A program made the translations under genes and the position numbers. The notes beneath the pieces were generated by a model that was not told where the DNA came from, made no database searches, and saw only the letters and a list, made by a program, of their open reading frames with translations. Below, piece after piece: positions 1 to 64,000 of a stretch of 64,000 nucleotides of DNA (positions are counted from its first letter, which is position 1; every line of letters starts with the position of its first letter). This stretch comes from Fulvivirga lutea (lineage in GTDB: Bacteria > Bacteroidota > Bacteroidia > Cytophagales > Cyclobacteriaceae). Location: contig NZ_CP070608.1 of the NCBI RefSeq assembly GCF_017068455.1, forward strand, positions 310,001 to 374,000. The letters run 5' to 3'.

Positions 1-1
1 A

Positions 2-334
2 GTTGATAAAAAAGAGAAAGTTGTTTTAATAAAGCTAAACGGAAAAAAAATTGAAGTTGCATTACAGGATAAATTAGATCTCCTGCTAGAAAAACTTGGC
101 TTAGATAATTTGGCCGATGCACAGATTAACGAGATAAAAGCACCTATGCCTGGCCTGATCCTAGAAATAGATGTGAAAGAAGGTGATGAAGTTAAGAAAG
201 GTGATTCCATTATGATTTTGGAAGCCATGAAGATGGAAAACGTATTAAAATCACCGGGAGACGGAGTTATTAAGGCAATTAAAGTAGCTAAAGGTGACAG
301 CGTAGAAAAAAATCAGGTACTTGTTCAGTTTTGA
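2..334 (+). CDS. Biotin/lipoyl-attachment carrier protein, C-terminal part (5' end outside the window)
   Basis: The reading frame is open from the first bases of the window, so this is the 3' end of a longer gene and not a protein starting at the TTG near position 110. The C-terminal 70 residues form a biotinyl domain: an APMPG-type first strand, then the biotinylation motif EAMKMEN, whose second Lys-flanked Met pair is the classic biotin-lysine context, and a GDSVEKNQ hairpin. Proteins of this shape carry carboxybiotin between the carboxylase and transferase halves of acetyl-, propionyl- or methylmalonyl-CoA (de)carboxylases. In Bacteroidota a stand-alone carrier of this type usually lies beside an acyl-CoA carboxylase, which would be upstream of this window. 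The partner cannot be determined here. Confidence 0.85.
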   Translation, partial: VDKKEKVVLIKLNGKKIEVALQDKLDLLLEKLGLDNLADAQINEIKAPMPGLILEIDVKEGDEVKKGDSIMILEAMKMENVLKSPGDGVIKAIKVAKGDSVEKNQVLVQF

Positions 335-366
335 TCATCAAGTTTGAATGAAGCATACTATATTTG
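331..366 (+). promoter_or_regulatory. Candidate Bacteroidota-type promoter for pyrH
   Basis: TATATTTG at 359-366 matches the Bacteroidota -7 consensus TAnnTTTG exactly. A TTG at 331-333 lies about 25 bases upstream as a possible -33 element. The start codon of pyrH follows 26 bases after the -7 box. The match is by eye and the spacing is at the long end, so transcription from the upstream gene is also possible. Confidence 0.4.
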
Positions 367-391
367 CTAAATTTTAATACATCATCAATAC

Positions 392-1096
392 ATGAAATAT
401 AAACGAATATTACTCAAACTCAGTGGCGAATCTTTAATGGGCGAAGGCCAATATGGAATAGACCCAAAGCGATTGAATCAATACGCTGAAGAAATTAAGG
501 CAGTGCAGGACCAGGGAGTTGAAGTAGCTATAGTAATTGGTGGTGGTAATATTTACAGAGGTGTGCAAGCTGAAGCATCAGGCATTGAAAGAGTACAGGG
601 CGACTATATGGGCATGCTAGCCACCGTAATAAACGGCATGGCATTGCAAAGTGCTTTAGAATCTGCAGGAATGTATACACGATTGATGTCGGGCATTAAA
701 ATGGAGCAAGTGTGTGAGCCATTTATAAGAAGAAGAGCCATCAGGCATTTAGAAAAAGGACGTATTGTAATTTTTGGAGCGGGCATTGGTAATCCATATT
801 TCACAACAGACTCAACTGCTAGTTTACGAGCTATCGAAATTCAGGCAGATGTGGTTTTAAAAGGAACTAGGGTAGATGGTGTTTATACGGCAGACCCTGA
901 AAAGGATCCTACTGCAACCAGATATTCAGAATTATCCTTCCAGGAGGCATATGAAAAAAACTTAAATATTATGGACATGACAGCTTTTACGTTATGTCAG
1001 GAGAATAATTTGCCGATTATAGTATTTGATATGAACAAGCCAGGCAACCTTATGCATATTTTAGAAGGTGAGAGTGCTGGCACATTAATAAATTAA
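392..1096 (+). CDS. pyrH: UMP kinase
   Basis: This cytoplasmic enzyme phosphorylates UMP to UDP with ATP in pyrimidine nucleotide synthesis. It belongs to the amino-acid-kinase fold, not the P-loop nucleoside monophosphate kinases. The N-terminus has KLSGESL (phosphate-binding Lys and Gly), followed by the [10 protein letters not shown] loop near residues 48-57, a [11 protein letters not shown]-like segment (here [11 protein letters not shown] near 130) and a [13 protein letters not shown] segment near 157-169, all hallmarks of PyrH. The 234 residues are normal family length. The gene sits 23 bases upstream of frr, a pairing conserved in most bacteria, and the two are probably cotranscribed. 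Regulation by GTP and UTP is known for the family but cannot be judged from sequence. Confidence 0.97.
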
Positions 1097-1119
1097 CCTA
1101 ATAAACCCGTTTATAAACT

Positions 1120-1680
1120 ATGGAAGAAATTAAAATGTACCTTGACGAGTGTAAGGAAATGATGAATAAGGCCATTAAACACCTCACAAACGAATTAGGT
1201 AAAATTAGAGCAGGTAAAGCAAGCCCTGCCATGATCGATAGTGTAATGGTAGAATATTACGGAACACCAACACCAATAAATCAGGTAGCATCGGTTACAG
1301 CTCCTGACGCAAGAACACTATTTATTAAACCATGGGAAAAGAGTGTAATTCCGGAAATTGAAAAAGGTATAATCAACAGTAACCTTGGACTGAATCCTCA
1401 GAATGATGGTGAACAGATTATCATCAATATCCCTCAATTAACCGAAGAAAGAAGAACTGGATTGGTTAAACAAGCAAAAGCAGAAGGAGAGCAAGCCAAA
1501 GTGAGTATCAGAAACTCACGAAAAGAAATTAATGATGAACTTAAAAAGCTTCAGAAAGAAGGTGCCTCTGAAGATGAAATTAAACGTGCGGAAGATAATG
1601 TGCAGTCGCTAACCGATGAATTTACTAAAAAGGTAGACGACATTCTTGACAAAAAAGAAGCAGAAATTATGCACGTATAA
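1120..1680 (+). CDS. frr: Ribosome recycling factor
   Basis: RRF splits the post-termination ribosome together with EF-G so that subunits can be reused. The 186-residue protein has the expected two-domain layout: an N-terminal helix with LGKIRAGKASP, the YYGTPTPINQVASV and PDARTLFIKPW segments of the beta-rich domain, the NLGLNPQNDGE turn, and the long helical return with LTEERRTGLVKQAK. It follows pyrH by 23 bases in the usual pyrH-frr order. Start at ATG 1120 gives the full-length N-terminal helix. Nothing is missing. Confidence 0.97.
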   Translation: MEEIKMYLDECKEMMNKAIKHLTNELGKIRAGKASPAMIDSVMVEYYGTPTPINQVASVTAPDARTLFIKPWEKSVIPEIEKGIINSNLGLNPQNDGEQIIINIPQLTEERRTGLVKQAKAEGEQAKVSIRNSRKEINDELKKLQKEGASEDEIKRAEDNVQSLTDEFTKKVDDILDKKEAEIMHV

Positions 1681-1682
1681 GC

Positions 1683-1922
1683 ATGACGTTTATAGACTGG
1701 GTAGGCGCTTTTGGAGTATTTTTAATTTTATTGGCCTACTTATTACATTCTTTAAACCGAATCCATTCAGATGGTTCGGTTTATTTATTTTTAAATCTTT
1801 TTGGGGCAGGCCTCGCATGCGTAGCGTCAATCATGCTAAACTACTGGCCTTTTATAATTCTTGAATCAGCATGGGTGCTGGTTTCAATTTATAATTTAGT
1901 TAAAACATTTCGTCAAGGTTAG
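1683..1922 (+). CDS. Small membrane protein, CBU_0592-like
   Basis: A 79-residue protein with three predicted membrane segments (about residues 5-22, 32-51 and 54-70) and short loops. The opening DWVGAFGVFLILLAYLLHS and the NLFGAG turn resemble the small CBU_0592-type integral membrane family, whose function is unknown. It starts two bases after the frr stop codon, so it is likely the last gene of the pyrH-frr transcript. Its last 23 bases overlap the 3' end of the convergent DUF5686 gene. No catalytic residues are visible. Confidence 0.65.
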   Translation: MTFIDWVGAFGVFLILLAYLLHSLNRIHSDGSVYLFLNLFGAGLACVASIMLNYWPFIILESAWVLVSIYNLVKTFRQG

Positions 1923-4512
1923 CGGCAATTCCTATTCGTACTTCAAAGTTTTGATACTCTCCATCAATCCAATTTGTTACAGCCTCAACTCTCAAAAATC
2001 TTAGAATATAATTAATACCATAGCCCAACTCAGTGTAATTCATGGAGTTATCAGTAGCTAAATGATTTACAAAGAAACTTTCACGAATACCCATAATTCT
2101 GGTAATAGGAATTCTGGTTACCAAAAATTTACGCATTTGGTAATGAAAGCTACCGGTTAAGTATTCCTGATTGGTACTGAATGTATAATAGGGCAGCATT
2201 CTAAATGTGCCAACAGGATCAGCTGTAGTAATTGGCGTTCTATTACCCATGAAATGCTTGTAGTCCATGAAGAACATTTTATCATCATTCAAAAATGTTC
2301 CTGCTTTTATTGCTACATCGCCCAAAGCCCTTACACCTATTTTAAAAGTTTGGCGGTAGCCTAGCTCCAATTGATCAAAGTCAACATCACTATCTAAAAT
2401 ATCATCTAAACCTTTGCGATAGAGTAATGAAAATTTAGGGTTATTATTTCCTGACCTGTATCTCTTACCATTATAAAGGCGGTACTTTATCCATGGTTCA
2501 TATTCAATCTTTGTTTCGCTAATCACAGCCTGATGGTCAGGGAAAGATGTATCTAATAATTCAATAGCTACGGGTGCATTTGGCGTATACTCACGGTGCG
2601 TGCGATCTATCCATGTCATTGTGCTTGTATTAAAAAGCTGTCTTCTTTCATTATATGTTGCACTAATGGAAACTTTCAGGTTATCATTCAATTGCTTGCC
2701 AATTAGAAAACCTAAATAATCTCGTTCATATAACTTCATGTAGTTATGCTCCATAAACAAGGTAGTTATGGAATTGATAAAAGGACTAATCGGTTCATCA
2801 GAATTAAATTGACGAACGTATCGGCCTCCGAAACCAACCAATGAAGTTCTTCTGTATTTCTCTCCGAAATCGTAGCGAGCCTCCAGGTTACCGTTGTAAG
2901 CGGTTCGCTCAAATGTATATCTGCTTTCATGAGATAAACGCAACCATCCTTCATTCTCAAAAGTTTTTCTAAAACCCACACCTGTGACAATATCATACCC
3001 ATCCACTGTGTTGAAATTGCTATTCATGCTATTAATATAGAAATAGGCCTTTTCTCCCACTTTGTAAGAAGCTCCGGTTAGTGCATGGTACAATTTAAAA
3101 CTCTCTTTATTTTTCGTTGATAATGTGTCTCCAGCTTTTTTCTTACTTTCAATTTCCGCTAAGCTATCCATATTGGCATAGCCTTCTAATTCTTTGGTGG
3201 ATAACGGAACGGGCCTTATCTGAGACCAATAAATAGAATCATTGGTATAGGCTGCAGAATCATAATCAAATGTTCTTATCGATTCAATATTCTCCTGATC
3301 GGCCTCCTCTAATTCATTTTTCTCATACTCGCGCATTAGTTTTCTTAATTGCTTTCTGGTCACCTCTTTTCCCGAAACTAATGCTTCCTCGATTTCCTTA
3401 TTCTTCAGACCTTCAGATTCCTTCTCGATTTCCTTAGCTTCTTCTTTATAGATTGTTTCATCCACTACTTCAAACTCTGTGACCAGTTCCGGATTTACGG
3501 TAACATCATAATCGCTCACTGTGGCTAGATATTTACCTTCAAAACCAAAACCAAAGACTTTGCCATCTACTGAAAAATCGTGCGTTACAGGTAGCCATAC
3601 ACCTTCTTCAATTGGCTCATAAAATTGCTTAATATGAAAGTTGATACCCATTTTGGAGGTTTTTAAATCGGTACTATAAATACTCCAGTAATCCTCAACA
3701 ATTTCAATTTCACCTTGAAAAACATTGTCACCTATCGATCTTGGAGTCACTTTAATTTTACTTACTTCATACCCTCTATCTTTATAAGTACCTAAATACT
3801 CAAACTTATAATAGGAAAAAGCTCGTGGACTTAATGGTGAAACTCCTCCCCCAACTTCTGGCTCATAAAAGGAGCCATTCACGTAAGCATTGGGGTTAGC
3901 ATTTTGATCATCGCCACTACTTCTAATAGATATTACATTTTCATTATAGGTATTTGGTCTTATATATTCCACCTCACTTACTGACTCAGAAATGAAAAGC
4001 TTGCCTTCCTCAACCCCTTCTTTTTCCAAAGTCTTACGTAATAAAAATGGAGTATCCGTTAACTCGCCAGTACCTTTCATATACACTTTGCAGGTATATC
4101 TATCTACTTGTTGTAAATGGTATTTACTTTTTGAAATGGCTTTACGCATAATGGTATAAGCTGGGTCTTCCTTACCTGCTCTAACAATAACATCACTAAG
4201 TACAACCACCTGCGTTTTTAGTACCGGGTTAACAGTTACAAAATCCTGATTTACAGTAACCTTTTTGGCTAGTGATTCATACCCTATATATTGAAATAAC
4301 AAAGAATATTCACCCTTAGGTGTTCTTATTTCAAAATAGCCATCGGCATTGGAAGTAGTACCTGTACCTAATTCTTTGATGTATATAGTGGCGAACGCTA
4401 AAAGCTCACCTTTGTCATCTTTGATAGTTCCTTTAACCCCTTGTGCTGTTAGTTGGGATGATAACCCTAAGAATAAAGCCGCTAAAAAAAAGCCTGATCG
4501 AATTAAATTCAT
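1900..4512 (-). CDS. DUF5686 outer-membrane protein with N-terminal CPD-like domain
   Basis: An 870-residue envelope protein with a signal peptide ending near LTAQG (residue 24), then a carboxypeptidase-regulatory-like beta-sandwich (about 25-110: a GTIKDDKGELLAFATI opening and a GYESL turn), followed by the DUF5686 body. The second half, after a charged Lys/Glu-rich linker around 360-410, is rich in alternating aromatic/polar strands ending in a terminal Phe (DEMF), as expected of an outer-membrane beta-barrel. The family is widespread in Bacteroidota and its function is unknown. The gene overlaps nadD by 4 bases (ATGA type) and closes a six-gene minus-strand run. The assignment as an outer-membrane protein is inferred from signal peptide and barrel-like pattern. 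Confidence 0.8.
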   Translation of the reverse strand: MNLIRSGFFLAALFLGLSSQLTAQGVKGTIKDDKGELLAFATIYIKELGTGTTSNADGYFEIRTPKGEYSLLFQYIGYESLAKKVTVNQDFVTVNPVLKTQVVVLSDVIVRAGKEDPAYTIMRKAISKSKYHLQQVDRYTCKVYMKGTGELTDTPFLLRKTLEKEGVEEGKLFISESVSEVEYIRPNTYNENVISIRSSGDDQNANPNAYVNGSFYEPEVGGGVSPLSPRAFSYYKFEYLGTYKDRGYEVSKIKVTPRSIGDNVFQGEIEIVEDYWSIYSTDLKTSKMGINFHIKQFYEPIEEGVWLPVTHDFSVDGKVFGFGFEGKYLATVSDYDVTVNPELVTEFEVVDETIYKEEAKEIEKESEGLKNKEIEEALVSGKEVTRKQLRKLMREYEKNELEEADQENIESIRTFDYDSAAYTNDSIYWSQIRPVPLSTKELEGYANMDSLAEIESKKKAGDTLSTKNKESFKLYHALTGASYKVGEKAYFYINSMNSNFNTVDGYDIVTGVGFRKTFENEGWLRLSHESRYTFERTAYNGNLEARYDFGEKYRRTSLVGFGGRYVRQFNSDEPISPFINSITTLFMEHNYMKLYERDYLGFLIGKQLNDNLKVSISATYNERRQLFNTSTMTWIDRTHREYTPNAPVAIELLDTSFPDHQAVISETKIEYEPWIKYRLYNGKRYRSGNNNPKFSLLYRKGLDDILDSDVDFDQLELGYRQTFKIGVRALGDVAIKAGTFLNDDKMFFMDYKHFMGNRTPITTADPVGTFRMLPYYTFSTNQEYLTGSFHYQMRKFLVTRIPITRIMGIRESFFVNHLATDNSMNYTELGYGINYILRFLRVEAVTNWIDGEYQNFEVRIGIAANLDEMF

Positions 4513-5081
4513 TGATACAATTTCTTTCCTCTGATTAAGTCTTCTACTGGTTCAGGCACTAAATACTTGATTGATTTTCCATTTTTAATACTGTTTCTGA
4601 TAAACGTAGCCGAAATGTCGATCATCGGTGCCTCAATCATCTGAACTTTAGGATGCTCAACGAGATCAGAAGGTTGCGCGTTGGGTCTGGGATAAACTAA
4701 TAAACTGTAATACTCCAATATTTGGTCAGAATTTTTCCACTTAGGGAAGCTTTTAAGATTGTCCTCACCAATAATTAATTTAAACTTTTTATCAGGATGG
4801 GCTTCGGAAAGATAGGTAAGAGTATCTATTGTATAGCTGGGCTTAGGCATGTTAAACTCAACGTCACTGGCTTTAAGATTGTAATTATCGTGAATTGCTG
4901 CATTCACAAGATCATATCTGTCAAACTCATGGAGTAATGAAGCCCTTTTCTTAAACGGATTTTGAGGAGATATAATAAACCAAACTTGAGAAATAGAAGT
5001 ATTCTCTACCATTATATTAGCCACAATTAAATGGCCTATGTGAATTGGGTTAAAACTTCCAAAAAACAATCCTACTTCCAT
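4509..5081 (-). CDS. nadD: Nicotinate-nucleotide adenylyltransferase
   Basis: NadD converts nicotinate mononucleotide and ATP to deamido-NAD in NAD synthesis. The nucleotidyltransferase signature is intact: GLFFGSFNPIHIGH at residues 4-17, containing the GSFNPIHxGH motif, and the C-terminal ISATFIRNSI motif equivalent to ISSTxIR. The FKLIIGEDNL segment near 100 is also typical. Length (190) is normal. The gene is separated from the upstream outer-membrane protein by 4 bases and overlaps the following DUF5686 start by 4 bases, so translation is probably coupled. Cytoplasmic. Confidence 0.94.
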   Translation of the reverse strand: MEVGLFFGSFNPIHIGHLIVANIMVENTSISQVWFIISPQNPFKKRASLLHEFDRYDLVNAAIHDNYNLKASDVEFNMPKPSYTIDTLTYLSEAHPDKKFKLIIGEDNLKSFPKWKNSDQILEYYSLLVYPRPNAQPSDLVEHPKVQMIEAPMIDISATFIRNSIKNGKSIKYLVPEPVEDLIRGKKLYQ

Positions 5082-5085
5082 TACT

Positions 5086-5778
5086 CTAAAATGCTAATAA
5101 AAATCCAGACTTAATTTGAACGGTAGATGTGCTTGAATATCTGTTGCCTGCCTCATAACTATCTACTATTTCGCCTCTCACCGAGTTTCTATAACCAGCC
5201 TTTCCTCCATAAATGTAATTGGATGATAGCTCAAAATACAGTCTTCTTCTCCAATCTTCATTTTTAAAGATTTTCCCTACGTCACAACTTACTCCTAAAC
5301 CTGCACCCAGATTAAACGTTGTGTCATGGAAACGGAATTTATCTTCATATACTTCTGACACCTGCATAGATCTTATGACGCTAAAGAATGTACTGGTACC
5401 CCCTTTAACATCAATAAAAGGAGTTAGTTTTTTGGATTGAAGTATTTGGTAGCGAATGGTTAATAAACATTGGAGAAATCCATTCTCTTCGTACAAGTAT
5501 TCATAATTGTCAGGAAACCCCTCTGCCACTGTTTCATAATAGTACTTTTTACCGGAATACAAACCAAAACCCACTTCAACTCCATATTTCAGCCGGTCTG
5601 ATTTATCGAGCATTAGAGTTAATGAGGTGCCTAAAGGGTTTCTTGTGATGTTTTCTTTGAAGGCAGGCGATGCGGCAAAATAGTTGAAGTGAAAGCCCAG
5701 ATTAACAGTTTTTTGAGCTTTACCAAGAATTGATGTGAGAAGAAAAAAGAATACTATGCAGCTTCTAATTGCACTCAT
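5086..5778 (-). CDS. Outer-membrane beta-barrel protein, unknown function
   Basis: A 230-residue protein with a signal peptide (hydrophobic run to about residue 21, cleavage near GKAQK). The rest alternates hydrophobic and polar residues in short strands separated by Gly/Asp turns, and ends in GFLLAF with a terminal aromatic, which is the usual signature of a small outer-membrane barrel (PorT/OprF-like size class). No family can be named confidently. It overlaps the gmk stop by 4 bases and is followed 4 bases later by nadD, so it is embedded in the sigma-gmk-nadD run. Confidence 0.65.
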
Positions 5779-6347
5779 TTATTTAAAAAATCGCCAACTA
5801 ATTTTTCTGCCTTCAAAAGAGATTCATCCAAGTCTTCGTTCACTAAGGAAACATCGAATTTATCTTCGAAAGTCATTTCAAATTTTGCTTTGAAAATTCT
5901 TCTGGAAAGACTGTCTTCCGTTTCAGTTTTACGATCTGTTAACCGTTCTTTTAAAACTTCCATTGATGGCACTTTCACAAAAATAGCCAGTGCAGAATCC
6001 CCAAAATACTCTTTTAGGTGTAGTCCTCCTTTAACATCAACATCAAAAATTACATCCTTGCCGGAATCCCAAATTCTTTGAACCTCAGATTTTAGTGTTC
6101 CGTAAAAATTACCGGCATATACCTCTTCCCATTCCACAAATTCATCGTTATCAATTTTGTTTTTGAATTCTTCAGGGGTAAGGAAATAATAATCTTTCCC
6201 GTTTTCTTCATTTCTACCGCGTTTGTCGCGTGTGCAGGCAGAAATAGAGAAGCCCAAGCTAGGAATTACTTTAACCAGGTGGCGTACAATCGTAGTTTTC
6301 CCTGAACCAGAGGGTGCAGAGAAGATTATTGCTTTTCCTTTTCGCAC
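5775..6347 (-). CDS. gmk: Guanylate kinase
   Basis: Gmk phosphorylates GMP to GDP and supplies the GTP and ppGpp pools. The P-loop is [10 protein letters not shown] (residues 9-18), followed by the [22 protein letters not shown]-binding segment (with the Arg-x-x-Arg-x-x-E spacing) and [10 protein letters not shown], the Walker-B-like DVDVxG motif. Length 190 matches the family. It sits between the anti-sigma factor gene (2 bases upstream) and an outer-membrane gene overlapping by 4 bases. A nucleotide kinase inside a sigma-factor run suggests constitutive transcription of the whole unit. Confidence 0.96.
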
Positions 6348-6349
6348 TA

Positions 6350-6619
6350 TTAGTCTGCTTTTTGAAAAAGTTTTGCACGTATTTCATTAGCTAAATCAGT
6401 AGGCATGTCTTTGCCACAGCATGTCTTCTTCACTAATGATTTAATTGCTTTGTCAACCTGATAAATTTCAAAGTATGGCATGCAATTACATACATGTTTT
6501 TCAAAAACTTCCCTTTCAGTAGGTGTAGCTTCGTCATCAAGCACAAGCTGGAGAAGCTTCATACACTCACTGTGATCTGGCTGGTTAGTGCTGCTCTTTT
6601 CGGTAGGGTTTGAATCCAT
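6350..6619 (-). CDS. Anti-sigma factor of the ZAS type, with altered zinc motif
   Basis: A small (89 residues) soluble protein directly downstream of an ECF sigma gene, 5 bases apart, the expected position for its anti-sigma factor. It aligns by eye with short zinc-associated anti-sigma proteins: Cys19 in the first helix, a [15 protein letters not shown] segment, then H42-x3-C46. The second Cys of the usual H-x3-C-x2-C motif is a Tyr (Y49), while additional Cys residues sit at 44 and in a CC pair near 67-68. Zinc binding or redox sensing may therefore be changed or use other cysteines. Function as inhibitor of the adjacent sigma factor is inferred from position and size. Confidence 0.75.
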
Positions 6620-6624
6620 ATGTA

Positions 6625-7206
6625 TTAATTTTTGAATCCCATTTTGTTAGCGTAATCTCTTAATTTTTCTTTGAGAAGGTTTCGTGCCCTGTGCAATCTT
6701 GATCTAACCGTACCAATGGGAATATCAAGAATTTTTGCCATCTCATCGTATTTAAAACCTTCTAAGTCACATAAAATAATTACCGTCCTAAAGTCAACAT
6801 CAAGTGAATTTAGTGCATTGGAGATTTCATCTCCCATCATATCTTGCACCGCCTCTACTCTCAAATCTGAGGTTATAGCTTTATCAACATCGTCTGAGTT
6901 ATAAAAAGTTTCCACCTCTTGATAATCTACCTTAGCAGGCTCTTTACTTTTCTTTCTGAAGTCGTTAATGAAACTATTTTTCATTATTCTGAAAAGCCAA
7001 GCCTTTGCATTAGTACCCTTCTCAAAAGAGTTGATAAATCTGTATGCCTTCAGATAAGTATCTTGTACCAAGTCTTTAGCATCATCTTCATCAAAGGTTA
7101 GGCGAAATGCAAAATTATACATCGCATTAATATGAGGCATGAACTCTTGATCAAAGACTTCTTGCTTTTCCTTATGCGAGTAATTTTGACGTTGTGAATC
7201 GGACAT
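6625..7206 (-). CDS. ECF RNA polymerase sigma factor
   Basis: A 193-residue sigma-70 family protein of the extracytoplasmic-function group. Region 2 lies at about 25-90, with FDEDDAKDLVQDTYLKAYRF and the AWLFRIMKNSFIND segment that contacts the -10 element. Region 4 is at about 135-185, with LDVDFRTVIILCDLEGFKYDEMA and the helix-turn-helix IPIGTVRSRLHRAR. It heads a six-gene minus-strand run and is followed by its presumed anti-sigma factor. A short palindrome lies 35 bases upstream of the start codon. The regulon is unknown. The closest named type would be SigR/RpoE-like. Confidence 0.93.
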   Translation of the reverse strand: MSDSQRQNYSHKEKQEVFDQEFMPHINAMYNFAFRLTFDEDDAKDLVQDTYLKAYRFINSFEKGTNAKAWLFRIMKNSFINDFRKKSKEPAKVDYQEVETFYNSDDVDKAITSDLRVEAVQDMMGDEISNALNSLDVDFRTVIILCDLEGFKYDEMAKILDIPIGTVRSRLHRARNLLKEKLRDYANKMGFKN

Positions 7207-7240
7207 TAGGGATCAAAAATAATAATAATGGACTGATTAA

Positions 7241-7254
7241 TGAGGTGAACCTCA
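7241..7254. promoter_or_regulatory. Palindrome TGAGGT-GA-ACCTCA upstream of the ECF sigma gene
   Basis: A perfect 6-2-6 inverted repeat located 35 bases upstream of the sigma start codon, in the 149-base gap shared with the divergent kinase gene. The position fits an operator or a site in the 5' leader. No binding protein can be named. Confidence 0.4.
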
Positions 7255-7355
7255 CTTTTTTTAACCTATTAACGTTCTGACGGGCAAAGTGTCTATCATT
7301 TTTTAATTTAATATTTCACCTTAGCGATTTATGTCTCTTATTTGACATTGGAAGA

Positions 7356-8108
7356 TTGACCCATAATAACTTGAAGCAACTGAACAGGTTAAAGTATAAG
7401 AATTGGACATTAATTAGTGCTCCAGATGTAGGTGTTGAAGATGCCAAGGAGTTGTTTCATACTGTCCAGGATTCAAAATTTGAGACCTGTGAAGTGCTTA
7501 AGGATAACCAAAGAAGCGAGGTAAAGCGGATAAAAGTTTCTGACAATGATTTTGTTTTAAAAATTCCGAAAGAAAAGAATTCTCGATTTTGGATTAGATT
7601 TTTAACATTATTCAGAAAAGGGGAAGCTCAAAAGAATCTCAAATCTATGATGATTCTTAAGAATATAGGTGTTAAAACTACTAACCCTATTTTAGCTGCT
7701 GAAAAAAGGTCTTTTGGAATGGTGGTCGATTCATGGCTTTTGTATCAGTTTGTTGATGGCAGATCGTGCCTGAACCAGCCTGAAACTTACAAAAAGGTGA
7801 TTGACACACTTGAGTCCATTCATCAGTATGGGTTCATTCATGGTGACCCTCAAATTAGAAACTTCATTCAGAAGGACTCTGACATTTATGTAATTGATGC
7901 CAACCCTCAGAAGGCTGGCATGACAGGATTTGATTTTGGCTATGAATGGGCTTATTTAAGAAAGAGTGACAAAGGCATTCAGCCAATTCTTGATGATCTG
8001 ATAGATTCCAAATGGTACAAGTTCGCTATTTGGTATGATAAAGTTGATCGAAAATTGGCGAGGCTTAGAAAAAGGGTGAAAAAGGTGTTTGGTGTTAAAT
8101 CTTCTTGA
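7356..8108 (+). CDS. WaaP/Kdo-kinase-like (RIO-like) small-molecule or LPS kinase
   Basis: A 250-residue protein with the protein-kinase-like fold of LPS kinases. Visible motifs are the FVLKI lysine (K69), the catalytic-loop HGDPQIRNF (His162-Gly-Asp164, Asn169) and VIDANP (Asp181) as the metal-binding DFG equivalent. The family phosphorylates lipid-A-core heptose or Kdo. A role in surface-glycan modification is suggested by the convergent glycosyltransferase cluster immediately downstream, whose 3' end overlaps by 14 bases. The start is uncertain: the first usable codon is TTG at 7356 and the frame stays open upstream without ATG. Another TTG lies at 7371. Confidence 0.75.
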   Translation: MTHNNLKQLNRLKYKNWTLISAPDVGVEDAKELFHTVQDSKFETCEVLKDNQRSEVKRIKVSDNDFVLKIPKEKNSRFWIRFLTLFRKGEAQKNLKSMMILKNIGVKTTNPILAAEKRSFGMVVDSWLLYQFVDGRSCLNQPETYKKVIDTLESIHQYGFIHGDPQIRNFIQKDSDIYVIDANPQKAGMTGFDFGYEWAYLRKSDKGIQPILDDLIDSKWYKFAIWYDKVDRKLARLRKRVKKVFGVKSS

Positions 8109-9579
8109 GAATTAAAGATTTATCATCCTGATGATACTCCTCATAATAGGAGTTCTCCTCAATTTTCCAGTTATAAAACCACCTTCCTTTATCATTTGCT
8201 AAATTTCTATTGATCACAATATAATCCATGCCCAATTCACTTGCCTTCTCAAACAATTGTAATTGACTCATCTTTTTATCAGGCATGCTTTCCTGAAGAT
8301 ATTCATAGGTTTTATATACATAAAGATCTCTAGATGGAAATTCATTATAGATCATTTCGTAAGGCACTAGTATCTTACCATCATCTTTTATGTGAGATAG
8401 AATCTCCTCGTTATTTTCAGCAATTGGCTCACTTCTGTCTACTATTTTGCCAATCATCATAACACTAAATACAAAATGAAGCAAAACAGATAACGAGACA
8501 AGGACTTGTTTCCACTTTGTATCCTCAGCTACATAAAAAATACCCAAACTAGTAATGATTGCCATCGGTCCGTAATAGAAGAGTAAATAACGTTCTGCAA
8601 TGTGGCTTCCGAACATGTTTAAAGACAATACCAAAACCAGCATAAATAAAAGCAAGTCTGAATGGTTTTGTTTTAATTTCTTAAAACTCAGTATTAGAGT
8701 TAAGAAAAATACTATTGAAAAGCCCATCACTCGATCACCCCAAAAAAACCGTTGATGTTCTGAAAGAAGTTTTTGTACTCTTCCCATGACAAGCGAAATT
8801 GGCCCTGATCCCATAAAATTCTCACCATGATTAACAGTAGGCCAATTGGTTAGCTGATCAATAAATTTTTGGAAATTATTATCTGGTAATAACTCGATAA
8901 AATAAATTCCACCCACTACAGCTCCAGCAAGGGTATAAGGGATTAATGCTTTAAATTCTTTTCGAATCAGAAGAAATAAGAAGCCTGCAATACAGAACGC
9001 TGCTCCGTTCAAATGAGTTAGAAAACCTAATCCGGCAAACGCACCTGCGAATACCAGATCTTTTACCTGTTTTTCGTTTTTGTATTTCGAAATAAAATAC
9101 AAAAGACCCATTCCCTCAGTCATTAGTATAACATCCGGTCTGAATGAATAGGATTTGAGCAAAATTATAGGCGTTGTAAATACGAATAATGCGGCTAGTA
9201 TAAATTGGCTTTTAGATAGGTTGTTCAATCTGAAGTACTGATGTAGTAAAACAAAAAATAAGCCATACCATGGTAAAATAGATACCTTTAGCCAAGTGAT
9301 TGACCAGCCAAATATTCCAATAACTGCTGCACCGAACCATGTAAAAAAACGATGGTGAGGAAATAGCCTTACATCCCAATCCTGAATGGCTGGAATTGAT
9401 TTTACTCTTACGAAACCTTCATGAAGAAATGAATAACTATACTCGCCTAAGATGCATTCATCAGCTTCAATATACCTGTTATGGAAAGTAAACAACCAAG
9501 CCAAGCCAAAAATGATAAATAGTGCATAAAGCACTATTTTATTCTGAAAAATACTAAGGGTTTGATTAACTATCTTCAT
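8095..9579 (-). CDS. GT-C type membrane glycosyltransferase (PMT/ArnT-like)
   Basis: A 494-residue integral membrane protein with about eleven predicted membrane helices from residue 14 onward and a soluble C-terminal portion of about 110 residues. The first external loop contains the acidic EADE cluster near residues 37-40, the position of the catalytic acid in the GT39/PMT_2 class, which uses polyprenyl-phosphate sugars as donors. It overlaps the upstream GT2 gene by 14 bases. That enzyme is the type that makes polyprenyl-phosphate sugars, so the two could act in sequence to decorate a surface glycan or protein. Acceptor unknown. Confidence 0.75.
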   Translation of the reverse strand: MKIVNQTLSIFQNKIVLYALFIIFGLAWLFTFHNRYIEADECILGEYSYSFLHEGFVRVKSIPAIQDWDVRLFPHHRFFTWFGAAVIGIFGWSITWLKVSILPWYGLFFVLLHQYFRLNNLSKSQFILAALFVFTTPIILLKSYSFRPDVILMTEGMGLLYFISKYKNEKQVKDLVFAGAFAGLGFLTHLNGAAFCIAGFLFLLIRKEFKALIPYTLAGAVVGGIYFIELLPDNNFQKFIDQLTNWPTVNHGENFMGSGPISLVMGRVQKLLSEHQRFFWGDRVMGFSIVFFLTLILSFKKLKQNHSDLLLFMLVLVLSLNMFGSHIAERYLLFYYGPMAIITSLGIFYVAEDTKWKQVLVSLSVLLHFVFSVMMIGKIVDRSEPIAENNEEILSHIKDDGKILVPYEMIYNEFPSRDLYVYKTYEYLQESMPDKKMSQLQLFEKASELGMDYIVINRNLANDKGRWFYNWKIEENSYYEEYHQDDKSLILKKI

Positions 9580-10501
9580 TTAAAATTTCCTCGATAATAT
9601 AGATGGGCCTCGCTTTTACTTCCTTGAAAAGAACAGCAATATATTCACCTATCACGCCTATAAGAACAAACATCATAGCAAACAAAAAGCTAATAAGAAC
9701 GACAATGGTTGTATAGCCAGGAGGAGTTAAACCTTTGAACTTCATAATAATCTCCCAAACTGCAATGAATAAACCAAACAAGCCAACTAAAATACCCAAC
9801 GAAACTCCTAGTCTTAAAGGCAAGTTGGAGAATGTAAGCATTACATTAAATGAATATTTGAAAAGATTTCGGATAGAGTATTTACTTTCGCCAGCTAATC
9901 GCTGATTTGCCTCATATTCTAAATACCCCCTGTTAAAGCCAACAATCTGAATAAACCCCCTTAAAAACCTCGACTGTTCTCTAAACTCAGTTCTAAGTAT
10001 TTTCGCAACTCTTTTGGATACCAAGAAAAAATCTGAGGCATTTATGTCGAATTTCTGACCAGAAATCCTGTTAAGAATGGAATAAAATAGTTTGGAGGTT
10101 ATTGATTTAAAGAAACCACTATCTGGATTTTTAGTCCTTACCATTGTTAAAATATCAACGCCACTTTCATACTTTTCAACCATTTGAGGAATTACAGCTG
10201 GTGGGTGCTGCAAGTCTGCATCCATACAAATCACACAATTACCTTTGCTGTGATCTAGCCCCGCCAACATAGCCGCTTCATGCCCATAATTTCTTGAAAA
10301 ATTGATGACTTTAGTATTTTTATCAGCTTTGGCTATTTCTGATAAAAGCTCTCGACTGCTATCAACTGATCCATCATTTACAAATATCAATTCGTAGCTT
10401 TTTCCCAATTTGTTAAGAACAGAACTTGCCTCTTTATGAAAGGCATTTAATACCTCCTCTTCATTATAAACTGATACAATTATGGAAATTTGAATATCCA
10501 T
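9566..10501 (-). CDS. Family 2 glycosyltransferase, polyprenyl-phosphate sugar synthase type (GtrB/DPM1-like)
   Basis: A 311-residue enzyme with an N-terminal GT-A domain (ISIIVSVYNEE at 5-15, VNDGSVDSS near 41-49, CMDADLQHPP near 92-101 with the metal-binding DxD/DAD) and two C-terminal membrane helices (about 232-254 and 266-290), the layout of GtrB and Dpm1-like enzymes that transfer a sugar to undecaprenyl phosphate on the cytoplasmic face. It sits between a SAM methyltransferase (9 bases upstream) and the GT-C transferase (14-base overlap), which supports a common glycan pathway. Confidence 0.9.
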   Translation of the reverse strand: MDIQISIIVSVYNEEEVLNAFHKEASSVLNKLGKSYELIFVNDGSVDSSRELLSEIAKADKNTKVINFSRNYGHEAAMLAGLDHSKGNCVICMDADLQHPPAVIPQMVEKYESGVDILTMVRTKNPDSGFFKSITSKLFYSILNRISGQKFDINASDFFLVSKRVAKILRTEFREQSRFLRGFIQIVGFNRGYLEYEANQRLAGESKYSIRNLFKYSFNVMLTFSNLPLRLGVSLGILVGLFGLFIAVWEIIMKFKGLTPPGYTTIVVLISFLFAMMFVLIGVIGEYIAVLFKEVKARPIYIIEEILNEDS

Positions 10502-10510
10502 TTAACTGAG

Positions 10511-11212
10511 TTAGTTATTCTCTATTTTGCCAATAAAAACTAAGTCGCCCCAAATTTTTTCACACTTAAAATTTTGCATTTTCATAGCCTGCTCCAATGC
10601 ACCTTTATAAGGGAAAAAGCGAACATGCTCATCCAAAGTATAATAAAATGAGCGCTGGCATGGCACTACTACTATGAGCAGTTTTTTAGCTACTCTTTTC
10701 AATTCGTTTATAGATGTTTCAAAGTCGATTACATGTTCTAAAGTATGAGAGCAAGTAACGATATCAAATGAATTATCATCTAGAGGCAGGCTTTCTACGT
10801 TTGCTTGAACATAATTACTATGTTCATATTTAAGACCTTTTATAACATCACATCCTGTTGTAGCAAACCCCTTTTTTGCTGCCTGTTCTAGAAAATAACC
10901 TGATCCGCAGCCAACGTCAAGAAGTGATTGATCTGTATTACCAATTTGATCAAACATGAAATCGATACATTTTTGAGAAAGATCAGTAGGCCGGCTATTA
11001 GAAAACCTTGTATCCCTCTTAGTATAAAAATCGCTAAATTCTTCTTTACTCATTTTATAGGCATTGGATTTAAAATCCATTACGCTTTTTAGGTTTTTCC
11101 CTTTATAGGCATACCAATAAAATGGATACATGAACCATTTGGAGTCACGTATAGCAGGGGGAATCCACTCATCCATGAAGTAGCGTATGAGGTTTGTAAA
11201 TTTTCTATTCAT
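10511..11212 (-). CDS. Class I SAM-dependent methyltransferase
   Basis: A 233-residue protein with a Methyltransf_11-type core in its second half: motif I LLDVGCGSGYF near residues 98-108, the acidic end of beta 2 at GCDVIKG, and motif IV FDIVTCSHTLEHV near 149-161. The N-terminal 70 residues are an extension rich in Trp/Tyr without known motif. As first gene of the cluster with GT2 and GT-C transferases, it may methylate a sugar or lipid-linked glycan, but the substrate is not visible in the sequence. Confidence 0.8.
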   Translation of the reverse strand: MNRKFTNLIRYFMDEWIPPAIRDSKWFMYPFYWYAYKGKNLKSVMDFKSNAYKMSKEEFSDFYTKRDTRFSNSRPTDLSQKCIDFMFDQIGNTDQSLLDVGCGSGYFLEQAAKKGFATTGCDVIKGLKYEHSNYVQANVESLPLDDNSFDIVTCSHTLEHVIDFETSINELKRVAKKLLIVVVPCQRSFYYTLDEHVRFFPYKGALEQAMKMQNFKCEKIWGDLVFIGKIENN

Positions 11213-11215
11213 GAT

Positions 11216-11254
11216 TTAAAAAACAAAGAGCAAAGTTATAAAAACTTTGCTCTT
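11216..11254 (-). terminator. Rho-independent terminator of the VWA gene
   Basis: A 12-bp perfect stem (11226-11237 with 11243-11254, loop of 5) lies about 40 bases after the stop codon of the minus-strand VWA gene. Read on the minus strand it is followed by a run of Ts (TTTGTTTTTT). This separates the VWA gene from the glycan cluster downstream. Confidence 0.8.
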
Positions 11255-11296
11255 GTATACAGGATGCATCATTCTCTTTATTACCTGATGGTTTGT

Positions 11297-13156
11297 CTAA
11301 TTGCGAGCAAGTAATTTACAAGACTCTACCATTCTAATGAACTCAGCCCTATACCCTTCTTCGTCTTTTCCACGAGCTGATTTTGCCAAGTTCATGATAT
11401 CCAGATAATTCAAGTCTCCTTTAAAATCAGAATCTCTTAATTGCATTCCAAAAGCTGCAACGGCTGCTGACCATCTGAAATTATCCGAAGTATCATCCAT
11501 CGACTTCTTATCATCATTAATGGTTTTAACAATCAGTTTACTCGTATCACCATCTGGCTTTTTGTATCTGAGCTTCACAGTCATCAATTCCGAAGAGTTT
11601 TTTGCGCCTTCAGTAATTTGTGTTTTCTGGTATTTTAAATCATCTACCACAAACTGGCTTTTTACTCCTACCGGAATTATTTCATATAAAGCAGTCACAG
11701 TATGTCCCGCTCCTAATTCACCAGCATCTTTTTTATCGTTATTAAAATCTTCAGGTGCTAATAATCTGTTTTCATAACCCACTAATCTGTAAGCTTGCAC
11801 TTTGGCAGGGTTAAATTCTACCTGGATTTTGACATCCTTGGCAATGGTGAAAAGTGTTCCTCCAAACTCATTCACCAATACTTTTTTGGCCTCTAAAATA
11901 TTATCGATGTAAGCATAGTTTCCATTACCCTTGTCAGCCAAAATTTCCATTTTAGAATCTTTATAGTTGCCCATTCCAAAACCTAGAACAGTCAAAAAAA
12001 CTCCGGCATCTCTTTTCTCTTCGATCAATTCTTCCATTGCCTTATCGCTTGATGCACCTACATTGAAGTCTCCATCTGTGGCGAGGATAATTCTGTTATT
12101 CCCATCCTTAATAAAGTTCTTTTGAGCAATCTTATAGGCCAATTCAATTCCTGCTCCACCAGCAGTAGAGCCACCAGCATTTAATTGATCTAAGGCATCT
12201 AATATTTTATCCTTCTCAGAAGCACTTGTAGAAGGTAATACTTCACCAGCAGCACCTGCATATACCACAATAGCTACTTTATCTTCTGGTCTTAACTTAT
12301 CAATCAACATTTTAAAGGCAGACTTTAATAATGGTAATTTATTTTGAGCACTCATAGAACCTGAAACATCCAAAAGGAAAACCAGGTTTGATGGAGGTAA
12401 ATTATCCATGCTTATATCTTTTCCTTGTAATCCGATGTGCACAAGCTTGTGATCTTTGTTCCATGGAGAAGGGGCTACTTCTGTATTGATCGCAAATGGA
12501 TCGCTATTTTTAGGTTGTTCATAATCGTAATCAAAGTAATTGATCATTTCTTCAATTCTAACTGCATCTTTCGGTGGCATCTGGCCCAGGTTCAAAAACC
12601 TTCTCACATTACTATATGATGCAGCATCCACATCAATAGAAAATGTTGAAATTGGATCTTGAAAAGGATTTTTAAATCCGTTTTCCGATATTTCGGCATA
12701 CTCTTCGGTGTTTGTTTCCTGATAAACTTGAACTGGCTGATGGTGTCTGTAAGCCGCACCTGACATAGATATTTCTTCTGCATAATCCATTGTAGCGGCT
12801 TTATGCTCTTTTTTAGATGTTCTGCCCTTACCACTCACTACTACTTCACTCAATTGTTGAGTATCCGGGCTCATCTGCACATTAATAATAGTCTTGCTAC
12901 CTACTTTTATTTCCTCTGTAACAAGGCCAATAAAACTAAATACCAGTACCGATTTAGAATTAGGTACTTCAATGGAGTAATCACCGTTGACGTCTGAAAC
13001 AGTACCAGTACTAGTGCCTTTTAGCAAGATATTAATTCCAGCAAATGCTGATCCATCTTCAGCTGACGTTACTTTACCGGACACTTTAATTTGGCTGATA
13101 GCCTGAATAGAAAAAAGGCTTATCAACAGTACTACATAAATTAATTTCGTTTTCAT
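11297..13156 (-). CDS. Secreted VWA protein with N-terminal CPD module (YfbK-like)
   Basis: An envelope protein with signal peptide (MKTKL start, cleavage near AISQ), a carboxypeptidase-regulatory-like domain of about 85 residues ending in QLSEVVV, a linker, and a von Willebrand A domain with an intact MIDAS (DVSGSMS near residue 263 from this start) followed by a C-terminal DUF3520-like region ending in ESCKLLARN. The family binds divalent metal through the VWA fold, and the role is unknown. The start at 13156 gives a normal signal peptide. An in-frame ATG at 13180 would add eight residues. The gene is divergent from a sigma factor and a membrane protein that carries a very similar CPD domain, which suggests a joint system. 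Confidence 0.88.
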   Translation of the reverse strand: MKTKLIYVVLLISLFSIQAISQIKVSGKVTSAEDGSAFAGINILLKGTSTGTVSDVNGDYSIEVPNSKSVLVFSFIGLVTEEIKVGSKTIINVQMSPDTQQLSEVVVSGKGRTSKKEHKAATMDYAEEISMSGAAYRHHQPVQVYQETNTEEYAEISENGFKNPFQDPISTFSIDVDAASYSNVRRFLNLGQMPPKDAVRIEEMINYFDYDYEQPKNSDPFAINTEVAPSPWNKDHKLVHIGLQGKDISMDNLPPSNLVFLLDVSGSMSAQNKLPLLKSAFKMLIDKLRPEDKVAIVVYAGAAGEVLPSTSASEKDKILDALDQLNAGGSTAGGAGIELAYKIAQKNFIKDGNNRIILATDGDFNVGASSDKAMEELIEEKRDAGVFLTVLGFGMGNYKDSKMEILADKGNGNYAYIDNILEAKKVLVNEFGGTLFTIAKDVKIQVEFNPAKVQAYRLVGYENRLLAPEDFNNDKKDAGELGAGHTVTALYEIIPVGVKSQFVVDDLKYQKTQITEGAKNSSELMTVKLRYKKPDGDTSKLIVKTINDDKKSMDDTSDNFRWSAAVAAFGMQLRDSDFKGDLNYLDIMNLAKSARGKDEEGYRAEFIRMVESCKLLARN

Positions 13157-13303
13157 GGCTATCATATTTTTGTGAAACATTTCTATTGAGATGCAGCACT
13201 TTTGAATATTCCATAAATGGGAGTGAAAAAATTTTTAGTTTAGAATAAAATCGGTCTTATCAACGAGCATCAACTCATATCGAAATACAAAGAATCAGGT
13301 GAT

Positions 13304-13795
13304 TTGAAATTACTTGGCGAGCTCTATAAACCGTATATGCATTTGGTTTATGGATTATGCCTGAAGTATTTAAAAAATAAGGAGGAGAGCCAGGATGCAG
13401 TCATGCAGATATTTGAGAAGTTGATTGATGCTGTTAAGAAGCATGATATCCAAAACTTTAAAAGCTGGTTGTATGTGCTAGCAAAGAATCATTGTCTGAT
13501 GAAATTGAGATCCAACAAAACGAATGTTGATATTGATAATTCAATAATTATGGAATCTGACTATCAATTGCATCATAAGGATGAAGAGGATTTGGAAGAC
13601 AACCTCGTTAAATTGGAAAAATGTATTGCTCAACTTCAAGATGCGCAAAAAACTTGTGTTGAATTGTTCTTCTTGAAGAAAAAGCCTTATCAAACCATTG
13701 CTGAAAAAACAGGGTTTGAAATGAAGAAAATTAAAAGCTACATTCAGAATGGTAAGCGGAACTTGAAAATATGTATGGAGAATCAAAGTGAGTAA
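13304..13795 (+). CDS. Sigma-70 family (ECF-like) RNA polymerase sigma factor
   Basis: A sigma factor with region 2 (LGELYKPYMHLVYGLCLKYL, then EESQDAVMQIFEKL and the KSWLYVLAKNHCLM segment) and a region 4 helix-turn-helix (KPYQTIAEKTGFEMKKIKSYIQNGKRNLK). The only conventional start in this part of the frame is TTG at 13304, but the frame is open back to 13244 and encodes residues such as NEHQLISKYKESGD that fit the normal sigma N-terminus. The real start may be a rare codon, for example ATC at 13259. The next gene starts inside this one (GTG at 13788), typical for a sigma/membrane-regulator pair. Confidence 0.88.
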   Translation: MKLLGELYKPYMHLVYGLCLKYLKNKEESQDAVMQIFEKLIDAVKKHDIQNFKSWLYVLAKNHCLMKLRSNKTNVDIDNSIIMESDYQLHHKDEEDLEDNLVKLEKCIAQLQDAQKTCVELFFLKKKPYQTIAEKTGFEMKKIKSYIQNGKRNLKICMENQSE

Positions 13796-15161
13796 GTCAG
13801 AACACCATATTGATAAATTAACACCTGAATTGATTGAAAAATATCATGGAGGGAAACTATCAGAATCCGAAGCCTATCAGGTGGAGCGATTGATGCTAAA
13901 TTCTGATTTTGATAGTGAAGCGATGGAAGGTTTTGAAAATTATTCCGGTGATATTGCAAATGATTTAAACCAGTTAAATTCTCAATTAGAGAAAAGGATT
14001 GCTGAGGAAAAAAATGACAATCAGTTTTTTTGGATTAAAATAGCGGCTTCCATTTTAATTCTTGCCTTGAGCAGTTATCTCATTTGGGATCTAGCTCAAA
14101 GTGAAAGCTTGAAACCTCTAAATGTCGCAGATAATGAAGTAAATGAATCGAAATTGGAAGAAGCTTCTTCACTAGCGATAGATTCAGTAGAAGAAAAACA
14201 AAGAGTGGAAGATATTCCTGCCATAGCACAAAACAAACCTCAACCTTCGCAAAAACCGGAAAAAATTGCTCTGCCACAGGCAGAAGTAGCTGAGGAAATA
14301 CCAACCAATAACGAAGAGTCTATTGCGGGTAGTGGTGCAAGTGCTGCTGAAGCCCTTGCCTATGAGCCGGAAGAAGATTTTGATTCATTTATGGCAGATG
14401 AAGAAATAGCTGAAGAAGTAGTTAAAAGTGAAGTGCGTAGCGAAGAAAGTCGTGAAACTGCGGCTAAAAAAATAAGCTCAGAACCTATTCAAAGTACTGA
14501 TGTTAGTAGAAGAAATACAGCCAAAAAATCGAAGTTGGAAGCAGCTTCACCCAGTGCAATAAACGATATCAATTCATATACTGCCACAGTAAAAGGTAAA
14601 GTTACATCTGCTGAGGACGGCTCTCCTCTACCAGGAGTAAATGTAGTATTAAAAGGAACTACAAATGGAACAGTAACAGATTTGGAAGGTAATTACAAAA
14701 TAGATGTTAATCCTTCTGATAAAAATACTCTTGTCTATAGTTTTATTGGTCTGGCTTCAGAAGAGGTTTCCCTGGGTTCAAAAACTGAATTAAACATTCG
14801 AATGCAAGCAGATGTACAGCAGCTAAGTGAAGTAGTGGTTACACGCAGTAACACAGATAATTTAGGTGGGATTTACAAGTTTGCTCAGCCGGTTATTGGA
14901 ATGAATGCTTATAAAAAGTACCTGACTGAAAATATTAACTATCCAGATGATAAAGAAGTTGAAGCAGGTAAAGTCATTGTAACCTTTGATGTAAAAGAGG
15001 ATGGTTCACTAGATAATTATCAAATAAAAAGAGGATTGACCGAATGGCATAACAATGAGGCCTTACGACTGGTTAAGGAAGGCCCTGCTTGGGAACCATC
15101 AACAAATGATGGAGTTCCTGAAACCGGAAATGTTAAAGTTGTTGTAAAATTTAGGCCATAA
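13788..15161 (+). CDS. Membrane-anchored anti-sigma-like protein with CPD and TonB C-terminal domains
   Basis: A 457-residue protein. Residues 1-80 are cytoplasmic and charged and would contact the sigma factor encoded just upstream. One membrane helix lies at about 82-100. An acidic, Pro/Glu-rich periplasmic linker spans 105-260. A CPD-like domain is at 265-351 (GKVTSAEDGS to QLSEVVV), and residues 365-457 resemble the TonB C-terminal domain (INYPDDKEVEAGKVIVTFDVKEDGS, then a GPAWEPS turn). The GTG start overlaps the sigma gene by 8 bases. The role as an anti-sigma factor sensing an envelope signal is inferred from topology and position. The CPD module closely matches that of the divergent VWA protein. 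Confidence 0.8.
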   Translation: MSKSEHHIDKLTPELIEKYHGGKLSESEAYQVERLMLNSDFDSEAMEGFENYSGDIANDLNQLNSQLEKRIAEEKNDNQFFWIKIAASILILALSSYLIWDLAQSESLKPLNVADNEVNESKLEEASSLAIDSVEEKQRVEDIPAIAQNKPQPSQKPEKIALPQAEVAEEIPTNNEESIAGSGASAAEALAYEPEEDFDSFMADEEIAEEVVKSEVRSEESRETAAKKISSEPIQSTDVSRRNTAKKSKLEAASPSAINDINSYTATVKGKVTSAEDGSPLPGVNVVLKGTTNGTVTDLEGNYKIDVNPSDKNTLVYSFIGLASEEVSLGSKTELNIRMQADVQQLSEVVVTRSNTDNLGGIYKFAQPVIGMNAYKKYLTENINYPDDKEVEAGKVIVTFDVKEDGSLDNYQIKRGLTEWHNNEALRLVKEGPAWEPSTNDGVPETGNVKVVVKFRP

Positions 15162-15189
15162 AAAAAGCCCTTCATTGAAGGGCTTTTTT
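15161..15189. terminator. Bidirectional terminator
   Basis: A 13-bp stem (AAAAAAGCCCTTC pairing with GAAGGGCTTTTTT, loop ATT) directly after the stop codon of the plus-strand TonB_C protein and 9 bases before the stop codon of the minus-strand AGCS transporter. T runs on both strands make it work in both directions. Confidence 0.9.
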
Positions 15190-15198
15190 GCAATATTT

Positions 15199-16923
15199 CT
15201 ATTTGAATTTCGGGTGATCCACACCTGGGAAGTTTTTCTCAAAGAAATCACCATACTCTCGAATGGTCTTTTTCATATCTTTTCTTAACCATATAATACC
15301 AACAAGGTTAGGCAATGTCATCAACGCGATGGTAATACCTGACAAAGTCCAGATAATGGTGGTATCAGCAAAGGAGGCAAAGAAGAAGGCAATCACATAA
15401 ACAATTCTGTAATAGATCACTGACTTTGTGCCAAACAAAAATGTCATAGCCCTATCTCCATAATACGACCAGCTAATGGCTGTACTAAATGCAAATAATA
15501 ATAGGCCAATAGAAACAATGTACTGCCCATAATCACCAAAGAAGCCTCGCTTAAATGCGATAGCTGTTAAAGGTGCTGAGTGCACCAAAGACTTACCAAT
15601 AAATTTCAATGATTTCTCATCTGCCACTTTTCCATTGCTAATATTCACCGTACCAGTAAATAACTCCTCTTCTAAAAGACCTTCATTTTTATAAACGAGA
15701 ACATCATCCGCGAAAGATCGTGCATGTAAGAATGTAATATCATTATTCATAATGACACCGTTTTCAACAATCAATTCTCCATTGAATTGCTTTTCTGCTG
15801 AGTTTCCGTTCAGGTGATTATAGATTTTTTTAAGGTCCTCTTCATTCGACTCTCTATACTGATTGGTTAAAATTTCAATATCAATAAAGTCGAACTGATT
15901 TTGGTGTTTTTCATTCCATGCGCCAGATGAAAGAAGCACCAATCCTGTAATGGTACAAATTACAATAGTGTCAATAAATGGCTCCAATATGGCCACCATA
16001 CCTTCTGATAATGGCTCATTTGCTTTCGCTGATGCGTGAGCAATAGGTGCAGAACCCTGACCTGCCTCGTTAGAGAATAATCCCCTACCGACACCCTTAT
16101 TAAATGCAAAGGCCAAATTCGCGCCTATAAATCCTCCTGCTGCTGCAGAACCCGTGAAAATATCTGAAACAATCGATAAAAATGAAGGAACTATGTTTTC
16201 AAGATTGGCCAGAATAACCGCAAAGGCACCAATAAAATAAATGATTGCCATAGCCGGCACCAGCTTAGAAGTAACAGCAGCAATTCTTTTAATACCTCCA
16301 ATAATTACTAAGCCTAATAAAACTGCTAAAACAGCTCCAGATAAAATCTGATCTATACCAAATGTCGCTAACAACGAACTAGAAATACTATTGATCTGTG
16401 GCAAACTACCCGTTCCGAATGATGATAAAACAGTTGCAAAGGCAAAAATAGCAGCTAACCACTTTAAGTTAACTTGCTTGCCATTAAACATGAATTTGGC
16501 ATTTTTCATGTAGTACATGGGGCCACCAGCCATGGTGCCATCGTCTAGTTTTTCTCTGTACTTATGTGAGAGTGAAACCTCTACAAATTTGGTACACATA
16601 CCTACAGCCGCTGTAACAAGCATCCAAAATAAGGCAGCTGGTCCGCCAAGATGCAATGCCAAAGCAACACCAGCAATGTTACCAGTACCCACCGTACCTG
16701 AAAGTGCTGTAGCTAATGCCTGAAAGTGTGATGTATCTCCAGGTAGATCATCTCTATCAAATTTTCCTTTAACAATACGTACTGCATGCTTGAAAAATCT
16801 GATTTGCGGAAATCCTAAATACAGAGTAAAAAACACCCCAGTACCCAAAAGAGCGTACGGAAACCAAACGGCACTACCAATAAAACTATCAATTAGGACA
16901 AGAAAATCATTTAATGCTTGCAT
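15199..16923 (-). CDS. AGCS family sodium:alanine/glycine symporter with a large internal insertion
   Basis: An inner-membrane secondary transporter that imports alanine or glycine with Na+. The family signatures are clear: the [17 protein letters not shown] segment at residues 71-87, GGPMYYMK near 133-140, and [22 protein letters not shown] near 276-297. Total length is 574, well above the usual 440-490. The excess is a hydrophilic insertion of about 110 residues (about 337-448) between two membrane segments, partly repetitive in pattern ([18 protein letters not shown]). The gene is monocistronic and ends at a bidirectional terminator. Confidence 0.92.
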
Positions 16924-17084
16924 GTGTTACTATGTTTAAACCACAATCGGCAAATCTAATAAATAAAAGGTGGCAGCAAAAAAATGTTTTATAGACGGAG
17001 ATTTTACAGTATTGCAAAAATTTTTGATGTGAGAATTAACTTTTTTCATACAAAAACGTTCTCCATCTTACTGCATATTTTAAA

Positions 17085-17615
17085 ATGAAGATCAGAGCTC
17101 TTATTCTTATTGGTTTTTTATTCTCACTCTCACCATCATACAGTCAGGTTAAACCTACTATTGCTGAGATACGAGAGGAGCTATTCTACACTGATTTCGA
17201 CCTTGAAAAATGTTATGCCTTTTACAACAAGCTAGCAGTATTACAACAAGAAACACCAACCATTGCAGCATATGAGGCAGCTGCAAAAGCATTAGTTGCT
17301 AAACATAGCTGGAATCCCATCACAAAAATCAACTCGATTAGAGAAGCCATGAAAATGCTAACTTCAGCTGTTGATTTGGATAAAACCAACTTGGAAATTC
17401 GATTTCTGAGGCTTTATATTGAAAACTCTCTTCCCGAATACCTGGGTATGAAAGATAACCTGGAGGAAGACAAACAGGTAATTCTTAAAAATATTCAGTG
17501 GCTCGATACCTCTGACCTGAATGCGGATATCATCAAATATATCCTGAATTACATGTCATCGGCAGTGACTTGCACATCTGAAGAAATAAAAATTATCCAG
17601 GCTCGCCTCCTTTAA
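17085..17615 (+). CDS. Small exported protein, unknown function
   Basis: A 176-residue protein with a signal peptide (hydrophobic core 5-18, cleavage near SYSQ). The mature part is mostly helical, with AYEAAAKALVAKH and KINSIREAMKMLTSAVDLDKTNLEIRFLRL segments that look TPR-like in spacing. I do not recognise a named family. It is a single gene, convergent with the LytTR regulator gene, overlapping its 3' end by 4 bases. Confidence 0.65.
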   Translation: MKIRALILIGFLFSLSPSYSQVKPTIAEIREELFYTDFDLEKCYAFYNKLAVLQQETPTIAAYEAAAKALVAKHSWNPITKINSIREAMKMLTSAVDLDKTNLEIRFLRLYIENSLPEYLGMKDNLEEDKQVILKNIQWLDTSDLNADIIKYILNYMSSAVTCTSEEIKIIQARLL

Positions 17616-18364
17616 ACTACTTTCTTTCTTATTTGCTTTGCGTAGGTTCTACTCACTGGAAAGCTTTTTCCATTTTGCATTTTAACAATTAGTCCACCAT
17701 TAAAATGTTTCTCTATTTCCTTTAGGCAATTCAGATTAATTATGGTGCTCCTGTGTATTCTTATAAACACCTCAGGATCAAGCTTGCCTTCCAACTTCCC
17801 AATTCCCGAAGAGCTTAAAAACTGATCATTTTTAGTGGTTAGTACTGTGTAGTCGCCTGATGCTTCAAGGTGCAAAATATCTTTTACTTCCAGGTTGAGG
17901 AGTTTCTCTGATTTTTGAACGAAAAGGTGTGTTGAGTACTTACCATCAGAGCTATCTAGTGAGCCTCTGATGCTGGATATCAATTCCTCTACATTACTTT
18001 CATCTGCCTTAATTCTTTCTGAAGCTCTATTTACGGCCAAATTGAAACGCTCTTCATCCAAGGGTTTGAGCAAATAGTCAATGGCATTTTTATCAAACGC
18101 CTTTATCGCGTATTGATCATATGCTGTAGTAAATATTACGTATGGTTTATGATCAAGGGATTCTAAAACATCAAAACCATCAATTCCCGGCATTTGAACA
18201 TCTAGAAATATTAGCTGTGGTTGTAATGTTTCAATTTTTTCCACAGCATCTTTTCCATTTGAGCATTGCGCCACCACTTCAATATTCGGATGAGGCTCGA
18301 GAAATTCCATTAATAATTCACGCGCGAGCTTTTCATCGTCAACTATAATACAATCAATTTTCAT
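17612..18364 (-). CDS. LytTR response regulator
   Basis: A 250-residue response regulator with an N-terminal receiver domain (acidic pair DD at 9-10, phosphoacceptor Asp55 in FLDVQMPG, Thr in FTTAY, Lys104-type lysine in YLLKPL) and a C-terminal LytTR DNA-binding domain (VKDILHLEASGDYTVL, then FIRIHRSTIINL). LytTR proteins bind direct repeats. The partner is the LytS-like kinase encoded 15 bases upstream. The target genes are not evident. Confidence 0.93.
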   Translation of the reverse strand: MKIDCIIVDDEKLARELLMEFLEPHPNIEVVAQCSNGKDAVEKIETLQPQLIFLDVQMPGIDGFDVLESLDHKPYVIFTTAYDQYAIKAFDKNAIDYLLKPLDEERFNLAVNRASERIKADESNVEELISSIRGSLDSSDGKYSTHLFVQKSEKLLNLEVKDILHLEASGDYTVLTTKNDQFLSSSGIGKLEGKLDPEVFIRIHRSTIINLNCLKEIEKHFNGGLIVKMQNGKSFPVSRTYAKQIRKKVV

Positions 18365-18379
18365 TTATCTATGTTGGTT

Positions 18380-19495
18380 TTAATGTTCGATTAATTCTGA
18401 TTCTTGATTTTCAGATGTAAATACCTCTTGCACCGGAATAGTAAACTTCACAGTGTAACCATCCTTCCGTGGCTCTACCTTAAGACCTGCACTTTTTCCA
18501 AAAATACTCTTCAACCTTCTATCAGAATTTTTTAGCCCTACTCCGGTAGATTTACCATCTAAAACTTTAGCGGCATTTACGCCCAATCCATTATCACTTA
18601 CTTCAAAGTAAACTCCCCCCACAATCTTTTTTACATGTACTGTGATTGTACCACCATCATCTTTCGGTGCAATTCCATATTTAACAGAATTCTCCACCAA
18701 TGGTTGTAATATCATGGGAGGCACATCCATTCCTAAGCAACGTCCATCAATATCGGTTTCGTATTTCAATCTCTCACCAAATCTTACTTGTTGTATCCGA
18801 ATATAATTCTCTATAAAATCCAGCTCATCGGCCAATTTTACCATGACTCCAGAATGCGAATCCAGTGCATATCTAAAAACATCGGAAAGCTGAGTAATTA
18901 CTTTTCTTGCCTTTTCCTTACTTGAGGATATTAAAGTGCTGATGGAATTTAGAGTGTTAAATAAAAAGTGAGGGTTAATCTGCGATTTCAACAATGCCAG
19001 TTGCATTTCTTTATTTTTTAAAGCTAGCTGGCTCTTCTCCTGTTCTTTTCTCTGAACGTGCTCAAAGTATCTGATAATATAAAATACAGCCACAGTAATA
19101 ATATACTGATCATAAAATCGCATGGCATCCCAACTCAATAAATTAAGCATATAATCTTTCCAGTCGTCAAAGAACACAAGCCCATCCAGGTAATAATCGA
19201 AATAGTAGGAAATGTAACTCATGGCCATAAAAAAGACGAAAAGGCCTGCCGTATGCCCTGTTATTTGAAAAACAACCTTTTGCCTAAAGAGCCACTCACA
19301 GTAAAAAAATATCAATGCAATAAATATGCACAGCGCCTCAAACATGTAAAGTCCGTTCCATAATACGGAAGTGTTATATGGTCTGAAAACTTGCCATTCA
19401 ATAAGTGAACTCAGTAAAAAATTCACAGCATACCAGCCGCATATAAAGAAATATGCCGTCTTATATATTTTCGGTATGCGCTCGAATATGCTCAT
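18380..19495 (-). CDS. LytS/YehU-like membrane sensor histidine kinase
   Basis: A 371-residue kinase of the His_kinase (PF06580) type. About four membrane helices occupy residues 12-145. A coiled segment (about 146-168) leads to the phosphoacceptor motif SQINPHFLFN with His176. The ATP-binding domain has the N box PLVENSVKYG and a G box SDNGLGVN. It forms a two-gene unit with the LytTR regulator downstream. A 9-bp inverted repeat lies 13-44 bases upstream of the start codon. The stimulus is not known. Confidence 0.92.
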   Translation of the reverse strand: MSIFERIPKIYKTAYFFICGWYAVNFLLSSLIEWQVFRPYNTSVLWNGLYMFEALCIFIALIFFYCEWLFRQKVVFQITGHTAGLFVFFMAMSYISYYFDYYLDGLVFFDDWKDYMLNLLSWDAMRFYDQYIITVAVFYIIRYFEHVQRKEQEKSQLALKNKEMQLALLKSQINPHFLFNTLNSISTLISSSKEKARKVITQLSDVFRYALDSHSGVMVKLADELDFIENYIRIQQVRFGERLKYETDIDGRCLGMDVPPMILQPLVENSVKYGIAPKDDGGTITVHVKKIVGGVYFEVSDNGLGVNAAKVLDGKSTGVGLKNSDRRLKSIFGKSAGLKVEPRKDGYTVKFTIPVQEVFTSENQESELIEH

Positions 19496-19507
19496 GCTTT
19501 AATTTTA

Positions 19508-19539
19508 TCTAATTTACGAATACCATCAGATAAATTAGA
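19508..19539. promoter_or_regulatory. Inverted repeat upstream of the LytS-like kinase gene
   Basis: Arms TCTAATTTA (19508-19516) and TAAATTAGA (19531-19539), perfect 9-bp complements with a 14-base gap, in the leader of the kinase gene. It could be a dimer binding site or an RNA hairpin. LytTR regulators usually use direct repeats, so the binding factor is unclear. Confidence 0.4.
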
Positions 19540-19704
19540 AACCGCCTAGTTGGATATACAGTTATGCTCTTCAAAATGACTGTTTTCCGGGTTAAAACTT
19601 GCATCAATGATATTATTGTGTTTATTCAATCAAACTATTATTGGTAATCTGTCGTTTGGTTGTCATCTTTAACAATTCGTGTTAAGTACCTCATTTATAG
19701 TAAT

Positions 19705-20937
19705 ATGCGGCTTTATTTTTTACTTTTCTTCATGGTGCTGTCTGTGGGTGCATACTCACAAAAGACCATTACTATCTCGGGAAGGCTGATTGATGCCGAA
19801 ACCGAAGAGCCCATAATTTTTGCATCTATCGGTATCGATGGAAAATCAGTTGGTACCGTTTCTAATACGGAAGGAAAATTCGATTTTCATATTCCATACA
19901 TTTATAAAGATCATATGATGGTGATAAGAATGTTGGGCTATTCTAACATTCAATCTAAAATATCTAATTACACTAATAGCGATACGGTCACTTTTAGAAT
20001 GAACAAGGCTTCTAAAGTTTTGGAGGAAATTGTTATCCGAGATTCTCTCACTGGCGGAGATATTGTTTCAGCGGCCATTTCTAAAATCGACAAAAATTTT
20101 CCAAGTGAACCATTCCTTATGGATGGTTTCTACAGAGATCTTAAAAAAGTAGGAGGTAAATACTTTTCACTACTAGAGGCTGCTGTGAAAATTTACGATG
20201 AGGATTATAAAGAGCCAAACAATAAAAACCGACTGCATGAACGGGTTGCATTAATGGAAGTTCGTAAGAGTCTGGGGTATAGCAATAAGTTCACTCGTTA
20301 TTTTGAGCAATATAATTTACTGGAAGATTTACTACTTCATAATAACATAAGATACCGGCAGTTTCCAGAACAGGAAGTATTTTACAACAGTTTTAAGCGT
20401 GGTAAAACCACTATGTATAATGGCAAACAGGTGCATGTAGCACTTGGTAATTTCTTGGTGCCTGACAATGGGGGCACCATGTTTATTAAACTCTTTGTGG
20501 AGGTTGAATCCTACAGCATTGTGAGAATGGAGTATGAAAGAACTTTTAACAATGAGATACTTAGAAAGAAGGGTGATCTGGTTAGCAAGTATGTTTCGGA
20601 TGTAAAAACAATTGATTTTAAAGAATACTTGGGTAAGATGTATTTAAACTTGATAACCTTAAGGTCAAGAATCAATTGGCATGACGAAGATACTGACCAG
20701 TTGAAGTTTGAAACTGAATTGCAGCAGGAATTACTTATCAATAACATTGAGACCAACCCTGATGAGCGTATTGGGCGAACAGAAAAGATGCGGAGATATG
20801 GTTTACAATATCAAGATGAGCGCTATAACAAAGAATTCTGGGAGAATTATAACGTGATTAAAGACACTCCACTGGACGAAGAAATTGTTGCTGATTTGGA
20901 AGAACTGGGAACACTTGAAGAGCAATTCGAATATTAA
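19705..20937 (+). CDS. Exported protein with CPD-like domain, DUF5686-related architecture
   Basis: From ATG 19705 the protein has a clean signal peptide (MRLYFLLFFMVLSVGAYSQ). An upstream in-frame TTG at 19660 would add 15 residues and spoil it. Residues about 20-105 form a carboxypeptidase-regulatory-like domain (ISGRLIDAETEEPIIFASI, GTVSNTEGKFDFHIP, GYSNI). The remaining 300 residues resemble the middle region of DUF5686-like proteins (VSAAISKIDKNFPSEPFLMDGFYRD) but lack the barrel half, so the protein is probably periplasmic or surface attached. Function unknown. It ends before a 15-bp-stem terminator. Confidence 0.75.
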   Translation: MRLYFLLFFMVLSVGAYSQKTITISGRLIDAETEEPIIFASIGIDGKSVGTVSNTEGKFDFHIPYIYKDHMMVIRMLGYSNIQSKISNYTNSDTVTFRMNKASKVLEEIVIRDSLTGGDIVSAAISKIDKNFPSEPFLMDGFYRDLKKVGGKYFSLLEAAVKIYDEDYKEPNNKNRLHERVALMEVRKSLGYSNKFTRYFEQYNLLEDLLLHNNIRYRQFPEQEVFYNSFKRGKTTMYNGKQVHVALGNFLVPDNGGTMFIKLFVEVESYSIVRMEYERTFNNEILRKKGDLVSKYVSDVKTIDFKEYLGKMYLNLITLRSRINWHDEDTDQLKFETELQQELLINNIETNPDERIGRTEKMRRYGLQYQDERYNKEFWENYNVIKDTPLDEEIVADLEELGTLEEQFEY

Positions 20938-21044
20938 CCTTCAATTTGGCGCTTCATCGCCAGCATTGTTCAACCATCGAGGGTTGCTGGTTAAATAAAC
21001 CCTGAAGCCTTTACTTAGTATACATAAAGCCAACTATAGACACG

Positions 21045-21080
21045 AAATAACCCGAGAGCCCAGGTGCTTTTGGGTTATTT
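21045..21080. terminator. Terminator hairpin containing the first copy of the 30-bp repeat
   Basis: AAATAACCCGAGAGC (21045-21059) pairs with the arm ending in GGGTTATTT (21066-21080), loop CCAGGT, with two G-U pairs. It is 107 bases downstream of the CPD protein stop codon and T-rich on both sides. Its right arm and loop are duplicated at 21884-21913. Confidence 0.75.
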
Positions 21081-21085
21081 TGCTT
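21056..21085 (+). repeat. 30-bp direct repeat, copy 1 (left of CPBP gene)
   Basis: Starts GAGCCCAGGTGC and ends TATTTTGCTT. Identical over 30 bases to 21884-21913. Similarity stops abruptly at both ends. It contains the loop and right arm of a terminator. Confidence 0.9.
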
Positions 21086-21200
21086 TTAGGCACTTTATTC
21101 ACTTAATAAGCCAGCCTTAAATAGCAAATTTTATTAAATTACCTGAGCCTTGTTTGTTTACTTAGCTGGTTGCCCTCCTATATTTGAAATCTTGAATTAG

Positions 21201-21866
21201 CTATACCTCAAATAAAAATGAGCTTCCAAGTAGTATAGAGTTATACATCGAATGACATAGTATTCCATACTTGAGCCCATGCCTAATTCTTAATATTGAA
21301 TAAATGTACCCTCCGACAAAATATGAACCAAGTGTGACCGGATATAACCAAATATATGCTGTTCCCAATTCTGACTTATAGTGCATTGCTGCAAAAATGA
21401 TATTGAAAAGGATTAACGAAAAATTTGATTTTAGAAACGAAATGCTACGTGCTTTAATCCTGGAATAATTGAGGAAGAAAAATTTAATAAATGTGTAAAA
21501 AGTGACCAATAAAATTACATAAGCAAAAGAAACCCTTAAATAAATAGGAAGAAATAACAGATGTGCCCTCATATCAATGAAGAAGATAAATAGTATTGAT
21601 ACGAAAGCTGCAATTCCTAGTTCAACATTCGTGTTGTTCGGTTTTAAGAATAGTCGAAAAGACAATTCTTCAATAACAGGAACAATTAAAATAGTGAGTA
21701 AAATAAAAGCTACCGGAAATTCACTTTTGAGGCTATCATTAATAAGCGGTGGATTAAAATCATGAAGGTCAAATGCTTCAAGAGCTACTTTTAATAGCGA
21801 AAAAAGGAAAGTAGCCAAAATGTGTATGCAAAGTAATTTTATTACATCGTAGATTTTAATAAGCAT
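21201..21866 (-). CDS. CPBP family intramembrane glutamic endopeptidase
   Basis: A 221-residue membrane protein with about six to seven helices. The CPBP (Abi/Rce1-like) motifs are all present: EELSFRLFL near 66-74 (EExxxR), AAMHY near 160 (FxxxH) and CHSMYN near 204-209 (HxxxN). Members of the family process prenylated or secreted peptides, act as anti-sigma proteases, or give bacteriocin immunity. The gene lies alone between two convergent neighbours and is bracketed by the two copies of a 30-bp direct repeat, which suggests it was inserted here. Its specific substrate is unknown. Confidence 0.85.
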   Translation of the reverse strand: MLIKIYDVIKLLCIHILATFLFSLLKVALEAFDLHDFNPPLINDSLKSEFPVAFILLTILIVPVIEELSFRLFLKPNNTNVELGIAAFVSILFIFFIDMRAHLLFLPIYLRVSFAYVILLVTFYTFIKFFFLNYSRIKARSISFLKSNFSLILFNIIFAAMHYKSELGTAYIWLYPVTLGSYFVGGYIYSILRIRHGLKYGILCHSMYNSILLGSSFLFEV

Positions 21867-21883
21867 CCAAATTATTAGTTAAT

Positions 21884-21913
21884 GAGCCCAGGTGCTTTTG
21901 GGTTATTTTGCTT
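21884..21913 (+). repeat. 30-bp direct repeat, copy 2 (right of CPBP gene)
   Basis: Identical to 21056-21085. The last two bases fall in the stop codon of the heptose-kinase gene. The left arm of the terminator present at copy 1 is missing here, so the hairpin is incomplete. Confidence 0.9.
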
Positions 21914-22907
21914 ATAGAGTAATATTTAACTTGTTGGCTTCTTGTAATAGGTCATTCTTATCTATAGGAACTACGCCAATATGCTCGCACACGAGTCCAC
22001 CACCTAAGTTAGAAAGAGCCGCTATTACCTGAGGAGAAAGATTAAGTGCCACGCAAAGAGCTGCAATACTTATAACAGTATCACCTGCGCCAGATACATC
22101 TGAAATTTCCCTTAAATGGGCCGGGATGTGATGTTTTTCCTTTTTGAAATTTATATAAACTCCTTTTTCAGATAAGGTGATAAGTGAACCTTTACTCTGA
22201 AGTTTTTCCATTAAAATTTCAACCGCCTTTTCTACTTCCACCTTATCACCCTTTTCGAATTCTAACTTCAGCCCTTCTTTCAACTCCTTTAAATTGGGCT
22301 TGAAAAGAGTTGTGTGCTTATAATTCAGGAAGTTCCTCTTTTTAGGGTCTACCACAGTGGGTATACCATTTTTCTCTGCGAGTTCAACGGATTTTTTTAT
22401 CAGGTTTTTGGTGATGACACCCTTATCGTAATCTTCAAATATTACTACATCGCATGTAGGCAATAACTCCGCAATCCTTTTCCAAACTTTTGTCTCTTCA
22501 TCTTTAGAAAGCAGTTTATCTGTTTCTTCATCTACCCTTACAATATGCTGGTGACTACTTAACACTCTGGTCTTAACTGTAGTTGGCCTTTCAGATGATT
22601 CTACTATACCTTCTTTCGATATTTTATTTACCTCCAGTCGTTCGAATACTTTCTGTGCTCCTTCATCCTGACCAACTACTGCACAAAGAATGGGATCGGC
22701 ACCAAGGGCCTGCACATTAAGTGCTACATTGGCAGCACCTCCTAAACGGTAGTCTCTTTTAGTGGCCCTTACAATGGGTACCGGAGCCTCAGGAGAAATT
22801 CGTTCCACAGCCCCCCAGATGTAGGCATCCACCATAACATCACCAATGATCAGAACCCTTAGCTTATTAAATTCTTTAAAAACCTGATTGAAGTTGGTAT
22901 AAGACAT
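21912..22907 (-). CDS. D-glycero-beta-D-manno-heptose-7-phosphate kinase (PfkB family, RfaE1/HldA-like)
   Basis: A 331-residue PfkB carbohydrate kinase. The N-terminal DVMVDAYIWG with RISPEAPVPIV and RLGGAANVALN is specific to the RfaE1/HldE kinase domain. The catalytic GAGDT is near residue 275. It corresponds only to the kinase half of the bifunctional HldE; the nucleotidyltransferase half is absent and would be encoded elsewhere. It makes heptose-1,7-bisphosphate for ADP-heptose and LPS core. The start codon overlaps the stop of the upstream aminotransferase gene by 1 base. Confidence 0.88.
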   Translation of the reverse strand: MSYTNFNQVFKEFNKLRVLIIGDVMVDAYIWGAVERISPEAPVPIVRATKRDYRLGGAANVALNVQALGADPILCAVVGQDEGAQKVFERLEVNKISKEGIVESSERPTTVKTRVLSSHQHIVRVDEETDKLLSKDEETKVWKRIAELLPTCDVVIFEDYDKGVITKNLIKKSVELAEKNGIPTVVDPKKRNFLNYKHTTLFKPNLKELKEGLKLEFEKGDKVEVEKAVEILMEKLQSKGSLITLSEKGVYINFKKEKHHIPAHLREISDVSGAGDTVISIAALCVALNLSPQVIAALSNLGGGLVCEHIGVVPIDKNDLLQEANKLNITL

Positions 22908-24097
22908 TAAGACAATTTACTTAAAGCTGTTTTAATTCTTTTAAGTGCCTCCACTAAATCTTCTCTGGATGCTGCATACGATAATCTAACGCAGTTTGCA
23001 TCTCCAAAGGCCTCACCCGTTACCAAAGAAACGTGTGCCTCTTCCAAAATATATATGCACAGGTCGCTGGCATTTTCTATTTTTCTATCTCCTATGCTCT
23101 TACCAAAATAGCTGCTTACATCAGGAAAAAAGTAAAATGCCCCTTTAGGAACATTAGTCTTCACGCCTGGTATTTCATCCAACAAGCCTTTTACCAATTC
23201 TCTGCGCTCAAGATACTCCTTTGCCATTTCTTTAGTAGGTGTTGCATCTCCTGTTAGAGCTGTAAGGGCGGCACGCTGTGCTATCGAGCAGTTGGCAGAT
23301 GTGATTTGTCCCTGCATTTTAGTGCAGCCATTGGCAATCCATTCAGGTGCACCTATATAACCCACTCTCCAACCAGTCATCGCAAAACCTTTGGCGAAGC
23401 CATTTACAGTAACAGTTCGCTCAAACATGCCCGGTAATGAGGCAAGACTCACGTGCTCATCTGTGTAATTAATATGTTCATAAATTTCATCAGCAATAGC
23501 GATGATATCATGTTTCTTTACCACCTCTGCAATAGCTTCTAACTCAGCTTTAGTAAATACTGAACCCGTTGGATTGCATGGTGAGGAAAAAATTAAAGCC
23601 TTTGTTTTAGGCGTAATTGCCTCCTCTAGTTGCTTGGCAGTCGCTTTAAAATCAGTGGAAATATCTCCGCTTATAAATACTGATTTTCCCTCTGTCAACT
23701 CTACAATTGCTGAATAGCTCACCCAATACGGTGAGAAGATGATTACCTCATCTCCAGGGTTAATCAATGAATACATCACATTGGCAATGGACTGTTTAGC
23801 ACCGTTAGATACAACAATGTTTTCAGCTTTGTAAGGTATATTATTTTCCCGATTCAATTTATCAGCAATAGCTACACGTAAATCCATATAACCTGCTACA
23901 GGGGGGTACGCAAAGTATTTACCGGTATCTATCGCTTCTTTAGCGCCATCTTGAATGTATTGAGGTGTTTTAAAATCCGGCTCACCGAGGCTTAAACTGA
24001 TAACATCTACTCCCTGTGATTTAAGCTCTCTGGCTTTTGCAGCCATAGCTAGCGTAGCAGATTCTTCCAGATTGCTAATTCTATTCGATAGGTTCAT
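22907..24097 (-). CDS. Pyridoxal-phosphate aminotransferase, aspartate aminotransferase type (class I)
   Basis: A 396-residue fold-type I aminotransferase of subgroup I-beta/gamma, usually annotated as aspartate aminotransferase. Motifs are SLSLGEPDF near 35-42, the NGAKQS PLP-phosphate segment near 100, SSPCNPTGSVF near 171-180 with the Asn that contacts the cofactor, ADEIYEH near 203-209, the Schiff-base lysine in GFAKGFAMTGWRVG near 233-246, and RLSYA near 375 with the substrate-carboxylate Arg. It is cytoplasmic, with aspartate/glutamate as likely substrates. It lies between recR and the heptose kinase. Confidence 0.9.
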   Translation of the reverse strand: MNLSNRISNLEESATLAMAAKARELKSQGVDVISLSLGEPDFKTPQYIQDGAKEAIDTGKYFAYPPVAGYMDLRVAIADKLNRENNIPYKAENIVVSNGAKQSIANVMYSLINPGDEVIIFSPYWVSYSAIVELTEGKSVFISGDISTDFKATAKQLEEAITPKTKALIFSSPCNPTGSVFTKAELEAIAEVVKKHDIIAIADEIYEHINYTDEHVSLASLPGMFERTVTVNGFAKGFAMTGWRVGYIGAPEWIANGCTKMQGQITSANCSIAQRAALTALTGDATPTKEMAKEYLERRELVKGLLDEIPGVKTNVPKGAFYFFPDVSSYFGKSIGDRKIENASDLCIYILEEAHVSLVTGEAFGDANCVRLSYAASREDLVEALKRIKTALSKLS

Positions 24098-24185
24098 ATG
24101 TGCAACTTTCTTATAAATTGAAATTCGGCCAAAAATATACAGAATGGCATTTAGTTGCTAAGGAAAGTATCACAATAATTGATTT

Positions 24186-24800
24186 CTACTCCTGATTATA
24201 GGCCGTTCTGCTGGCTATTGAACGACCAAGGGTTATCTCATCGGCATATTCCAACTCGCCACCAATTGGAATGCCACGAGCAATGGTGCTGATTTTTATG
24301 TTGAAGTCTTTCAGTTGCTTCGTGAGGTAAAAGGCTGTGGTATCACCTTCCATTGTTGGGCTTAGTGCAAATATTATCTCAGCAACCGTACCATTCGAAG
24401 ATTTGATACGCTCAATCAATTGTTCTATGTTCAATTCATCCGGCCCCACACCTTCGATAGGAGAAATCACTCCACCTAACACATGATAAAGTCCGTTGTA
24501 TTGCGATGTATTTTCAATAGCTAACACATCCCTCGTATCTTCAACCACACAAATAGTAGATTCTTCCCTCCTATGGCTGGCACAAATGCCACAAACATCT
24601 GAATCAGCTATGTTCATGCATTTTTTGCAATACTTAATCTGCTTCCTTAATTCCACAATGGATTGACCCAATGCCTCTGATGCACTTACTGGCTCCTTTA
24701 ATAAATGTAGGGCTAAACGCAATGCTGTCTTTTTACCAATTCCCGGTAGTCTGGATATTTCTTCAACTGCTCTCTCTATTAACTTAGATGGGTATTCCAT
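24186..24800 (-). CDS. recR: Recombination mediator protein RecR
   Basis: RecR works with RecF/RecO to load RecA at gaps. The helix-hairpin-helix is GIGKKTALRLALHLL, followed by a four-Cys zinc finger (CKKC...CGIC) and a Toprim domain with VVEDTRDVLAIE and IIFALSPTMEGDTTA. I place the start at ATG 24800 (MEYPSKLIERAVEEIS), which matches the family. An in-frame start at 24827 would add nine hydrophobic residues. Length about 204 is normal. Confidence 0.95.
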   Translation of the reverse strand: MEYPSKLIERAVEEISRLPGIGKKTALRLALHLLKEPVSASEALGQSIVELRKQIKYCKKCMNIADSDVCGICASHRREESTICVVEDTRDVLAIENTSQYNGLYHVLGGVISPIEGVGPDELNIEQLIERIKSSNGTVAEIIFALSPTMEGDTTAFYLTKQLKDFNIKISTIARGIPIGGELEYADEITLGRSIASRTAYNQE

Positions 24801-24841
24801 GGCGGCAAAGATAGCCAAGAAGACCAATAAAATGTGAATTA

Positions 24842-25600
24842 TTAATAGTTGACTCTGTGGAGAATGAGGCCCGAAGCCGGTGCTCTATTGTCGAACTTAA
24901 TTGATGAGCCTGGTTTTAGTGCTTCTGATAGTACGCTAGTTTCTAATTTTTCTCTTCCAATATCAAAAAGAACTCCTATCATTAATCGAACCTGATAACG
25001 CATAAATCCCTTAGAAATGACTTTGAATATGTAAAGCCCTCGTTCTTCATCAAAATCAATTTTACATGAATGTATCGTCCTTATTTTATCTACTTGTTCA
25101 TACGGGTAACAAAATCCAGCAAAGTTATGCTCTCCTAAAAATAATTCAGCAGCAGATTTCATCAAGTCTATATCTAATGTCTGATGAACATATGTAACTA
25201 AGTGAGCGTCAAACGGATTTTTGGTTGTATTAAAGGTGAATTGATAGTGATACTCTTTTGAACTTACATCTTTTATCACATTGAATTTGCTGTTGACCTG
25301 ATCAATACTAAGTGCATGAATATCTGCCGGTAGGTTTTTATTTAGCTCCTCTAAAAAGTTGGTTGATAGCTCTTGATAAGTAAAAAGCTCCATTGGAAAG
25401 TCCCTTGCCGAAACCATGGCATCTGTTCTACTAGCACCCAAGGTTTTAAATTTCACATCTTCACCAAGAACAAATCGAGTAGTTCTTTCTATCATGCCCT
25501 GAACTGTTTTCAGACCAGGTTGCTTTTGCCAACCATGATATCTAAAGCCTAAAAATTGAAATCTTAGCAGATAAAAATGCTTGCTTAGAAAAGGATTCAA
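24842..25600 (-). CDS. TruA-family pseudouridine synthase, divergent
   Basis: A 252-residue protein with the TruA fold: an FLGFRYHGWQKQPGLKTVQG opening, LGASRTDAMVSA around the catalytic Asp60, and FMRYQVRLMIGVLFDIG near the C-terminus (the MVRxxVG equivalent). TruA itself normally has GRTDAGVHA, so the active-site surroundings differ while the aspartate is kept. It may be a paralogue of the tRNA 38-40 enzyme with another RNA target. It is in line with clpS upstream (26-base gap). Confidence 0.8.
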   Translation of the reverse strand: MNPFLSKHFYLLRFQFLGFRYHGWQKQPGLKTVQGMIERTTRFVLGEDVKFKTLGASRTDAMVSARDFPMELFTYQELSTNFLEELNKNLPADIHALSIDQVNSKFNVIKDVSSKEYHYQFTFNTTKNPFDAHLVTYVHQTLDIDLMKSAAELFLGEHNFAGFCYPYEQVDKIRTIHSCKIDFDEERGLYIFKVISKGFMRYQVRLMIGVLFDIGREKLETSVLSEALKPGSSIKFDNRAPASGLILHRVNY

Positions 25601-25626
25601 TGTGAGGTTGTAATGAGAAGTATAGT

Positions 25627-25908
25627 TTAGTGAACTCTGGCATCAATGCCTTTCTCACAAATAGCTTCTTGTTTTGGTTTTAATTCTTTGAATGATCCTG
25701 TTTTTACAATACACTTTCCTTTGTAATGGATGATCCATGCGCATTGCTCTGCCTGCTCCACCGTATGCTGGCATACCTTAACCAATGTGTTGATCACATG
25801 GTCGAAAGTGTTAACATCATCGTTATAAACAACAAGGCTTTTGTTGTCGACAATTTCTACTTCCTCTAAAACCTCTACTTCTTCTTCGTAATTATGTCCG
25901 AAATCCAT
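25627..25908 (-). CDS. clpS: ClpS adaptor of ATP-dependent Clp protease
   Basis: A 93-residue adaptor that hands N-degron proteins to ClpAP/ClpCP. It has the VVYNDDVNTFDHVINTLVKVC segment (substrate pocket with the Asn-Asp pair), the HTVEQAEQCAWIIHYKGKCIV helix and strand and a KTGSFKEL turn. The acidic N-terminal tail is normal. ClpC, a possible partner, is encoded at 47.5 kb. Confidence 0.93.
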   Translation of the reverse strand: MDFGHNYEEEVEVLEEVEIVDNKSLVVYNDDVNTFDHVINTLVKVCQHTVEQAEQCAWIIHYKGKCIVKTGSFKELKPKQEAICEKGIDARVH

Positions 25909-25969
25909 GGAGTTTCATTTAGTTTGTCAAAGGTAGAAAAAATATGCATTTTAAACGAAAATCTCAATT

Positions 25970-27430
25970 ATGAGCCCGCAACTAGTATTATCTGTTGTCT
26001 TTGGTTATTTCCTGATTTTAATACTCATTTCATTTCTTACTTCAAGTAAAGCAGATTCAAGCACCTTTTTTACTGCTAACCGACAATCGCCTTGGTATCT
26101 GGTGGCTTTCGGTATGATTGGAGCATCACTTTCGGGTGTTACTTTTATTTCAGTACCTGGATGGGTAGGTACAACGCAATTTTCGTACATGCAGATGGTG
26201 TTTGGCTATTTGGCAGGCTATGCTGTAATAGGCCTGATATTAATGCCATTATATTATCGATTGAACCTTATTTCTATCTACCAATACCTTGATCAGCGTT
26301 TTGGATTTTGGTCATACAAAACCGGGGCAGCTTACTTTCTTTTGAGTAGAGTAATCGGAGCTTCTTTTCGATTATTTTTAGTGGCTGGTGTTTTACAGTT
26401 AACTCTTTTCGATGCCTGGAATGTGTCTTTTGAAATTACAGTGGCCATTACCATTATGCTTATTTGGCTTTATACTTTCAGAGGTGGCATCAACACAATT
26501 GTTTGGACAGATTCACTGCAAACACTATTTATGTTGAGTGCTGTAGGAGCGGTTATCATTAGTATTTCCAATGATTTGAATTTCACTTTTGGTGAGATGG
26601 TTACTGCCGTACAAGAGAGCCAATACTCTAAAACTTTCTTTTGGGATTGGCAATTAGGCAGCCACTTTGTAAAGCAATTTCTATCAGGAGCTTTTATCGC
26701 CATTGTTATGACTGGATTGGATCAGGATATGATGCAAAAGAACCTAACCTGTAAAAATATTGGTGAAGCTCAAAAAAATATGTTCTGGTTTTCAGTGATT
26801 TTGGTGTTCGCCAACCTTCTTTTTTTGTGCCTGGGCGCATTACTCTACATCTATTCAAATGCCAATGGAATTGAGATTCCTGCTAAGACAGATGACCTCT
26901 TTCCAATGTTAGCCACGCAACATTTTAGCACCTTTATTGGTATCGTATTTTTATTAGGAATTATAGCTGCTGCATACTCTAGTGCCGATTCAGCTTTGAC
27001 TTCTCTTACCACTTCATTTTGCGTGGACTTCCTAAATTTTAAGGATGAGCAAAGTTTAAATATTCAGGATAAACAAAAGAAAACAAGGCTGTTGGTTCAT
27101 TTAGGTTTCTCTGTATTGCTATTTATCGTCATCATCATTTTTAAAAACCTTAATAATGAAGCGGTCATAAGCTCGGTGTTCCGAGCTGCGGGATATACCT
27201 ATGGGCCTTTGCTTGGAATTTATGCATTTGGCCTGTTTACCAATTTAAAGGTTCGTGATTTCCTCGTGCCAATAATTTGCATAGCATCACCAATTGTAAG
27301 TTACCTGTTGAATATTTACTCTATGGAGCTGTTTTGGGGCTACCGGTTTGGATTCGAAATTTTGCTGGTGAACGGAATGCTCACATTTATTGGTTTACTC
27401 CTTATAACGAAAAAGGCCGCTCACGTTTGA
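25970..27430 (+). CDS. Sodium:solute symporter (SSS family)
   Basis: A 486-residue inner-membrane transporter with about 13 helices. The SSS signatures are FTANRQSPWYLVAFGMIGASLSG near 33-55 and the GLDQDMMQKNLTCKN segment near 248-262, together with AAAYSSADSALTSLTTSF near 336-353. The family imports sugars, organic acids or sialic acid with Na+. The substrate cannot be determined. The gene is divergent from clpS by 61 bases, and it ends in a terminator hairpin that overlaps its last codons. Confidence 0.9.
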   Translation: MSPQLVLSVVFGYFLILILISFLTSSKADSSTFFTANRQSPWYLVAFGMIGASLSGVTFISVPGWVGTTQFSYMQMVFGYLAGYAVIGLILMPLYYRLNLISIYQYLDQRFGFWSYKTGAAYFLLSRVIGASFRLFLVAGVLQLTLFDAWNVSFEITVAITIMLIWLYTFRGGINTIVWTDSLQTLFMLSAVGAVIISISNDLNFTFGEMVTAVQESQYSKTFFWDWQLGSHFVKQFLSGAFIAIVMTGLDQDMMQKNLTCKNIGEAQKNMFWFSVILVFANLLFLCLGALLYIYSNANGIEIPAKTDDLFPMLATQHFSTFIGIVFLLGIIAAAYSSADSALTSLTTSFCVDFLNFKDEQSLNIQDKQKKTRLLVHLGFSVLLFIVIIIFKNLNNEAVISSVFRAAGYTYGPLLGIYAFGLFTNLKVRDFLVPIICIASPIVSYLLNIYSMELFWGYRFGFEILLVNGMLTFIGLLLITKKAAHV

Positions 27431-27440
27431 GCGACCTTTT
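27411..27440 (+). terminator. Terminator overlapping the end of the SSS symporter gene
   Basis: AAAAGG-C-CGCTCA (27411-27423) pairs with TGAGCG-A-CCTTTT (27428-27440), loop CGTT, one C-A mismatch. The stop codon of the symporter gene lies in the right arm. Confidence 0.7.
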
Positions 27441-27601
27441 GATCGTGCTGTACACATTAAAACCAACTAAAACATACAGCAACTTAAATCAACCAAAAAT
27501 CATGTACAAGAAGTATTACAATGGCTGTGCCAAAAGACACTTACCCTCTTAAAATAGCTTTAAACGAATATCTGATAAAATATTTATCCCATAATGGGAA
27601 A

Positions 27602-27931
27602 TTATTTCCCGTATTGAACACCGTCTTCGGCATTCTTGGAAATAGAAATGTCTTTTTTATAGTTGCCTTTTTTGATCTCTACCGTATACTCACCCGACTT
27701 CACATCACAAAAATCAATAACGAGTCTTTTTCTTTCCAACACCTCTTTTGTCACAATGTCTCCATTAGAATAAGATAGTATTATGGTTGCTCCAATCAGC
27801 TCTTTGTCTACTTTGAATTTTAGAATGTTTTTGTACTCCGTATCGATTATTTTGATTGAGTGCTGCGGTTTATTAGCATAAGATACGACACTAATTACTG
27901 TAGCTATTATTAGAAGTGATAAGGTTTTCAT
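27602..27931 (-). CDS. Small exported protein, unknown function
   Basis: A 109-residue protein with a signal peptide (cleavage near SYANK) and a single beta-sandwich-like domain (VDKELIGATIILSYSNGDIV, SGEYTVEIKKGNYKKDISI). The pattern resembles the DUF3244 / secretion-sorting type of immunoglobulin-like domain common in Bacteroidota, but it is too short and diverged for a firm call. It is a single gene with free gaps of 140-170 bases on both sides. Confidence 0.6.
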   Translation of the reverse strand: MKTLSLLIIATVISVVSYANKPQHSIKIIDTEYKNILKFKVDKELIGATIILSYSNGDIVTKEVLERKRLVIDFCDVKSGEYTVEIKKGNYKKDISISKNAEDGVQYGK

Positions 27932-28071
27932 ATGTAATAAATTTTAATTTTTATTACTATTTACAACACCTATGCCAATTGTTTTATGCAGCCAAATTAT
28001 ATTATATGAGCCTATTTTATCAAGTTTTGTCCCTCAATTGGAAAGGGAATCTTTATTTGGGAATGTAAGTT

Positions 28072-28407
28072 TTAAAGCAATTCTTGCGATGGATCCCAGA
28101 AATATTTTTGAAAGTCTACTATTTGATCATTTTCAACCCTAATACCCTCGACCTCCAATAAATCTTGCATTTGTGTCGGAGTTTTGAAATGATGCCTACC
28201 TGATAGAAGTCCTATTCTGTTCACTACTCTGTGAGCTGGCACATCGGATAAACTATGTGCTGCATTCATCGCCCAACCTACCATTCTTGCGCTACCTTTA
28301 CTGCCAAGATAATTGGCTATGGCTCCATACGAAGTTACTCTACCTTGTGGTATCAGTTTTACTACCTCGTACACATCTTCAAAAAATGAATGATTCTTAT
28401 CGGCCAT
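28072..28407 (-). CDS. Alkyltransferase-like (ATL/MGMT-fold) DNA-binding protein without catalytic cysteine
   Basis: A 111-residue protein equal to the C-terminal domain of O6-alkylguanine-DNA alkyltransferase: VYEVVKLIPQGRVTSYGAIA (with the helix-turn-helix Arg) and RMVGWAMNAAH (Arg finger). The active-site PCHRV is PAHRV here, with Ala58 in place of the alkyl-accepting Cys. ATL proteins (YbaZ, Atl1) bind O6-alkylguanine and route it to nucleotide excision repair. YbaZ has Trp at this position. The gene is single and monocistronic. Confidence 0.85.
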   Translation of the reverse strand: MADKNHSFFEDVYEVVKLIPQGRVTSYGAIANYLGSKGSARMVGWAMNAAHSLSDVPAHRVVNRIGLLSGRHHFKTPTQMQDLLEVEGIRVENDQIVDFQKYFWDPSQELL

Positions 28408-28597
28408 CTACCAAATATAAATTGAAGCATTTAAACATCCTCTGATACCTGAGACTATAAATTGTGTAGAAATCAACTTTCATTTAACTGGTATTTAGGC
28501 ATTTGATCTTAAAATATTGATAGCCAACCCATTATAAATTGCTAATACAGGATAACCTTTTTACTTTAGCGGCTTCTTAAAAACAACCAGAATATTA

Positions 28598-29017
28598 ATG
28601 TTTAATAGCAACGAAAAACAGGCAACGGCAGAAGCAATGAACTCCAATAATATTATTGGAAAAGGCACCACATTTACAGGAAATATTGAGACTTACGGTA
28701 ACATTAGAATAGAAGGAAAAGTAGTAGGCGATGTGATTTCAAAATCTAAAGTAGCCGTTGGCCCTTCGGCAGTTATAGAAGGGAAGTTATTGGCACAGAT
28801 AGCTGAAATTGAGGGCGAAATTAAAGGGAAGCTGGAGGTTACTGATCATTTAATATTAAAGCCAACAAGTAAAATTGAAGGTGATATTGTTGCCAATAAA
28901 TTGACTGTAGAGTCTGGCGCCAAGTTTGATGGCCAGTGCAAAATGGGCGAGAAAAATTTGAAGATTGAGCTAAAAAACGAATCTCAAGAAGTTAAAAAGC
29001 TTCGAAGCGCAGTTTAA
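28598..29017 (+). CDS. Bactofilin family cytoskeletal protein
   Basis: A 139-residue protein with a central right-handed beta-helix of the bactofilin family: repeats of about 17-18 residues with Ile/Val at regular spacing (GNIRIEGKVVGDVISKSKVAVGP, then AQIAEIEGEIKGKLEV, then TSKIEGDIVANKLTVESGA). Flexible N- and C-terminal tails flank it. Bactofilins polymerise without nucleotide and position cell-wall or envelope proteins. A TACTTTAG box 33 bases upstream of the start resembles the TAnnTTTG promoter element. It is followed by a terminator. Confidence 0.92.
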   Translation: MFNSNEKQATAEAMNSNNIIGKGTTFTGNIETYGNIRIEGKVVGDVISKSKVAVGPSAVIEGKLLAQIAEIEGEIKGKLEVTDHLILKPTSKIEGDIVANKLTVESGAKFDGQCKMGEKNLKIELKNESQEVKKLRSAV

Positions 29018-29040
29018 ACCAAAACCTATATCATATAGAG

Positions 29041-29068
29041 AAAAGGCCAGTCAATCGATTGGCCTTTT
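29041..29068. terminator. Bidirectional terminator between bactofilin and TlpA-like genes
   Basis: AAAAGGCCA (29041-29049) pairs with TGGCCTTTT (29060-29068), with T runs on both strands. It overlaps the stop codon of the minus-strand TlpA-like gene. Confidence 0.85.
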
Positions 29069-30257
29069 ATTTTTCCTGTGCTAGAGTATTGACTGCAAGG
29101 AGAAAATCTTTTTTGAATTCTTCATAGTACTGATCAGTGGCAGGGCCATTGAAATAATCGAATTGATAGCGTATAAAACCGTATTTATCAATAATTACCA
29201 AGGTGGGAAAAGCATTGATCTTTTCAAGGTATGGTAAAGCCAGAGCAGCTTGTCCTTTGCTTAATTCTCCACCCAATTTAATATCATAAGGAATGTGCAT
29301 ATCCCTTTTATAAGACTCAATTCTTTGAAGTCCATACTCGGTAGAAAAATTAGGCTCGTAGGTAACAGCTAGTACCTCAACATTTTGAGGTTTAGTCTGA
29401 TACCAATCTCTTAAAAAAGTCGACTGATCCATACTATTAGGACACCAGGTACCAAAAAATTGCAACACCAGTACTTTATCGAAGTAGTTTGATTCATCAA
29501 TTGACTCATTTGGGTTTCCTGCGGTTAAAATATCGAAGTGTGGCCGGTGTCTATCTTCAAGCTTCTTAAAAGGTTTTACAATTTCTGCATCCTCTTTGGG
29601 CTGCCCACTCACTTTCTCAATATATCCATTATCAAAATGAAACTCTCCAATCAGTTGATTATCATCCAACTTGGCTTTCAATTTAAATCCGTGGGCTCCA
29701 TCGAAAGAAGTCATTAGCAATGAATCATTTCTAATAATACCTTCAAAGAATCTAAAATCTCCAACATCGGAAATTACAGAGCCGGAAGCCTTACCATTTT
29801 CAAACTGGAATAACCCCACTGCTGGATAGGTATCATTCAGAGCCCTTTCAAACTTCAATTCCCATTTATAAGACAATTTTTTCTTTTTAGTTCCACCCTC
29901 AAACCTTGGCTTACCATAAGAGGCATTAAAAGGTATGGCTTTCGTTTTATAGCCCTTCTTCCAGTATCCTTCCATCGAATGCTCATCAAACTTCGCCCTT
30001 ATTTCGGCATCGAACGGCTTTAGTGGCATTACTAGTGTATCTCGATCAATAACGGCATCTTTAATTTCAATTTGCTCTTTGCCATTGATGATAGTGATAA
30101 GCATGCCTTTCTTTTTATGTTCGATTTTGAATTCAAACGGAATGCTTTCGGCCTCATATTCTAATACTCCTTGCCACTGGCCTCCTGAAGGTTGAACCTG
30201 TGCCAACAATGAGTTACAATAGATTGAACCAATAAAAATTAGTAATAGTGACTTCAT
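29067..30257 (-). CDS. TlpA-like thioredoxin-fold protein with CxxS active site
   Basis: A 396-residue exported protein: signal peptide (cleavage near LLAQ), a beta-rich N-terminal half of about 210 residues (lipocalin/DUF4369-like pattern), and a C-terminal thioredoxin-like domain of the TlpA/ResA type starting near 235. The active site is WCPNS: Cys272 is present, but the resolving Cys is Ser275. LALPYLEKINAFPTLVIID near 340-360 supplies the cis-Pro motif. A CxxS enzyme can form mixed disulfides or act as an isomerase or peroxidase-like protein but not as a standard dithiol reductase. Single gene. Confidence 0.82.
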   Translation of the reverse strand: MKSLLLIFIGSIYCNSLLAQVQPSGGQWQGVLEYEAESIPFEFKIEHKKKGMLITIINGKEQIEIKDAVIDRDTLVMPLKPFDAEIRAKFDEHSMEGYWKKGYKTKAIPFNASYGKPRFEGGTKKKKLSYKWELKFERALNDTYPAVGLFQFENGKASGSVISDVGDFRFFEGIIRNDSLLMTSFDGAHGFKLKAKLDDNQLIGEFHFDNGYIEKVSGQPKEDAEIVKPFKKLEDRHRPHFDILTAGNPNESIDESNYFDKVLVLQFFGTWCPNSMDQSTFLRDWYQTKPQNVEVLAVTYEPNFSTEYGLQRIESYKRDMHIPYDIKLGGELSKGQAALALPYLEKINAFPTLVIIDKYGFIRYQFDYFNGPATDQYYEEFKKDFLLAVNTLAQEK

Positions 30258-30367
30258 ACTATAAAACTACCAATTGTATTTGTAAGGATATGTGGAATGA
30301 ACAACTTGTTGAAGAACCTATAACTTTGTGAGTAGGTATATTAACTTGTAAATAAATCTAACATTGA

Positions 30368-30937
30368 ATGCAGAACAGCTACAACATAATCTGGAAACAC
30401 TTTAATAAAAATTCTTATACCGGAATTCACCTACGGGCCAAGGAAGATTTTAGTCTGCCGTATTTTGTTGATGGTGAAGAAAAGGAGAAGTTCGAAAAAA
30501 AGGAGCCGACCGCTCTCAACCCATTTCATCTGGTAAAGGGACTTCTGGTTGGATATTTTGATAAACCTCCCGCAACAGATACAAGTTTTGCCAAGGCGCA
30601 GGCTAAAAAAATAATCACAGAGCAACTGCCCACATTCAAATCTCCTTCCCTCGAAAGCTTGGTTCTTGACCTTTCGGCCTATCTGCGTGATACACATGGA
30701 CAACAAGCCAGTCTGCAATCTTTAATGGCAGGCATTGAATTAGCACCGGAAAGTAGCGCCATTAAATACGATTGTTGTTTAGACTTAATCAACTGCATAG
30801 AAGATGATGAGATTGAAGACAGGATCGCAGGAATTCAGAAACTAAAAATACTATTGAGTGAAATAAACATCAAAGACCTGGCTCCTGAGTTAGCGGAAGA
30901 CTATAAGCAGATGGTGGAGATTGCAGAGGGGGTGTAA
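30368..30937 (+). CDS. Conserved-looking cytoplasmic protein, unknown function
   Basis: A 189-residue soluble protein without signal peptide or membrane segment. Helical patterns dominate (FAKAQAKKIITEQL, SLESLVLDLSAYLRDTHG, RIAGIQKLKILLSEINI). I do not recognise a family. The gene stands alone, 110 bases after the divergent TlpA-like gene and 228 bases before the MarR gene. Codon use is like the neighbours, so it appears to be a real gene. Confidence 0.55.
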   Translation: MQNSYNIIWKHFNKNSYTGIHLRAKEDFSLPYFVDGEEKEKFEKKEPTALNPFHLVKGLLVGYFDKPPATDTSFAKAQAKKIITEQLPTFKSPSLESLVLDLSAYLRDTHGQQASLQSLMAGIELAPESSAIKYDCCLDLINCIEDDEIEDRIAGIQKLKILLSEINIKDLAPELAEDYKQMVEIAEGV

Positions 30938-31063
30938 ATCAATATTTGGAGTCAATTAACTAAATAATTTCTCTACGAATACAACTGACAATTCAGAGAA
31001 TTCTTTTGCTCTGAGAGCAAGAATAATTTTTGCTTTTCCATTTCATTGGTTTGACTACAAATT

Positions 31064-31079
31064 AATACGTTTTCGTATT
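31064..31079. promoter_or_regulatory. Operator-like palindrome AATACG-N4-CGTATT upstream of the MarR gene
   Basis: Perfect 6-4-6 inverted repeat with spacer TTTT, 86 bases upstream of the MarR start. It overlaps TACGTTTT, a 7-of-8 match to the TAnnTTTG promoter box. The same half-sites and spacing recur at 31968-31983 in front of the hydrolase gene. Confidence 0.65.
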
Positions 31080-31165
31080 TTTTATGATAATTTTATGACG
31101 TGGTTAAAAGTTCTACTTACAATGGGCATTTACCCACAAAGACAATCTAAACTAGCCTAGTAAAC

Positions 31166-31807
31166 GTGGAGGAAATTCTGAAAAAATTAATTGAACTATT
31201 CTTTACCTATTCTGAGAAGAAAAATGCAAAAAACTTAAGCTTAACGGAATTTGTAGGTTTTTTAAATGTAGAGTTAGGAGAACAAGGAAAATCCAATCTG
31301 AAAACAAGTAAACCAAATTCTAAATCCTATAATACTGAAACAGATGATCTGGGAATTTTGCTGGTATTGCTAAATAGGTATGCGAAAGAATATGTAAAAA
31401 AGGCTTTAAAAGACACACCCCTCTCCACAGCCGATGAATTTCCTTTTTTAATCTCATTACTTGGCACTAATAGCCATACTAAAACTGAACTCATTAATAA
31501 AATGGTGCTTACCAAAACTTCAGGGACCGAAGTTATTAAACGGCTTTTAAAGAAAGGATTCATTGAAGAGTTTGAAGATGCTAACGATAAAAGAAGCATA
31601 CGTGTAAAACTAACCGAAGAAGGCAAGCTTTTAACGCTTGGTATGTTACCTAAAATGCAAATGGTGTCAGAAATTATTAAAGGTGGCTTAAGTAGTACAG
31701 AACTTGCAACACTTAATTACCTGTTACGAAAACTCGAGAAACATCATAAAAGTATTTATGAAGAAAGCGGAGATGTTGAGTTAACAGAATTATTATCCAA
31801 TAAGTAG
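31166..31807 (+). CDS. MarR-family transcriptional regulator
   Basis: A 213-residue winged-helix regulator. The MarR core lies at about 75-185: SLLGTNSHTKTELINKMVLTKTSGTEVIKRLLKKGFIEEF is the helix-turn-helix, then the wing DANDKRSIRVKLTEEGKLL. The N-terminal 60 residues are an extension beyond the normal 140-160 residue MarR length. The start is GTG at 31166. A palindrome of MarR-site size lies upstream of this gene and again upstream of the next gene, which suggests autoregulation and control of the hydrolase. The ligand is unknown. Confidence 0.88.
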   Translation: MEEILKKLIELFFTYSEKKNAKNLSLTEFVGFLNVELGEQGKSNLKTSKPNSKSYNTETDDLGILLVLLNRYAKEYVKKALKDTPLSTADEFPFLISLLGTNSHTKTELINKMVLTKTSGTEVIKRLLKKGFIEEFEDANDKRSIRVKLTEEGKLLTLGMLPKMQMVSEIIKGGLSSTELATLNYLLRKLEKHHKSIYEESGDVELTELLSNK

Positions 31808-31967
31808 TTCAGTAGTCAATAATCAGACGTTACGAATTTCTCAATCATTCACTTTTACTCATTCACAATCGCTGTAAATCATCTTACAAGCGCATACAAT
31901 TAGTTTATTATCACGGTATTTAATCCATCTTCTTTCCTTTTCTCATAGCATTCTAAATATCTATTTT

Positions 31968-31983
31968 AATACGATTACGTATT
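31968..31983. promoter_or_regulatory. Second AATACG-N4-CGTATT palindrome, upstream of the hydrolase gene
   Basis: Same 6-4-6 half-sites as at 31064-31079 with spacer ATTA, 87 bases before the start codon of the hydrolase. A further CGTATT half-site lies at 32009-32014. The near-equal distance to the start codon in both cases (86 and 87 bases) supports a functional operator. Confidence 0.7.
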
Positions 31984-31988
31984 TTTAA

Positions 31989-32025
31989 TTGTTTATTTAA
32001 AACTTTTACGTATTATACACGTTTG
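31989..32025 (+). promoter_or_regulatory. Candidate promoter of the alpha/beta hydrolase gene
   Basis: CACGTTTG at 32018-32025 matches seven of eight positions of TAnnTTTG. A TTG at 31989-31991 is about 26 bases upstream. The operator palindrome lies just upstream of this TTG, and an extra half-site lies between the two elements. Confidence 0.35.
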
Positions 32026-32070
32026 GTTGATACGAAAACATTTAAATCAAATTTTAACTAACACATCATC

Positions 32071-33021
32071 ATGGAAAAACTATCATTATTTGCAGTTAGC
32101 TTGAGCATAATCATGTTGGCAATCATTTGGCCTTATAAGAGTTTAGCAACTAAGGAAGTAGAGGAAATTAATTTAACGCGATTGGGATTTACCAAAAGCA
32201 AATTAAAAACACCAACTGGGGAAATTGCTGTTTTTGAAGCTGGAAAAGGAGAACCATTGCTTTTATTACATGGAATAGGTGCAGGTGCGTCATCCTATAT
32301 CTGGTTTGAAATAGCTCCACAATTGGCTGAACATTATCGCGTAATTGCACCCGACTTTGTTGGTTGGGGAGAATCTGATCGACTGACAAGAGATATCCTA
32401 TTTGAAGATTATGTAACACAAATCACCGCTCTTGGTGAGTGGGTAGGTGAACCAGTTAGAGTATTAACTCAATCACTTAGCTGTGGTTTTGTGCTTTCTG
32501 CCATTGAAAAAGGGGGTATTGAAGTGATCAAATTGGTGCTTAACACACCATCTGGTGGATTTGATTTTGGAGTAGATGCCATCGGAGAACAGGGCACTCA
32601 GAGTTTTTTGAAAATTTCTGAATCACCACAACGAAATGAGATTTATGCCCAAATTTTTCATCAAAGGCCGGCCATTGAAGATTGGTGGAGACAAGAAGGC
32701 TTTAAAGATGGAGAGGCCGTTCCATTAGAAATTATTGAGAATAACTTGTACAATGCAAGACGGCCAAATGCTTCTTATTCAGCCTTACCTTTTCTAAGTG
32801 GAAAGTTGCGTTATGACATCGCACCATTGTTAGAAAATGTTACTGTTCCCACCATCATGCTCTGGGGCAATGAAGAATTTAGAATTAGACCAGAAGTGCA
32901 AGAACGTATTTCTAAACTTAATCCTGAGATAGAAGTGATTCGAATAAAAGATGCCCGATCGGCATTTGAAGTGGAGCAACCGGAACTAACGCTAGCGGCA
33001 ATTATGCCTTTTCTCAAATAA
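32071..33021 (+). CDS. Membrane-anchored alpha/beta-hydrolase-fold protein with degraded catalytic triad
   Basis: A 316-residue protein with an uncleaved-looking N-terminal hydrophobic segment (5-21) followed by an alpha/beta-hydrolase domain. LLLHGIGAGASSYIW (oxyanion region) and APDFVGWGESD are well conserved. The nucleophile elbow is TQSLS around Ser135 and not GxSxG. The acid position WGNEE could use Glu269. The catalytic His position before EVEQPE is Ser297. The C-terminal segment otherwise fits the family. The fold is clear but hydrolase activity is doubtful. It is preceded by a MarR gene and a shared palindrome and followed by a strong terminator. Confidence 0.8.
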   Translation: MEKLSLFAVSLSIIMLAIIWPYKSLATKEVEEINLTRLGFTKSKLKTPTGEIAVFEAGKGEPLLLLHGIGAGASSYIWFEIAPQLAEHYRVIAPDFVGWGESDRLTRDILFEDYVTQITALGEWVGEPVRVLTQSLSCGFVLSAIEKGGIEVIKLVLNTPSGGFDFGVDAIGEQGTQSFLKISESPQRNEIYAQIFHQRPAIEDWWRQEGFKDGEAVPLEIIENNLYNARRPNASYSALPFLSGKLRYDIAPLLENVTVPTIMLWGNEEFRIRPEVQERISKLNPEIEVIRIKDARSAFEVEQPELTLAAIMPFLK

Positions 33022-33051
33022 GCAGGTTAACTAGTTTTTTATTCAATTGAG

Positions 33052-33078
33052 GTCAGCCGTTTGGCTGACTTTTTTTTT
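33052..33078 (+). terminator. Rho-independent terminator of the hydrolase gene
   Basis: GTCAGCC (33052-33058) pairs with GGCTGAC (33063-33069), loop GTTT, followed by nine Ts. It begins 31 bases after the stop codon. Confidence 0.92.
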
Positions 33079-33382
33079 GAACATGCTTATTAAAAGCGGG
33101 ATACAATTAAATTTAATTCAATAGCCTTAAAGGGTCACATCTCTTTATTGTTAACTGGAATTCTTGAAACACCAAAAGACTACAGGTTAAAAAAACGATA
33201 TACGATTTGTAAATGGGCTTTAGAGCAGAAGGGGAGGAACTTGTGTCTACTATTTAACTCATTAGGCCATTTAAAGGAAAAGATAATGCTCTGGAATGAA
33301 AATCTGTAAATGTTGTAATTTTACCAACTCCGAAGTCTTTTCTTTAAAAAAAACAGTATAGGTCAGACTATTTATTTCAAAA
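33079..33382. other. Gene-poor stretch before the membrane LytTR gene
   Basis: About 300 bases between the terminator and the next start codon. A plus-strand frame without ATG is open from 33094 to 33309 (72 codons; first TTG at 33148), but nothing in its sequence resembles a known protein, so it is not called as a gene. The 5' regulatory region of the next gene must lie in its last part. No further structure is evident. Confidence 0.4.
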
Positions 33383-34255
33383 ATGAAATCTGAGCCATTA
33401 GAAAGTACCGATGAAACAAAAAGAAGCCTTCCATTAAGGCGAATAAATGATGGCTGGATTTTTTACTTTGTCCATCCTTTAATTGCCATATTAGTTGTCC
33501 ATATTGGAAACGATAATTCCTTCTATGATCTAATTCAAATTCCAAGTTATTACACTGACCTGTTATTTGCATTTGCCTGTACATATAGTCTTGGCTTTTA
33601 TTTCAAATGGTTATTTTACAAGCTAGATGGCTGGTACAACTGGGGTGAAGAAATGAGGCTCAGAATTATAACTCAAGCTACACTGGGTTTATTGGCACCA
33701 GTCGTAGTAATCATTGGCCTTGAGTTTTTGTATTTAAAATCTCTGCCAAATGTGCTTATAGAAAGTAGCTCCATTTTTTATTTAGAGCTACCGCTTGTCG
33801 CCATATTTTGTGTACTATTGAATTTGATCTATTCAATACTTTACTATAGGCTACATAGTATCGAAACTACTCGTGAGTTAAAAAACAAGTTAGAAAAACA
33901 TGCTAACGATCGAAATGGGAAAAGCAATTTTTTAGTGCACTATGGGTCGAAGTCATTAAATATATCACTCAATGAAATAGCCTATTTTATTGTTTTGGAT
34001 AAAATGACCTATTTAATAACACATAATGGTAAGCAGTACCTTTATAATTCTACCCTGGAGCAGGTAAGCGAGGCAATGTCTCCACATAATTTTTTTCAAA
34101 TTAACCGACAATTAGTTGCCAGAAAAGAAAGTATTGTATCCTATAAAAAAACAGATACCAGAAAGTTAAAAATCTCACTTAACCCTCCTGTACCCACACC
34201 TGTTTTTGTTTCTAAAACAAAAGCACCACAGTTCATCACATGGCTTGAAAGCTAA
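33383..34255 (+). CDS. Membrane-anchored LytTR transcriptional regulator
   Basis: A 290-residue protein with four predicted membrane helices in residues 25-160, then a linker and a C-terminal LytTR DNA-binding domain (about 188-288: NISLNEIAYFIVLDKMTYLI, then FFQINRQLVARKESI). There is no receiver domain, so it probably responds directly to a membrane or ligand signal. No partner kinase is encoded next to it. It is followed by a barrel-like exported protein and a beta-lactamase-like lipoprotein, which are plausible targets. Confidence 0.85.
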   Translation: MKSEPLESTDETKRSLPLRRINDGWIFYFVHPLIAILVVHIGNDNSFYDLIQIPSYYTDLLFAFACTYSLGFYFKWLFYKLDGWYNWGEEMRLRIITQATLGLLAPVVVIIGLEFLYLKSLPNVLIESSSIFYLELPLVAIFCVLLNLIYSILYYRLHSIETTRELKNKLEKHANDRNGKSNFLVHYGSKSLNISLNEIAYFIVLDKMTYLITHNGKQYLYNSTLEQVSEAMSPHNFFQINRQLVARKESIVSYKKTDTRKLKISLNPPVPTPVFVSKTKAPQFITWLES

Positions 34256-34360
34256 TGCTGTCCATTTCAGCCAAATAATTGTCCGCTTCGGTGCATTCTA
34301 CCAAAATTTTCAGGATAAACGCCTTTTTGACCGTTTTAAATTTGAGTCAAAAAAATTATC

Positions 34361-34966
34361 ATGAGAAACTATTATTACCCGCTATTATTATTGATGAACT
34401 GGATAATGGCCTCCAACGCTTATGGGCAAATGCCGGTGAAGGTTTCATTATTCAGTGAAGCCACAAGCGTTCCTTTTGACAAAGTTATTACCACACCAAT
34501 TCATCCTGGTGTTCAATTAGGAACTGATTTTCACTGGAAAGAATCAAAACATATCAAACTATTCCCTTCAGTGAATATTGGCTATATGTTTCATAATAAG
34601 CTATTTCAAGGTGTTTATATAAATGGGGAACTTGGGCTTGATTATAAGTTTAGTTTCGGGCTAAATATAAAAACAGCACTTGGTATTGGTTATCTCCACA
34701 CATTTACCACTCAGCAGGAATTTCAATTTGAAAATGGCAGATATGTAAGCAAAAGAGATCGAGGAAATGCACGGATTATGCCTTCTTTTTCAGTAGGTGT
34801 AGGATATAATCTAAAGAAGAATGAAAGTCGATCGGCAGAAATTTTTATTCTACACCAAACCTGGCTGGAGTATCCCTATTCACCTGGATTTATTCCTTTA
34901 ATGGCCCATACCAATTTTCATGTTGGCTCAAAATTTTATCCATTTAATAAAAACAATAAAAAATGA
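34361..34966 (+). CDS. Small outer-membrane-barrel-like exported protein
   Basis: A 201-residue protein with a signal peptide (cleavage near NAYGQ). The mature region is made of alternating strands with Gly/Tyr-rich turns (VNIGYMFHNK, GVYINGELGLDYKFSFGLNIKTALGIGYL, FSVGVGYNLKKN, GSKFYPF). This suits an eight-stranded outer-membrane barrel. No specific family is recognised. The stop codon overlaps the start of the beta-lactamase-like gene by 4 bases, so the two are translationally coupled. Confidence 0.65.
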   Translation: MRNYYYPLLLLMNWIMASNAYGQMPVKVSLFSEATSVPFDKVITTPIHPGVQLGTDFHWKESKHIKLFPSVNIGYMFHNKLFQGVYINGELGLDYKFSFGLNIKTALGIGYLHTFTTQQEFQFENGRYVSKRDRGNARIMPSFSVGVGYNLKKNESRSAEIFILHQTWLEYPYSPGFIPLMAHTNFHVGSKFYPFNKNNKK

Positions 34967-36147
34967 AGTACTTATTTCTTTCAATATTAATTCTTGTTTT
35001 GTTTGGTGCATGTGAAGATGATCCTGTCTTTGAACCTTCGCATTATTTCTGCGACAGCGGTATTGATAACATAACCGCTGGGTTTGATTATCAAGAGTTA
35101 CAAGACCTAATAGATGAAATGGTAGCTTCAGGAGTACCAGGAGTTATGATGTCAGTTAACTATGATGACACTATTAGGTGGTCGGGTTCTTCGGGAAAGG
35201 CAGATTTAGCCAATAACATTGATTTGTCGCCTTGCAATATTACCAGAGTAGGGAGCACCGTAAAAACGTTTACTGCTATAGCCATTTTATTGCTGCAAGA
35301 AGAAGGGAAACTACATCTTGATGATCTTGTATCACAATACCTTGACAATAACATTTTGCAGGGGTTGGCGAATGCTAAACAGGCTTCAATAAGGCAGCTT
35401 TTGCAGCATTCAAGCGGCATCTACAATTACATTGCTAACCCCAGATTTCAAACGGCATCTTTAAATGACTTAACTAAAACCTGGCAGCCAAAAGAATTGT
35501 TGGATTATGCTCGCAATGAAGCGGCAGAATTTTCACCTGGAAGCGATGTTCAATACTCTAATACCAACTACATTCTTTTAGGTAAAATTATTGAGGCGAT
35601 TGAGCAAAAACCATTTTATGAGGTTTTCGCAGAAAGAATATTCAAACCTCTTAATTTATCGAATACACGTTTTGCGGCAACAGATCCTATTCCGGATGGC
35701 ATTATTCAGGGCTATATTGATTTGTATAGCAATTTAAATGTAATTAACTCAACTGAGTATAGTGGTTGGGATTATTTTACGGCAGACGGAGGCTTGATTT
35801 CCAACTCAAATGACTTAAATGTTTTCTTACATCAACTTTTTAATGGGTATATTATTCAGGAATCATCCTTAAACGAAATGATTACATGGAAAGCTCCAAA
35901 AAAGCAGGATTCAGAAACCTTTGATACATATTATGGACTAGGTATTTTCAGAATAGATACTGATTTTGGGCCAGCTTATATGCATAGTGGAGATGCAATC
36001 GGCTATTTCGCCAGTATGGTATATTTTCCAAACTATAATGTAACCATCACATGGGCTACTAACGGGAATTATGGTAAAATTGATGATTTTACTCAATCGA
36101 AGGAGGCTATGGAGAAAATTTTCAAAACACTTTTAAAGGACAAATAA
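34963..36147 (+). CDS. Serine beta-lactamase / penicillin-binding-like lipoprotein
   Basis: A 394-residue protein with a lipobox (LFGAC, Cys17), so probably a lipid-anchored envelope protein. The beta-lactamase class C / EstB-like fold is evident: the active-site tetrad GSTVK (Ser98, Lys101), the YSNTNY motif (YxN) near 190 and HSGDAIGY (HxG, replacing KTG) near 339. Such proteins are D-alanyl-D-alanine peptidases, esterases or beta-lactamases. The substrate is undetermined. It overlaps the upstream barrel protein by 4 bases. Confidence 0.88.
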   Translation: MKYLFLSILILVLFGACEDDPVFEPSHYFCDSGIDNITAGFDYQELQDLIDEMVASGVPGVMMSVNYDDTIRWSGSSGKADLANNIDLSPCNITRVGSTVKTFTAIAILLLQEEGKLHLDDLVSQYLDNNILQGLANAKQASIRQLLQHSSGIYNYIANPRFQTASLNDLTKTWQPKELLDYARNEAAEFSPGSDVQYSNTNYILLGKIIEAIEQKPFYEVFAERIFKPLNLSNTRFAATDPIPDGIIQGYIDLYSNLNVINSTEYSGWDYFTADGGLISNSNDLNVFLHQLFNGYIIQESSLNEMITWKAPKKQDSETFDTYYGLGIFRIDTDFGPAYMHSGDAIGYFASMVYFPNYNVTITWATNGNYGKIDDFTQSKEAMEKIFKTLLKDK

Positions 36148-36153
36148 AAGTTT

Positions 36154-36483
36154 GTGAACTATACGCTTTTTTATAGTTCCATATCTTCAGTACTCAAGTT
36201 TACTAAAATAATGAAAGTATTTAGCTCGGATGATAATCCGATTTATCTACATACACAACCGAGGAATTTTAGAGCGGTAAAACTATATGCAGATTTTGGA
36301 TTCAAATTATTAAAAGGTGGGTCAATTGGAAACAGAGTAAACGAACTTGAAAAGTGTCTTCTAATACTTAAAGAATTCATGCCTAATAAAGATTTTGAGA
36401 GACTAGAAATAATTGACCCACCTGATTATTTTATGAATTCGATGAAAAACGTAACAAAATACAGTTCTAAGAAAAATTTATGA
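36154..36483 (+). pseudogene. Fragment of a GNAT acetyltransferase
   Basis: The frame follows the beta-lactamase-like gene immediately. Residues 30-75 (PIYLHTQPRNFRAVKLYADFGFKLL) match the C-terminal part of GNAT N-acetyltransferases, where the YLHTQP and AVKLYxxxGF segments are typical. The front portion with the acetyl-CoA-binding RGxGxA loop is missing and replaced by unrelated sequence (NYTLFYSSISSV). It is best read as a decayed gene. The possible start GTG 36154 is weak. Confidence 0.55.
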
Positions 36484-36486
36484 ACA

Positions 36487-36687
36487 CTAAGAATAGCCCT
36501 TTTTGCCTTTTGTTGAGGTGCATCTGCGGTACTTGGCCAGTGCTGCGTTTTTCACTGCGGCTGTTCCCATTTTTATTTTTAGTTGATTTATATCTGCCAA
36601 TTGCTGGAAGTTAACCCACAGCACGTTTTTAAGTTCGCCTGACGCCTCCACTCCATACTCATTTAGTTTCGGTTTCCACGGCTCGCC
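36487..36687 (-). pseudogene. Minus-strand reading-frame remnant, unknown origin
   Basis: An open frame of 66 codons with no ATG near its beginning, ending at TAG 36487-36489. It begins right after an in-frame TAA. The peptide looks protein-like (NVLWVNFQQLADINQL, TAAVKNAALAKYRRC, basic end KGKKGYS) and the stretch is more GC-rich than its surroundings. It reads like the C-terminus of a lost gene. I do not recognise the family. Confidence 0.35.
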
Positions 36688-36776
36688 TTACTATTTTGTC
36701 AATCTTAATTATATTAAATACTCACTAATTCCTCATCAACTGTATTGCATTGGTATATTCAATTTTCATCTGCATG

Positions 36777-38147
36777 TCATAAAATCATCATGCCAAAATA
36801 TTTGTCCAATATTCCAAGTATCAGTATACAGCCTAAGATCACAGGGCAAATAACCTTTATTGCAATGGAAATATATCTTATAATTATCCGCTCATACAGC
36901 ATTTTATCCTTGCTCAATAATTCAGAAGAAAGCTTTTCTTTTCTCCATATGTGTGCTGCAAATAGACATGTAAATATCCCTCCCAAAGGTAGTAGTGTGT
37001 TACTTGAAAGATCAGATATAAATGTCATGAAATCAACAGCTTCAGTGCTTTTAGGATAAAAAATAAACTGAGTGAAAGAATCCGAATAACCATTGGCGAG
37101 CATTGACGGTATACCAATTAATAGTATTACAAAAGCACATAGCCAAACTACATATCTCCTTTTCATTTTAAATTCATCAATTAGAAAAGATACAGGAACT
37201 TCAAATAAGGATACTGTTGAAGTCAACGCAGCAAATGACAATAAAAGAAAAAATAGTGATCCAACAAAAATGCCTGCTTGTCCTAATTGCTCAAATACAC
37301 CGGGAAGTGTCATAAAAACTAGGCCGGCACCTCCACTTGTCTCAAGACCTTGAGAAAATACAAGTGGGAATAGCATCAACCCGGAAAGAAATGCCACGCC
37401 CACATCCGTTAGAGTAATTGCAGCAGCAATACCTAATAAGTTTTCCTTTTTATTTAAATAACTTCCATATGTTATCAATATTCCCATACCCAATGAAAGG
37501 GAGAAAAATGCATGACCTAACGCATTATATATAGTATGTAAGTTAATTTTAGAAAAATCGGGAATTAAGTAAAAATCGATACCTTGAGCTGAACCTGGCA
37601 ATGTAATGGCGTATATCGCCAATGAAACTATGATTAATATCAAAATGGGCATGAGCCATTTTGAAAATGTTTCTATTCCTTTAGATACACCTCTGTTAAC
37701 AATAAAAGCCGTTATGAGCATGAATACTAAAGAAAAAGAACCCACTGTTTCTATACTTTTTATATAATCAGGAAAAGTACTGCCAATTGAAAAGTTTCCT
37801 TGAACCATTTCTATGAAATACCCTAATGCCCAACCTGCAACAACGTTATAAAATGAGAGAATTAAAACACAGGCAATAATGGCAAGTAACCCAATTAATG
37901 ATGATTTTTTTGACCCCAGCACCCTAAAAGTACCTACAGCACTTTGTTGCGATTTTCTCCCCATCGCTATTTCTATCACAAGCATGGGGAAACATAGGAT
38001 AAAGCAAAAAACAAGATATATGAGTAAAAAAGCCGCTCCACCGCTCTCACCAACCTCAAATGGAAATTTCCAGATGTTCCCTAGCCCTACTGCACTACCA
38101 GCTGCCGCAGCAATGAAACCCAAATTATTCGAAAAACTACTTCTCAT
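36777..38147 (-). CDS. Sodium-dependent transporter of the NSS/SNF family
   Basis: A 456-residue inner-membrane transporter with 11-12 helices. The NSS N-terminal signature is present: GFIAAAAGSAVGLGNIWKFPF (residues 9-29) with GGAAFLLIY, plus ALGHAFFSLSLGMGILITYGSY near 211-232. Bacterial members (LeuT-like) take up amino acids with Na+. It lies 17 bases downstream of a RidA-family gene and in line with nudC, so the three minus-strand genes are probably one operon. Confidence 0.93.
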   Translation of the reverse strand: MRSSFSNNLGFIAAAAGSAVGLGNIWKFPFEVGESGGAAFLLIYLVFCFILCFPMLVIEIAMGRKSQQSAVGTFRVLGSKKSSLIGLLAIIACVLILSFYNVVAGWALGYFIEMVQGNFSIGSTFPDYIKSIETVGSFSLVFMLITAFIVNRGVSKGIETFSKWLMPILILIIVSLAIYAITLPGSAQGIDFYLIPDFSKINLHTIYNALGHAFFSLSLGMGILITYGSYLNKKENLLGIAAAITLTDVGVAFLSGLMLFPLVFSQGLETSGGAGLVFMTLPGVFEQLGQAGIFVGSLFFLLLSFAALTSTVSLFEVPVSFLIDEFKMKRRYVVWLCAFVILLIGIPSMLANGYSDSFTQFIFYPKSTEAVDFMTFISDLSSNTLLPLGGIFTCLFAAHIWRKEKLSSELLSKDKMLYERIIIRYISIAIKVICPVILGCILILGILDKYFGMMIL

Positions 38148-38164
38148 TAAAATCTAATAAATAA

Positions 38165-38728
38165 TTAATCAAGTGTAAAAGATGTAGTCAACCCAACTGA
38201 AAAGTTTCTTGGTAAGTTATGTACACCCAATATTGTTCGGGAATGTTTACCTTTCTCTCCCAGCACAGTACTAAACAGGTCGGAAGCTCCATTAACTACG
38301 ATTGGTGCATCATCCCAATCATCTGTGGCAACATAATAGGCTTCTATATGATTTAATCCATTAATGTTATCGATTCCAATTTTATCCTCAATTTGAGAAA
38401 GGACATTGAGGGCACATAATTTCATAGCCTCGTAACCTTGCTTAGTAGTTAAATCTTTACCTAGCTTTCCTTGAAATTTAAAATCACCATTGAGTATCGG
38501 AAACTGAATAGCTATATAGGCTATTTTACCTCTAATATTGACGGATGAATAGCTGCCTCCCGGTACAGATACTTCGGGTAGTACTAAATTCATTTCCACT
38601 AACTTGTCTCTCCACTTGTTTTCCACTATTTCTTTTGTTTTTGGTTTATCGAAAGCAATGATGCATACAACTAGTATTGTTCCAAATGCAATAACAAGCG
38701 TATTCCATGAAGCTTTTATCCTTTTCAT
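38165..38728 (-). CDS. RidA/YjgF-family protein with N-terminal membrane anchor
   Basis: From the start at 38728 (MKRIKASW) the protein has a hydrophobic segment of about 20 residues (NTLVIAFGTILVVCIIAF), then a YjgF_endoribonc-type domain of about 150 residues (EVSVPGGSYSSVNIRGKIAYIAIQFPI, LNGLNHIEAYYVATDDWDDAPIVVNGASDLFSTVLG, SRTILGVHNLPRN). RidA enzymes deaminate reactive enamine/imine intermediates from PLP enzymes and are usually cytoplasmic. The anchor suggests a membrane or periplasmic form. It sits between nudC and an NSS amino-acid transporter. Confidence 0.75.
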   Translation of the reverse strand: MKRIKASWNTLVIAFGTILVVCIIAFDKPKTKEIVENKWRDKLVEMNLVLPEVSVPGGSYSSVNIRGKIAYIAIQFPILNGDFKFQGKLGKDLTTKQGYEAMKLCALNVLSQIEDKIGIDNINGLNHIEAYYVATDDWDDAPIVVNGASDLFSTVLGEKGKHSRTILGVHNLPRNFSVGLTTSFTLD

Positions 38729-38776
38729 TGTTATAATTCTATCCTTAAGAAAACATTGATAACCGATTATCAATGA

Positions 38777-39679
38777 TTATTTTTCGAGCCACTTATATAT
38801 CATTCTTCTGGCAATACTATCCCCCCGCGATACTTTTATTCGGCCGTTGCTAATACCTTGGGTTAATTCACTTTGAGTATACCAAGCGGCATCTGGCACC
38901 TCGCTTCTGTCAAGTGTAAAATTTTTATCTGTCGCCAATGCCGAAAATCCAGTCATCAAACCAGATGGAAAAGGCCATGGTTGCGATTCAATATAGCGAA
39001 CATCCTTAATTTCTAATCCCGTTTCCTCCCTGGCTTCTCTTTTCACAGCATCCTCGAGAGTTTCACCAATTTCAACAAATCCAGATAGGCATGATACCAA
39101 TAGTCCATTCTTTACTGGAGTTTGTTGAAGCAGGCATGACTTTATGCCATTTTTATCTATATGCTCCAGAAGAAAAACAACTATTGACTCAAACTGCGGA
39201 TAAATTTTCTTTTCACAATTTTTACAAATCCGTAAATATCCTTTATCTGCCATTTTTGTTAGCCCACCACAAGTGCCACAATTTCTATTATTACGGTTCC
39301 AATTACTCACACCAATACCTAATGCAACTAGTCCCGAATCATAATTACCAAGTACTTTGTAGGCCTTCCTTATCCAAACTGGCTCACTATCTAATAATGG
39401 TAAAGTTGTTGATGCCTTCACATATTCACATGCGTGATAAATCGAAAGAAATGATAAATCCTGACACCATATTTCAACATTACCTTCTACACCAAGAAAA
39501 TACATTGGAAAGTCATCACTAATGTTTCGATTTAGCCTTATTGCTGGCGCAGATGGATCATCTTTTGAAAGAAAAACATTTTCTTTCCAGATGGGTATTA
39601 CTTCTGCTTTAAGAAACTTGTCGGACTTATTGCGTAAATGTGCAGCCCTATTTATTTTGTTATTTGAATAAACTATCAT
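38777..39679 (-). CDS. nudC: NAD(+) diphosphatase / NADH pyrophosphatase
   Basis: NudC hydrolyses NAD(H) to NMN(H) and AMP and can remove NAD caps from RNA. The protein (300 residues) has the N-terminal NUDIX-like domain, a four-Cys zinc ribbon (Cys134, 137, 152, 155), the Nudix box GFVEIGETLEDAVKREAREE near 205-227 and the NudC-specific SQPWPFPSGLM motif. It is complete. It is the first gene of an apparent operon with the RidA-like and NSS genes. Confidence 0.93.
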   Translation of the reverse strand: MIVYSNNKINRAAHLRNKSDKFLKAEVIPIWKENVFLSKDDPSAPAIRLNRNISDDFPMYFLGVEGNVEIWCQDLSFLSIYHACEYVKASTTLPLLDSEPVWIRKAYKVLGNYDSGLVALGIGVSNWNRNNRNCGTCGGLTKMADKGYLRICKNCEKKIYPQFESIVVFLLEHIDKNGIKSCLLQQTPVKNGLLVSCLSGFVEIGETLEDAVKREAREETGLEIKDVRYIESQPWPFPSGLMTGFSALATDKNFTLDRSEVPDAAWYTQSELTQGISNGRIKVSRGDSIARRMIYKWLEK

Positions 39680-39823
39680 TTTAAAATATGCTACGCATTG
39701 TAGCGATTAATTAAAAAAACTGATACACTTAGCTCAGGCGTCTTTCGTCTATCTAATTGAGGTATAAGATAATTTGCAAATTCCTTAGCCTAACACATCA
39801 AATAGTAGGCATGCCTGATCTTG

Positions 39824-39847
39824 AACCTGTTTCAGATTGTACAGGTT
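39824..39847. repeat. Inverted repeat, possible terminator
   Basis: AACCTGT (39824-39830) and ACAGGTT (39841-39847) with a 10-base gap, in the gap between nudC and the lipoprotein gene. On the minus strand no T run follows, so terminator activity for the lipoprotein gene is uncertain. Confidence 0.3.
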
Positions 39848-39881
39848 TAGACTTTTTGTTCATTATACAATTATTGGACAT

Positions 39882-41297
39882 TTAATTTCCATCCATGTCT
39901 GTCGATTTGATATCCCAATAAGTATCAATAAAAGTTCCGTCCTTCATGACACCTTGAAAATAGTAGCTTAACGTCATAAAAAGTCCCTGATCGTTAAGTG
40001 GGTTGTCACAAAATTGAAATCTTGTCTCTGCAACGTTGCTAAAATCTACAATCCTTACATTCTCTTCTCCCGCGGCATCCCATACGATACCACCAGAATC
40101 AACTAGCAATAGTTCTATATGGCTATAATCTAATTCTGTAAGTATATGACTATAAAGTACCGGATCACAAAAGGGATTATTAGCGCGGATAACAGCCAGG
40201 TGTTCAGTAACAATTCCATCTGCATTATACCAAGCCAATTCCAAACCCCCGGCATTTGATTCATTTGGTGAAGTAAGTTGATATTCATTTCCCGCAGAGA
40301 GTTCAAAAGTTCCCGTTCCGTAGATGACGGGATTATTTAAAAATTCAATAGACTCATATATGCCAATAAAAATGTTGTAATTACCATTACCGGATATGGG
40401 CATTACTTTTACTATCTCGTCTAATTCTGTAACATCAAAAATCCCTGTTGTTTTATAAAATGTACTGTTTTCGGATTGTATAGAGATAAAAGCAACTTCA
40501 GGATCTACACCCTCAGGTAAATTATAACGTAATATGACAGAAGAGGCAGAAGGGTTCATGGTAATATTCAATATCCCATCAAACTCATCTAATTCTTGGG
40601 TTGTGAATGTTCTACTATATGTGTTAAAGCCCTCCTTTTCAATTTCAATATAATATCTTTCAGATTTCCTGATAGTTATAGAGTTTGACTGGTTTAGTAA
40701 TTCGCCCTCATACAACACCTCTGTTTCATTACTAATTGAAACGCTACCACTTACAAAATTAAATCCATCATTTGTCTGCCTAAAGAGATTAATTACCAAA
40801 TGCATAATATCAACAGGCTCAAAAGATATTCCAAGATAACCAAAGTCTTCTGGGGTAAAGCCTGCCGTACTAACAACCTGAGGCGCAACGTTCACAGTCT
40901 CATTGGTGGAGATTGTAAATGATAACGGTAATGCAGTATCTACAAGATGTTCTGTATCAGAACCACTAACTGGCGTAGCATAAGTAACCTCATTTTCATC
41001 GTTTAAAACAAGAAATTCCTCTAGTGAATATTCTCCCACTTCTAAGCTGAGTACCTCGCTTTGATAACTATCCCCAAACTTTACCACTTCAATGGTATCT
41101 ATTATTGCATCTTGATCATTATTTTTTAAGGCAAAAATTATTTTTGAGAATGTCCCTTCCTCAACTCTTCCATCAGGTATAGAAGTATCACTAATATTGA
41201 AACTTAATTCACCAATCTCAGGCATAGGTTCTGTTGACTCTCCGCAAGAGTATAATATCAAAAAAACCAGAAGCATGAGATACAAATTGTTTTTCAT
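39882..41297 (-). CDS. Putative lipoprotein, unknown function
   Basis: A large exported protein of about 470 residues with a lipobox (LYSCGE), so probably a lipid-anchored surface or periplasmic protein. The start at 41297 gives MKNNLYLMLLVF. An alternative ATG lies four codons upstream. The sequence is acidic and beta-rich (SVSISNETEVLYEGELLNQSN, FNISDTSIPDGR near the N-terminus, FRQTNDGFNF in the middle), with repeated Ig-like strand patterns suggesting two or three domains. No family recognised. Single gene between nudC and the hydrolase. Confidence 0.6.
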   Translation of the reverse strand: MKNNLYLMLLVFLILYSCGESTEPMPEIGELSFNISDTSIPDGRVEEGTFSKIIFALKNNDQDAIIDTIEVVKFGDSYQSEVLSLEVGEYSLEEFLVLNDENEVTYATPVSGSDTEHLVDTALPLSFTISTNETVNVAPQVVSTAGFTPEDFGYLGISFEPVDIMHLVINLFRQTNDGFNFVSGSVSISNETEVLYEGELLNQSNSITIRKSERYYIEIEKEGFNTYSRTFTTQELDEFDGILNITMNPSASSVILRYNLPEGVDPEVAFISIQSENSTFYKTTGIFDVTELDEIVKVMPISGNGNYNIFIGIYESIEFLNNPVIYGTGTFELSAGNEYQLTSPNESNAGGLELAWYNADGIVTEHLAVIRANNPFCDPVLYSHILTELDYSHIELLLVDSGGIVWDAAGEENVRIVDFSNVAETRFQFCDNPLNDQGLFMTLSYYFQGVMKDGTFIDTYWDIKSTDMDGN

Positions 41298-41423
41298 CTT
41301 ATTTATCATTTTTTGTTTCTAATATTTTATATTCTAAGATTTTCACCTTACTTTCTTAGGATCTATTAATTGATTTGGATCATATTTAACCCCGCTACTA
41401 CTATTCTTTTCTGATTTTTTAGA

Positions 41424-42320
41424 TTACGGTACTTGCATGAAATTTCTATAAGAGTTTAAAATTTGCTGTGCGTCATCTGAAACAAAATCTTCAAACCAAG
41501 ATTGAATATCTTCCCACAATATCCTGTTTCGTACCTGGAAAAAATTAAAATGATCTAGCGTATCTTCTGTATTCGAGATGTGTTCATGAACTTTAATATT
41601 AGTACCATATTTATCGAACAAATCTTCAACTGCCTTTCTTGGGGCCAGCAAATCGTCACCTTTGATGCTTACAAATTTTGTTGGTACATCATAGGTCAAA
41701 TATTTTAATGAATTGGATCCCTCGCCATAAACGCCATGCTTTGTCTTTGCAAGTCTTGCCCAATCGCTTGCAATAGCTTTAGACAAATTATTCTTACCCC
41801 CATAAAAGTATGACGGCATATAGCCTATCAGTTTTAAAGCTAATGGTGTTAGTATATTCCAAAAAAGGTTCACAATTGATTTGTTTTTACCCTTCCATAA
41901 ATGTGAACACACAGATTGTGAGGCTACCAGGTAAGAGGCTGTCAATTTATTTGCATTTCGAGCTAGTGGTAGAATCTGTCCTGCAATACTATGACCAACA
42001 AAAAATATATGCTTACTCTGTAATATCGTTTTGCAATACGAGATTACCTCTGACAGATCGTTTTTTCCGAATGACCCTATATCTTTATTGCCTAAAGGCT
42101 CATCCTCATGAAACATTCCACTGTAGTCAAATGTCACACAGTTAAATCTACGCTCATTAAAAAAATGGGCAATTTTGGAATAAAACCGCCTTTTTACTCC
42201 CATAGCTGATCCAAAAATGATGGTCCTTTGAACATTACAATTTGCTTTAAACACTGTTATGTGTAATGGCCCATTGGCAGTGTTTAAGATATAATCGGCA
42301 CCTTTCATATTTTCTCCCAT
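41424..42320 (-). CDS. Alpha/beta hydrolase (serine aminopeptidase S33-like)
   Basis: A 298-residue cytoplasmic-looking protein: IIFGSAMGVKRRFYSKIAHFFNE near 34-56 (region after beta 3), TFDYSGM, the nucleophile elbow VGHSIAGQI with Ser111, and VSIKGDDLLAP near 222-232 with the acid position. The catalytic His is probably in LDHFNFF near 265. A lipase/esterase function is likely. The fold is common and the substrate unknown. It is followed by the Crp/Fnr gene upstream on the same strand (176-base gap). Confidence 0.75.
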   Translation of the reverse strand: MGENMKGADYILNTANGPLHITVFKANCNVQRTIIFGSAMGVKRRFYSKIAHFFNERRFNCVTFDYSGMFHEDEPLGNKDIGSFGKNDLSEVISYCKTILQSKHIFFVGHSIAGQILPLARNANKLTASYLVASQSVCSHLWKGKNKSIVNLFWNILTPLALKLIGYMPSYFYGGKNNLSKAIASDWARLAKTKHGVYGEGSNSLKYLTYDVPTKFVSIKGDDLLAPRKAVEDLFDKYGTNIKVHEHISNTEDTLDHFNFFQVRNRILWEDIQSWFEDFVSDDAQQILNSYRNFMQVP

Positions 42321-42496
42321 TTTAAATTCAACATCAATGACCTGTGCCTAATTACAGTTCCTTACCTTTTTATTAAAAAAGTCTGATGTAAGTAGGCGCT
42401 ATTTAATAAGTCATTACCCTCACCAAGGAGGTTAATTTGTTATGCAAAACTATGAGGTGTTTATTTCAAAGTATTGATAAGAAGTATTGATCTATG

Positions 42497-43081
42497 TTAG
42501 GAAATTAGCTTTTTCCGTATGCGGCTTAAGCTCTCTGGATGTATTCCCAAGTATTTTGCAACTTTATTAACAGGTATATTTGCCAGGTATTTCGAATGAC
42601 TCTCATACATGGTTGAATATCTTTCTTCTACAGTTTTAGATAAAAAGTCTTTTTCTCTATTTGACTTTCTCAGATAAGCCTGTTCTGTGATTATTCTTCC
42701 GAATTTGTTGACATCTATAGAGTTTTCATAAGCTTTCATTAATTCATCCCTATTAATACTTTCCACCAGGCATTCCTCTAGAGCGGTTATTTGTACATCT
42801 GATGGTATTTGATTTAGAAAAGATGTCAGAGCACAAAACATTTCTCCCGTAAAAAAAAAGTCTATTATCTTTTCTGACGTGTAGGCTTTTATAGTCATCT
42901 CAACTATTCCGCTATTCATAAAATAAACCTCGTTTTCCACATCACCATAAGCAGTAACAATATCCTTCCTTTTGAAAATTCTTTTTGTAACCTTAAATGG
43001 AAGTTCTTCATCTAGCATATGTTCTTTTCCTAAAACAGATTTGTATAATGCTCTAAAGGTTTTGTGATTTTCCTGGCTCAT
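42497..43081 (-). CDS. Crp/Fnr-family transcriptional regulator
   Basis: A 194-residue protein with an N-terminal cyclic-nucleotide-binding-like beta barrel (about 25-115: FKVTKRIFKRKDIVTAYGDVENEVYFMNSGIVEM) and a C-terminal winged helix (VNKVAKYLGIHPESLSRIRKKLI). The barrel lacks an obvious cAMP phosphate-binding RxxSA motif. This is the common Bacteroidota Crp-like group. It lies upstream of the alpha/beta hydrolase gene on the same strand and might regulate it. Confidence 0.87.
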   Translation of the reverse strand: MSQENHKTFRALYKSVLGKEHMLDEELPFKVTKRIFKRKDIVTAYGDVENEVYFMNSGIVEMTIKAYTSEKIIDFFFTGEMFCALTSFLNQIPSDVQITALEECLVESINRDELMKAYENSIDVNKFGRIITEQAYLRKSNREKDFLSKTVEERYSTMYESHSKYLANIPVNKVAKYLGIHPESLSRIRKKLIS

Positions 43082-43440
43082 TCTTAATTTATCTATTCTA
43101 ACCTTTTATCTCAATCCGGTTGGTATAATACCGTTTCTAACTACGTATTGTTGAAGTTGATGTTTCCAATAAATCTTATCACATAGACTCTATTCTTAGT
43201 CTAACGGGGATTTTAGTTAGAGATCTTTTGATTAATACGCCTCATTCTTCTTTAACACGACTTCCCGTATAACTGAACAAAATCATTCAAAAAAATCTGC
43301 AAATTTAAGCGGTTGACCTTCGGTTGACCCCAATCAAAAACTGAAAATATTGATTTATGGAATTAATTAACACACGCTGATACCTTTGCTTGTGGAGAAT
43401 TATAAGCAGCTAATCGAAATTTCTATGGGATTATAAATAA
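43082..43440. other. Gene-free stretch between the Crp/Fnr gene and tRNA-Ser, with a short tandem repeat
   Basis: About 360 bases with no credible reading frame on either strand. The only structure is CGGTTGACC at 43310-43318 repeated at 43321-43329 (11-base period). The Crp/Fnr promoter must lie in its left part. Confidence 0.5.
43310..43329 (+). repeat. Short tandem repeat CGGTTGACC
   Basis: Two identical 9-mers separated by TT, about 150 bases from the 3' end of tRNA-Ser. It may be a regulator site or a remnant of mobile DNA. The sequence alone does not decide. Confidence 0.4.
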
Positions 43441-43473
43441 AAAAGCCCATCTACTTGTTGTAAATGGGCTTTT
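43441..43473 (-). terminator. Terminator of tRNA-Ser
   Basis: AAAAGCCCAT (43441-43450) pairs with ATGGGCTTTT (43464-43473). On the minus strand it directly follows the tRNA and ends in a T run. Confidence 0.85.
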
Positions 43474-43476
43474 GTG

Positions 43477-43561
43477 CAGAGGAGGAGGGATTCGAACCCC
43501 CGGTACCTTGCGGCACGCTGGTTTTCAAGACCAGTGCATTCGACCACTCTGCCACTCCTCT
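43477..43561 (-). tRNA. tRNA-Ser (anticodon UGA)
   Basis: On the minus strand the acceptor arms AGAGGAG and CTCCTCT pair over 7 bp, the T-loop is GGGTTCGAATCCC, and the anticodon stem CTGGT / ACCAG encloses the loop CTTGAAA with anticodon TGA. A variable arm with a stem is present as in class II tRNAs. The 3' CCA is not encoded. Length 85. Confidence 0.95.
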
Positions 43562-43651
43562 AGGTCGATAAAATCGGGCTATTTCCCGATTGGTCTGCAA
43601 ATGTATATGATTATTTAATTATGGCAAACACTCCCATAATTTTTTTAACAC

Positions 43652-44620
43652 TTAATCCTCACCCAAAATGGCAGCTTCCTTAACTCCTGTTAATCTGTAG
43701 GCCTGATGTATGCTTGCATTAATCTCATACCCCACTAACAGCACTATACTCAATATTTCCTGCCAGATCATTAATGCAATAAGAATACCTAATGAGCCAT
43801 ATAATTTATTGTATGTAGCAAAATTGGAAACATAAAATGAGAACCCATAAGTTACAAGCATACATAAGCCGGTGGCCACTAATGAACCAATGCTGAAAAA
43901 GCGCCAATTATAATGTACAGCAGGGCCGAAATAGTAAATGAATGAAATAGACAAAAAGAAAACGATAAATAATACGAAAAAGCGAATGATGAAAAATATC
44001 ACCACCTGATAACTTTGGATATCCAACCACTGAATTTCATTTACAAAGTTTACCATGATATTACCTATGACTAATAAAATAGATGCTAAAATCAATGACA
44101 CAGCAAGCATGATCGTTAAGGCGGTACCTACCAATCGTGTTTTTAAAAAACTTCTTTTTTCAGTGGTCTTATATACGGAGTTGAATGCTTTCATCAGAGA
44201 CATCATACCATTAGTGGCAAGATAGAGTGAGAATATCGCTCCGAATGTTAGTAACCCGCCCCGCGTTCTACCTACAATGTCTTCCACCGTAGTATAAATA
44301 GTATCATACATACTCGCAGGCAACACTTCCCCTAAAAAAACGAGTATTGATTCTTTACTTACCTCAGGTATAATTTCATGAATGTAAGGCGTAAGTGTAA
44401 ACAAGAAGATTATTGCAGGGAATACTGAAAGAGTGAAGTTGAAAGCAACCGCATTCGCTCTTTCAATGATCTCATCTTTGGTAATTTTATCTATGAAAAC
44501 CCTTATTACTTCATATAATGTAAGGTTTTCATATCGCTTAAATTTAATTTTTTTAAGAAGTGATATGAATTGCTCATATGTAGATGAGTGAATAATATAA
44601 TTTTTAATCCGCTCTTTCAT
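43652..44620 (-). CDS. YihY/BrkB family membrane protein
   Basis: A 322-residue integral membrane protein with six predicted helices and the family segments ANAVAFNFTLSVFPAIIFLF near 57-76, GRTRGGLLTFGAIFSLYLA near 112-130 and NKLYGSLGILIALMIWQ near 270-286. The family was once annotated as RNase BN. Its role is unknown (suggested as exporter or virulence factor). It is the last gene of a minus-strand run after the YbgC-like gene, overlapping by 1 base. Confidence 0.9.
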   Translation of the reverse strand: MKERIKNYIIHSSTYEQFISLLKKIKFKRYENLTLYEVIRVFIDKITKDEIIERANAVAFNFTLSVFPAIIFLFTLTPYIHEIIPEVSKESILVFLGEVLPASMYDTIYTTVEDIVGRTRGGLLTFGAIFSLYLATNGMMSLMKAFNSVYKTTEKRSFLKTRLVGTALTIMLAVSLILASILLVIGNIMVNFVNEIQWLDIQSYQVVIFFIIRFFVLFIVFFLSISFIYYFGPAVHYNWRFFSIGSLVATGLCMLVTYGFSFYVSNFATYNKLYGSLGILIALMIWQEILSIVLLVGYEINASIHQAYRLTGVKEAAILGED

Positions 44621-45027
44621 TATGAATAGAATTGTCCTAAAACAGCTTCTAAATTCTCCGGCATTCTTTTAGGCCTACCGGTCTCAATATCTATAAATGC
44701 TAACAAAGTTTCGCCCGTATGGATTATTTTTTGTTCCTCATTTTCAATTTCATAATTGAATTTAATTTTAACGGCAGGTTTTTGAGCTATAATCGTTCGT
44801 ACTGTCAATAACTCGTCATATCGGGCTGGAGCAATGTATTTAGAATGATTTTCCAACACGGGCATCATCACACCAGACTTTTCTAATTCTCTGTAAGTAA
44901 GGCCAAGGCTGCGGATACTTTCCGCTCGGGCTATTTCGTAAAATCGTGCGTAATTACCATAATACACATACCCCATTTGGTCGGTATCGGCATAAGTAAC
45001 TCTTATTTTGGTTTCGTGCTGAAACAT
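44620..45027 (-). CDS. Acyl-CoA thioesterase, YbgC/4HBT hotdog fold
   Basis: A 135-residue hotdog enzyme with the 4HBT signature YADTDQMGYVYYGNYARFYE (catalytic Asp at 14-17) followed by ARAESIRSLGLTY. It hydrolyses acyl-CoA thioesters in the cytoplasm and in other bacteria is linked to phospholipid and envelope functions. The start overlaps the stop of the mltG gene by 1 base, and the next gene overlaps by 1 base, so the three are cotranslated. Confidence 0.9.
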   Translation of the reverse strand: MFQHETKIRVTYADTDQMGYVYYGNYARFYEIARAESIRSLGLTYRELEKSGVMMPVLENHSKYIAPARYDELLTVRTIIAQKPAVKIKFNYEIENEEQKIIHTGETLLAFIDIETGRPKRMPENLEAVLGQFYS

Positions 45028-46073
45028 TAATTGTTATTCATTCTGGCCTTTCTTTGTTCTATAGAAAGCTGCCTTTGATATTTGTTAGCATTATTAATGT
45101 GCTCTCGCAACGTTTCTGCAAAGTAATGATAGCCTGAAAAATCCTCTTTTGCACACATATAGATATAATTGTGTTTTTCATAGTTGAGAACAGCATCTAT
45201 GGCATGAATAGGTGGCATATTGATAGGTCCCGGAGGTAGCCCTGCATTTTTATAGGTATTGAATGGAGAATCAATTTCCTTATGCACATTCAACACCCTT
45301 TTAATAGTGAAATCTTTAGCCGCAAATACCAAAGTAGGGTCAGCCTGAAGTGGTATTCTTTTTTGTAGCCGATTGATATACAAACCAGCAATAGTTTTTC
45401 CCTCACTTTTTTTCACACTTTCTGCATGCACTATTGAAGCTAATGTCATTATCTCGGTGGGAGACATGCCCAATTCTTTTGCTTTGGCCAATCGGGTGTC
45501 ATTCCAGAAATTCTTAAATTCTTTGTGCATCCGCTTCATCAGGTCATCACCAGAAATATTGTAATACACTTCGTAGGTATTGGGGATAAACATACTGATG
45601 ATCGTATGCTCATTAAACTCATCATTTGATTTAACGAACCTATCCATTGCTTCATTAAACTCCTTTTCATTCATCAAAAGATTTTCTGTAAGCTTAGGAG
45701 CCAGGCCTTCTTTTAATCTGATGTTATTAAAAGTAATTCTAACTGGTGTTTGTGTGCCAGTTCTTAACAACCTAATTACATCTATATTGCTCATATTCGG
45801 CTGAATGGCGTATCTACCGGGCTTTATAGAAGTATCATAATCCATAATTTTAGCAAGGAAACTAAAGCTTACAAGATCATTCACATAGTTTTGATCATAT
45901 AATTTGTTCTGAAGTGATTTAAAGGTTTCATTCTTTTCGATAAATAGAATCTTCTTCTCACCTTCTACCAAAAAATTTGGCGAGAATACCATTTGATAGG
46001 CATAGAATGAAAAAGATGAAAGCAAAATGGTGCCCACCAGCATAAATACTACTACAAACTTCTTGTTGTTCAT
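45027..46073 (-). CDS. mltG: Endolytic murein transglycosylase MltG (YceG)
   Basis: A 348-residue inner-membrane protein with one N-terminal helix (8-26), a LysM-like region near 60-100 and the YceG catalytic domain: IVHAESVKKSEGKTIAGLYINRL near 213-235 (catalytic Glu), LQADPTLVFA near 242-251, and FNTYKNAGLPPGPI near 268-281. MltG cleaves nascent glycan strands and ends peptidoglycan polymerisation. Complete. Head of the mltG-ybgC-yihY run. Confidence 0.94.
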   Translation of the reverse strand: MNNKKFVVVFMLVGTILLSSFSFYAYQMVFSPNFLVEGEKKILFIEKNETFKSLQNKLYDQNYVNDLVSFSFLAKIMDYDTSIKPGRYAIQPNMSNIDVIRLLRTGTQTPVRITFNNIRLKEGLAPKLTENLLMNEKEFNEAMDRFVKSNDEFNEHTIISMFIPNTYEVYYNISGDDLMKRMHKEFKNFWNDTRLAKAKELGMSPTEIMTLASIVHAESVKKSEGKTIAGLYINRLQKRIPLQADPTLVFAAKDFTIKRVLNVHKEIDSPFNTYKNAGLPPGPINMPPIHAIDAVLNYEKHNYIYMCAKEDFSGYHYFAETLREHINNANKYQRQLSIEQRKARMNNN

Positions 46074-46170
46074 TTCATTTCAATTAAGGCGGCAAAGATA
46101 AATATTGTCATTAAACTGGTAATGTCATTTCTACTCTATTTAAAAGGCATTTATACTTAACTTTACAGTT

Positions 46171-46800
46171 ATGGCAGCAGAATTTTTACAGATACATCCG
46201 GAAAATCCCGAAAAACGGAAGGTTGAACAGGTTGTAAATATGCTTCGAGATGGAGCTGTTATTATATATCCTACAGATACCATATACGGGTTAGGCTGTG
46301 ATTTATTCAACAAAAATGCCGTTGACAAAGTGTGTAAGATTAAAGGGCTTAAACCTAAGAGCTTCAATCTTTCTTTTATTTGTAATGATATAAGCCAGGT
46401 TTCTGAATATACCAAGCAGATTAATACTCCAACTTTTAAATTATTGAAAAAGGCCTTACCTGGTCCTTTCACCTTTATATTGGAGTCAAACCGAAATGTG
46501 CCTAAAATTTTAGGTACCAATAAAAAAACAGTAGGTATTAGAATTCCTGACAATAACATCACCCATATGATTGTTGACCTTCTGGGTAATCCCATAGTTA
46601 CAACATCAATTAAAGATGATGATGAAATTTTGGAGTACACTACTGACCCAGAAATAATCTATGAAGAGTATAAACATTTGGTAGATGTGGTTATTGATGG
46701 TGGTATGGGTAATAATGTTCCGTCAACAATAGTAGATTGCTCCGGTTCTCAAATTGAGATTATTAGACAGGGATTGGGAGATATTGAAGCCTATGCATGA
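46171..46800 (+). CDS. L-threonylcarbamoyladenylate synthase (Sua5/YrdC/TsaC family)
   Basis: A 209-residue enzyme of the first step of t6A tRNA modification at A37. The YrdC domain has [17 protein letters not shown] near 30-46 (KRxx-binding region variant), then [16 protein letters not shown] (the KxR-x-K substrate loop is K-G-L-K-P-K here), PGPFTFIL near 100-107 and VGIRIPDN near 122-129. Its C-terminal domain is lacking, so it is the short TsaC type. It overlaps the WbqC-like gene by 8 bases. Confidence 0.9.
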
Positions 46801-47425
46801 CAGTGTCTTAATTGAATCTCAGTACCTCCCCCCCATCGAGTTTTTCTGCCTTATCAAGCAATATGAGTCTCTACATCTGGAGGTGCATGAAAACTTTCAA
46901 AAACAAACCTATCGAAATCGTTGCTATATACTCGGAGCAAATAATGTGCAATGCCTAACGATACCAGTTGTAAAGGCCAATAGCAAACAGTCTATTGGTG
47001 ATCTTAAAATTGATTACAGTAGGCCCTGGCATAAAGAGCATTGGCGTTCGATAAAATCTGCCTATGGAAAGTCACCTTTTTTTGAGTTTTTTGAACCCCA
47101 TTTTGAGAACCCTTACCTAAATCCACCCGAAAAACTTTTGGATTTTAACGGTCAGTTACTGACAATATGTCTCAAATTACTTGGATTAAAAAGTAGAATT
47201 ATACCAACATCAGAATACCTCAAATCTCCCAAAAAGGGAATTTTAGATGCGAGATCTCTCATTAATCCTAAAGTTGATTTCAAAAAAAGGTCGATTTATA
47301 TGCCAGAAAAGTACTTACAAGTTTTTGGCAAAGACTTTGTTCCTAATTTAAGCGTTATAGATTTATTAATGAACGAAGGACCCAACTCCCTCAACCTTGT
47401 TACCAAATCTATTCGTACGGAATGA
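46793..47425 (+). CDS. WbqC-like family protein
   Basis: A 210-residue protein of the WbqC family (PF08889): [34 protein letters not shown] near the N-terminus, then the [16 protein letters not shown] and [22 protein letters not shown] segments. Members occur in O-antigen and other glycan loci and may be enzymes of unknown reaction. I use ATG 46793 ([10 protein letters not shown]) as start. An upstream in-frame ATG at 46754 would reach further into the previous gene. Cotranscribed with the Sua5-type gene. Confidence 0.85.
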
Positions 47426-47455
47426 ACAATTAAAATTGGGATTTCGTTAATAACC

Positions 47456-47489
47456 AATAATTACCAGTATGTTAATGGTAATTATTTTT
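47456..47489 (+). terminator. Terminator after the WbqC-like gene
   Basis: AATAATTACCA (47456-47466) pairs with TGGTAATTATT (47476-47486), loop of 9, followed by a short T run. It separates the gene from clpC, 45 bases before its start codon. Confidence 0.75.
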
Positions 47490-47530
47490 AAGAAATCATA
47501 CATTTACATAGACACTACAATTGCTCAGTT

Positions 47531-50068
47531 ATGGAAGCAAAATTTTCAAATAGGGTAAAAGAAGTAATATCGCTGAGTCGTGAAGAAGCCCTGAGACTCG
47601 GCCATGACTATATTGGCACTGAACATTTACTTTTAGGAATGATCCGTGAAGGTGAAGGTGTGGCAGTTGGTCTGTTAAAAAAATTAGGAATCTCACTTGA
47701 CGAACTGCGCAATTCAGTAGAAAAAGTTTCTAAGGGAACCGCATCACCAGATGTAAAGAACTTGGCAAACATTCCATTGACTCGCCAGTCTGAAAAAGTG
47801 TTAAAAATCACTTATCTGGAGGCTAAGATATTCAAGAGCCAGCTTATAGGAACTGAGCATCTTTTACTTTCTATCTTAAGAGATGAAGACAACATTGCTA
47901 CTCAAATTCTAGAAAAATTTGATGTGAGTTACGATGTTGTAAAAGAGTTATTAGAATACCAAACAGACAATCCTATTGCTTCGTCTGATACAGATGATCC
48001 TGAAGACGATTCTTCAAAAATATTTGGATCAAGTTCTGGCTCAGGTGGCAAAGAGAAAAAAGGAAATGAAAAATCCAGAACTCCTGTACTTGATAATTTC
48101 GGAAGAGACTTAACTAAACTTGCTGAAGAAGATCGATTAGATCCTATTGTTGGTAGAGAAAAAGAAATAGAGCGTGTTGCTCAAATATTGAGCAGAAGAA
48201 AGAAGAACAACCCAATTTTAATTGGTGAACCTGGCGTGGGTAAAACTGCAATTGCCGAAGGTCTTGCTCTTAGGATAGTTCAGAAGAAAGTATCCAGAGT
48301 GTTATTTGGCAAAAGAGTAGTTACACTTGATTTAGCTTCTTTAGTGGCTGGCACTAAATACCGTGGCCAGTTCGAGGAGCGAATGAAAGCCGTAATGAAT
48401 GAACTGGAGAAATCACCAGAAGTAATTCTGTTCATTGATGAGCTACATACTATTGTTGGTGCCGGTGGCGCTTCAGGCTCGCTTGATGCATCGAACATGT
48501 TCAAGCCAGCTCTTGCAAGAGGAGAAATCCAATGCATTGGTGCCACTACGCTTGACGAGTACAGACAGTATATAGAAAAAGATGGTGCATTAGCCAGACG
48601 TTTCCAGATGGTTATGGTAGATGCAACCACTCCGGAAGAGACTATTGAAATACTGAACAACATCAAAGAGAAGTACGAGGAGCATCATCATGTAAATTAT
48701 TCTGATGAGGCCGTGGAAGCTTGCGTTAAGCTTTCAGATAGATACATTTCTGACAGATATCTTCCAGACAAAGCCATTGATGTGCTTGATGAAGCTGGAG
48801 CACGCGTACACATCAGCAACATTCATGTACCTGATGAAATAATCAAGTTAGAGGCTGATATCGAGGATATCAAACACGAAAAAAATAGAGTTGTAAAAAG
48901 CCAGAAATACGAAGAGGCTGCACAACTAAGAGACAAAGAGAAAAAGCTTTTAGAGCAATTGGAACAGGCTAAAGTTAGATGGGAAGATGAGACTAAAAGC
49001 AAAAGATATGATGTAGATGAGGATAATGTAGCAGATGTAATTGCTATGATGACGGGCATCCCAACGAAGCGTATCGCTCAAAAAGAAAGTAATAAGCTTC
49101 TTGGCATGAATGATCAGTTGAACGGAAGTGTCATTGGTCAGGATGAAGCCATAAAGAAGTTAACCAGAGCTATTCAGAGAACCAGGGTTGGACTAAAAGA
49201 TCCTAAAAAACCGATTGGTTCATTTATATTCCTGGGCCCTACTGGTGTAGGTAAAACTGAATTAGCAAAAGTATTATCAACCTACCTTTTCGATAAGGAA
49301 GACGCACTTGTGAGAATTGACATGAGTGAGTATATGGAGAAATTCTCTGTATCGAGATTGGTTGGAGCGCCTCCTGGATATGTTGGCTATGAAGAAGGTG
49401 GCCAGCTGACTGAGAAAGTGAGAAGAAAGCCTTACAGTGTTGTGTTGCTTGATGAAATTGAAAAAGCACACCCAGATGTATTCAATATTCTTTTACAGGT
49501 ACTCGATGATGGAATATTAACTGATGGATTAGGTAGAAGGGTTGATTTTAGAAATACCATCATCATCATGACTTCGAACATTGGAGTGAGAGATTTAAAA
49601 GATTTCGGATCTGGTATTGGTTTCGCTGCGGGGCCTAAGAAGAATGACGATGACGCAATGAAATCGACCATTCAGAGTGCTTTGAAGAAAGCCTTTAGCC
49701 CTGAATTTTTAAACCGATTAGATGACGTGATTGTATTCAACTCTTTACAAAGAGAGCATATTCACAAAATCATTGATCTTTCATTGGCTAAGTTATTTGA
49801 ACGAATTTTATCACTTGGCTACCATGTAGAGTTAACCGATAAAGCAAAAGATTTCTTGTCTGAAAAAGGTTACGATCCACAATATGGAGCAAGGCCATTG
49901 AACAGAGCTATACAGAAATACCTGGAAGATCCTGTGGCAGAAGAAATTTTGAAAGGCGAAATGGAAGAAGGCGCAACAATTGTTGCTGACCATGACGGTA
50001 AGACCGAAGAGCTTAAAATCAAGGTGAAGAAGCCGGGTAAATCAACAAAAAAAGAAGAGAAAGAATAA
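47531..50068 (+). CDS. clpC: ATP-dependent Clp protease ATP-binding subunit ClpC
   Basis: An 845-residue Hsp100 unfoldase. Two N-terminal Clp repeats (about 5-75 and 85-145) precede an acidic linker (150-185), AAA domain 1 with Walker A GEPGVGKT near 232-239, the middle domain with UVR motif (KSQKYEEAAQLRDKEKKLLEQL), and AAA domain 2 with Walker A GPTGVGKT near 569-576 and the arginine-finger and sensor motifs. It feeds ClpP and could partner with ClpS from 25.6 kb. Monocistronic, framed by terminators. Confidence 0.96.
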   Translation: MEAKFSNRVKEVISLSREEALRLGHDYIGTEHLLLGMIREGEGVAVGLLKKLGISLDELRNSVEKVSKGTASPDVKNLANIPLTRQSEKVLKITYLEAKIFKSQLIGTEHLLLSILRDEDNIATQILEKFDVSYDVVKELLEYQTDNPIASSDTDDPEDDSSKIFGSSSGSGGKEKKGNEKSRTPVLDNFGRDLTKLAEEDRLDPIVGREKEIERVAQILSRRKKNNPILIGEPGVGKTAIAEGLALRIVQKKVSRVLFGKRVVTLDLASLVAGTKYRGQFEERMKAVMNELEKSPEVILFIDELHTIVGAGGASGSLDASNMFKPALARGEIQCIGATTLDEYRQYIEKDGALARRFQMVMVDATTPEETIEILNNIKEKYEEHHHVNYSDEAVEACVKLSDRYISDRYLPDKAIDVLDEAGARVHISNIHVPDEIIKLEADIEDIKHEKNRVVKSQKYEEAAQLRDKEKKLLEQLEQAKVRWEDETKSKRYDVDEDNVADVIAMMTGIPTKRIAQKESNKLLGMNDQLNGSVIGQDEAIKKLTRAIQRTRVGLKDPKKPIGSFIFLGPTGVGKTELAKVLSTYLFDKEDALVRIDMSEYMEKFSVSRLVGAPPGYVGYEEGGQLTEKVRRKPYSVVLLDEIEKAHPDVFNILLQVLDDGILTDGLGRRVDFRNTIIIMTSNIGVRDLKDFGSGIGFAAGPKKNDDDAMKSTIQSALKKAFSPEFLNRLDDVIVFNSLQREHIHKIIDLSLAKLFERILSLGYHVELTDKAKDFLSEKGYDPQYGARPLNRAIQKYLEDPVAEEILKGEMEEGATIVADHDGKTEELKIKVKKPGKSTKKEEKE

Positions 50069-50089
50069 AAGCCTTTCTCATTGATAAAG

Positions 50090-50122
50090 AAAAGCCATCC
50101 GCTAGCTAGCGGATGGCTTTTT
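50090..50122. terminator. Terminator after clpC (perfect 32-base palindrome)
   Basis: From AAAAGCCATCCG to CGGATGGCTTTT the 32 bases equal their own reverse complement, giving a very stable hairpin with a closing CTAG loop, followed by a T. It is 21 bases after the clpC stop codon. Confidence 0.85.
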
Positions 50123-50131
50123 GCTTTTCAG

Positions 50132-50178
50132 GTCATGTCGCATCCGCCAACTGGCGGAGAAGACATCTTTGCTATGTA
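50132..50178 (+). repeat. Dispersed hairpin repeat, copy 1
   Basis: GTCATGTCGCA (50132-50142), then a palindromic TCCGCCA-AC-TGGCGGA core, then AGACATCTTTGC (50161-50172) and ATGTA. ATGTC and GACAT form an outer stem around the core. The flanking words recur at 50993-51030, with a different core. Confidence 0.65.
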
Positions 50179-50317
50179 TATAGAGTTGAATCGACTCATA
50201 AGATATATCTCCAAGCTTCCAATCTAACATACCACTGAAAAAATTATTAATAATTAAAAATCCAATTATTCAATTAACATATTTACATTTCAATATATTA
50301 TTTAACTTATATTATAA

Positions 50318-50872
50318 ATGCCTCGTTTTCAATGCGTTAAAAAATTAGTAGTTCTGACTTTGCTCTGCACCGCACTCGTAACATCATTTACTTCCTGTGA
50401 TCTGTTTTCCTCAGAAGATGACGAACCTAAATCACCGATTGACCAACTGCCACCATTGACAACAACCGGAGAGAACACTTTTGGCTATCTATTAAATGGT
50501 GAGACTATTGTTATTGCTAGTAGCTTAAATGCATCAGCTATATATCAAGGGGGAGGAGTTCAAATAAGCAGTTTTTTTGAAAATGAACAAGTTGATCATA
50601 ATATAGTAATGATACTATTAGATCCAATTAAAATAAATCAAAGCTATGATTTAACTAACCTACCAGAACATAAGGTACAATTTATAGACTCAAGGTCTGA
50701 CAAAAAGTGTCTTTATGATTATTCAGACACTTTTATGGGTAGTATTAAATTGTCAAATATCGATAGAACCAATTTTATCATTTCAGGTCAGTTTGAATTT
50801 TCCACAGTAACACAAGGCTGCGAAACTGTCGAAGTTACTGATGGCCGCTTTGACCTTCAATACATTCCATAA
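50318..50872 (+). CDS. Putative lipoprotein, unknown function
   Basis: A 184-residue lipoprotein: a long hydrophobic segment ending in SFTSCDLF (lipobox, Cys27), an acidic linker, then a beta-rich domain (GENTFGYLLNGETIVIASS, SYDLTNLPEHKVQFIDSRS, CLYDYSDTFMGSIKLS). The region 55-110 has a strand pattern seen in many Bacteroidota DUF lipoproteins (DUF6252-like), but the family cannot be assigned with confidence. A further small secreted gene follows 22 bases downstream. Confidence 0.6.
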   Translation: MPRFQCVKKLVVLTLLCTALVTSFTSCDLFSSEDDEPKSPIDQLPPLTTTGENTFGYLLNGETIVIASSLNASAIYQGGGVQISSFFENEQVDHNIVMILLDPIKINQSYDLTNLPEHKVQFIDSRSDKKCLYDYSDTFMGSIKLSNIDRTNFIISGQFEFSTVTQGCETVEVTDGRFDLQYIP

Positions 50873-50894
50873 CTAATACATAAAACCAACAATT

Positions 50895-51146
50895 ATGAAA
50901 CAACTATGCGTTTGCTTGGCGTTACTGTGCCTGATAGGTAAAATAAACGCTCAATCCACAGGTTATTATAATGAAATGAACCATGTTTTAATGTCATGTC
51001 GCAACGAAGTGGAGACATCTTTGCCATGTAGAATACATGCGTTGACTTGCGTGATGGTTAAGAATTCAACTCCGCCAGTAGGTGGATACGAATTGACTAG
51101 ATTATTAGTAACTCCCGTGATACTTTCTCAGAAACCACTCCGTTGA
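50895..51146 (+). CDS. Small secreted protein whose 3' half is repeat-derived (likely broken)
   Basis: The frame begins with a good signal peptide (MKQLCVCLALLCLIGKINAQ) and a short mature stretch (STGYYNEMNHV). From about residue 32 the coding sequence is the dispersed hairpin repeat (50993 onward) that also occurs after clpC. The remaining 50 residues (LMSCRNEVETSLPCR...) therefore are probably not original protein. It is best seen as a gene truncated by the repeat. The end overlaps the convergent VWA gene by 42 bases. Confidence 0.4.
   Translation: MKQLCVCLALLCLIGKINAQSTGYYNEMNHVLMSCRNEVETSLPCRIHALTCVMVKNSTPPVGGYELTRLLVTPVILSQKPLR
50993..51030 (+). repeat. Dispersed hairpin repeat, copy 2
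   Basis: GTCATGTCGCA (50993-51003) followed after 9 bases by AGACATCTTTGC (51013-51024) and CATGTA, matching copy 1 at the flanks but with a different and shorter core. It falls inside the reading frame of a small secreted protein. Confidence 0.65.
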
Positions 51147-53198
51147 AACAAATATTAAAAGCAAGATCAATATCCATTCGAGGTTAATGAAAGGCAACAG
51201 TTGTTCCCTACTATGAATAACACCTTGTGGCTCTTTGTTTTCTATATAATTGCTCAACTCGCTTAGTTCAGTTGCCTTGTAGCTTTTGCCTCCTGTTTGA
51301 GAAGCTAGTTTTCTAAGCATGGCAAAGTCGGCCTTATAGTTTTGGTTTTCCAGCTGCAATTCCTTCACAATTATTTCACCTTTAACTTCCTCCCTTTTCC
51401 CATTCAACTCGGTTGAAGCAACATAAGAGTAAATCCCATCTTTGAGTCCATTAATTACATACCTTGTATTATTAGGGTTGGTGATGTAATCGTATTGGAA
51501 AGTTTCATTTTTCTCATTTTTAAGAATAAGGTCTATCTTTTGATCATAAACCTCCTCATATAAATCATTATAAACCTCCGTTTCAAAAACGATATCTTCG
51601 GTATTTGAGAATTCATTCTTTATCGGGTAGACTCTGAATTTTCGTTTATCATCTTTAGTGGAAAGGTATTGAACCAGTTTGGAAACAAGTTCATTAAAAA
51701 GATTATTGTTACCGTTGTTAGCATAGTCTGTGAGTTTCCACTTCCATAAACCCTGGCCTAAGAAAACAGCTCGCTTTTTATCACCATTGGCTTTAATACT
51801 TAAAAGTGGTCTGCTAGTAGTAATATTACCTACTCGCTGATACAGCAGGGTACTCGCCTCACTTTCCAATTGATAGTTACCAAAAGGTACTGATATTGGC
51901 GGAAACTGATCAAAGGAAGACTGCAGTTCCTCACTTAATTTAAAATTCCCAAAAGCAGGATTGAATGCAGCGATTATTTTATCATAGTCATCCGAGGTTA
52001 TAGAGACTTTTACAATCTCATTAAAATCATTAAACCTTTTCACATTAACTTGAGGGCCAAAAAATATTAATGCTGCCTCTTCCTTATCAACAACCTCTTG
52101 AAAAAGAGCCTGGCCAAAACGTTGGGCATCTGTCAACTCATGATAAATCACCAAGTCAAAGTTTTTGGGGCTATTTTTCAAACGTTCCACGTCCTTAGGA
52201 TTACTCAGGATGTAGCTCTCAAATTCATAGTTAGAGTTCGTTTGAATGGCTGACCTGAGTGCTTTAATGTCGGGATGCGGTGCCCCCGCCAACAAGGCAA
52301 TCGTTTCTTTACCTTCCACCACTTCTATAAATGCTGATTTATAATTGTTTGAATAGGTAAGTTCATTTTCTTTACGAGAAACAACTACTTCATACTTTTG
52401 AAAACCACTTTCTTTAGCATCTACTAAAAATTTCACTTCCTGTAATTCTCCTGAACGTGTGAGTGTCAATTTTTGCTGTGCTATCCGTTGGCCGTTTTGC
52501 ATGAGATTTACATCTATTTGCTCCCCAACATATCCTTCATTTAAAATATTAATCACCACAGGAAATTTATTGCCCTGATAGGCCAGGCGATTAAATAAAA
52601 TTGAATGAATACTGATATCAGCCTTGGGTATTGTATCACCAATTAATAGCGTTGAAATAGGAAAACCATACTCCGAAAAAGTGGGCGAAATTCCTGAATT
52701 ATACATACCATCAGAAACAAGCAGCACTCCGGCAATATTACGTCCTTCATAATCGCTTTGGATTCCCTCTAATAGTTCTGATAAATCCGTTCTTTGTTCA
52801 TTAAATCTTATTTCTGAGGTAATTCCCGATAATGTTCGAAATTCGGTTTCAAAACCAGCGGTACCCAAACGTTTCTGATTACTTTTTAATTCTTCAATGA
52901 GTTCACCCAAAGCGGTACTATCCGCTGAATTCAGCATTGATTTAGAGTTATCGACTGCAATTACAAATGCCGGTGCCTCCGTTTCATTTATGATCTGCCT
53001 AATGATCGGAGACACAAGCAGGGCACAGATTAGACTTACCAAGACACCTCTTATAATGAGAAGTGCCAAATTCATGCTTTTACTCCATGGGCCTTTTTTC
53101 TGGTATTGAATAAGAGCATAAGCTGCACCTACCACCAGGCAGACTATTAGGAAAAGAGGGTGATTGTCAAAAATTAGCTCTTTCATGCTCTCCGTCAA
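51105..53198 (-). CDS. Membrane protein with VWA-like domain
   Basis: A 697-residue membrane protein with two N-terminal helices (about 9-30 and 40-62), a VWA-like domain starting AVDNSKSML (MIDAS-like DNSKS) near 80, a large extracytoplasmic region of about 500 residues, and one C-terminal helix (WILILLLIFVSTEWFL near 672-690). This architecture is common in Bacteroidota, often beside BatA/BatB-like proteins, and has an internal glutamine-amidotransferase-like region near 300-400. Function unknown. Single gene, divergent from the LytS-like kinase gene. Confidence 0.75.
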   Translation of the reverse strand: MTESMKELIFDNHPLFLIVCLVVGAAYALIQYQKKGPWSKSMNLALLIIRGVLVSLICALLVSPIIRQIINETEAPAFVIAVDNSKSMLNSADSTALGELIEELKSNQKRLGTAGFETEFRTLSGITSEIRFNEQRTDLSELLEGIQSDYEGRNIAGVLLVSDGMYNSGISPTFSEYGFPISTLLIGDTIPKADISIHSILFNRLAYQGNKFPVVINILNEGYVGEQIDVNLMQNGQRIAQQKLTLTRSGELQEVKFLVDAKESGFQKYEVVVSRKENELTYSNNYKSAFIEVVEGKETIALLAGAPHPDIKALRSAIQTNSNYEFESYILSNPKDVERLKNSPKNFDLVIYHELTDAQRFGQALFQEVVDKEEAALIFFGPQVNVKRFNDFNEIVKVSITSDDYDKIIAAFNPAFGNFKLSEELQSSFDQFPPISVPFGNYQLESEASTLLYQRVGNITTSRPLLSIKANGDKKRAVFLGQGLWKWKLTDYANNGNNNLFNELVSKLVQYLSTKDDKRKFRVYPIKNEFSNTEDIVFETEVYNDLYEEVYDQKIDLILKNEKNETFQYDYITNPNNTRYVINGLKDGIYSYVASTELNGKREEVKGEIIVKELQLENQNYKADFAMLRKLASQTGGKSYKATELSELSNYIENKEPQGVIHSREQLLPFINLEWILILLLIFVSTEWFLRKYHGSY

Positions 53199-53361
53199 TT
53201 AACGGCAATTATTTAATTAAGATTTCCTAATCACAATGCTAAACTATTTAGGTTATTGATGCTAACTTATATTGGCACAATTAAATAACGCATTAGGCAT
53301 TAAAAACCTGTTGTATGTCGAATTAAAAAATGATTAGCAACTTAGGGTGTATTTTTGCGGT

Positions 53362-53380
53362 TATCTTATTCGATAAGATA
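53362..53380. promoter_or_regulatory. Palindrome abutting the LytS-like kinase start codon
   Basis: TATCTTAT-TCG-ATAAGATA, a perfect 8-3-8 inverted repeat whose last base is the A of the ATG at 53380. It could form an RNA hairpin that blocks the ribosome or be bound by a dimeric regulator. Confidence 0.5.
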
Positions 53381-54441
53381 TGATTCAGGACAATTTAATA
53401 GTAGCATACCATAAGATTCCAAGATGGCTAAAGCACATGAGCTTTTGGCTCATATTTGTATCCTTTTTTGCGCTCTTGTGGGGCAGTTTTAGTGAGAAAT
53501 ATGATAAAGAGTTTATCTCTCAATTTATGTTTCTTCCACCAAAACTTCTTGCCTCTTATGTTACCCTTTACATTCTCATACCGCGTTTCTTACTAACAAA
53601 TAAGATACTCCAATTCTTTATTTGGATTACGATAGTACTGCTGGCTTCGGGATTATTGAACTGGGCTATCGCGATATACATAGAAAATCCGGTGCTCTAT
53701 CCTAATGAGGATTTTGGCGGACTATGGAACCCAAAAAAGATTTTAAAATCAGCCACATACATTTACCCGGTTGTAGTTCTATGCAGTCTTATCAAACTTT
53801 TTAAGCACTGGTATAAGAACCAGCAAATGGCTCAGCAGTTTGAACAAGACAAACTATCGGCAGAGTTAAAGTTTCTGAAAGCGCAAGTACATCCACATTT
53901 TCTATTCAATACGCTCAACAACCTTTACGCGCTTACGCTTAAGAGCTCAGAAAAAGCTCCGGAAGTGGTTTTAAAGCTTTCAGACCTGCTCAATTATATG
54001 CTTTACGAGTGCAATACAGACAGAGTGCCTCTAAAAAAAGAAATCGAGTTGGTGGAAAATTACGTTGAACTGGAAAAACTTAGGTATGGAGATCGTCTAG
54101 ATACCACCTTTAACAAGGAAATTGAAGGCGAGAATTACATTGCACCAATGCTCATTCTCCCATTTATTGAAAATAGTTTTAAGCACGGTGTAAGTGGCGA
54201 AACGGAAAACTCCTGGGTAAGCATAGATATTACTGTTAAGGATGGTTTGCTCACCTTAAAAGTGGATAATAGTAAGAGCTCTGAACTAACCAAAGATGAG
54301 CGTGAATACCGCGAAGGTATTGGGCTAAATAATGTAAAAAGAAGGTTAGAGTTGCTCTATGGCGGTGCCTATGATCTGAAAATTTTAGATACAGATGAGT
54401 CTTATTTGGTGGTATTAAAATTAGAATTGGATAATGACTAA
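53380..54441 (+). CDS. LytS/YehU-like sensor histidine kinase
   Basis: A 353-residue membrane kinase with four predicted helices in residues 18-145, then the His_kinase motif AQVHPHFLFN with phosphoacceptor His173, and an HATPase domain with LPFIENSFKHG (N box) and YREGIGLNNVKRRL (G2-like box). It is the partner of the LytTR regulator that starts 8 bases before its end. A palindrome overlaps the start codon region. The signal is unknown. Confidence 0.92.
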   Translation: MIQDNLIVAYHKIPRWLKHMSFWLIFVSFFALLWGSFSEKYDKEFISQFMFLPPKLLASYVTLYILIPRFLLTNKILQFFIWITIVLLASGLLNWAIAIYIENPVLYPNEDFGGLWNPKKILKSATYIYPVVVLCSLIKLFKHWYKNQQMAQQFEQDKLSAELKFLKAQVHPHFLFNTLNNLYALTLKSSEKAPEVVLKLSDLLNYMLYECNTDRVPLKKEIELVENYVELEKLRYGDRLDTTFNKEIEGENYIAPMLILPFIENSFKHGVSGETENSWVSIDITVKDGLLTLKVDNSKSSELTKDEREYREGIGLNNVKRRLELLYGGAYDLKILDTDESYLVVLKLELDND

Positions 54442-55159
54442 GGTTAAATGCATGATAGTGGATGATGAGCCATTGGCTATCGAGATTATAGAATCTTATT
54501 TAGAGAGATTAAGTGATTTTGAGGTTGTAGCCAGGTGCAATAATGCGCTAAAGGCCTTTGAAATAGTTCAAAAAGAAAAAGTAGACCTTATCTTCTTAGA
54601 TATCCAGATGCCTAAATTAACAGGAATCGATTTTATTAAAACCCTTAAAGATCCACCAAAGATAATTCTTACAACCGCCTATCGCGATTATGCCATTGAG
54701 AGTTACGAGCTTGACGTGGTAGATTATTTGTTAAAGCCTATTTCATTTGACCGATTTTTAGTGGCGGTACAGAAAATTTACAATGGGAATGGTGATAAAA
54801 TATCTATCGAAAAACAGGGTGTTGATATCAAAGATTCAGATGCCTATATCTATTTAAAATCAGATAAAAAGATGGTGAAGGTGATGCTCGATGATATACT
54901 CTATATTGAAAGTTTAAAAGATTATATTAGGGTAAGAACGGATGAGAAAGATGTTATCAGCCACCAAAAAATCAGCTATCTGGAAGAAAAATTACCAGGG
55001 GAATACTTTATGCGCGTGCACCGTTCGTTCATAGTACCTATTCAAAAAATAACTAGTTACTCTGCATCTTCCATTGAAGTTCCCGGCCACGAAGTGCCTA
55101 TTGGCAGGTTATATAAAAATGACGTGCTTGAGAGGCTAGGGAGCAGAAATCACATTTAG
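54434..55159 (+). CDS. LytTR response regulator
   Basis: A 241-residue regulator: receiver domain with DDE near 10-12, phosphoacceptor Asp56 in FLDIQMP, TTAYRDYA and the conserved YLLKPI lysine, then LytTR DNA-binding domain (DDILYIESLKDYIRV, MRVHRSFIVPI). It overlaps the kinase gene by 8 bases, so translation is coupled. Convergent with a small unknown gene. Confidence 0.94.
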   Translation: MTKVKCMIVDDEPLAIEIIESYLERLSDFEVVARCNNALKAFEIVQKEKVDLIFLDIQMPKLTGIDFIKTLKDPPKIILTTAYRDYAIESYELDVVDYLLKPISFDRFLVAVQKIYNGNGDKISIEKQGVDIKDSDAYIYLKSDKKMVKVMLDDILYIESLKDYIRVRTDEKDVISHQKISYLEEKLPGEYFMRVHRSFIVPIQKITSYSASSIEVPGHEVPIGRLYKNDVLERLGSRNHI

Positions 55160-55581
55160 CTCATCAAATAATCTATGGCATCCTGGGGTTCATTGCATAT
55201 TTTGGCTGGTCGCCCCACCACTTTAATTAAAGTATTTAAATAATATTTTTTAAAAGGGGATGCATCCGATACTACACCTGTTTTTTCTATTCCCATTCTG
55301 CCTGACTCTGGAGCAATAACCTTCTCAAAATACTTTCTTGCTTCCACAGGCACTACACCTTGCTTGCGTATATCAGTATAAACACCAACAGTTTTATGTG
55401 ATCTGGCATAATCCAAGACATCATCAAAGAGCTTCATGTATTGATCCTTATTAAAAATACCCTCCCAAACAATGCCAATAAGATTCATCTCTGCATTGTA
55501 GTAGGCTTTCACATATTTCTCTTCAAGAAATTTATTATCCTCATTAATTAGCTGATCTACTGAATACTTCACTTGCTCCAT
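55156..55581 (-). CDS. Small cytoplasmic protein, STAS/SpoIIAA-like
   Basis: A 141-residue protein without signal peptide. Its pattern of alternating strands and helices (NLIGIVWEGIFNKDQYMKLFDDVLDYARSH, VGVYTDIRKQGVV) resembles the SpoIIAA-like STAS fold proteins found singly in Bacteroidota. No catalytic residues are evident. It overlaps the LytTR gene 3' end by 4 bases. Confidence 0.55.
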   Translation of the reverse strand: MEQVKYSVDQLINEDNKFLEEKYVKAYYNAEMNLIGIVWEGIFNKDQYMKLFDDVLDYARSHKTVGVYTDIRKQGVVPVEARKYFEKVIAPESGRMGIEKTGVVSDASPFKKYYLNTLIKVVGRPAKICNEPQDAIDYLMS

Positions 55582-55637
55582 AATCTGAATTTTTAAATGA
55601 ATAACAATTCAGAATTTAGTACATAATTTCTGAATAA

Positions 55638-56903
55638 TCAATAATTATATTTCTCTTTCCAAAGTGCCTTGAGTCTTTTGCGCATCTCTTCTTCACGGGC
55701 ATTTTTACCCGGATCATACAGTTTGGTATTCTTAATTTCATCAGGCATAAATTCAAACTCAACAAAATTACCATCGTAACTATGTGCGTATTGATAACCC
55801 TTTCCATAACCCTCATCTTTCATCAGCTTGGTAGGCGCATTTCTTATAGCCATTGGTACTTGCAGATCACCTGTTTCTTTTACCAGCTGCTGCGCTTTAT
55901 TAATGGCCATGTAACTTGCATTACTCTTCGGTGAGCTCGCCAAATAAGTTACACATTGCGATAATATTATTCGAGATTCGGGATAGCCAATGACATTCAC
56001 TGCCTGAAATGCATTGGTGGCAATGACCAAAGCTGTAGGGTTGGCATTACCAATATCCTCCGAAGCCAGAATAACCAAACGTCTGGCTATAAACTTCACG
56101 TCTTCGCCCCCTTCTATCATTCTGGCCAAGTAATAAACAGCTGCGTTAGGGTCACTGCCTCTAATGGATTTTATGAAAGCCGAAATAATATCATAGTGTT
56201 GCTCTCCACTTTTATCGTAAATAGCTACGCGTTGCTGGGCTATCTCTATAACTGTATCATCTGTAACTACGGGCTTTTCACCCAAAGAATCAGTCACCAA
56301 CTCCAGGAGGTTAAGAAGCTTTCGCGCATCACCCCCAGATATTTTAAATAGCGCTGCTGTTTCTTTTAATTCGATGGTTTTCTTTTTCAGCTTTTCATCA
56401 TTCGCAATGGCATTAGCCACCAGCTTTTTCAGATGATCTTCTGTTAAAGATTTAAGTGTATAAACCTGACAGCGCGATAACAAAGCCGAATTCACTTCGA
56501 ATGACGGGTTTTCTGTAGTTGCACCAATGAGTGTAACTATTCCCTTTTCTACTGCACCAAGCAAAGCATCTTGCTGCGACTTATTAAATCGATGAATTTC
56601 ATCGATGAATAAAATGGTATTTCTGTTACGTTTTGCCTTTTCTATTACCTCACGCACATCTTTTACCCCGGCACTTACCGCACTTAAGGTATGAAATGGC
56701 TGCTTTACATGATTGGCAATAATATTGGCTATTGTGGTTTTTCCAACACCCGGAGGTCCCCATAAAATCATTGATGGAATAACCCCTGAATCAATAGTTT
56801 TTCGCAAAATACCCGTTTTACCTACCAGATGTTCCTGACCAATTAATTGATCTACATTGGTGGGTCGCATACGTTCGGCTAAAGGTAGGTTACTCGTGAA
56901 CAT
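55638..56903 (-). CDS. rarA: Replication-associated recombination protein A (RarA/MgsA)
   Basis: A 421-residue AAA+ clamp-loader-like ATPase acting at stalled forks. It has the LAERMRPTNVDQLIGQEHLVG start, Walker A GPPGVGKTTIA near 49-59, Walker B FIDEIHRFNKSQQDALL near 98-114, sensor GATTENPSFEVNSALLSRCQV and the C-terminal oligomerisation part with GSDPNAAVYYLARMIEGGED. Complete. Divergent from the EamA gene. Confidence 0.95.
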   Translation of the reverse strand: MFTSNLPLAERMRPTNVDQLIGQEHLVGKTGILRKTIDSGVIPSMILWGPPGVGKTTIANIIANHVKQPFHTLSAVSAGVKDVREVIEKAKRNRNTILFIDEIHRFNKSQQDALLGAVEKGIVTLIGATTENPSFEVNSALLSRCQVYTLKSLTEDHLKKLVANAIANDEKLKKKTIELKETAALFKISGGDARKLLNLLELVTDSLGEKPVVTDDTVIEIAQQRVAIYDKSGEQHYDIISAFIKSIRGSDPNAAVYYLARMIEGGEDVKFIARRLVILASEDIGNANPTALVIATNAFQAVNVIGYPESRIILSQCVTYLASSPKSNASYMAINKAQQLVKETGDLQVPMAIRNAPTKLMKDEGYGKGYQYAHSYDGNFVEFEFMPDEIKNTKLYDPGKNAREEEMRKRLKALWKEKYNY

Positions 56904-56952
56904 GGAAATATATTTTTTGCTAGGTTAAAATTAAGAATGTATTGTTATAGAT

Positions 56953-57834
56953 TTGGCCGTGCCAAAGAATATTAAGGTTCATAGCGTTTTATTTCTTGTA
57001 GCCCTTATTTATGGAGCCAACTATTCAATCGCTAAAATAGCTTTAGGTGTTTACCTAGAACCTTTTGGCTTTATTCTATTGCGAATAACCGCAGCAACAG
57101 CATTGTTTTGGATTGTTAGCTGGCTCACAGGACCAGACCCAATTAAAGACAAAAAAGATTTTTACCTGCTTATGGCATCGGCTCTTTTTGGTGTGGCCAC
57201 TAATCAGATGCTGTTTTTCAAAGGCTTAAGCATGACTAATCCAATTAATGGATCAGTAATTATGACTACTTCCCCCATCATGGTGATGTTGGTAGCCTAT
57301 TTGCTTGGTCGGGAGAAGCTAACAGTAATGAAAATTGTGGGAGTACTGGTGGCAGCTGTAGGTGCTTATTTGCTTCTCACCAAAGATGGTATTTCTCTAA
57401 ATGAAGGTACGTTTTTAGGAGATTTACTCATATTAATTAATGGTACTAGTTATGCTGTTTATCTTGTCATTGTTAAGCCGCTTATGGCAAAATACACGGC
57501 CATCACTGTGATAAAGTGGGTATTTCTATTCGGCATCATTTTTACCCTTCCGTTTGGATACGAACAACTTTCAATAGTTAACTGGAGTGTGATTTCAACC
57601 AATGGGTGGCTAAGTATCGTCTATGTGATTTTTGGCGCAACATTTACCGTTTACTTGTTAAACGTTTGGTCGTTGAAGCATGTAAATTCATCGGTGGTTG
57701 GTATCTACATCTACTTTCAACCTGTAATTTCTACAATAGTGGCCATTTCTTTCAGAGGTGATGAACTGTATCTAACAACTGTTGCTTACTCACTTCTAAT
57801 TATGATAGGTGTTTATCTTGTGAGTCGGTTTTAA
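56953..57834 (+). CDS. EamA/DMT-family transporter
   Basis: A 293-residue membrane protein with ten predicted helices in two EamA repeats (about 10-140 and 155-290); the segment [20 protein letters not shown] near 236-255 is typical for the second repeat. DMT members export metabolites or amino acids. The start is not ATG: TTG at 56953 or GTG at 56959 (MPKNIKVH). Substrate unknown. It is followed by the SDR fusion gene, 53 bases apart. Confidence 0.88.
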
Positions 57835-57887
57835 CTATTGAAATTGATCAACTTTTATATTTAATTTCACACCATAATTCTAACAAT

Positions 57888-59441
57888 ATGGTGCAGGGCG
57901 AGGAAGTGGAGATTGAATCTAAAATAACAGCTGAAGAGATTGAGCAATGTATTGCTATTCTTAATAAGCTCAATTCAGATACAAATCAAATATTTGAAAT
58001 CCCGAAAGACCGAAGGTTAGCTTTAGTGATGGCCGCGGGATTATTTTCACGGCCAAGTAGAGAAGAGTTTTTAAGACGTAAAAAAGAAGCCAAGAAAGCC
58101 GAAAAAAGAAAAATTAGATTGAAAGATAAGAATGCCAGAAATGGAACGGGCATTCGATCAGCCAGAGAAGCAGTTGTTTTTGAAGCACCTAAATTAATTT
58201 CCCTCACTGCGGCAGATCTAGAAACTGTTGAATTAGAATCACCGCGAAATTGCTATGTATGCAAAACCGTTTACACCAAATTGCATCATTTTTATGATAC
58301 CATGTGTACCGAATGTGGTGACTTTAACTATGCGAAGCGATTTCAAACTGCCGATCTTACAAACCAAGTAGCTATTGTAACAGGCTCTCGTTTAAAAATT
58401 GGCTATCATATTACGTTAATGTTGCTCCGTGCAGGAGCTACGGTTGTTGCTACAACCAGATTTCCTGTTGATTCTGCCATTCGATTTTCTAAGGAGAATG
58501 ACTTTAATCTATGGAAACATAGACTTAAAATCCATGGATTAGATTTAAGACACATACCTAGTGTTGAAATTTTCTGCAATTACATCGAACAGCAATATGA
58601 TAGGTTGGACATATTGATCAACAATGCTGCTCAAACAGTGAGAAGGCCGGCAGGTTTTTATCAGCACTTGATGTTAAACGAATCCAAAAGTTACGATCAG
58701 CATTCGGCTGATGTTAAAGATTTATTAGCCGACCATAATGCCTGTATTAATGAATTGAGGTCGCTGAGTGAAGGCTTTACAGATGGCCAGAAAAATTTAC
58801 CTGTAAGCTGGCATGGCAAGCAATTAGGCGTTGGTATCAGCGATTCTGCTCGATTATCTCAAATACCATACAGTATTGATAACTCATTGAAGCTAGAAGA
58901 GGTTTTCCCTGAAGGTAAATTAGATGCAGACCTGCAGCAAGTGGATTTGAGAAAAACCAATAGCTGGCGCTTAAAACTTGGTGAAATTAATACCATTGAA
59001 ATGGTTGAGGTGCAATTAGTAAACTCTGTTGCTCCTTTTGTACTATGCAACCGACTGGCCGATCTAATGAAAAAAGAGAATACGGGACAAAAGCATATCA
59101 TCAACGTTTCGGCAATGGAAGGTAAATTCCATAGGTTCCATAAAGAAGATCGACACCCTCACACCAATATGGCTAAGGCAGCATTAAATATGATGACCCA
59201 TACAGCTGCTTCGGATTTTGCTAAATATGGTATTTATATGAATGCCGTTGATACAGGTTGGGTTACAGATGAAGACCCTGCCGAATTGGCTAAACGCAAA
59301 CAAGAAGTTCATGACTTTCAGCCGCCATTGGATATTGTTGATGGTGCCGCCCGAGTACTTGACCCGCTATTTGATGGAATAAATACAGGCAAACATTGGT
59401 GTGGCCAATTTTTGAAGGACTACCGACCAATCGACTGGTAA
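57888..59441 (+). CDS. Short-chain dehydrogenase/reductase fused to a zinc ribbon
   Basis: A 517-residue fusion. The N-terminal 115 residues are helical and basic ([20 protein letters not shown]). A zinc ribbon follows (Cys122-x2-Cys125 ... Cys140-x2-Cys143). From 160 there is a Rossmann SDR domain ([30 protein letters not shown] with the NNAA motif) with an insertion of about 110 residues. The catalytic Tyr of YxxxK is Thr426 in HTNMAK while Lys430 is kept. This points to an altered mechanism or a non-catalytic role. The stop codon abuts the convergent threonine-aldolase gene. Confidence 0.78.
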
Positions 59442-60461
59442 TTAATTTATGCCTTTTTTGATAATTTGAATGGCCTTTTCCAATTGATCATCATTAAAAT
59501 TCAAATGAGTTACCATTCTAATTTCATCAGGGCCAAAACCAATGGCTAATAGTCCGTTTTCTTTAAACTTTTGAAGCACCTTTTCATTCGATAAATCTTT
59601 TTTGATTTTAAAAATGACAATATTGGTCTCAACAGGATAAACATCTTTAACGAAATCTGCGCTTGAAAGAGCCTCACCTAATTGCTTTGCTCGATCATGA
59701 TCTTCCACCAAACGGTTTATATTATTTTCTAATGCATAAATCCCAGCTGCGGCTAAATAGCCTGCCTGCCGCATGCCACCACCTAAAAATTTACGAACTC
59801 TTCTGGCTTTAGTAATATATTCTCTTTTACCAACCAACATGGAGCCAACAGGTGCGCCCAACCCTTTCGATAAGCAGATGGATATGGTATCAAAATACTG
59901 ACCATATTCTGTAGGTCTTTCCTTAGTTTCTGCTAATGCATTAAATAACCTCGCCCCATCTAAGTGAATTTTCAGGTTGTTTTGCCTCGCTATTAAATGA
60001 AGCGCTTTAATCTCCTCAAGCGTATAGTAAGAACCCCCGCCTTTGTTTACTGTATTTTCTAAACTTAGTAGAGAAGAAATTGGATAGTGGATATCGTCCG
60101 GGTTAATGGCGGCTTCAACATCTTTTGGATTTATCCGGCCTCTATCGCCATCTAATAATTTAAAAGACAGCCCGCTGGTACCTGCTACACCTCCACCCTC
60201 GTATTTGTAAATGTGTGAGCCTTGATAACAGATCACTTCCTCATAGGGTTGAGTGAGCACATGAACGCCAATTTGGTTGGTCATTGTTCCGGATGGACAG
60301 AATATACCTGCTTCGCAGCCAAGCATTTCTGCAGCTTTTTTTTCCAGCATTAAAATTGTTGGATCTTCCCCAAACACATCGTCACCCACCTCTGCAGACA
60401 TCATAGCATCAAGCATTGCCGGTGTAGGCTTGGTTACAGTATCACTTCGTAAATCAATCAT
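59442..60461 (-). CDS. Threonine aldolase, GntG/LtaE-type PLP enzyme
   Basis: A 339-residue fold-type I PLP enzyme of the low-specificity L-threonine aldolase family. Characteristic segments are IDLRSDTVTKPTPAM at the N-terminus, GDDVFGEDPT near 27-36, IHLDGARLFNA near 165-175, and SKGLGAPVGSMLVG near 196-209 with the cofactor Lys. It cleaves threonine or allo-threonine to glycine and acetaldehyde. Convergent and directly abutting the SDR gene. Confidence 0.9.
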   Translation of the reverse strand: MIDLRSDTVTKPTPAMLDAMMSAEVGDDVFGEDPTILMLEKKAAEMLGCEAGIFCPSGTMTNQIGVHVLTQPYEEVICYQGSHIYKYEGGGVAGTSGLSFKLLDGDRGRINPKDVEAAINPDDIHYPISSLLSLENTVNKGGGSYYTLEEIKALHLIARQNNLKIHLDGARLFNALAETKERPTEYGQYFDTISICLSKGLGAPVGSMLVGKREYITKARRVRKFLGGGMRQAGYLAAAGIYALENNINRLVEDHDRAKQLGEALSSADFVKDVYPVETNIVIFKIKKDLSNEKVLQKFKENGLLAIGFGPDEIRMVTHLNFNDDQLEKAIQIIKKGIN

Positions 60462-60480
60462 AGCGAAAAATTAATTGAAA

Positions 60481-60495
60481 TTCAGACAATCTGAA
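60481..60495. repeat. Small inverted repeat between threonine aldolase and amidohydrolase genes
   Basis: TTCAGA-CAA-TCTGAA, six bases on each side, in a 40-base gap. On the minus strand a T-rich stretch follows, so it could be a weak terminator of the amidohydrolase operon. Confidence 0.3.
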
Positions 60496-60501
60496 AATCA
60501 A

Positions 60502-61185
60502 CTATGCCAATGACTGTACAAGGCCTTTTTTAATATCAGCCCAAATAGGTTGCTGTATGTATTTTTGATTAATCTCTAATTCTATACCCAAGTATTTTTC
60601 TTGAGGGTATTTAGCTCTTAAATAGGTAGTAAACCCGTCATCAGCCCCATTATATGGCATATTAATCATCACTAATAAAGTAGGAAATAGTTCAGCCAAC
60701 TTATCTTTCCACTCATTTGCGAATTTTAATTCTGACTCCACCTTTTCATCACAAAGAATACCAATATCTACCAGCCTTTCAACATTATTTAAAGAAGGTG
60801 TAAATGAGTGGAAGGAGATATGCAGTACAGAATCACCATTGTTTACATACTCGATGATTTTGTCTTCCACTTCATTTCTGTAGGGAAAATAATATTTTTC
60901 TTCAAGTTCCCTCTTGTCCTTATCAGGCAAAACAGAGCTGTATTTCGAGAATAAATCTTGTGCATTGATCGATCGATTCATCTCTATAAGTAGCCTCGAT
61001 ACTTTTTGATAGTACAGAGGCACATCCAGATTTCTGGCTGTATATTTTGCCAAATCCATAGAGCCTGGATCATAGCCTTTATGACTCTTTAAATCTTCAT
61101 CTGCACCCTTAAATAATGAGGCGTACTTAGATGGTATGATATGATCTGCATGCTCACAACTGATCAAAATTTTTCTTGTAGACAT
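60502..61185 (-). CDS. N-formylglutamate amidohydrolase family protein
   Basis: A 227-residue protein of the FGase family (PF05013). CEHADHIIPSKY near residues 10-21, HKGYDPGSMDLAKY near 35-48 and LHISFHSFTP near 119-128 contain the metal- and substrate-binding His/Asp/Ser. The named activity (formylglutamate to glutamate and formate) belongs to histidine degradation, but no hut gene is nearby. Here it is the last gene of an operon with a GCS2 ligase and a RimK-like ATP-grasp, overlapping the former by 22 bases, so a different amide substrate is likely. Confidence 0.85.
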   Translation of the reverse strand: MSTRKILISCEHADHIIPSKYASLFKGADEDLKSHKGYDPGSMDLAKYTARNLDVPLYYQKVSRLLIEMNRSINAQDLFSKYSSVLPDKDKRELEEKYYFPYRNEVEDKIIEYVNNGDSVLHISFHSFTPSLNNVERLVDIGILCDEKVESELKFANEWKDKLAELFPTLLVMINMPYNGADDGFTTYLRAKYPQEKYLGIELEINQKYIQQPIWADIKKGLVQSLA

Positions 61186-62423
61186 ACCTCAAAAAGTTCA
61201 TTGTTATTTAAGCAATCACTCAATTCTCTATAAACTAATCTGATATTGTCGAGCCCATACTGACCATCAAGGGCTTTCACTATTCTTGTTGCCAACGTGC
61301 CCTCATTAATGATAAACTCCAATGTAGGTAAATAAGGGTCTATCATAGTTGGGTAATACTTATTAGTAGCGTTTAAAATATGCCGCCAAACCTCAGAGAC
61401 TTTAGAAGACTTAGCATCTATCCCAAAAACCTTTAAATATTCTGAGTTCTCAATAACAGCATTTTCGCATTCTACAATTGTTTTTTGAAGTATCGCATTT
61501 AAGTCCTCTGTTTCCCATAATTGCTGATTGTGAAAACTGCATGTCTTTTCTTCGACCAGCATCTTTAATGCAGCCACTATTAATGAAACAATTGCCAAAT
61601 CTGCTTGTGGGCATTCCTGAATATCCATAATTCGGATCTCAATACTGCCTCTGTCGAACCTTGCAATGGCTCCTCGTGAGTTTACCCATATTGGATCAAG
61701 AATTTTATCCTCATTGTATTTCTCAATATCGTGAGAGATTTTATCGTAAATGACCTTATGGTACTGTCTTTTAGAGAAAACGCGTTCAGGAATTACCTTA
61801 CCCGTAATTGATGGAATTACCTTCTGGTTCTTCTGGTAATAATCCATTCGCTTATCCAGCATACCAGTATTTTTACCTCCTAGTACGGGAGAACTGGCGG
61901 CTATACCAGGGATAAGAGGTAATATCAGCCTTATTGCAGCATGTAAAGTAGCAAACTCTTCATCATCATAAAATGGTAAGTTTATATGCGTACTCTGCAA
62001 GTTAGACCAGCCATGGCCTTTGCAGTTAAACATTTTATTGTAGCGCTCATACACCTCATTATTATCGTGTGGCCAAAGTTTAGCTTCAGTCTGAGGATCC
62101 ATAAATGGGTGAGCGGCTGTTGGCATTAATTGTGAGTTAAAACCTGCTAAAAGCGTATTAATGTCCTTTACATTCTTATGGAAATGTTCATTTAAGCCGA
62201 CAAGATTTGGATTTGGCTCAGTACATTTCAGCTCAACTACGTGCATTACCAATTCGTTACACCAGGTTATTTCTCCCCGCTCTACATCACTCACATATTC
62301 TCCTGTTACATTTTTAAAAAGCTCATCAGTAATTGGGTTCACTGATAAATCTTCTTTTTTGGCAATCATATATTCCAGCTCAATTCCATAAGCCTGGAAT
62401 AAGTGTAATCTTTTAGTGCTCAT
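61164..62423 (-). CDS. GCS2-type glutamate-cysteine ligase family protein
   Basis: A 419-residue amidoligase of the GCS2 family (YbdK-like), related to glutamine synthetase. The N-terminal GIELEYMIAKK and CNELVMHVVELKCTEPNP contain Glu ligands for metal. WSNLQSTHINLPF near 148-160 and a RFDRGSIEIRIMDIQECPQ segment near 259-277 are also typical. These enzymes form an amide between Glu (or another acid) and an amine with ATP. The gene starts at 62423, overlapping the RimK-like stop codon by 1 base, and ends inside the amidohydrolase gene. Substrate unknown. Confidence 0.85.
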   Translation of the reverse strand: MSTKRLHLFQAYGIELEYMIAKKEDLSVNPITDELFKNVTGEYVSDVERGEITWCNELVMHVVELKCTEPNPNLVGLNEHFHKNVKDINTLLAGFNSQLMPTAAHPFMDPQTEAKLWPHDNNEVYERYNKMFNCKGHGWSNLQSTHINLPFYDDEEFATLHAAIRLILPLIPGIAASSPVLGGKNTGMLDKRMDYYQKNQKVIPSITGKVIPERVFSKRQYHKVIYDKISHDIEKYNEDKILDPIWVNSRGAIARFDRGSIEIRIMDIQECPQADLAIVSLIVAALKMLVEEKTCSFHNQQLWETEDLNAILQKTIVECENAVIENSEYLKVFGIDAKSSKVSEVWRHILNATNKYYPTMIDPYLPTLEFIINEGTLATRIVKALDGQYGLDNIRLVYRELSDCLNNNELFEVCLQEKF

Positions 62424-63865
62424 TACTCTTCAAGTCTTTCGATAAACGTTTCCATTATTTTGGTGTACAAAGCTCCTTTTAATACCTTATCCTCTACACC
62501 TGCATCAATGTTTGGATTGTCATTGATTTCAATTACATAAAATTTTCCGTCATTCTCTTTTATATCAACGCCATACAAACCCTTGCCAATAAGTAAGGTA
62601 GCCTTCAGAGCCATATCAATTAATGCTTTTGGAGCATCTTCTACTGCTAGTGTTTCACTCTTACCATCTTTAGGTTCATTAGCCTGTTTCCAGTTGATAA
62701 TCTGCCAGTGGTTTTGTGCCATATAATATTTGCACACATACAACGGCTTGCCGTTCATAATACCCACCCGCCAATCGTAGGTAGTTGGCATAAATTGCTG
62801 TGCAATTAGTAATTCAGATTTTTGAAAGAGCTCTTTCAAGGTGTCTTTTAGCTCAGATTCATTGGCTACTTTCTTCACTCCTTTTGAAAATGATCCATCA
62901 GGCTGTTTTATTACAAGTGGATAACCAAAGTGACTTGGCACCACCGGAGCATCTTTTCTTATAATATAACTTTCCGGAACGGGTATTTTATTGGCTACCA
63001 ACAACTCATGTAAATACACTTTATTGGTACATCTTAAAATTGAACCGGGATCATCAAAAACAACCAACCCCTCTGCCTCTGCTTTTTTGGCAAAACGATA
63101 GGTATGATGGTTTACATTGGTAGTTTCCCTGATGAATAAAGCATCAAATTGTACCAGCTTACCAAAATCGTTTTTAGTGATTATTTCTGTGTTAAAGCCT
63201 AGCTTATCAGCTGCAGCAATAATTTTTTGTAATGCTTGCGGCCCGGATGGTGGATAGGGATCATCCGGATTTATCATTAACGCCAGGTCATATTTTTTTC
63301 GGCTATATTGCTTCCTTACAATACGTTTCCCTGTTATGTAAAAGTGTAGAGCTTCCTGAAGTTTATTAAAGGCACCGTCATTTAAATCTTTCAAATGCAA
63401 TGGTTTTAATGTATGAAGCTGCCATTTCTCTTTCTTTGAAAACGTTGCCTGAATAATTGGCACCTGAAACAGGTTGAATAATAGTATGCCCAGTTTAGAA
63501 AATTGGGTATCATCAACCTGTCCAAAGAAAATGTTAATGGAGATTTTAGCTTCAGTAACGCTCTTTAAACTATTTTGAATCAAGGCATCGAATTCTTCGG
63601 CATCATCTTTAATAAGTGAAGGGAAGCGGAAATCCTGAAGGGTTGTAATTTCTGGAATTACCTTGTGTGATCGTGCCTCAGCCAAAAGGGACACGTAGTA
63701 TCCCAAACTTTGGTATTGATGCGATCTGCATAAATTAACAATCTTAAATGCTCCTTTATCCTGATATTCCGGTTTGCTAAAATATTCTGAAGGTGAAATA
63801 ACTGTTGCGCCTTCAGCAGTAATTTTCCACTTTTCCGGATTTTCGGTTATAATGAGTTTAGGCAT
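62423..63865 (-). CDS. RimK-like ATP-grasp ligase with N-terminal RLAN-like domain
   Basis: A 480-residue protein. The N-terminal 180 residues resemble the RLAN domain fused to RimK-like ATP-grasps (KIVNLCRSHQYQSLGYYVSLLAEARS). The C-terminal 290 residues form the ATP-grasp: GYPLVIKQPDGSFSKGVKKV with the ATP-binding Lys, LIAQQFMPTTYDWRVGIM, KGLYGVDIKENDGKFYVIEINDNPNIDAG with Mg-binding Glu and Asn. RimK-type enzymes add amino acids to a carboxylate. It is the first gene of the coupled three-gene operon. A long inverted repeat lies upstream. Confidence 0.88.
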   Translation of the reverse strand: MPKLIITENPEKWKITAEGATVISPSEYFSKPEYQDKGAFKIVNLCRSHQYQSLGYYVSLLAEARSHKVIPEITTLQDFRFPSLIKDDAEEFDALIQNSLKSVTEAKISINIFFGQVDDTQFSKLGILLFNLFQVPIIQATFSKKEKWQLHTLKPLHLKDLNDGAFNKLQEALHFYITGKRIVRKQYSRKKYDLALMINPDDPYPPSGPQALQKIIAAADKLGFNTEIITKNDFGKLVQFDALFIRETTNVNHHTYRFAKKAEAEGLVVFDDPGSILRCTNKVYLHELLVANKIPVPESYIIRKDAPVVPSHFGYPLVIKQPDGSFSKGVKKVANESELKDTLKELFQKSELLIAQQFMPTTYDWRVGIMNGKPLYVCKYYMAQNHWQIINWKQANEPKDGKSETLAVEDAPKALIDMALKATLLIGKGLYGVDIKENDGKFYVIEINDNPNIDAGVEDKVLKGALYTKIMETFIERLEE

Positions 63866-63900
63866 AAATATTTTTTGGATGAATGATTAACAAGTTAGCA

Positions 63901-63945
63901 TCATAAGTCATAACTCCAAGCATAATGGAGTTAATCAACTTATGA
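63901..63945. promoter_or_regulatory. Two-part inverted repeat upstream of the RimK-like operon
   Basis: Outer arms TCATAAGT (63901-63908) and ACTTATGA (63938-63945), inner arms AACTCCA (63912-63918) and TGGAGTT (63926-63932), about 35 bases upstream of the ligase start codon. On the minus strand TATGCTTG, a 7-of-8 match to the TAnnTTTG box, lies in the central loop, so a regulator bound here could cover the promoter. Confidence 0.5.
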
Positions 63946-64000
63946 AAAGATACTTTATAATATTGTTTTTCGCTTATTGGGTTGCTCTCTAATGGATCAG

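What the first reader, a model, noticed from the sequence alone, without database searches (positions are those of the whole stretch)
60502..63865. Coupled RimK-like ATP-grasp / GCS2 amidoligase / N-formylglutamate amidohydrolase operon
Three genes overlap (1 and 22 bases) and encode two different amide-forming ligases and one amide-cleaving enzyme. The ligase has an RLAN-like N-terminal domain, known from ATP-grasp neighbourhoods predicted to make unusual peptides or protein tags. No hut (histidine) genes are near the amidohydrolase, so a role in histidine degradation is unlikely. The set looks like a make-and-remove pathway for a Glu-containing amide or a modified protein/metabolite. The product is unknown.
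Basis: partly seen in the sequence, partly recalled or inferred. Interest (0 to 1): 0.75.

Follow-up and report, generated by a model that had tools for sequence, protein, structure and literature searches.

The report
Four-gene amide ligase and hydrolase cassette
Two enzymes that build amide bonds and two that look able to cut them are encoded together as a compact gene set that recurs in the same order in many distantly related bacteria, which points to a shared but still unidentified glutamate-containing product or protein modification.

Summary
The three genes lie where stated, with 1- and 22-base overlaps. A fourth gene, a C39-like cysteine peptidase, overlaps the first ligase by 8 bases and is cut by the window edge. 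Order: C39-like / RLAN-ATP-grasp / GCS2 / FGase-like. In a 392-genome phylum sample, 46 have RLAN; 31 of these have an unfused ligase, and beside it all 31 have this GCS2, 27 the C39-like gene and 22 the FGase-like gene. Conversely, these GCS2, C39-like and FGase-like subfamilies adjoin the ligase in 31 of 32, 27 of 27 and 22 of 25 genomes. Of the 80 best named relatives, 39 carry all four. Most remaining ligases come with a GNAT acetyltransferase and no GCS2. The genome's hut-type FGase is a different gene beside hutF. I read the set as a two-ligase pathway for a Glu-containing amide, with the C39-like and FGase-like enzymes trimming or reversing it; substrate and product are unknown. The general kind was predicted in 2009 (recalled; paper not held). 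The FGase link and the GNAT-or-GCS2 alternation may be new, but I could not check that paper.

The parts
63858..64000 (-). 3' end of a C39-like cysteine peptidase gene (239 aa; the whole gene is G000 373858-374577), first gene of the operon, overlapping the ligase gene by 8 bases
   Evidence: Pfam Peptidase_C39_2 41.9 bits (cut-off 24); Q15, C21, H178 and D194 invariant in 24 of 24 aligned homologues; 27 of 27 strong subfamily matches in the phylum sample adjoin the ligase
62423..63865 (-). RLAN + RimK-like ATP-grasp ligase, 480 aa
   Evidence: RLAN 145.9 bits; 27 homologues; D434, E446, N448 invariant; AlphaFold2 pLDDT 81; closest PDB folds D-Ala-D-Ala ligases and LysX/ArgX
61164..62423 (-). 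GCS2 (glutamate-cysteine ligase family 2, YbdK-like) carboxylate-amine ligase, 419 aa
   Evidence: 81.2 bits; 27 homologues; G13-x-E15-x-E17 and further acids and arginines invariant; pLDDT 91; best PDB folds 1tt4 and 1r8g YbdK, then plant glutamate-cysteine ligase 2gwc; the only GCS2 match in the genome
60502..61185 (-). FGase-family (PF05013) amidohydrolase of the Atu2144 type, 227 aa
   Evidence: 71 bits; 2odf Atu2144, E 3.9e-34 with the alignment, 3.5e-18 alone; H12, N70, R71, H126 invariant in 20 of 20 and matched in the genome's hutG-like protein

Best explanation
It is a self-contained, horizontally spread cassette for a two-ligase, ATP-dependent pathway that builds a glutamate-containing amide or short peptide, with accessory hydrolases. 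Proposed mechanism: the GCS2 enzyme activates a glutamate carboxylate with ATP and joins it to the amino group of a substrate (a gamma-glutamyl cap). The RLAN-ATP-grasp ligase activates the carboxylate of the same substrate and adds an amino acid there. The C39-like enzyme trims or opens the substrate, and the FGase-like enzyme hydrolyses the Glu amide to reverse or recycle it. In the other main version of the system a GNAT, by acetylating the amino group, takes the place of GCS2. Shown: gene order, near-obligate association, conserved catalytic-type residues, and that the GNAT-type loci lack GCS2. Inferred: the reactions and their order. Unknown: the substrate, and whether it is free or part of a protein.
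For: Operon with overlapping genes. Phylum sample of 392 genomes: GCS2 beside 31 of 31 unfused RLAN ligases and 0 of 14 GNAT-fused ones; the one remaining RLAN genome (L127) is of GNAT-C39 type. Reverse association 31 of 32 (GCS2), 27 of 27 (C39-like) and 22 of 25 (FGase-like). 39 of the 80 named loci have all four in order, in eight groups. Operonic genes outside the four differ from lineage to lineage, judged by eye, so the set stands alone. Of 143 loci, 24 have the family's own GNAT and none of these has GCS2; the GNAT part is nearest to RimI, an N-terminal acetyltransferase, though below that model's cut-off. In the loci read, the FGase-like gene occurs with the GCS2 type and not with the GNAT type, as expected if it removes the GCS2 cap.
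Against: No substrate or product has been seen. FGase is absent from 9 of 31 and C39-like from 4 of 31 GCS2-type operons in the sample, so neither step is essential. 7 of 123 ligases in the tree have neither GCS2 nor GNAT in view; two of these (L170, L198) end at a contig end just past the ligase, but L147, L190, L200 and L206 do not, so the ligase may work without either. The GNAT/GCS2 alternation needs only 3 changes on a quickly made ligase tree, 2 of them forced by well-supported branches, so it rests on few events; L127 sits on a very long branch; the GNAT near L154 is a lone 145-aa, RimI-sized gene 2.3 kb upstream; and two GCS2 loci (L141, L162) have weak generic GNATs nearby. Three FGase-like genes of the subfamily stand without ligases. 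The four proteins' distances correlate only moderately (r 0.46-0.70). FGase could equally remove what the ATP-grasp ligase adds. The C39-like protein could be a transferase.
Confidence: 0.42

Rival explanations
1. Make-and-remove protein tag: the ATP-grasp ligase adds Glu or another amino acid to the C-terminus of a target protein, possibly ribosomal, GCS2 or GNAT acts on its N-terminus, and C39-like and FGase-like enzymes remove the additions, as RimB undoes RimK polyglutamylation of RpsF.
For: Relation to RimK/LysX; GNAT nearest to RimI in the alternative versions, below its cut-off; precedent of RimK and of RimB, which cleaves Glu residues from the RpsF C-terminus (passages of PMC11957791, and of PMC12239564); a DUF155/RMND1 gene directly upstream in some Cytophagales operons and in the GNAT-C39 operon of Sedimenticola.
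Against: The ligase fails the RimK-family cut-off (78 vs 143.4 bits). No likely target gene recurs beside the cassette, judged by eye. The genome's S6 C-terminus shows no Glu tail, though RimK adds its tail after translation, so this says little. DUF155 lies elsewhere in the window's own genome and was found in only 21 of 143 loci, 18 of them Cytophagales-type and one of the other three 7.4 kb away.
Confidence: 0.25
2. Glutathione-like low-molecular-weight compound: GCS2 makes gamma-Glu-X and the ATP-grasp enzyme adds a third amino acid, as GshA and GshB do; the C39-like protein (papain-like fold) might act like phytochelatin synthase and FGase recycle it.
For: Same two enzyme classes in the same logical order; the model's closest folds include plant glutamate-cysteine ligase 2gwc; GCS2 plus ATP-grasp is the core of this operon type (31 of 31).
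Against: The genome has BshC, so it probably makes bacillithiol; GCS2 fails the cyanobacterial GshA cut-off (36.1 vs 249.05) and the ATP-grasp protein the listed glutathione synthetase model (37.1 vs 408); scattered occurrence in distant hosts suggests a specialised rather than a main thiol.
Confidence: 0.15
3. Compatible-solute or storage peptide, analogous to N-acetylglutaminylglutamine amide, made by a GNAT/ATP-grasp protein with peptidases for turnover.
For: GNAT-RLAN-ATP-grasp fusions resemble in layout the N-acetylglutaminylglutamine synthetase (recalled); that model's GNAT part weakly matches one GNAT-C39 protein (33.9 bits).
Against: That model's cut-off is 569 bits, the match is confined to the GNAT domain, and the two GNAT-RLAN fusions scanned did not match it at E 0.001; no asparagine-synthetase-like gene seen in the operons (by eye); carriers also include lake, soil and groundwater bacteria (titles).
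Confidence: 0.08
4. Histidine-degradation or general N-acylglutamate catabolism, with the ligases as chance neighbours.
For: The third protein belongs to PF05013; three subfamily members occur without the ligases.
Against: The association with the ligases is near-obligate (22 of 25); the genome's hutG-like gene is elsewhere beside hutF; a HutH-family gene is at G000 2286299.
Confidence: 0.03

Closest known systems
RLAN ATP-grasp neighbourhoods (Iyer et al. 2009, Mol Biosyst 5:1636; Pfam PF14401) - recalled, paper not held
   Same: RLAN-RimK-like ATP-grasp with GNAT fused to a papain-like peptidase, and GCS2, in the neighbourhood; predicted peptide synthesis (recalled). DUF3335-GNAT fusions are cited to that paper in a passage of PMC10318531.
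   Different: Here the peptidase has no GNAT and matches C39 families, not DUF3335; an Atu2144-type FGase is a frequent fourth member; GCS2 and GNAT are alternatives in the loci read. Whether the 2009 paper already says so I could not check.
RimK / RimB ribosomal S6 modification
   Same: RimK-like ATP-grasp ligase coupled to an enzyme that can undo its product (passages of PMC11957791 and PMC12239564).
   Different: Extra RLAN domain; below the RimK-family cut-off; [quoted passage not shown] an additional GCS2 ligase.
YbdK and glutathione biosynthesis (GshA/GshB)
   Same: GCS2-fold carboxylate-amine ligase paired with an ATP-grasp ligase.
   Different: Below the curated YbdK, GshA and glutathione synthetase cut-offs shown; different ATP-grasp subfamily; extra peptidase and amidohydrolase.
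Atu2144 (PDB 2ODF), PF05013
   Same: Nearest solved relative of the FGase-like protein by sequence.
   Different: Called a hypothetical protein in the PDB; no paper naming it found.

Membership tests
RLAN / RimK-like ATP-grasp (PF14401) | RLAN domain over the curated cut-off, followed by an ATP-grasp domain | tested here: met
   145.9 bits against 25; RimK domain 40.6 against 21
Canonical RimK family (TIGR00768) | score over the curated cut-off of 143.4 bits | tested here: not met
   78 bits
GCS2 (PF04107) | score over the curated cut-off; GCS fold | tested here: met
   81.2 against 21 bits; best folds YbdK 1tt4 and 1r8g
YbdK carboxylate-amine ligase (TIGR02050) or GshA (TIGR02048) | score over the curated cut-offs 176.4 and 249.05 | tested here: not met
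   45.5 and 36.1 bits
N-formylglutamate deformylase HutG (TIGR02017) | match to the hutG model and a hut gene context | tested here: not met
   no NCBIfam match at E 0.001; the genome's other FGase matches (242.1 bits, itself under the cut-off of 278.75) beside hutF
FGase superfamily (PF05013) | score over the curated cut-off | tested here: met
   71 against 28.9 bits
C39-like peptidase (PF13529) | score over the cut-off and Cys/His/Asp set | tested here: met
   41.9 against 24 bits; C21, H178, D194 invariant in 24 of 24; activity not testable
RLAN neighbourhoods of Iyer et al. 2009 | RLAN-ATP-grasp beside GNAT-papain-like peptidase and/or GCS2 (recalled) | tested here: inconclusive
   both layouts found among relatives, but the defining text is recalled and the paper is not held
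Glutathione biosynthesis | product glutathione or gamma-Glu-Cys | not testable with these tools
   needs enzyme assay
N-acetylglutaminylglutamine amide system (TIGR03103) | synthetase over the cut-off of 569 bits | tested here: not met
   33.9 bits, GNAT part only, in L166; no match at E 0.001 in the two fusions scanned. For the window's ligase only the best 25 of 28 NCBIfam matches were shown, and this model is not among them
Anti-phage defence systems (PADLOC) | match to a PADLOC model | tested here: not met
   0 of 4 proteins at E 0.01

The most novel reading that the evidence does not exclude
A widespread but undescribed peptide or protein-end modification: the RLAN-ATP-grasp ligase extends one end of a common substrate, while the other end is capped either by a gamma-glutamyl group (GCS2, removable by the dedicated FGase-like enzyme) or by an acetyl group (GNAT), so that two chemically different but interchangeable caps define one metabolite or tag family shared by many phyla.
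Probability: 0.22. Interest if true: 0.85.

Novelty: new variant of a known kind. Interest (0 to 1): 0.6.

Why it matters
Four enzymes with readable chemistry travel together through at least eight taxonomic groups, in cultured organisms as well as metagenome bins (Thiobacillus thioparus, Pontibacter and Reichenbachiella strains carry all four; the Nitrosomonas example with all four is a metagenome bin). A compound or protein modification of that breadth with no known identity is a real gap. The near-obligate pairing and the GNAT-or-GCS2 alternation give direct, cheap tests of what the substrate is.

Tried and rejected
Hut catabolism: rejected. Defence system: no PADLOC match. Ribosomally made precursor inside the operon: no room in the window's operon, since its genes overlap; a precursor elsewhere is not excluded. 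LysW-type carrier protein: no lysW match in the genome. Ribosomal S6 as obvious target: C-terminus shows no Glu tail; inconclusive. DUF155/RMND1 partner: recurring but mostly one lineage; kept as a lead only. Threonine-aldolase-like gene downstream of the window operon (59442-60461): within 200 bases in L031, L032 and L033, 7-8 kb away in seven others, and not found within the fetched stretch in the remaining nine of 19, so not part of the cassette. A fold for the RLAN domain: the Foldseek matches listed are ATP-grasp ligases covering about 300 columns; RLAN remains without a named fold here. Reading GCS2 active-site residues against plant GCL: not possible, because the sequence profile found no GCS2 structure and Foldseek prints no residue alignment. 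Literature searches for the gene set gave nothing on point; led only to the general passages read. Passages of PMC4431377 and PMC2922099 were seen and not used.

Rows dropped and weak points of the counts: for the ligase tree 20 of 143 loci were left out beforehand (near-duplicates, contig-end copies and the frame-broken L084), leaving 123 rows, 116 labelled. For one search, 14 near-duplicates were left out (129 of 143 loci walked). Named loci are the best 80 of at least 584 relatives, so they over-represent the window's own type. In one search loci marked as contig ends are counted as incomplete, L207 is counted as ligase alone because of an over-extended ORF although one search shows GCS2 and C39-like genes there, and L135, whose FGase-like gene lies two genes further on, is counted as lacking it. 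G234 counts as having GCS2 although its gene reads in two pieces. Groups were assigned by me from record titles; my 'Desulfobacterota (delta)' holds Thermodesulfobacteriota and Myxococcota by the names. An earlier count gave the C39-like gene one base too high; 373858-374577 is right.
Full report
What is there. Pfam confirms RLAN plus RimK-like ATP-grasp, GCS2, and FGase. The window is G000:C1:310001-374000 of a 4.14 Mb single-contig genome. The ligase contig of one congener (G005) has the same length (5084 bp) as the Fulvivirga aurantia contig found in the named collection, so the GTDB genus is probably that of Fulvivirga (inference). Reading past the window edge shows a fourth gene, a C39-like cysteine peptidase of 239 aa, whose stop lies 8 bases inside the ligase gene (Pfam 41.9 bits). 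Upstream of it is a divergently oriented sigma-factor-like gene (label by inspection), so the operon plausibly begins with the peptidase.

Is it more than chance? In the 58 genomes (own genome included), 19 have a full-length homologue of the ligase. All 19 have the GCS2 gene directly downstream, 18 have the FGase-like gene after it (not L046), and 17 have the C39-like gene directly upstream (not found at L049; L041 ends at a contig end). In a phylum sample drawn evenly by the tool (392 genomes in each of the four searches), 46 have RLAN. I read the surroundings of all 46: 31 have an unfused ligase, 14 a GNAT-RLAN-ATP-grasp fusion, and 1 (L127) an ATP-grasp gene with a GNAT-C39 gene (domains checked by Pfam on L105, L124 and L127, the other fusions by profile). 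All 31 have GCS2 adjacent (in G234 it reads in two pieces), 27 the C39-like gene and 22 the FGase-like gene; none of the 14 fusions has any of the three in the fetched stretch. The reverse test is as strong. Taking only the strong matches, which are separated from the rest by wide E-value gaps, the GCS2 subfamily occurs in 32 of 392 genomes, 31 of them beside the ligase (exception G431). The C39-like subfamily occurs in 27, all beside it. The FGase-like subfamily occurs in 25, 22 beside it, the three exceptions being one genus with an orphan gene.

How far it reaches. The scan of named genomes found at least 584 relatives and kept the best 80. Of these 80, 39 carry all four genes in order, 15 lack only the FGase-like gene, 7 have ligase plus GCS2, 4 have C39-like plus ligase, 2 have ligase, GCS2 and FGase-like, and 13 have the ligase without the others; several of the incomplete ones end at contig ends, and L207 is under-counted. 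Full sets occur in a Bacteroidota/Balneolota/Ignavibacteriota group, Pseudomonadota, a delta-proteobacterial group (Thermodesulfobacteriota and Myxococcota), Planctomycetota, Verrucomicrobiota, Nitrospirota, Omnitrophota and Spirochaetota (eight groups as I assigned them from titles). The ligase tree does not follow the organisms: for example the Fulvivirga-type and Marivirga ligases lie in different parts, which suggests horizontal transfer. Pairwise distances of the four proteins over the 39 full sets correlate only moderately (r 0.46-0.70). Operonic genes outside the four vary from lineage to lineage, judged by eye.

Are the enzymes intact? In 27 ligases D434, E446 and N448 are invariant (Mg-site assignment by analogy to RimK, recalled). 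In 27 GCS2 proteins the GxExE motif (G13, E15, E17) and further acids and arginines are invariant. In 24 C39-like proteins Q15, C21, H178 and D194 are invariant. In 20 FGase-like proteins H12, N70, R71 and H126 are invariant and also match the genome's hutG-like protein. AlphaFold2 models (pLDDT 81 and 91) match D-Ala-D-Ala ligases and LysX/ArgX, and YbdK then plant glutamate-cysteine ligase, respectively.

The hut question. The genome has two FGases. The second (L053 7347-8150) hits the hutG model at E 6.7e-72, though below its cut-off, and lies beside a hutF gene that exceeds the TIGR02022 cut-off. A HutH-family gene lies elsewhere. The window's protein is instead closest to Atu2144, PDB 2ODF, which the PDB calls hypothetical.

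GNAT or GCS2. A profile built from the GNAT part of the fusions finds family GNATs in 24 of the 143 loci (18 fusions and 6 others), none of which has the GCS2 gene in the stretch held. Against a strict rule: weak generic GNATs (E about 1e-9) lie near two GCS2 loci, one on the opposite strand; one of the 24 (L154) is a lone RimI-sized gene 2.3 kb upstream and may be unrelated; and 7 of the 123 ligases in the tree have neither partner in view, two of them because the contig ends. On the ligase tree (quick method) the alternation needs three changes, of which two are forced by well-supported branches, against 19.6 for shuffled labels. So the pattern is clear but rests on few events. The GNATs are nearest to RimI, an N-terminal acetyltransferase, though below that model's cut-off (56.6, 68.5 and 75.3 bits against 86.4 in the three proteins scanned). 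This is the basis for proposing that GCS2 and GNAT put different caps on the amino end of a similar substrate, with the ATP-grasp enzyme acting at the carboxyl end. The FGase-like gene was seen with GCS2-type loci and not with GNAT-type loci, which suits removal of the GCS2 product. These are inferences from presence and absence, not shown reactions.

Alternatives. A RimK/RimB-like protein tag is the strongest rival: passages of PMC11957791 and PMC12239564 describe RimB cleaving Glu residues that RimK adds to RpsF. A gene of the DUF155/RMND1 family sits directly upstream of the operon in some Cytophagales and of the GNAT-C39 operon in Sedimenticola, but it lies elsewhere in the window's genome and is mostly a one-lineage pattern (18 of 21 loci). 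A glutathione-like compound is chemically natural, but the genome has BshC and so probably bacillithiol.

What is known. Iyer et al. 2009 predicted, as I recall from the Pfam RLAN entry, that RLAN ligases neighbour GNAT-papain-like peptidases, M20 peptidases and GCS2 and make peptides. The paper is not held; it is cited for DUF3335-GNAT fusions in a passage of PMC10318531. I found no experimental work on this gene set in the searches, which cover openly licensed PMC papers only. I therefore call it a new variant of a known, predicted kind.

Noticed in passing
window 57888-59441: 517-aa SDR-family protein (two adh_short stretches) with a long N-terminal extension holding CxxC-type cysteine pairs, and an interrupted SDR domain; unusual architecture.
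   Followed up: no
window 59442-60461: Threonine-aldolase-like PLP enzyme (NCBIfam GntG family, 393.5 bits against cut-off 230), 40 bases downstream of the FGase-like gene here, but 7-8 kb away in seven of the other loci; not part of the cassette.
   Followed up: partly
L166 5003-5845; L117 5927-6715; L154 5822-6637: DUF155/RMND1 family genes beside the ligase: operonic upstream in some Cytophagales and in the GNAT-C39 version of Sedimenticola, on the opposite strand in a gammaproteobacterial bin.
   Followed up: partly
L209 8160-9437 (G431): The only strong GCS2-subfamily match of the phylum sample without an RLAN ligase; a gene that looks GNAT-like by eye lies upstream at 6794-7696.
   Followed up: partly
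L210, L211, L212: Orphan FGase-like genes of this subfamily in one genus, without the ligases, near ilvE-like and PEP-carboxylase-like genes (labels by inspection).
   Followed up: partly
L213-L217: Five IMG/VR contigs encode relatives of the ligase; not checked whether they are really viral.
   Followed up: no
L127 5068-7082: GNAT-DUF3335 protein overlapping an ATP-grasp gene whose RLAN-like part is a separate upstream ORF; a third layout of the system.
   Followed up: partly
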